Assembly: GCA_016291895.1 (NCBI GenBank)
Contig: JAEEZO010000040.1
Span: 1 to 19,620, forward strand
From: Caryophanales bacterium
GTDB lineage: Bacteria > Bacillota_I > Bacilli_A > RF39 > UBA660
Reading direction: 5' to 3'
DNA length: 19,620 bases
The notes below the pieces were generated by a model. That model did no database searches. It saw only the letters and a program-made list of their open reading frames with translations, and was not told where the DNA came from. Positions within the stretch are counted from its first letter, which is position 1. Every line of letters begins with the position of its first letter. Below, piece after piece: positions 1 to 19,620 of the stretch. The position numbers and the translations under genes are program-made.

Positions 1-1
1 C

Positions 2-1261
2 CTTGGAGTAATTAATCACTTGTATCGTGCAATTGCAGGACATGAAGAAGGAATTATTACGCATATTGGTTTAGGTACATTTGCTGATCCACGTGTTGAA
101 GGATGTTGTGCAAATGAAAAAGCAAAAAAACTTGATCCCTTCGTCGAACTAATTAATATTAATGGTAAAGAAAATCTTTTCTATCACTCATTTAAGATAA
201 ATGTAGCTTTATTAAAAGCAAGTTATGCTGACAAAAACGGTAATATTTCATTTCAAGAAGAAGGAATTATTGGAGAACAATATAATATGGCCATTGCTAC
301 TCATAATAGTGGTGGTATTGTAATAGTCGAAGTAAAAGATATCAAACCTGCTAATTCTTTTAGAGCAAGAGATGTTTTAATTCATTCATCAATCGTTGAT
401 TATGTTGTTGTAAATAAGCCAAATGATAGTTTAGGAGAATATAATATTCCATTCTATAGACCTGAAATAACAGGTGATAAACGAATTAAACTAGAAGATA
501 TTAAGATTAGACCACTTGATGAAAGAAAAGTATGTGGTCGTCGTAGTGCGATGGAAATAAAGAAAAATGATGTAATTAATCTAGGTGTTGGTATGCCTGA
601 TTCTGTTGCTAACGCTTGTGCCGAAGAAGGAATTAGTGATTATATTTATTTATCAGTTGAATCAGGTCCAACTGGTGGTGTTCCAATAGGAGGTATTGTC
701 TTTGGAGCATCAGTTAACCCTGATTCGGTAATCCCAACTGCCGAACAATTTGATGCCTATAATGGTGGTAGTCTTGATATGGGAATTGTTGGCCTTGCGG
801 AAGTAGATAAAGATGGTAACGTTAATGTATCTAAATTTGGTACTCGTGTAACAGGTCCAGGTGGCTTTATTAATATTACGCAATCAACTAAAAAAATAAT
901 CTTTATGGGTACTTTTACTGCTGTAAACTTAACTGAAGAAGTTAAAGACGGAAAACTTAATATTCTTCATGAAGGAGAGAAGAGTAAGTTCGTTGATAGT
1001 GTACAACAAATTACCTTCTCAGGGCGTGAAGCTATTAAAAATAATCAAGAAGTATTATATGTTACTGAGCGAGCGGTCTTTCAATTAACAAAAGATGGAA
1101 TCATGTTAACTGAAATCGCTCCTGGTGTTGATCTTGAAAAAGATATCATAAGTCAAATGGCATTCAAACCATTAATCTCTAGTGATTTAAAATTAATGGA
1201 TGAAAGAATCTTTAAAGATGAAAAAATGAATATTAAAGAAGAATTTTTAAGAAAGGAATAA
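2..1261 (+). CDS. Acyl-CoA:acetate/propionate CoA-transferase (YdiF/Pct family), 5'-truncated by window edge
   Basis: Transfers CoA between short-chain acyl-CoA and a free carboxylate such as acetate or propionate, a cytoplasmic step in short-chain fatty-acid fermentation. The frame is open from base 2 and reads GVINHLYRAIAGHEEG before any usable start, matching the interior of Pct/YdiF proteins, so the start lies outside the window; the TTG at 20 is only an internal codon. Family hallmarks seen are THIGLGTFADPR near the visible N-terminus, the glycine-rich LGVGMPD segment, and SVESGPTGGVP, whose Glu (codon 659-661) is at the place of the catalytic glutamate that forms the glutamyl-CoA thioester in this family. 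About 419 codons are visible against roughly 520 for full-length members. One base separates it from the downstream flavoprotein, so they are co-transcribed. Exact substrate cannot be told from sequence. Confidence 0.9.
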   Translation, partial: LGVINHLYRAIAGHEEGIITHIGLGTFADPRVEGCCANEKAKKLDPFVELININGKENLFYHSFKINVALLKASYADKNGNISFQEEGIIGEQYNMAIATHNSGGIVIVEVKDIKPANSFRARDVLIHSSIVDYVVVNKPNDSLGEYNIPFYRPEITGDKRIKLEDIKIRPLDERKVCGRRSAMEIKKNDVINLGVGMPDSVANACAEEGISDYIYLSVESGPTGGVPIGGIVFGASVNPDSVIPTAEQFDAYNGGSLDMGIVGLAEVDKDGNVNVSKFGTRVTGPGGFINITQSTKKIIFMGTFTAVNLTEEVKDGKLNILHEGEKSKFVDSVQQITFSGREAIKNNQEVLYVTERAVFQLTKDGIMLTEIAPGVDLEKDIISQMAFKPLISSDLKLMDERIFKDEKMNIKEEFLRKE

Positions 1262-1262
1262 C

Positions 1263-1883
1263 ATGAAAGTATTAATAATAAATTCAAGTCCACATGATAA
1301 TGAATGTACAGCATATGCCTTAAAAGTCGTTGAAAATGAACTAAATAACGAAGGTATTGATACTGTAACCTTAAATATTGGAAGTATGAATATAAGAGGT
1401 TGTCTTGATTGTGACTTTTGTAAAGAAAATAAAAGATGTGTAATCGATGATGTTGTTAATAAAGCAGCATCTATATTCGCTGAAAGTGATGGTATTTTAA
1501 TTGGAACACCTGTTTATTATGGAAGTTCAAATGGTTCTTTAATATCATTTTTGGATCGTTTATTTCATAGTAGTTACATTGGTAAAACAATGAAGGTAGG
1601 AGCCTGTGTTGTATCATCAAGAAGAGCAGGAAGTACGTCAACTCTTGATGAAGTATATAGATATTTCCAATTATCAGGTATGCCTATTGTATCAAGTACT
1701 TATTTTAATGAAGTTCATGGTTTTACTAAAGAAGATGTAATAAAAGATAAAGAAGGACTTCAAACGATGCGTAATTTAGGAAGAAATATGGCTTTTCTTA
1801 TGAAATCAATCGCATTAGGTAAGGGAAAATATGGTCTTCCTAAAAAAGATCGTGGTGAATGGACTCACTTTATAAATAAATAA
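1263..1883 (+). CDS. Flavodoxin-fold NAD(P)H-dependent FMN reductase / iron-sulfur flavoprotein-like
   Basis: Predicted cytoplasmic FMN-binding oxidoreductase of 206 residues. The N-terminus (VLIINSSPHDNE) is the phosphate-binding start of the flavodoxin-like fold, and GTPVYYGSSNGSL near residues 81-93 is the second flavin-binding loop. Between them C47-x2-C50-x2-C53-x5-C59 resembles the compact cysteine motif of iron-sulfur flavoproteins, although many FMN reductases carry similar cysteines without a proven cluster. The start follows the stop of the CoA-transferase by one base, with GAAAGGAA at 1251-1258 as ribosome site, so the two genes form one operon. A link to electron disposal during acyl-CoA fermentation is inference from the neighbour. 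A terminator follows directly. Confidence 0.8.
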   Translation: MKVLIINSSPHDNECTAYALKVVENELNNEGIDTVTLNIGSMNIRGCLDCDFCKENKRCVIDDVVNKAASIFAESDGILIGTPVYYGSSNGSLISFLDRLFHSSYIGKTMKVGACVVSSRRAGSTSTLDEVYRYFQLSGMPIVSSTYFNEVHGFTKEDVIKDKEGLQTMRNLGRNMAFLMKSIALGKGKYGLPKKDRGEWTHFINK

Positions 1884-1907
1884 AAAAAGACAGAAATGTC
1901 TTTTTTT
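1882..1907 (+). terminator. Intrinsic terminator after the CoA-transferase/flavoprotein operon
   Basis: AAAAAAAGACA and TGTCTTTTTTT pair around a GAAA loop (1893-1896), followed by a T run. It begins in the stop codon of the flavoprotein gene and ends unit A. Confidence 0.85.
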
Positions 1908-1918
1908 ATTATGTTTTC

Positions 1919-1947
1919 TTGCAAAAATTATTCATTTATGATATAAT
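1919..1947 (+). promoter_or_regulatory. Sigma-A-type promoter for the 37-aa ORF/coiled-coil operon
   Basis: TTGCAA (1919-1924), a 17-base spacer and TATAAT (1942-1947), preceded by TG at 1939-1940 as an extended -10. Predicted start of transcription is near 1954, about 20 bases before the small ORF. Confidence 0.8.
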
Positions 1948-1973
1948 ATCCAACTTGTCGAAAGGGGTATATT

Positions 1974-2087
1974 ATGGAGAATATCGACTTAGAAAATCTA
2001 TCTAATGAAGAACTATTAGATTTATTAAATACTTTAAATGGTATGCAAGATGAATTATCAGAAATTGAGGGTGAAATAAATGAATAA
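1974..2087 (+). CDS. Small acidic 37-residue protein, overlapping the next gene
   Basis: A 37-codon ORF between a good promoter (TATAAT at 1942-1947) and the coiled-coil gene. It has an AAAGGGG ribosome site at 1961-1967, seven bases before ATG 1974. The product begins MENIDLENLSNEELLDLLN and ends ELSEIEGEINE: rich in Glu, Asp, Leu and Asn, with no Arg or Lys, and likely one or two amphipathic helices. Its last 8 bases (ATGAATAA) overlap the start of the next gene, implying translational coupling. It could be a real small partner of the downstream protein or a leader ORF that sets its translation. I recognise no family. Position, ribosome site and overlap support expression; function is unknown. 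Confidence 0.65.
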   Translation: MENIDLENLSNEELLDLLNTLNGMQDELSEIEGEINE

Positions 2088-3156
2088 GATGGAAAGAAAT
2101 GATTTACGTATTGAAAAAATCATTAATGAAAGAAAAAACTTATTAGATTTAGTTAAAGCAAATATTATTAAAGATCAAAATGAATATTTAAGAGATGATA
2201 TTGTTAACATCGTTACAGTTTTAGTTAAAGATGAAGAACATGTTAAAAGTTATAAAGCTGTTATTAAAGCTCAAGCTTTAATTGAAGATTTAACTAAACA
2301 AATCGTTGAAGCTAAAACGGTTGAAGAAATAGCAAAGATTCGTAATAAATTAAATTACTATATTAATAAAATTAAAAAAGAAGCTATTAGTCGTGGTATT
2401 TCCGAAGAAGATTGTAATAAGTATTATGAACATGCATCTATCTTAAGAAAAGATATCGCTAAATATATAAGATTCTTAAAGAAAGAACAAAGAATTGAAG
2501 AATTAAAAGAAACAAATAGTAATTATGAAGAGTTATCTATAGAAGATAAAAAGAAATTATCACATGATTTATCTAACGAACGAAGTTATAATACTCGTGT
2601 TATGAAAAAGCCTATTGAATCAACATATACACCAAGAAAGAAACATGAAGAAACTGATCCTGAACTTGAAGAAAGTGAAGAAATAGAAGAAAATCCAATA
2701 GAGAGAAAATTAAGTTTCTTCTCTGAATTATCAAGAATACCAAAAAGAATGGAAACTTTTGAAGATGATGCTGATTATGTATCTACAAAAGTAGGAGATT
2801 TCGATCATAGATATAGAATTATTACACCACATCCATATAAAAGATCAATTCCTGTTAATATGATTAATTATTTAAGAAATATACGTATTTATGCTGTAAA
2901 TAAAGCTAGTATTCGTAAGATGATATGGGATTTCCAAAACTATTATAGTGGAGCTGATTTCTATTCATATATTGAATATAATAGAGCTAATAACTCTTTC
3001 CGTGAAGGATTAAGAAGTGTCTTTAAGAAATCATCTTTATATAATAATGAAAATATTCATTTAAATAATCATCAAAGATGTATTGAATGGATTCTTGAAT
3101 TTATTAAAACAAAAAATATTAAATTTAATTATGAACCAAAAGAAAAGACTGTTTAA
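2080..3156 (+). CDS. Coiled-coil cytoplasmic protein of unknown function
   Basis: I do not recognise this 358-residue protein. Residues 1-145 are strongly helical and charged, with heptad-like stretches (for example IAKIRNKLNYYINKIKKEA) suggesting coiled coil. Residues about 190-208 are a very acidic linker (EETDPELEESEEIEE). The C-terminal part, about 209-358, is a separate mixed region rich in aromatic and basic residues (PHPYKRSIPVNMINYLRNIR). No signal peptide or membrane segment is visible. The ATG at 2080 is favoured by GAGGGTG at 2067-2073 and by its ATGAATAA overlap with the 37-codon ORF; an ATG at 2089 is possible but worse placed. The layout (helical arm, acidic hinge, C-terminal domain) would fit a scaffold or nucleic-acid-associated protein, but that is a guess. 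Confidence 0.75.
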   Translation: MNKMERNDLRIEKIINERKNLLDLVKANIIKDQNEYLRDDIVNIVTVLVKDEEHVKSYKAVIKAQALIEDLTKQIVEAKTVEEIAKIRNKLNYYINKIKKEAISRGISEEDCNKYYEHASILRKDIAKYIRFLKKEQRIEELKETNSNYEELSIEDKKKLSHDLSNERSYNTRVMKKPIESTYTPRKKHEETDPELEESEEIEENPIERKLSFFSELSRIPKRMETFEDDADYVSTKVGDFDHRYRIITPHPYKRSIPVNMINYLRNIRIYAVNKASIRKMIWDFQNYYSGADFYSYIEYNRANNSFREGLRSVFKKSSLYNNENIHLNNHQRCIEWILEFIKTKNIKFNYEPKEKTV

Positions 3157-3167
3157 AGTCTTTTTTT
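3143..3167 (+). terminator. Intrinsic terminator overlapping the 3' end of the coiled-coil gene
   Basis: AAAAGACT (3143-3150) pairs with AGTCTTTT (3157-3164) around GTTTAA, and the T run continues to 3167. The stop codon lies in the loop. Confidence 0.85.
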
Positions 3168-3168
3168 G

Positions 3169-3197
3169 TTGAATAAAATCGCGTTTTATGATATAAT
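3169..3197 (+). promoter_or_regulatory. Sigma-A-type promoter for the HExxH/HEPN operon
   Basis: TTGAAT (3169-3174), 17-base spacer, TATAAT (3192-3197) with TG at 3189-3190 (extended -10). It starts two bases after the T run of the previous terminator. The core TTATGATATAATAT is identical to that of the promoter at 1942. Confidence 0.8.
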
Positions 3198-3218
3198 ATA
3201 GCGCATTAAGGGGTTAAT

Positions 3219-4055
3219 ATGGAAAGTGAAATAATGGCATTATTTCTAGACTATTGTAATAAGAAAAAGTTTATTGATACTTATTTTATTAATCAAGTAT
3301 TTTTAATTATTACAAAGTATATTGATACTAATGGTTACCTAAAAAATGTTATTGTTAATAATAAAGATAAACGTAATGGTAGTTTTTATAATACAATTGA
3401 TCAAGTAATATCATTTAATTTAAAACTAGAACATGATAAATTCTTTATGAAAAAACTTGATTATGATGATTATGTATATTGGTACAATTTATTTGTTTTA
3501 AGAACAATATTCCATGAATTTAAGCATGTTAAACAAGAAGAACATAAATTTGAATATAAATTTGATATTGAACAAAAATTAATTGTTTTAAATGATTTAA
3601 GAACAAAGTTATCTCTAGATACATTAAAAGATCGAATTAAAAGTTTCATAGTGTCATATAAGTATCATCATTATTATATGAAACATCATGATTTATCACC
3701 ATCAGAACGTATGGCAAATATAGAAGCTAGTAAAAGAATTAATGCTTTTTGTGATCAATTAGAAATTGAAAATGAAGGTATTAGAACCTTCCGTATTTTT
3801 GAAGAATTTGAAATGTTAAATGAAATACGAAATGGCTATCATTTAGTAAATAGTTTAACTAATAGTCCATCAATCGATTTTATAAAAGGTATACATGATA
3901 AAGCTAAAGATCAAGTTATCAATATCGATAAAATGTTATCAGATATGTCTTTATCTTTTGATAAAAGATTATATTATGGACTATATTTAACAAGTGATGA
4001 ATATCAAATGATACAAGATGATAATTATCTAAAAGAATTTGTAAAGAGGGTTTAG
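3219..4055 (+). CDS. Putative zinc-dependent metallopeptidase-like protein (HExxH)
   Basis: A 278-residue cytoplasmic protein without signal peptide or membrane segment. FHEFKHVKQ holds an HExxH motif (H99, E100, H103), the zinc-binding and catalytic pair of metallopeptidases, on a predicted helix. A later helix with PSERMANIEA offers E163 or E169 as the third, gluzincin-type zinc ligand; this pairing is inferred from spacing, not proven. The rest matches nothing I know. The ATG at 3219 has TAAGGGG at 3207-3213 in front. It is the first gene of a four-gene operon and is followed after one base by an unknown gene, with the dual-HEPN gene third. A protease activating or restraining a partner protein is one reading; a non-catalytic zinc domain is another. 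Confidence 0.6.
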   Translation: MESEIMALFLDYCNKKKFIDTYFINQVFLIITKYIDTNGYLKNVIVNNKDKRNGSFYNTIDQVISFNLKLEHDKFFMKKLDYDDYVYWYNLFVLRTIFHEFKHVKQEEHKFEYKFDIEQKLIVLNDLRTKLSLDTLKDRIKSFIVSYKYHHYYMKHHDLSPSERMANIEASKRINAFCDQLEIENEGIRTFRIFEEFEMLNEIRNGYHLVNSLTNSPSIDFIKGIHDKAKDQVINIDKMLSDMSLSFDKRLYYGLYLTSDEYQMIQDDNYLKEFVKRV

Positions 4056-4056
4056 T

Positions 4057-4650
4057 ATGAAATTATATGATTTTTTAGATTCAAAGATTAATGTGGGTGG
4101 TTATATTATGCCATCTTATAGACAAAAAGATATTATTTATCTTGAAAAGAAACTTGAAAAGAAAAAGATTAATTTAAATTATGAAACATATGATTATATC
4201 TTTTATTGTTTTAGTGATTTAAATCAATTTTTAAGAATCATTACATGTTTATATCTTCCAGAAGAATTAAAAAGTGATCGCTTTTATGATCAATCATATT
4301 ATTCTATCTTCTTTGCTCTTCAGTATTTTTATAACGAAGAAATACCTATTGATAATGATTTAAGAGATATCATAAATGTCTTTGTAAAAAATAAAATAGA
4401 ATATTTTGAAGATGAAATTAATAAATGTATTTATTATGTTATAACACGTTATTATTGGGTTAATCGTGATAAATTATCAATAGATGGTTTAGATAATTTA
4501 ATTAGTAAATTAAAGAATAATAACTATCGTGATGCTTTTATTATGAATGGTATTATTGATGGTAATGGAAGACCTTTGATATCACAAGAAAACTACTATT
4601 ATTTTATTGACACGTTATTAAAACAAAAAAATAAAATGATTGTTAAATAA
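4057..4650 (+). CDS. Hypothetical protein, second gene of the HExxH/HEPN operon
   Basis: Not recognised. The 197 residues are predicted mostly helical and unusually rich in Tyr, Phe, Asn and Ile, with clusters such as YYSIFFALQYFYNEE and CIYYVITRYYWVNRD. There is no signal peptide, clear membrane helix, catalytic motif or metal site. The start lies one base after the stop of the HExxH gene, with AGAGGG at 4045-4050 as ribosome site, so translation is coupled. An extended -10 box for the following HEPN gene begins right after its stop codon. It may be a partner, inhibitor or sensor for the peptidase or the HEPN protein, but nothing in the sequence settles this. Confidence 0.7.
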   Translation: MKLYDFLDSKINVGGYIMPSYRQKDIIYLEKKLEKKKINLNYETYDYIFYCFSDLNQFLRIITCLYLPEELKSDRFYDQSYYSIFFALQYFYNEEIPIDNDLRDIINVFVKNKIEYFEDEINKCIYYVITRYYWVNRDKLSIDGLDNLISKLKNNNYRDAFIMNGIIDGNGRPLISQENYYYFIDTLLKQKNKMIVK

Positions 4651-4651
4651 A

Positions 4652-4660
4652 TGTTATAAT
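4652..4660 (+). promoter_or_regulatory. Candidate internal extended -10 promoter before the HEPN gene
   Basis: TGTTATAAT (TG at 4652-4653, TATAAT at 4655-4660) lies between the stop of the unknown gene and the ATG at 4677. No good -35 box is visible. If used, the leader would be only about ten bases and hold just the GGAG ribosome site. Confidence 0.4.
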
Positions 4661-4676
4661 ATAATTGGAGTTTATA

Positions 4677-6248
4677 ATGGAGAAAATATCAGATAATAAA
4701 AGAAGAAATATTGATAAAGCTAGAGCTTTTGCTCTTAAATGTATTAGTGGTAAAACCAATTCTTATTCAATTGATGATTATTATACATTACAAATATCAA
4801 AATTCTTATTATTAAAAGAATCAATAATTAAGAAAAATCCACAAACAAATACTATCCATTTTAATTATTCATTGAATAATAATTATCTTAGAATAATTAA
4901 AAGAATTGTTAAGTTATTTGATAATGATAAACTTGTATTAAATAATATTAATGTATCTATTGAACCAAAAAGATATGAAACTGAAGAATTAAAAAGAGTA
5001 TTATTAATCTTTAATAAAATAAGAGACGCTCTTGCTCATGGAGCTTATGAAATAGATATAAATAGACAAGAAATTGTTATTTATAATCATAGTGATGAAT
5101 TAGGTAATAGTTATCATATTGAAGGAAGACTTCCAATCTCTTTACTTGAAGAATTTTCATATTCAGGTTTATCACCAGATATTATTAATATAATCTTAAA
5201 CGGTGAGAAAAAATTATTTAATGTTAATGTCAATCGTGATGCTTTTATAAAGAAAAAAGAATATGAATTAAAGACTGAAAGTCAACTATATAACGAGATA
5301 TATCGAAATGTGAATTTTATTAATGAAGAAGATATTCTTGAAAATCACGATGATAAAAAACTATTTGATAATACTAATATTAATTATAAAAGTGCTTTAA
5401 AAGTAGTAAAAACCTTATTAACGTTTATTAGTGATTCTAAAGATATTGCTGATGATACTAAAAGAATAGCTTATGAATTAGCAGAAAAAGTATTAAATAA
5501 TCCAAAATATAAAGATGCTCTTGAAGGTATTGATAAAGACTTAGCAAAATATAAAAAGATTAGAGAACTAATTAATGAGTTATGTAGACTCTTAGATACT
5601 GGTAAAAATGAAATAGGTATAAAGAATGTAGCAATTTATAATTATATTCAAATGTATCTATCTAATTGTTTAGAATTAAATGAAGAACAAAAAAAGAAAA
5701 TGAGATATCTTAGACTTCGAGAATTAAAATGTAACTTTATAAGAAATAATGATATTGATATTCAAATAAAAGGAACTGTTAAATTAATACTTAAACAGTA
5801 TCGTAAAAGATTAAAACAATGTGTTAATAATCCTGATCCTAGTAGCTTTTATAAAGTACTTGCTGATTTTCATGATGCAACTCTTAATATGTTATTACCA
5901 TTATTTCAAAGTCGTAATGTTTCTATAATAACGAATATTCGTAATGCTGTTGATCATGGTAATATAACTTTTGATGGTGAAAATGTTACATTAACTGATT
6001 CTAATGACTTAGAAAGTGATAAATTTACTTGTTCTTGTACATCAGATCAATTATTTAGTGTTATAAATGATTTAGATACAACTAAAGAAGAAGATTTAGA
6101 ATATGATGAATTAAGTATCATTTGTAGTGAACTAGAACCAATTTTAAGTGATGACGAATCATTATATAAAGAGTTTTATGAAGCTGTTAGATTCTATTAT
6201 CGAAATCGTGTTATTAAACAATTAGAAGAAATAAAAGCAAAAAAGTAG
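4677..6248 (+). CDS. Large protein with two HEPN-type Rx4H motifs; putative ribonuclease
   Basis: The 523-residue product carries two similar motifs far apart: IRDALAHGAYEID (R116 to H121) and IRNAVDHGNITFD (R422 to H427). R-(N/D)-x3-H on a helix, followed by HG and beta strands, is the signature of HEPN domains, many of which are metal-independent endoribonucleases in toxin-antitoxin, abortive-infection and CRISPR effector proteins. The second copy has the classic RNxxxH form. A coiled, Lys/Glu-rich middle (about 240-385) separates them. ATG 4677 follows GGAG at 4667-4670 by six bases; the in-frame TTG at 4665 overlaps that site, so ATG is preferred. It sits third in an operon with an HExxH protein and two unknowns. 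RNase activity is inference; some HEPN proteins only bind nucleotides or RNA. Confidence 0.7.
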   Translation: MEKISDNKRRNIDKARAFALKCISGKTNSYSIDDYYTLQISKFLLLKESIIKKNPQTNTIHFNYSLNNNYLRIIKRIVKLFDNDKLVLNNINVSIEPKRYETEELKRVLLIFNKIRDALAHGAYEIDINRQEIVIYNHSDELGNSYHIEGRLPISLLEEFSYSGLSPDIINIILNGEKKLFNVNVNRDAFIKKKEYELKTESQLYNEIYRNVNFINEEDILENHDDKKLFDNTNINYKSALKVVKTLLTFISDSKDIADDTKRIAYELAEKVLNNPKYKDALEGIDKDLAKYKKIRELINELCRLLDTGKNEIGIKNVAIYNYIQMYLSNCLELNEEQKKKMRYLRLRELKCNFIRNNDIDIQIKGTVKLILKQYRKRLKQCVNNPDPSSFYKVLADFHDATLNMLLPLFQSRNVSIITNIRNAVDHGNITFDGENVTLTDSNDLESDKFTCSCTSDQLFSVINDLDTTKEEDLEYDELSIICSELEPILSDDESLYKEFYEAVRFYYRNRVIKQLEEIKAKK

Positions 6249-6255
6249 GTGGGTT

Positions 6256-6987
6256 ATGGATAATTTTGATTATGATAAATTTAATAAAAGGTATGATAAG
6301 TTTAAAGATAATAACTTACCAACACCATTTTTTGATGATGAAAGACAAGTTTTTGAATATGTATCATTTAATGAAAACTTATTTGTTGATAGTGATTTAG
6401 TCTATCCACTAGGTGATATTTCATGGGCTTATCTAGTATATCCATATTACATTAAAGATTATGCAAGACTTGAAAATGATACTAAAGCTAAACTACAATT
6501 ATTTCATTCACATAGTCATAATTTTAAAGATGTCGTTCATGACTTATATATGCATCCTGAAAGTTTTAAAATAAGTGATGAAGATATGGAATATTATAGT
6601 AATCAAGAATTAGATTATCTTTATAAAATTCAAAAGTTTTTAAATCTTATAAAACTTAAAGATATATATAAAGGTAAAAAGAATCGTTATAATAATTCTT
6701 TATATGAAAAATATAGAGATGCCCATTATATAAGATTAGATAATGATATTATTAATTTAATGATTGATAATAAACTTAATTATATTGTTTCAAGTATAAA
6801 TTATGATATTGGTAAAACCTTTTTAATACTTGATAAAAATAATAATTATAAATTATTTATAAAAACAACTAATAAAGAAAAATGTTTATATAAAGATATT
6901 GATAATTATTATCCAAATGATATTTGTAAAGAAGATACTAAGTTAAATAAATATACTTTTGAAATAGTAGAATATTTAGATAAATAA
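6256..6987 (+). CDS. Hypothetical protein with His cluster, last gene of the HEPN operon
   Basis: Not recognised. The 243-residue product is soluble, rich in Asp, Asn, Tyr and Lys, with no signal peptide. A local histidine cluster, FHSHSHNFKDVVHD plus H100 (H84, H86, H88, H95, H100), could bind a metal, but it matches no motif I can name. The C-terminal third (YIVSSINYDIGKTFLILD onward) looks like alternating beta strands. ATG 6256 has AGGTGGG at 6247-6253, starting in the stop codon of the HEPN gene; the seven-base gap implies co-transcription and coupling. A strong hairpin terminator follows. As the gene next to a HEPN protein it could be an antitoxin or partner, but this is position-based inference only. 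Confidence 0.7.
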   Translation: MDNFDYDKFNKRYDKFKDNNLPTPFFDDERQVFEYVSFNENLFVDSDLVYPLGDISWAYLVYPYYIKDYARLENDTKAKLQLFHSHSHNFKDVVHDLYMHPESFKISDEDMEYYSNQELDYLYKIQKFLNLIKLKDIYKGKKNRYNNSLYEKYRDAHYIRLDNDIINLMIDNKLNYIVSSINYDIGKTFLILDKNNNYKLFIKTTNKEKCLYKDIDNYYPNDICKEDTKLNKYTFEIVEYLDK

Positions 6988-6988
6988 T

Positions 6989-7012
6989 GACAAGTTTTTC
7001 TTGTCTTTTTTT
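6989..7012 (+). terminator. Intrinsic terminator of the HExxH/HEPN operon
   Basis: GACAAG (6989-6994) and CTTGTC (7000-7005) pair around TTTTT, followed by seven T. It starts two bases after the stop codon. Confidence 0.85.
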
Positions 7013-7029
7013 ATTAATTTTTATATCAT
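7001..7029 (+). promoter_or_regulatory. Candidate promoter for the ABC exporter operon, overlapping the terminator
   Basis: TTGTCT (7001-7006), 17-base spacer, TATCAT (7024-7029). The -35 box lies in the right arm of the preceding terminator hairpin. Both boxes are imperfect. Confidence 0.5.
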
Positions 7030-7055
7030 TATTATTGTAGTAAAGGAGAGATAAA

Positions 7056-8798
7056 ATGATTAAAAAAGCAGCTAAATCATTAAGAGAATATAAAAAATAT
7101 GCGATTCTTACACCAATATGTGTTTTAATCGAAGTAATCCTTGAAGTATTAATACCATTTCTAATGAGTAGATTAATTGATGATGGTATTAAAAATAGTA
7201 ATATGAGTGTTGTATACGAAGTAGGTATTATTTTAATTATATGTGCAGCTATATCATTATTCTTTGGTATTGCAAGTGGTGTTTTATCAAGTAAAGCAAG
7301 TAATGGATTTGCTAAAAATTTAAGAAGAGATTTATATCTAAAAGTACAAAGCTTTTCTTTTCATAATATTGATAAGTTTCAAACAAGTAGTTTAATTACA
7401 AGATTAACAACTGATGTATCAAATATTCAATTTGCCTTTCAAATGATTATTAGAATAGCAGCAAGAGCCCCTTTAATGCTTATTGTAAGTATTATTTTTG
7501 CTATGAGGATAAATCCAAATGTTGCTATTATTTATTTGATCGTAGGACCATTATTAGGCTTTATCTTAATAACAATTGCAAGAAGAGCTCATCCTATTAT
7601 GAAAAATGTCTTTGAAACATATGATGACTTAAATAAAGTAGTAGAAGAAAATGTAAGTGGTATTCGTGTTGTTAAATCATTTACTTTAGAAGAAAAAGAA
7701 AATAAGAAGTTTCATAAAGTATCAGAGAAAATATATAAATTATTTGTTAAAGGCGAAAGAATGATAGCCCTTAATGGACCATTTATGCAAATATCAATGT
7801 ATACATGTATGATCTTTATATGTTGGGTAGGAGCTCATTTAATTGTAAGTAGTGGTGAGACAACTTTAACAACAGGTAACTTAATGACTTTATTTACTTA
7901 TACAACGCAAATCTTAGGTAGTTTGATGATGTTATCAATTGTCTTTGTAATATCAACAATATCTCGTGGATCATTAGAACGTATTTGTGAAGTATTAGAT
8001 GAAAAAGTTGATGTAACAAACCCCGATAAGCCTATCTATAATGTCTTTGATGGTAGTATCAAATTCAATAATGTATCTTTTAGTTATATTGGTGATAAGA
8101 ACAAAGAAGCTTTGAAGAATATTAATATTGATATTAAAAGTGGTGAAACTGTAGGTATTATTGGTGGAACAGGTTCTGGTAAAACAAGTTTAGTTAACCT
8201 TCTTCCAAGACTATATGATGTTACTGAAGGCGAACTATTAATTGGTGGTGTTGATGTCCGTAATTATGATCTTAAAACCCTTCGTGATAGTGTTGCTTGT
8301 GTTCTACAGAAGAATGTCTTATTTACTGGAACTATTCTTGATAACTTAAAATGGGGTAAAGATAAAATAACGCTTGAAGATGCAAGACACGCTTGTAAAC
8401 TTGCTCAAATTGATGAATTTATTATGAGTTTACCTGATAAATATGATACTTATTTAGAAGAGGGGGGAGTAAACCTATCAGGTGGTCAAAAACAGAGACT
8501 ATGTATCGCTCGTGCCTTACTTAAAAATCCTAATATTTTAATTCTTGATGATAGTACTAGTGCTGTAGATACAAGAACTGATAAATTAATTCAAGATGCT
8601 TTTATGAAAGATATTCCTAATACCACGAAAATAATTATTGCACAAAGAGTTAATAGTGTTATGGATGCTGATAAGATTATTGTTCTTGATAATGGTAAAA
8701 TAAATGGTATTGGTACACATAAAGAATTATTAAAGAATAATAAAATATATCAAGAAGTATATTCTTCTCAAATGAAGGGAAGTGATAATAATGAATAA
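7056..8798 (+). CDS. Heterodimeric ABC exporter subunit with degenerate ATPase site (TM287-like)
   Basis: A 580-residue half-transporter: N-terminal six-helix membrane domain (about 1-310) and C-terminal nucleotide-binding domain. Motifs seen are Walker A GGTGSGKT (370-377), Q-loop Q418, signature LSGGQ (474-478) and Walker B ILILDD. The catalytic Glu is replaced by D499 and the switch His by Q530 (IIAQR). This pairing of lost residues is typical of the subunit that contributes the degenerate site in heterodimeric exporters such as TM287/288, BmrC/D or LmrC/D. AAGGAGAG at 7042-7049 precedes ATG 7056. Its end overlaps the partner gene by 8 bases. Likely exports drugs, lipids or peptides at the cytoplasmic membrane; the cargo is unknown. 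Confidence 0.92.
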   Translation: MIKKAAKSLREYKKYAILTPICVLIEVILEVLIPFLMSRLIDDGIKNSNMSVVYEVGIILIICAAISLFFGIASGVLSSKASNGFAKNLRRDLYLKVQSFSFHNIDKFQTSSLITRLTTDVSNIQFAFQMIIRIAARAPLMLIVSIIFAMRINPNVAIIYLIVGPLLGFILITIARRAHPIMKNVFETYDDLNKVVEENVSGIRVVKSFTLEEKENKKFHKVSEKIYKLFVKGERMIALNGPFMQISMYTCMIFICWVGAHLIVSSGETTLTTGNLMTLFTYTTQILGSLMMLSIVFVISTISRGSLERICEVLDEKVDVTNPDKPIYNVFDGSIKFNNVSFSYIGDKNKEALKNINIDIKSGETVGIIGGTGSGKTSLVNLLPRLYDVTEGELLIGGVDVRNYDLKTLRDSVACVLQKNVLFTGTILDNLKWGKDKITLEDARHACKLAQIDEFIMSLPDKYDTYLEEGGVNLSGGQKQRLCIARALLKNPNILILDDSTSAVDTRTDKLIQDAFMKDIPNTTKIIIAQRVNSVMDADKIIVLDNGKINGIGTHKELLKNNKIYQEVYSSQMKGSDNNE

Positions 8799-10656
8799 TA
8801 ATAGTAAACCAAAGATTAATAAAGGCACTATTAAAAGATTATTATCATATCTTGGTAATTATAAAAAAAGATTAATTGTTGTCTTTATATGCATTTTAAT
8901 TTCATCAGTAACAGGTGTTCTTGGTGCCTTATTCTTAAAGAGTTTAGTAGATGATTATATTAGTCCAATGCTTCTTAATAACTCTACTGATTATGCACCT
9001 CTTTTGAAAGCTTTAATTACCATATCAGGTATTTACTTATTTGGTGTAATTGCTAACTATATTTATAACATTACAATGAGTAAAGTATCCCAAGGTATAC
9101 TTCGTGACGTTCGTGACGAAATGTTTGGTAAGATGGAATCATTACCAATAAGATATTTTGATAGTAACAAGCATGGTGATATCATGAGTAGATATACGAA
9201 TGATACAGACTCTCTTCGTCAAATGATAAGTCAAAGTATACCTAACTTAGTATCTAGTTTAATGACAATTCTAGCTGTCCTTGTATCAATGTTTACCTTG
9301 AATGTATACTTAACTCTATTTGTTTTAGTATTTACAGTAATTACTTTCTTTATTACAAGATATTTTGCTAAAAATAGTGCTAAATTCTTTATTAAAGAAA
9401 GAGCTGCTTTGGGTAAAGTTAATGCTTATATTGAAGAGATGCTTAATGGTCAAAAAGTTGTTAAAGTCTTTAATCATGAAGAGATTGCTATTCATGAATT
9501 TGATAAACTTAATGAAGAATTAAATAGAGTATCCTTTAATGGTGATAAGAATGCTACTGTTGTTATGCCAATTGCAGGTAACCTGGGATACCTTGAATAT
9601 GCCCTTGTAGCTTTAATTGGAACATATTTAGTTATTAATGGATATTCAGTTATTACTGTAGGAACAATAATAAGTTTTTTAAACTTAACTCGTAGTTTTC
9701 AACAACCTGTTAATCAAGTAACTAATCAATTAAATTCTATTATTATGGCTTTAGCAGGAGCTAGTCGTATCTTTGATTTAATGGACTCTGAACCTGAAGT
9801 TGATGATGGTTATGTAACATTAACTAAAGTTATAGAAAAAGATGGTAAATATATTGAAGATAAAAATGGCTTTTATGCATGGCGTCATCCACATCATGAT
9901 GGAACATTAACGTTTGTTCCGCTTAAAGGTCATATTGAACTACTTGATGTTGATTTCTCATACGAAAAAGATAAACAAGTCTTATTTGATATTAGTATTT
10001 ATGCTAAACCTGGTCAAAAGATTGCCCTTGTTGGTGCTACAGGAGCAGGTAAAACTACGATAACTAACTTATTAAATCGTTTCTATGATTTAGAAGATGG
10101 TAAGATTCGTTATGATGGTATTAATATCAATAAGATTAAAAAGAAAGATTTACGTAATTCCTTAGGTATGGTACTTCAAGACGTATACTTGTTTACAGGT
10201 ACAATTAAAGACAATATTAAATATGGTAAACCAGATGCAACTGATGAAGAAGTTATTGAAGCATGTAAACTTGCTAATGCTCATGATTTTATTATGCGTC
10301 TTCCCAAAGGATATGATACAGAGTTAACTGGTAATGGCCAAGAATTATCGCAAGGTCAAAAACAATTACTTTCAATTGCGAGAGTTGCCATATCTGATCC
10401 ACCCGTTATGATTCTTGATGAAGCAACTAGTAGTATTGATACTAGAACCGAGAAAATTGTTAATGATGGCATGGATAAGTTAATGGAAGGTCGTACGGTC
10501 TTTGTTATTGCCCATCGCTTGTCAACAATTAGAAATAGTAAAGCTATTATGGTAATGGATCATGGACGTATCATTGAACGTGGCAATCATGAAGAATTAT
10601 TAAAATTAAAAGGTGAATATTACAAACTTTATACAGGTTTATTTGAACTTGAATAA
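8791..10656 (+). CDS. Heterodimeric ABC exporter subunit with catalytic ATPase residues (TM288-like)
   Basis: Partner half-transporter of 621 residues with a six-helix membrane domain followed by the ATPase domain. Walker A is GATGAGKT (415-422), Walker B ends in the normal E544, and the switch H575 is present (VIAHR), but the signature is LSQGQ (519-523) instead of LSGGQ, exactly complementary to the changes in the upstream subunit, as in TM288. An insert of about 35 residues before the ATPase domain (residues 340-380, FYAWRHPHHDGT) is common in Firmicutes members. ATG 8791 has GAAGGGA at 8774-8780; the in-frame GTG at 8782 sits too close to that site. ATG overlaps the end of the first subunit (ATGAATAA), so both are made together. 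Cargo unknown. Confidence 0.92.
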   Translation: MNNNSKPKINKGTIKRLLSYLGNYKKRLIVVFICILISSVTGVLGALFLKSLVDDYISPMLLNNSTDYAPLLKALITISGIYLFGVIANYIYNITMSKVSQGILRDVRDEMFGKMESLPIRYFDSNKHGDIMSRYTNDTDSLRQMISQSIPNLVSSLMTILAVLVSMFTLNVYLTLFVLVFTVITFFITRYFAKNSAKFFIKERAALGKVNAYIEEMLNGQKVVKVFNHEEIAIHEFDKLNEELNRVSFNGDKNATVVMPIAGNLGYLEYALVALIGTYLVINGYSVITVGTIISFLNLTRSFQQPVNQVTNQLNSIIMALAGASRIFDLMDSEPEVDDGYVTLTKVIEKDGKYIEDKNGFYAWRHPHHDGTLTFVPLKGHIELLDVDFSYEKDKQVLFDISIYAKPGQKIALVGATGAGKTTITNLLNRFYDLEDGKIRYDGININKIKKKDLRNSLGMVLQDVYLFTGTIKDNIKYGKPDATDEEVIEACKLANAHDFIMRLPKGYDTELTGNGQELSQGQKQLLSIARVAISDPPVMILDEATSSIDTRTEKIVNDGMDKLMEGRTVFVIAHRLSTIRNSKAIMVMDHGRIIERGNHEELLKLKGEYYKLYTGLFELE

Positions 10657-10678
10657 AAAAGTGATTTTCACTTTTTTT
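10656..10678 (+). terminator. Intrinsic terminator of the ABC exporter operon
   Basis: AAAAAGTGA (10656-10664) pairs with TCACTTTTT (10668-10676) around TTT, with two further T. It begins at the last base of the stop codon. Confidence 0.85.
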
Positions 10679-10691
10679 ATTTATTCAATTA

Positions 10692-10700
10692 TGCTATATT
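10692..10700 (+). promoter_or_regulatory. Candidate extended -10 promoter for the WXG-hydrolase operon
   Basis: TGCTATATT (TG at 10692-10693, TATATT at 10695-10700). No clear -35 box: the matching place falls in the terminator T run. The predicted leader is only about ten bases. Confidence 0.4.
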
Positions 10701-10716
10701 AATAATAGGTGATAGT

Positions 10717-11955
10717 ATGATAAATATAAATTTTGATAAAGCAGCACAAATAACAAGTAGTTTTTCAGAACTTGCTTCAGAGGCTTCACAAATAGCAACT
10801 GGTGCTAAAGGTATTGATGCTGGAGTATTTAGTTCTTATTCACCAAGTACCCCAAGTAATAATAGTGCAATTCAAGAAGGTATTGGCGAAATTGTCGAAA
10901 GTATTAATGACTTTGGAACAAGTTTTAATGAAAGTATAAGATTATATAAAGAAGCTTATGATGAATCAAAAGCTCAAGTTGATATTGAAAACCCTTCTGC
11001 ATCAACTGAGGAAATTCCTACTTTATCTCCAGATGTAGAAAGTGAACTAAGAGCAACTATTGACTTTGTTTTTGCATATCCTAAACAATCTGCTAATATG
11101 AAAAAAATTAGTGATACGAAAATAGCTGATCTTCTTACCAAAAATGGAGCTAAATCTATTGGTGATAATACTTATGAATTAACAATAGATGGTAAAACAT
11201 ATCAATATAATGTCAAATCTCATGAAATTAAAATACCAAGTGGTAATGGTTATAAAGAAGGGAAAGTATATTGTAGTTTCTGGGCTAAAGATGGTGTAAG
11301 CTTTAGTTCGATTACATCAACAATGACCCTTCTTGCTGGATCTAGTGAAAGAAGTGATCCAACACAATCAAGTGCCTTCGGAAGTGGTAATTTAGGTGTT
11401 GGCTCTAATGTAATTCTTGCTATACCTTATCTATCAGGTACAACTTATGAGGTTCCTTATAAAATTGGTGGAGCTACAAGAATAGCTGATTTTATGATTG
11501 GTGGTAAAACACGCAGTAATATAACAAATAATATTGTTGGTTACTCTTTAGGTGGTATGGGAGCATATGCTGCTGTTTCTGCTAATAAAGGATTATATAA
11601 GAATATGGCCATTGTTAATGGTGGTCCAAAGAACGTTGAAAAATTTGGTAGTTATGCTAATTTCAAAAATGTAAATATCTATATCTTTGAAGGAAATGGC
11701 GATAGTTTTATTGATTCCAATGTAACATTACTTAAGAATTTAAAGAGTGCTGGTGTATCAATGAGTAGAGTTCATATTTATACAACTGATGGTTCTTTAT
11801 ATCGATATGGTCAAAAATATGGAGCTTATTGTGAAAATCTTGATGCCATGAGAAAATTTGCTATTAATAAAAATCATAAAGGATGGAGTGGTCACTCTCA
11901 TGGATATCGTATGCTAGAAGATTCTGGTATTTATAGCTACTTTTCAAAACTATAG
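10717..11955 (+). CDS. WXG100/LXG-like N-terminal domain fused to alpha/beta-hydrolase
   Basis: A 412-residue protein without a classical signal peptide. Residues 1-90 are predicted helical and resemble WXG100/LXG-type N-termini (small polar helices, two arms joined by the Gly/Ser/Pro-rich turn at 31-50), the form used by type VII secretion substrates. Residues about 180-412 form an alpha/beta-hydrolase: GYSLGGMGAY holds the nucleophile elbow GxSxG with S277, GNGDSFID offers D329 as acid, and GHSHG offers H393 or H395 as base. It may act as a lipase, esterase or acyltransferase on the surface or in a target cell. AGGTGA at 10707-10712 precedes the ATG. It leads an operon with a second WXG-like protein. 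The hydrolase call is firm; export by type VII secretion is inference, as no secretion machinery lies in the window. Confidence 0.7.
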   Translation: MININFDKAAQITSSFSELASEASQIATGAKGIDAGVFSSYSPSTPSNNSAIQEGIGEIVESINDFGTSFNESIRLYKEAYDESKAQVDIENPSASTEEIPTLSPDVESELRATIDFVFAYPKQSANMKKISDTKIADLLTKNGAKSIGDNTYELTIDGKTYQYNVKSHEIKIPSGNGYKEGKVYCSFWAKDGVSFSSITSTMTLLAGSSERSDPTQSSAFGSGNLGVGSNVILAIPYLSGTTYEVPYKIGGATRIADFMIGGKTRSNITNNIVGYSLGGMGAYAAVSANKGLYKNMAIVNGGPKNVEKFGSYANFKNVNIYIFEGNGDSFIDSNVTLLKNLKSAGVSMSRVHIYTTDGSLYRYGQKYGAYCENLDAMRKFAINKNHKGWSGHSHGYRMLEDSGIYSYFSKL

Positions 11956-11963
11956 GAGGATAT

Positions 11964-12677
11964 ATGACATTACAAGAAACGAAAAATAAAATTAATGAAG
12001 TACAATCAACTACTAAGGATTATCAAGATGCTATTAATGGTGTTCAAACTAAATTAATGTCATTAATTGATGATGTTAATAGTGTTAAAAGTTCAATCGC
12101 AAGTGATATTAAAGAAGAAAGTATTGTCTCTCATAGTAAAACAAAAGGTAAAGAAATTAATTCCAAAATAAAAAAGACATTAGGTAAATCAAGAACAGCT
12201 CTTGATACTTTATCTGTTGATGCTACTAAATATATAAGAAAGATTGTAGATGAATATAATGGTAGTTTAGAAGAAGATAGTGAAGCAGAAAGACTTTCTT
12301 ATGTCGAAATTAAATTATCTAGTGTAAGTGGATGTCCTAGTGAAAGCGATAGTGACAGTAATGGTGACTATAGTGGCGATTGGAGCGGAGGTAATGATGA
12401 TCCTGGTACAACATTAAATATCGATTATTACTTAGATTTATTAAAATATGATAACGTATATAGTAGAGATATTGAAAATTGGGAAACTTATGTTAACAAC
12501 TTCCTAGTTGCTAATAACTTGCAAAAAGTTATTGAAACAATTATTATTGAAGGTAAAAAGATTAAAGTTAGATTAAAAAATGGTAAAGAATATACTTTCG
12601 AAAATATTACATCTACTATTGATTTATTAAAAGCTTTATATGAAGCTATTGAAAAGGATGCTGGAAATAATGAATAA
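11964..12677 (+). CDS. WXG/LXG-like helical protein with Ser/Asp/Gly linker
   Basis: A 237-residue protein. Residues 1-105 are long amphipathic helices (TKNKINEVQSTTKDYQDAI and onward), the pattern of WXG100-like or YwqH/DUF5082-like partners of LXG proteins. A low-complexity linker about 117-150 (SESDSDSNGDYSGDWSGGN) leads to a C-terminal region of about 90 residues with a short beta unit (IIIEGKKIKVRLKNGKEYTF). No signal peptide is visible. AGGAGG at 11954-11959 overlaps the stop of the hydrolase gene and lies five bases before ATG 11964, so translation is coupled. Its place directly after the WXG-hydrolase fusion suggests a co-secreted partner or specific chaperone. The WXG relation rests on helical pattern and context, not on a strict motif. 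Confidence 0.6.
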   Translation: MTLQETKNKINEVQSTTKDYQDAINGVQTKLMSLIDDVNSVKSSIASDIKEESIVSHSKTKGKEINSKIKKTLGKSRTALDTLSVDATKYIRKIVDEYNGSLEEDSEAERLSYVEIKLSSVSGCPSESDSDSNGDYSGDWSGGNDDPGTTLNIDYYLDLLKYDNVYSRDIENWETYVNNFLVANNLQKVIETIIIEGKKIKVRLKNGKEYTFENITSTIDLLKALYEAIEKDAGNNE

Positions 12678-12966
12678 TCAAAATTTTGGTATAATTAATA
12701 TAAGTCGTATTAAACAATTCTTTGGTGTAGCAATAAGTTTCAATATAATTATTGATAATGTCCCTATGGGTGAAATATCAAGTGATATGAATTTGTCATT
12801 CACAGTTCCATATGGACATCACAATGTAACACTAAAAAAAGTAAATCATAGTGTTCCTATTGAAATAGATCTAAGTGAAAGTCAAAGAAATGTTGATATT
12901 GTATGTAAAGCTGGATGGGGTGCTTTAGTTGCTCGTCCTAAATTAGTTAGTGTTAATTATCGTTAA
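12670..12966 (+). CDS. Small PEGA-like beta-sandwich protein
   Basis: A 98-residue product of mainly beta strands: FNIIIDNVPMGEIS, then LSFTVPYGHHNVTLKK, follows the pattern of PEGA-type domains (a strand with a -DN-x2-G turn, then VPYGHHNVT in place of the usual pG-H-h). Such domains sit in surface or regulatory proteins, but the one here stands alone. An ATG at 12640 in the same frame would add ten residues and overlap the upstream gene by 38 bases; ATG 12670 is preferred because it gives the same ATGAATAA overlap seen at two other gene junctions here and has AAGGA about 11 bases upstream. No signal peptide. Third gene of the WXG-hydrolase operon, possibly an immunity or accessory protein; that role is a guess. 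Confidence 0.6.
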   Translation: MNNQNFGIINISRIKQFFGVAISFNIIIDNVPMGEISSDMNLSFTVPYGHHNVTLKKVNHSVPIEIDLSESQRNVDIVCKAGWGALVARPKLVSVNYR

Positions 12967-13003
12967 AAAAAGAATAAATCATTTTTTTGATTTATTCTTT
13001 TTC
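12965..13003. terminator. Bidirectional terminator between convergent units
   Basis: AAAAAGAATAAATCA (to 12981) pairs with TGATTTATTCTTTTT (from 12988) around six T, giving a 15-base stem with A tracts on one side and T tracts on the other, so it works for both strands. The TGA stop of the minus-strand gene lies at the top of the stem. Confidence 0.85.
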
Positions 13004-14457
13004 ATACTAAGTAACATTATAATAATGATAATACTTACAATAATGATTGCGAGTATTAAATATATTTCAATATTATTATCTTTCTTATCAGGAGGAACAA
13101 CAACTGGTCCAACTTCTTCTAATACAGTAATGTTAATACTATCAGATAAATCTTCATTAGGAGTGCTAACTTTAATCGTAGCATTTCCTTTTTTTAATCC
13201 TTTAATAACACCTACATTATTAATAGATACAATATTTGGATCACTACTAGTAAAGTTAAGAGTTACTTCAGCATCACTTGGTTGAATATTAACATTAAGT
13301 TTCTTTGTTTCATTTTCTCTTAATTCAAGTTCATGAATATCAAAATATATTCTTTCTAATTTAGATTTAACAGTAACATTAATATTTTTTCTAAAACCAC
13401 TTTCTTTTGATGTTATAGTAATTGTTCCAGTGCCAACTTTATTTGTTGATTTTATAATACCATCATTTGATACTTTTAATAAAGTTTCATCATTAGATGT
13501 AAAAGTTACTTCTTTATCAATAGCGTTCTCTGGCAATATCGAATATTCAATTTTTTTTGATTCATTTTTAAATAATGTTATATTATCATCAGTCTTAATA
13601 TCATATACTTCAGGAATAGCGGTAACCGTTATCGAATCAGATAAATTACCATCTTTAATAGTAATAGTTGCTGTACCGCTTTTTAAGGCTGTTATCGTGC
13701 CATTTGTTACTGATATGACACTTGGATAGTTACTTTCCCATTTAGGGTCTATTTTGGCATCTATGGGCGTTACCGTGTATGTTAACTTTTCTTTATCACT
13801 AACATGCATCTTAATATCATTTTCATTTATTTTAATTGATGTTGGATTAACGGGTTCTCCTCTTGTAACAGTGATTGTATAATCTCTCGAATCACCTTGG
13901 GTTGTTGTTACATTGATTACTAACTTGTTATTTCCAACATTAAGTTTTCTTACACCATCACCTTTAATGGTACTTGTTGGCCAATTTGGTTCTGCTTCAA
14001 TAACGATTTCATCAGTACTATAAGGTACTTTTAAAGTATAATCCATTGTTCCATTATAAAACTCTGGACTTATTTTATATCCTTTTACTGATAGCTTTTT
14101 TAGTCCCCATTCGGACAATTTAAAATAAACAGTTTTACCAAGAGATGATATACCATCACAAAGGCAATTACTTTTTACAGATACTCTTATTGATGCATTA
14201 CCAAATTTATGTGGTTGAAATTGAAAATTAGAGCCACTTACACGTACTGCTACAATATCACTTTTACTAATTTCAAAACAATCACTTGAAGGAAGTGACC
14301 CTTTATAAGTAAAATTACCATTAGGTAACCACATATTTTGATGTCCATTAACTCTATATGTTTTACCAGTAACATTTAGTCCTGTAACACATGATTCTGC
14401 GGAGACATTAATATATATAAATAAAAGCAAAAATATTATTAAATATCTTTTTTTCAT
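12979..14457 (-). CDS. Secreted, membrane-anchored surface protein with cadherin-like and Ig-like (BIG2) domains
   Basis: A 492-residue exported protein. Residues 1-20 are a signal peptide (KKR, hydrophobic core, likely cut at VSA-ES). Residues about 23-115 form a domain with four cysteines (C23, C60, C98, C100). Residues about 117-199 match the cadherin-like beta-sandwich pattern (LKKLSVKGYKISPEF to RDYTITVTR). Three bacterial Ig-like group 2 repeats follow at about 205-281, 284-363 and 366-445, each ending in GTATITI-like strands. A Pro linker, membrane helix (463-484) and Lys-rich tail anchor it, so there is no sortase motif. An AGAGGT ribosome site lies just before the ATG. It is the only minus-strand gene, and it stops in TGA. 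Adhesion or cell-wall binding is likely; the ligand is unknown. Confidence 0.85.
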   Translation of the reverse strand: MKKRYLIIFLLLFIYINVSAESCVTGLNVTGKTYRVNGHQNMWLPNGNFTYKGSLPSSDCFEISKSDIVAVRVSGSNFQFQPHKFGNASIRVSVKSNCLCDGISSLGKTVYFKLSEWGLKKLSVKGYKISPEFYNGTMDYTLKVPYSTDEIVIEAEPNWPTSTIKGDGVRKLNVGNNKLVINVTTTQGDSRDYTITVTRGEPVNPTSIKINENDIKMHVSDKEKLTYTVTPIDAKIDPKWESNYPSVISVTNGTITALKSGTATITIKDGNLSDSITVTAIPEVYDIKTDDNITLFKNESKKIEYSILPENAIDKEVTFTSNDETLLKVSNDGIIKSTNKVGTGTITITSKESGFRKNINVTVKSKLERIYFDIHELELRENETKKLNVNIQPSDAEVTLNFTSSDPNIVSINNVGVIKGLKKGNATIKVSTPNEDLSDSINITVLEEVGPVVVPPDKKDNNIEIYLILAIIIVSIIIIIMLLSMKKNKSKK

Positions 14458-14474
14458 ATGACCTCTATATTATG

Positions 14475-14483
14475 AGTATATCA
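14475..14483 (-). promoter_or_regulatory. Extended -10 promoter of the surface-protein gene
   Basis: On the minus strand TGATATACT (TG at 14483-14482, TATACT at 14480-14475) lies 18 bases before the ATG. No -35 box with normal spacing is seen; a TTGTCA at 14508-14503 is 22 bases away. Confidence 0.5.
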
Positions 14484-14500
14484 TAAATAATTAAATTAAT

Positions 14501-14522
14501 AATGACAAATTAAGTCATTTTT
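14501..14522. promoter_or_regulatory. Inverted repeat TGAC-N7-GTCA in a divergent intergenic region
   Basis: AATGAC (14501-14506) and GTCATT (14514-14519) are inverted around AAATTAA, followed by T on the plus strand. It looks like a weak plus-strand terminator, but no plus-strand gene lies upstream. It sits between the start of the minus-strand surface gene and the metalloprotein gene, so an operator is equally possible. Confidence 0.35.
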
Positions 14523-14542
14523 ATTATATAAAGAAAAATATA

Positions 14543-14551
14543 TGTTATTTT
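14543..14551 (+). promoter_or_regulatory. Candidate extended -10 for the metalloprotein-serpin-MazG unit
   Basis: TGTTATTTT (TG at 14543-14544, TATTTT at 14546-14551) just before the ribosome site. The -35 box is not convincing. Confidence 0.3.
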
Positions 14552-14566
14552 ATAAAAAAGGTGTTT

Positions 14567-15475
14567 ATGATTACAATTAATGATTTATCAGAAAACTTAG
14601 TTAATAATAGTAATAGTATCTTTATAACTATTATTATTGACTTTATTAATGATTTTATAGAAACTTTTAATATTTTATCGAAAGAAGAAATCTTAAAAAG
14701 AATTAATCGATTAGAATATATAGGTGTAGAAAAAGATCAATATAAAGTATTTGATGCAGATGCTACTTTTGGATCAGGTATCTATTTTTATATTGCCTTA
14801 AATTCGAAATATCAAGATTCTCCTTTTAGTACAATTAAATCATTTATGTATCATGAACTTATTCATTGTTTATCTTCTCATTATGAAGATAATGAATTAA
14901 AAGAAGGTTTATGTTTAGGGGTTAATAATGGAACATTATTTGATGAAATAATGACTGATTATTATGCCCAACTATTATTATTTAGACGAAAAATATATAA
15001 TTATCGAAGAGATATTATTACAATTAAACCTGATTATCAAGAATATATTGATTCTTATCGAATAGGTTATAATATCTTTTCATCTTTAGGTAAAACATAT
15101 GATTATATTTTTAGAAAAGATTTAATGGAAGCTAAATTTATTGATTCAAGACCATTTATTAATAAATTTAATAGTTTAATTAAAGAACTTAATATTAATT
15201 CATTTGATTATAATAGTTTTATTAATGAAAAAGATTTTCATAAACGTTTATTTAATATAAGCGAAATCTTTGTAAAATATTTAATAAGTTCTTATGAAAA
15301 TAATAATATTGATAAAATCGAAATAATGTATGATCAAAAAATAAATTGTTTTATAAATATGTTATCTAAAGAGAAGCATCAAAATATTGTTGTTCCTAAT
15401 CAACAACTAACTTTTTATATATATAATGAACTATATAAATTCGTTTACAAAGAGAATAAATTATTTATAAGATAA
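14567..15475 (+). CDS. Putative minigluzincin-like zinc metallopeptidase
   Basis: A 302-residue protein with no clear signal peptide, though a hydrophobic stretch lies at about 17-30. YHELIHCLSSHY carries HExxH (H96, E97, H100), and 27 residues later LFDEIMTDYYAQ gives E127 in the E-x2-T-x-Y-x-A context typical of the third zinc ligand helix of gluzincins. Both motifs in the right order make a zinc peptidase fold likely. ATG 14567 is chosen because AAAAAGG at 14555-14561 would overlap a start at the in-frame GTG 14561. It shares no obvious similarity with the other HExxH protein at 3219 outside the motif. It heads a unit with a serpin 50 bases downstream; serpins inhibit serine and cysteine proteases, so it is not the expected target of that serpin. 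Confidence 0.65.
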   Translation: MITINDLSENLVNNSNSIFITIIIDFINDFIETFNILSKEEILKRINRLEYIGVEKDQYKVFDADATFGSGIYFYIALNSKYQDSPFSTIKSFMYHELIHCLSSHYEDNELKEGLCLGVNNGTLFDEIMTDYYAQLLLFRRKIYNYRRDIITIKPDYQEYIDSYRIGYNIFSSLGKTYDYIFRKDLMEAKFIDSRPFINKFNSLIKELNINSFDYNSFINEKDFHKRLFNISEIFVKYLISSYENNNIDKIEIMYDQKINCFINMLSKEKHQNIVVPNQQLTFYIYNELYKFVYKENKLFIR

Positions 15476-15525
15476 ACTTGATTTTAACTATTATTAGTTT
15501 TAAAATTAAGAGTAGAGAGGTGAAT

Positions 15526-16812
15526 ATGAATAAAAAGAGTGAAGTATTAATTCCAATAATAGTTATTGTAATTGGATTATTATGCTTTGGACTATCATTT
15601 GTTTTTAAAGATAAAATAGATGATAAGGGTGGTAATGGTGGAAATAACGATGGTAATAATGATACAACTTATGTAGGAAACTACAATTCAAATTTAATTA
15701 AAGCCGTACATGAAGATAAAAAAGGAATTAATTATTTATTAAGTCCATATTCAATTGAAATAGCTTTAGATTTACTTAAAGAAGGAGCTAATAATGATAC
15801 ATTAAAAGAACTTAATAAAGCTGTTCCTGAACGTACTTTTAAAGATTTGAATAGTACTAATGTAAGAATTAGTAATGCAACATTTATAAATGAAAGATAT
15901 AAAGGTGTTGTTGAAAAGACATTTACTGATAATTTAACTAATAAATATCATGCAGAAGCAATCGTTGATAACATTACACCTGAAATTATTAATGGTTGGG
16001 CTAAAGAAAAAACAAATGGTATGATTGATAAAGTAGTTGATCAAATAACACCAGATTTTGTCTTCGGTGTTGTTAATGCTGTTGCTCTTGACTTGAAGTT
16101 CCAATATCAATTTGAATGTAATAGAACAAGAGAAGTAGAATTTACAAAAGTAGATAATACAACAATGAAAGTTCCAATGATGAATGCAACATATGAAAGA
16201 AATATTAAATATGTTGTTAATGATGAATATTCAAGTATTGCCCTTCCTTATAAGAGTGAAGGAGAATATAACTATGAATTAGTAGCTATTCTTCCAAAAG
16301 ATTTAGATGGATTCATTGATAGTTTAAATGATGAAAAAATTAATAATGTTATGAAAGATGCCAAAGAAGCAAATGATAAAACGAATGTATATCTAAGTCT
16401 TCCACAATTTAATTATGATTTTAAATTAGAAGATAGTGACTTTATAAAAGTATTAAATAAACTTGGAATTAATTTAGCATTTGATGCTGTAAAAGCTGAT
16501 TTCTCAAGATTTATTACAAGAGAAAATATGGAAAAAGTTAATATACCTAATATGTCAGTTACTAAGGCTGTACACAAAACATTTATTGATTTAAATGAAG
16601 TAGGTACAAAAGCAGCTGCTGTTACATATTTTGGTGTAGATAAAAATGAAGCTGTACTTGAGCAACCTGAAGTTGTTCGTATTAACTTTAATAAACCATT
16701 CGTATATATGATTAGAGAAACTGGAACAAATGAAATTTTATTCTTTGGTATCGTTTATGAACCAAAAGAATGGACAGGTTCTACTTGTGCTAGTATAGAT
16801 AGGGAGTTATAA
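15526..16812 (+). CDS. Membrane-anchored bacterial serpin (protease inhibitor)
   Basis: Serpins trap serine or cysteine proteases by a suicide mechanism. This 428-residue protein starts with a short charged N-terminus and a membrane helix (about 8-27), then a Gly/Asn linker (34-47), placing the serpin domain (about 53-415) outside the cell. Serpin marks are the NYLLSPYSIEIAL segment, HKTFIDLNEVGTKAAAV (hinge at 357-365, small residues as needed for an inhibitory loop) and VRINFNKPFVYMIRE near the end. By alignment with antitrypsin G360 is P15, putting P1 near N374, but the loop is about six residues longer, so the cleavage site is uncertain. ATG 15526 has AGAGAGGTG (15514-15522); an upstream TTG at 15478 lacks a site. 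One base separates it from the MazG-like gene. Confidence 0.88.
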   Translation: MNKKSEVLIPIIVIVIGLLCFGLSFVFKDKIDDKGGNGGNNDGNNDTTYVGNYNSNLIKAVHEDKKGINYLLSPYSIEIALDLLKEGANNDTLKELNKAVPERTFKDLNSTNVRISNATFINERYKGVVEKTFTDNLTNKYHAEAIVDNITPEIINGWAKEKTNGMIDKVVDQITPDFVFGVVNAVALDLKFQYQFECNRTREVEFTKVDNTTMKVPMMNATYERNIKYVVNDEYSSIALPYKSEGEYNYELVAILPKDLDGFIDSLNDEKINNVMKDAKEANDKTNVYLSLPQFNYDFKLEDSDFIKVLNKLGINLAFDAVKADFSRFITRENMEKVNIPNMSVTKAVHKTFIDLNEVGTKAAAVTYFGVDKNEAVLEQPEVVRINFNKPFVYMIRETGTNEILFFGIVYEPKEWTGSTCASIDREL

Positions 16813-16813
16813 A

Positions 16814-17110
16814 ATGAAAGATGGACAAAATTTAGTAAAAGGATATGTAGAAAGAAGACAAATCAAAAACAATTATTTAAGTTGGTATATTGATTTTATC
16901 AATGAATATGGTGAACTAGGTAGAACTCTTTTAAGAGGTAACCAATATTTTGATAAGGATATTGAATTAACTGATGAAATGAAAGAACATTTAGGAGATG
17001 TATACTTTAATATCTTAGCTTTTACTAACGAACTAGGTGCCGATGCTGAAGAATGTCTTGCTAAAGCATTAGCAAAATATGAAAGAAAATTTAATGGAAC
17101 AAATAATTAG
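16814..17110 (+). CDS. MazG-like nucleotide pyrophosphohydrolase-fold protein
   Basis: A 98-residue all-helical protein of the length of single-domain MazG-like enzymes, which hydrolyse nucleoside triphosphates to monophosphate and pyrophosphate. NEYGELG (E31, E34) matches the first metal-binding motif, and EHLGDVYFNILAFTNELG matches the typical E-E-L-G-D-V-l and following helix. The ExxD Glu is replaced by H59 (H59-x2-D62), with E58 just before it, so activity may be altered or lost. It follows the serpin stop by one base, with AGGGAG at 16800-16805, yet its presumed cytoplasmic role has no obvious link to an extracellular inhibitor. A hairpin terminator follows. The family call is fair; the substrate is unknown. 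Confidence 0.7.
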   Translation: MKDGQNLVKGYVERRQIKNNYLSWYIDFINEYGELGRTLLRGNQYFDKDIELTDEMKEHLGDVYFNILAFTNELGADAEECLAKALAKYERKFNGTNN

Positions 17111-17126
17111 ACCTTAGGGTCTTTTT
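17109..17126 (+). terminator. Intrinsic terminator after the MazG-like gene
   Basis: AGACC (17109-17113) and GGTCT (17118-17122) pair around TTAG, followed by T. It begins inside the stop codon. Confidence 0.75.
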
Positions 17127-17133
17127 ATTTTAG

Positions 17134-17161
17134 TTGAATTATTCTAAAAAAGCTTTATAAT
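17134..17161 (+). promoter_or_regulatory. Sigma-A-type promoter of the kinase-like gene
   Basis: TTGAAT (17134-17139), 16-base spacer, TATAAT (17156-17161), 22 bases before the ATG. Confidence 0.65.
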
Positions 17162-17183
17162 ATATAAATTAATTGAGGATATT

Positions 17184-17834
17184 ATGGAAAGTAAAGAACT
17201 TACAAAAGAAGAAATATATCATATTTTATTCTTTCTTGAAGAGATCGACCGAGGAAGTTATGGTATCGTTAAAAAGGTTAATAATGATACTTGTATAAAA
17301 ATATATTATAAAGATATCTTTAATACTTATGCTAAAAGAGACATTAATGCCTTAGATGAGGATATTAATCTATTAATAAAAGTTTATGAAGATACATCAA
17401 GTGATAAAAATACACAAGAAATAAGAGAAAACGAAAGAAAAAAATTAGAATATTTACATAAAATAGGTTTAGTAAAACGAGTATTAACATATAAAGGATA
17501 TATGATTGGTATAGAAATGAATTATTATGACGATTATATTCCATTAAATAAAGCAAGAAATTTCTTAGAAAAAGAAGATTATAAAGAAATCTTATATCGT
17601 ATTAGAACGAAACTTGATGAATTTTTAAAAAATAATATTTTCCCTCAAGATTTAAGTCGAAGTAATATCTTAATTAATATTAAAACATTAGATATTGTCT
17701 TTATTGATTTAGATGATTGTTATACAAGATATGAAGATGATGATTATCTAGCTAAAAAGCCTCTTGTAAAACAAAGTTTATTTGACCGTTGTAATCAAAA
17801 ATATCGTGAGATAGAACGAAATATTAATAAGTAG
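17184..17834 (+). CDS. Small protein-kinase-like (ePK/APH-like fold) protein
   Basis: A 216-residue soluble protein with the kinase motifs in order: a glycine loop RGSYGIVKKV (23-32), ATP-binding lysine K39 in CIKIYY, a possible helix-C glutamate in ENERKKLEYL, a catalytic loop PQDLSRSNIL (D156 and N161 with the normal D-L-x3-N spacing), and IDLDD with D175 at the DFG place. The HRD histidine is replaced (P154-Q155-D156). It is shorter than usual (about 260 residues), with a reduced C-lobe. It may phosphorylate a protein or small molecule; an aminoglycoside-phosphotransferase-type role is possible but its motifs are closer to ePK. GAGG at 17174-17177 precedes ATG 17184. It has its own promoter and terminator, so it is a single-gene unit. 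Confidence 0.65.
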   Translation: MESKELTKEEIYHILFFLEEIDRGSYGIVKKVNNDTCIKIYYKDIFNTYAKRDINALDEDINLLIKVYEDTSSDKNTQEIRENERKKLEYLHKIGLVKRVLTYKGYMIGIEMNYYDDYIPLNKARNFLEKEDYKEILYRIRTKLDEFLKNNIFPQDLSRSNILINIKTLDIVFIDLDDCYTRYEDDDYLAKKPLVKQSLFDRCNQKYREIERNINK

Positions 17835-17839
17835 TAAAA

Positions 17840-17869
17840 GGCCGTATTAATTGACAATACGGTCTTTTT
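17840..17869 (+). terminator. Intrinsic terminator of the kinase-like gene
   Basis: GGCCGTATT (17840-17848) pairs with AATACGGTC (17856-17864) around AATTGAC, with one G-U pair, followed by five T. Confidence 0.85.
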
Positions 17870-17879
17870 ATGATACAAT
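17851..17879 (+). promoter_or_regulatory. Strong consensus promoter inside the preceding terminator
   Basis: TTGACA (17851-17856, full consensus), 17-base spacer, TACAAT (17874-17879) with TG at 17871-17872. The -35 box lies in the loop and first base of the right arm of the terminator hairpin. Transcription should start near 17886, about 24 bases before the next ATG. This is the best -35 box in the window. Confidence 0.8.
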
Positions 17880-17909
17880 TAGAAAGTTTTTTTAAGGGGG
17901 AAATTATTT

Positions 17910-18566
17910 ATGCAAAATAAACAATTTGAATTTGTTCATTATAGTGATTCTTTATTAGAAGAATATCAAAACGCTAGAGGATATACAGGAATAAATCCTA
18001 ATAATCCCGTAATTATGGAAGATATAGAAAAATTTATTAAAGAACGTAAACGTAGTAATGATCTATATGGTGAATTACTAGATTGTTTAATGTTAGATTG
18101 TCGTGATTGTGATACAATCGAAAATATTAATGCTAAAGAGTTTTTAATATCACGTACATGTGATTATGATACGACTGTAGCAACATCTGATAGAAAAATA
18201 TATGATGATGTTCGAAGAGATCGTGTTATGATTGGTAATATCAAAGTATTTGATGGTATTCCTGAACTTGTAACAAAAAAAGATGGTACAATGGTTTTCA
18301 CTAGTCTAGATTCATTTAAAACAATTATGGTTACAAATCCTAGAGTTAAAGCTATGAGATATTTTTCTGAAATATTTAAAGTAGGTAAATATAATTTAAT
18401 AATGGGTATTAATGGAATGGATCATGATTATGATCGTAAACAAAAAGTTAATACAATGAATAAAATAGCAGATACTTTTGGTAATAGCATTATTGCTCGT
18501 TCAATATATGATCCATCTACTGATGATTATGCTTATGTAATCGCTACAAGAAATTTTAGAAAATAA
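17910..18566 (+). CDS. Hypothetical cytoplasmic protein with Cys motif
   Basis: Not recognised. The 218 residues contain no signal peptide or membrane helix. The first half is helical (MEDIEKFIKERKRSNDLYG), followed by CLMLDCRDCD with C59, C64 and C67, and C84 further on, four cysteines that could bind a metal or iron-sulfur cluster. The second half alternates strands and helices (FKTIMVTNPRVKAMRYFS, then YNLIMGINGMDHDYDRKQK). It is transcribed alone from the strongest promoter in the window, with AAGGGGG at 17894-17900 before ATG 17910, and ends at its own terminator, so substantial expression is likely. No partner can be named from context. Confidence 0.75.
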   Translation: MQNKQFEFVHYSDSLLEEYQNARGYTGINPNNPVIMEDIEKFIKERKRSNDLYGELLDCLMLDCRDCDTIENINAKEFLISRTCDYDTTVATSDRKIYDDVRRDRVMIGNIKVFDGIPELVTKKDGTMVFTSLDSFKTIMVTNPRVKAMRYFSEIFKVGKYNLIMGINGMDHDYDRKQKVNTMNKIADTFGNSIIARSIYDPSTDDYAYVIATRNFRK

Positions 18567-18578
18567 TAATATTACTTG

Positions 18579-18606
18579 AAATAACCTATAAAATAGGTTA
18601 TTTTTA
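18579..18606 (+). terminator. Intrinsic terminator after the hypothetical gene
   Basis: AAATAACCTAT (18579-18589) pairs with ATAGGTTATTT (18593-18603) around AAA, followed by TT. The Nudix ribosome site AGGAGG follows five bases later, so partial read-through into that gene is possible. Confidence 0.8.
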
Positions 18607-18620
18607 TTTAGGAGGCTTTT

Positions 18621-19055
18621 ATGATTAGATATATAGATGGAAAAAGAATTGTAGCAAGAGCAATTACTTTTATTGATAACAAAGTATTATTAATAGAAAG
18701 ATTTAGAAGAGAAGGGGAAGAGTTATTACATTATTTCACAATACCAGGTGGCGGTGTTGAAGATGATGAGGATTATTCAGAAACCGCAATACGTGAAACT
18801 AAAGAAGAAACATGTTGTGATATTGAAATTGTTAAAGAATTACCTGTTGAAGATTATGGATCAGGAATATGTCACTGGTTTTTAGGAAAATATATATCTG
18901 GAACACCAACATTAGGTGGCGAAGAAAAAGAAAGAAATAATCCTGATAATAGTTTTAAAGTTGTCTTAATACCATTTGAAGAAATTGATAATACCAATAT
19001 TTTAGGTATGGGTAAAAAGTTAGTTAAAGAATATATAGAAGAGGCTACAAAGTAG
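18621..19055 (+). CDS. Nudix hydrolase
   Basis: A 144-residue enzyme expected to hydrolyse a nucleoside diphosphate linked to another group, with Mg2+. The Nudix box G-x5-E-x7-R-E-x2-E-E is complete from G44 to E63 (GGVEDDE, then RETKEET), except that the usual Gly after it is C65. IPGGGVE is the standard start, and length is normal for single-domain members. The substrate (oxidised nucleotide, ADP-ribose, capped RNA or other) cannot be told. AGGAGG at 18611-18616 precedes ATG 18621. No convincing promoter lies between the preceding terminator and this gene; TTGAAA (18576) with TATTTT (18599) is weak, so it may depend on read-through from the upstream gene. Confidence 0.9.
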   Translation: MIRYIDGKRIVARAITFIDNKVLLIERFRREGEELLHYFTIPGGGVEDDEDYSETAIRETKEETCCDIEIVKELPVEDYGSGICHWFLGKYISGTPTLGGEEKERNNPDNSFKVVLIPFEEIDNTNILGMGKKLVKEYIEEATK

Positions 19056-19064
19056 TCTTTTTTT
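19042..19064 (+). terminator. Intrinsic terminator of the Nudix gene
   Basis: AGGCTAC (19042-19048) pairs with GTAGTCT (19052-19058) around AAA, with one G-U pair, followed by T. The stop codon lies in the right arm. Confidence 0.85.
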
Positions 19065-19120
19065 CTTTACGTATATTTACTTATAAATATATACTACCTA
19101 TATAACTACTATATAAAATA

Positions 19121-19129
19121 TGGTATAAT
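19121..19129 (+). promoter_or_regulatory. Extended -10 promoter of xerD
   Basis: TGGTATAAT (TG at 19121-19122, TATAAT at 19124-19129), 29 bases before the ATG. The -35 region (TATAAC at 19101-19106) is poor. Confidence 0.55.
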
Positions 19130-19158
19130 TATGTTAAGATAAATAATTAGAGGACAAA

Positions 19159-19620
19159 ATGAATGATTATATAAACGATTTTATAGATTATTTAGTTATT
19201 GAAAAAGGATTAAGTATTAATACGCAAGATAGTTATCGTTTTGATATGCAAGAATTTACTAATTATTTAAATAAAAAAAAGATTAATAATTTAGAAGATA
19301 TTAAAGAACAAGATTTAATTAATTATCTTGAATATTTAAAAAATGAAAAGAAGTTACAACCAAGAAGTATTGAAAGACATTTAACAACACTTAGAAGCCT
19401 ATATAAATACCTTGTAAAGAACGAAATAGTTAAAAGTGATATAACACTCAATATTGATAATATGAAGTTAGGAAGGCATTTACCAGACGTATTAAGTATT
19501 GAAGAAGTAGATAATCTATTAAATATTGAAATAAAAAGTCCTTATGATATAAGAACAAAAGCAATGTTAGAGATTATGTATTCATCAGGATTACGTGTAT
19601 CTGAACTTGTTAATTTAGAA
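19159..19620 (+). CDS. xerD: Tyrosine recombinase XerD, 3'-truncated by window end
   Basis: Site-specific recombinase, with XerC resolving chromosome dimers at dif. The 154 visible codons cover the N-terminal SAM-like DNA-binding domain, beginning DFIDYLVIEKGLSINTQDSY, which resembles Bacillus XerD more than XerC, and the start of the catalytic domain. YSSGLRVSELVNL holds the first catalytic Arg (R146). The later catalytic residues, including the Tyr nucleophile, lie beyond the window. AGAGGA at 19149-19154 gives ATG 19159, with an alternative ATG-like start not evident. The gene stands alone behind its own promoter, with no attachment site or integration remnants nearby, so a housekeeping recombinase is more likely than a phage integrase. 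Confidence 0.85.
   Translation, partial: MNDYINDFIDYLVIEKGLSINTQDSYRFDMQEFTNYLNKKKINNLEDIKEQDLINYLEYLKNEKKLQPRSIERHLTTLRSLYKYLVKNEIVKSDITLNIDNMKLGRHLPDVLSIEEVDNLLNIEIKSPYDIRTKAMLEIMYSSGLRVSELVNLE

Follow-up and report, generated by a model that had tools for sequence, protein, structure and literature searches.

A rare family of putative tandem-HEPN proteins from uncultured Bacilli

RNases of the HEPN superfamily serve many phage-defence and toxin systems. In Cas13, the effectors of type VI CRISPR systems, two HEPN Rx4H sites lie far apart in one polypeptide chain, and this HEPN pair forms a composite RNase site. In Csm6, the two HEPN domains that make up the composite RNase site are paired between two chains, and the arrangement has been compared with those of Ire1 and RNase L (PMC4748810). 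The Csx1 group carries a HEPN dyad on a Rossmann domain, and the eukaryotic protein Swt1 has a HEPN dyad in one protein, which is fused to a PIN domain and is called inactive in the 2013 survey of the superfamily (PMC3710099). The same survey gives the HEPN signature as Rx4-6H with N, D or H following the Arg; many HEPN families have a second acidic residue, typically as Ex3[KR] (PMC3710099). No stand-alone bacterial two-HEPN protein was found in the literature titles and abstracts searched, which cover few subscription journals.

A protein with two Rx4H motifs, termed P0001, is encoded in a Caryophanales bacterium (assembly GCA_016291895.1). The window, i.e. the whole stretch of DNA analysed, is 19,620 nt in length and consists of positions 1-19,620 of contig JAEEZO010000040.1. 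Features of the gene and its product are as follows.

4677..6248, plus strand: gene of the putative tandem-HEPN protein P0001, 523 aa (open frame, start, homologue family)
4665..4670, plus strand: TTGGAG, ribosome-binding-site-like, upstream of ATG 4677 (sequence reading)
4770..5219, plus strand: N-terminal HEPN-like domain, about residues 32-181 (AlphaFold2 model, family alignment; limits approximate)
4818..4835, plus strand: E48-x4-K53, conserved acidic/basic pair of the N-terminal domain (E in 12/12, K in 11/12 proteins)
5022..5039, plus strand: first Rx4H motif, R116-D-A-L-A-H121 (H in 12/12, R in 11/12)
5235..5606, plus strand: middle region, residues 187-310, of low model confidence and family-variable length (model, spacing comparison)
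5607..6245, plus strand: C-terminal HEPN-like domain, about residues 311-523 (models, family alignment; limits approximate)
5940..5957, plus strand: second Rx4H motif, R422-N-A-V-D-H427 (12-protein alignment, in which the row of genome G072 is misaligned here)
6989..7005, plus strand: terminator-like hairpin after the co-directional gene 6256-6987 (consensus scan)

Since TTGGAG precedes the ATG at 4677, this codon is a better start than the TTG at 4665 that was assigned mechanically. The initial annotation had pointed to two HEPN-type Rx4H motifs, each followed by strand-like sequence. Both motifs are real in the 523-aa translation, at R116-H121 and R422-H427. Such pairs are infrequent: among 462 open reading frames of at least 200 aa from loci L001-L045, at least one R[ND]x3H string is present in 51 and two are present in none. 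Of 20 proteins scanned in the window, only P0001 has two motifs and one other protein has one.

A database protein search with P0001 yielded five homologues (P0002-P0006), one with 99%, one with 73% and three with 51% identity, and both motifs are invariant in these close homologues. Searches of the database with alignments A1 and A2 recovered the same five proteins only, among the 7995 candidates sharing most words that were scored in each case. Entry to genomes of uncultured Bacilli was provided by loci of the neighbouring CoA-transferase (genomes and loci carry G and L labels, respectively); in the nine genomes of these CoA-transferase loci, a profile search with A1 gave no match (0/9). In larger and partly overlapping draws, the profile matched in 4/385 genomes from the order of G001 (the three accepted on reading of the open reading frames), 6/291 from the family of G259 (five accepted), 5/193 from the family of G341 (five accepted) and 2/18 from the genus of G001 (both accepted); in the class, matches were present in 3/395 genomes and none was accepted. 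One more two-motif protein, in G068, came from a scan of eight accepted genomes with the Pfam model PF18736. In total, these searches enlarged the family, which is rare and unnamed, by nine proteins (497-629 aa) encoded in eight genomes.

The added members are strongly diverged. Two family members of one genus share 23% identity over 474 aa, and several blastp links that were kept are weak (G072, E 0.002; G068a, 4e-4; G741, 8.5e-7). The protein G068b was retained for its two motifs, a blastp link being absent at E up to 0.01. Five candidates were dropped on their open reading frames: sequence reading named that of L049 GpsA-like and that of L051 MiaB-like, and those of L052, L053 and L059 are unrelated to the family. 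Genome G068 carries two different two-HEPN genes (L068 2902-4557 and L073 1102-2640), and a DUF5131 gene adjoins the second of these. No relatives turned up in phage, plasmid and viral collections searched with P0001, A2, the G821 protein and the G068b protein.

Conservation was assessed in an alignment of 12 proteins, i.e. P0001, P0003, P0004 and the nine added proteins, with the near-duplicates P0002, P0005 and P0006 excluded. Only M1, E48, H121 and H427 are invariant columns, and K53, R116, R422 and N423 are present in 11/12 proteins. The deviations are confined to a few members. In G741, Lys replaces R116, and in G068b the K53 column holds Glu, with an ESHILR string elsewhere in the chain. 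G072 is misaligned at the second motif, and therefore the His that it contributes to the H427 column does not belong to its motif; its own second motif is RNCFSH at residue 562. When G072, G068a, G741 and G068b are set aside, E48, K53, R116, H121, R422, N423 and H427 are invariant in the remaining eight. The expectation that R and H would be kept in homologues is borne out: the five close homologues show no change in either, and both motifs reappear in distant relatives of 17-30% identity. An N or D follows the Arg at both sites in the 12 proteins (in G741, Lys stands at the Arg position), and both halves show the Rx4-6H spacing and the polar residue after Arg of the HEPN superfamily. The N-terminal half has E-x4-K instead of Ex3[KR], and none was seen in the C-terminal half. 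Judged from sequence, the two Rx4H motifs of P0001 are features of the family and not accidents.

The distance between the two motifs varies in the family from 174 residues (G129) to 456 residues (G072), and therefore these proteins lack a fixed middle domain; what stays constant in the family appears to be HEPN plus HEPN. With the six close sequences only, the two halves do not align (profile comparison probability 1.4%). With eight proteins the half-versus-half comparison gave a probability of 81% and a score of 38.3, for which no shuffle control was run, and with twelve proteins 92% and 46.1; wider windows gave 70-85%. In 200 motif-keeping shuffles of the twelve-protein C half, the mean score was 34.3 and the maximum 39.6, and none of the 200 reached 46.1; the maximum of 100 full shuffles was 15.7. 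Because the motif-keeping shuffles average 34.3 and reach 39.6, much of the real score stems from the motif, with a further contribution from the flanks. The N and C halves accordingly resemble each other somewhat beyond the motif, and may be read as two HEPN domains of one subtype.

An AlphaFold2 model of P0001, made with six sequences (pLDDT 67, pTM 0.60), is better at the ends than in the middle. The model is helical, with both motifs at helix ends and three strands following each: 124-127, 132-135 and 150-153 after the first motif, and 430-433, 436-442 and 449-455 after the second. Residues 342-523 modelled alone gave a pLDDT of 79 and a pTM of 0.72; this piece excludes the helix at 311-330, which, judging by the family alignment, would belong to the C-terminal domain. 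Fold searches with the models gave no HEPN structure among the matches listed, and a PDB sequence search with alignments A1 and A3 gave no HEPN protein.

P0001 matched no HEPN model, and searches of Pfam, PADLOC, NCBIfam and PHROGs gave it no convincing match; no HEPN profile exceeded its cut-off in P0001 or in the nine distant relatives scanned. Below threshold, HEPN models recur at the motifs of the relatives. The Pfam scan of the nine distant members gave 13 matches, and three members have sub-threshold HEPN-type matches over the second motif (HepT-like, E 0.0066; DUF4145, 0.29; HEPN_Swt1, 0.094). In the PADLOC scan, three of the nine gave four matches, all to HEPN-named models at a motif (CARF_HEPN, 0.014 and 0.0015; RTasHEPN, 0.0071 and 0.01). 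DUF4145 and DUF86 (PF01934) are placed within HEPN in the 2013 survey (PMC3710099).

Four of the five homologues, P0003-P0006, are tagged in precomputed annotation, based on a newer model version, as PF18736 (the pEK499_p136 HEPN family). The tag was not reproduced by hmmscan, in which P0001-P0006 gave no match. At the PF18736 cut-off of 26.6 bits, no match was above cut-off in the eight host genomes (four with matches at E up to 10), in the control genomes (matches in 4/14) or in 295 genomes of the phylum (matches in 10). Two of the four host-genome matches were read, and these are the two-motif protein of G068 and an Abi_2 protein. Among the ten PF18736-matched loci of the phylum, the seven that were read have no protein with two R[NDH]x3H strings. 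The survey table gives a conserved Rx4-6H for pEK499_p136-like proteins, as in P0001, and mentions no two-HEPN form (PMC3710099).

The initial annotation had likened the two widely spaced sites to those of Cas13. The presence of two HEPN motifs in one chain holds, but it is the sole resemblance. Cas13 proteins are longer than the 497-629 aa of this family, whose members have no fixed middle region, and the variable inter-motif spacing speaks against a Cas13-like guide-binding lobe of constant form between the two motifs. In addition, P0001 has no PADLOC match, and for the region 1900-7100 the 20 repeat families listed, of 26, include no repeat array, none of them exceeding two copies. With Csm6 and Csx1, the proposed mode of action is shared, i.e. 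a composite site from two HEPN domains, but no CARF or Rossmann sensor is recognized in P0001. CARF models do not match P0001, and one relative has a Csa3_N match at E 0.12. Swt1 has two HEPN domains in one protein, as is proposed for P0001, but differs in its PIN fusion, its eukaryotic origin and its inactivity.

The AbiF-type proteins show a further likeness. An Abi_2 protein encoded in G341 (L075 919-1893), which is among the genomes with a two-HEPN gene, carries the HEPN motif RNSIAH; its chain has a single motif, unlike that of the family member. Profile similarity to the AbiF HEPN does not go beyond the motif, since the real score is equalled by 21-29 of 100 shuffles in which the motif is kept.

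The genes 3219-4055, 4057-4650, 4677-6248 and 6256-6987 are co-directional, and the terminator-like hairpin closes the series. The consensus scan found four terminator-like sites versus 0.4 expected, whereas promoter-like sites are at chance level (58 versus 56.7 expected); the window has no Rfam match. GC content is 0.20-0.25 over 2001-7000, compared with 0.29-0.34 before it and 0.26-0.32 over the 5 kb that follow. Since 14001-16000 and 17001-18000 likewise have low GC, the dip is weak evidence of import. A relative of the FMN reductase follows the CoA-transferase in 5/45 loci, and the CoA-transferase has no match in the eight host genomes. Neighbours of the distant family members vary between loci, and the tandem-HEPN gene showed no linkage to defence genes or mobile elements.

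Elsewhere in the window, 15520-16812 is a serpin gene (PF00079, E 1.6e-63); serpins are protease inhibitors uncommon in bacteria. A surface-type protein with Big_2 and cadherin-like domains is encoded on the minus strand at 12979-14457. The products of 3219-4055 (HEFKH) and 14561-15475 (HELIH) are HExxH proteins without a Pfam match and with no mutual blastp similarity listed. The product of 6256-6987 is a protein of unknown function.

Several explanations of the two motifs can be weighed together. Initially, two HEPN domains had been proposed for one chain, and the conserved motifs, the E-x4-K pair, the similar halves and the weak HEPN matches of relatives speak for this. As P0001 matches no HEPN model and the fold searches list no HEPN structure, the fold is one that we infer; it is nonetheless likely for both halves, given the motifs, their conservation, E-x4-K and the half similarity. 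A helical protein unrelated to HEPN that carries two Rx4H strings would agree with these same database results, including the lack of any curated family above its cut-off. That explanation is very unlikely, considering that no comparison open reading frame has two such strings, that conservation in the family is highest at these strings and that HEPN models score at both sites in relatives. P0001 is thus very probably a HEPN protein on these sequence criteria. Its two helical domains might still bind RNA or nucleotides and lack RNase activity, or only one of the halves might be active. Non-cutting RNA binders are known among the HEPN families (PMC3710099), and the conserved E-x4-K was seen in the N-terminal half only; the retention of R, N/D and H in both halves across strongly diverged members argues against a non-cutting protein, which appears quite improbable, and P0001 is probably an active RNase.

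The biological role may be approached through the gene neighbourhood. A HEPN toxin whose antitoxin is a distinct protein, the product of an adjacent gene (4057-4650 or 6256-6987, for example), would fit the close, co-directional spacing, with 26 bp between 4057-4650 and ATG 4677 and 7 bp from the stop codon to 6256-6987. However, 2080-3156, 3219-4055, 4057-4650 and 6256-6987 have a match in none of 72 loci, those of the distant members included. Relatives of 3219-4055 are present in 7/98 genomes and those of 6256-6987 in 9/98 (family of G001, in differing contexts), with no two-HEPN gene beside them in the three and six contexts read, respectively; 4057-4650 has weak matches only, in 5/98. No conserved partner gene was found in the loci of distant relatives, and the partner-gene idea is not supported; a toxin-antitoxin pair is distinctly unlikely. 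A tandem-HEPN RNase acting on the cell's own RNA in ordinary physiology, such as rRNA, tRNA or mRNA processing or growth regulation, is less improbable but still unlikely. Some members lie among housekeeping genes, e.g. L070 between ligA-like and hrcA-like genes named by sequence reading, linked defence genes were not seen, and HEPN enzymes also act in RNA processing (PMC3710099). Nevertheless, the family is rare and patchy (accepted genomes 3/385, 5/291 and 2/18) and diverges fast even within one genus. The patchy occurrence, the divergence and the common role of HEPN proteins, all of them indirect, tilt slightly towards a role in defence rather than another.

The reading that is preferred, as slightly more probable than not, is that of a stand-alone tandem-HEPN endoribonuclease with a composite site formed in cis and conditional use in defence or stress. 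Each half would be a HEPN-like helical domain, in which R-[ND]-x3-H closes a helix, and three strands and more helices come after it. The two halves would pack together within one chain, and R116/H121 and R422/H427 would face one RNA strand as a composite, metal-independent endoribonuclease site, for which the HEPN pairs of Csm6 and of Ire1/RNase L provide the model (PMC4748810). As one chain carries two intact sites, pairing in cis is the simplest form, and an intramolecular pair is reasonably probable. The variable middle and C-terminal parts may keep the enzyme inactive or respond to a trigger, and the ensuing RNA cleavage would lead to growth arrest, as in abortive infection or stress. A bolder proposal, and a rather doubtful one, is that the family is a guide-free, minimal counterpart of Cas13, with two HEPN halves forming one RNase site and inserts, replaced from lineage to lineage, acting as a switch in a one-gene abortive infection system of small-genome gut Bacilli.

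The P0001 family can be considered a family of putative stand-alone tandem-HEPN proteins. It has two intact putative HEPN sites in a short chain with no recognized guide RNA, sensor or partner gene, an arrangement that is unnamed in Pfam, PADLOC, NCBIfam and PHROGs. If the Cas13-counterpart proposal were correct, the family would show how a tandem-HEPN effector is built when no guide RNA is involved. If the preferred reading is correct, the protein would provide a compact model for two HEPN domains cooperating within one chain, and its gene would represent a novel type of candidate defence gene in uncultured Bacilli with small genomes.
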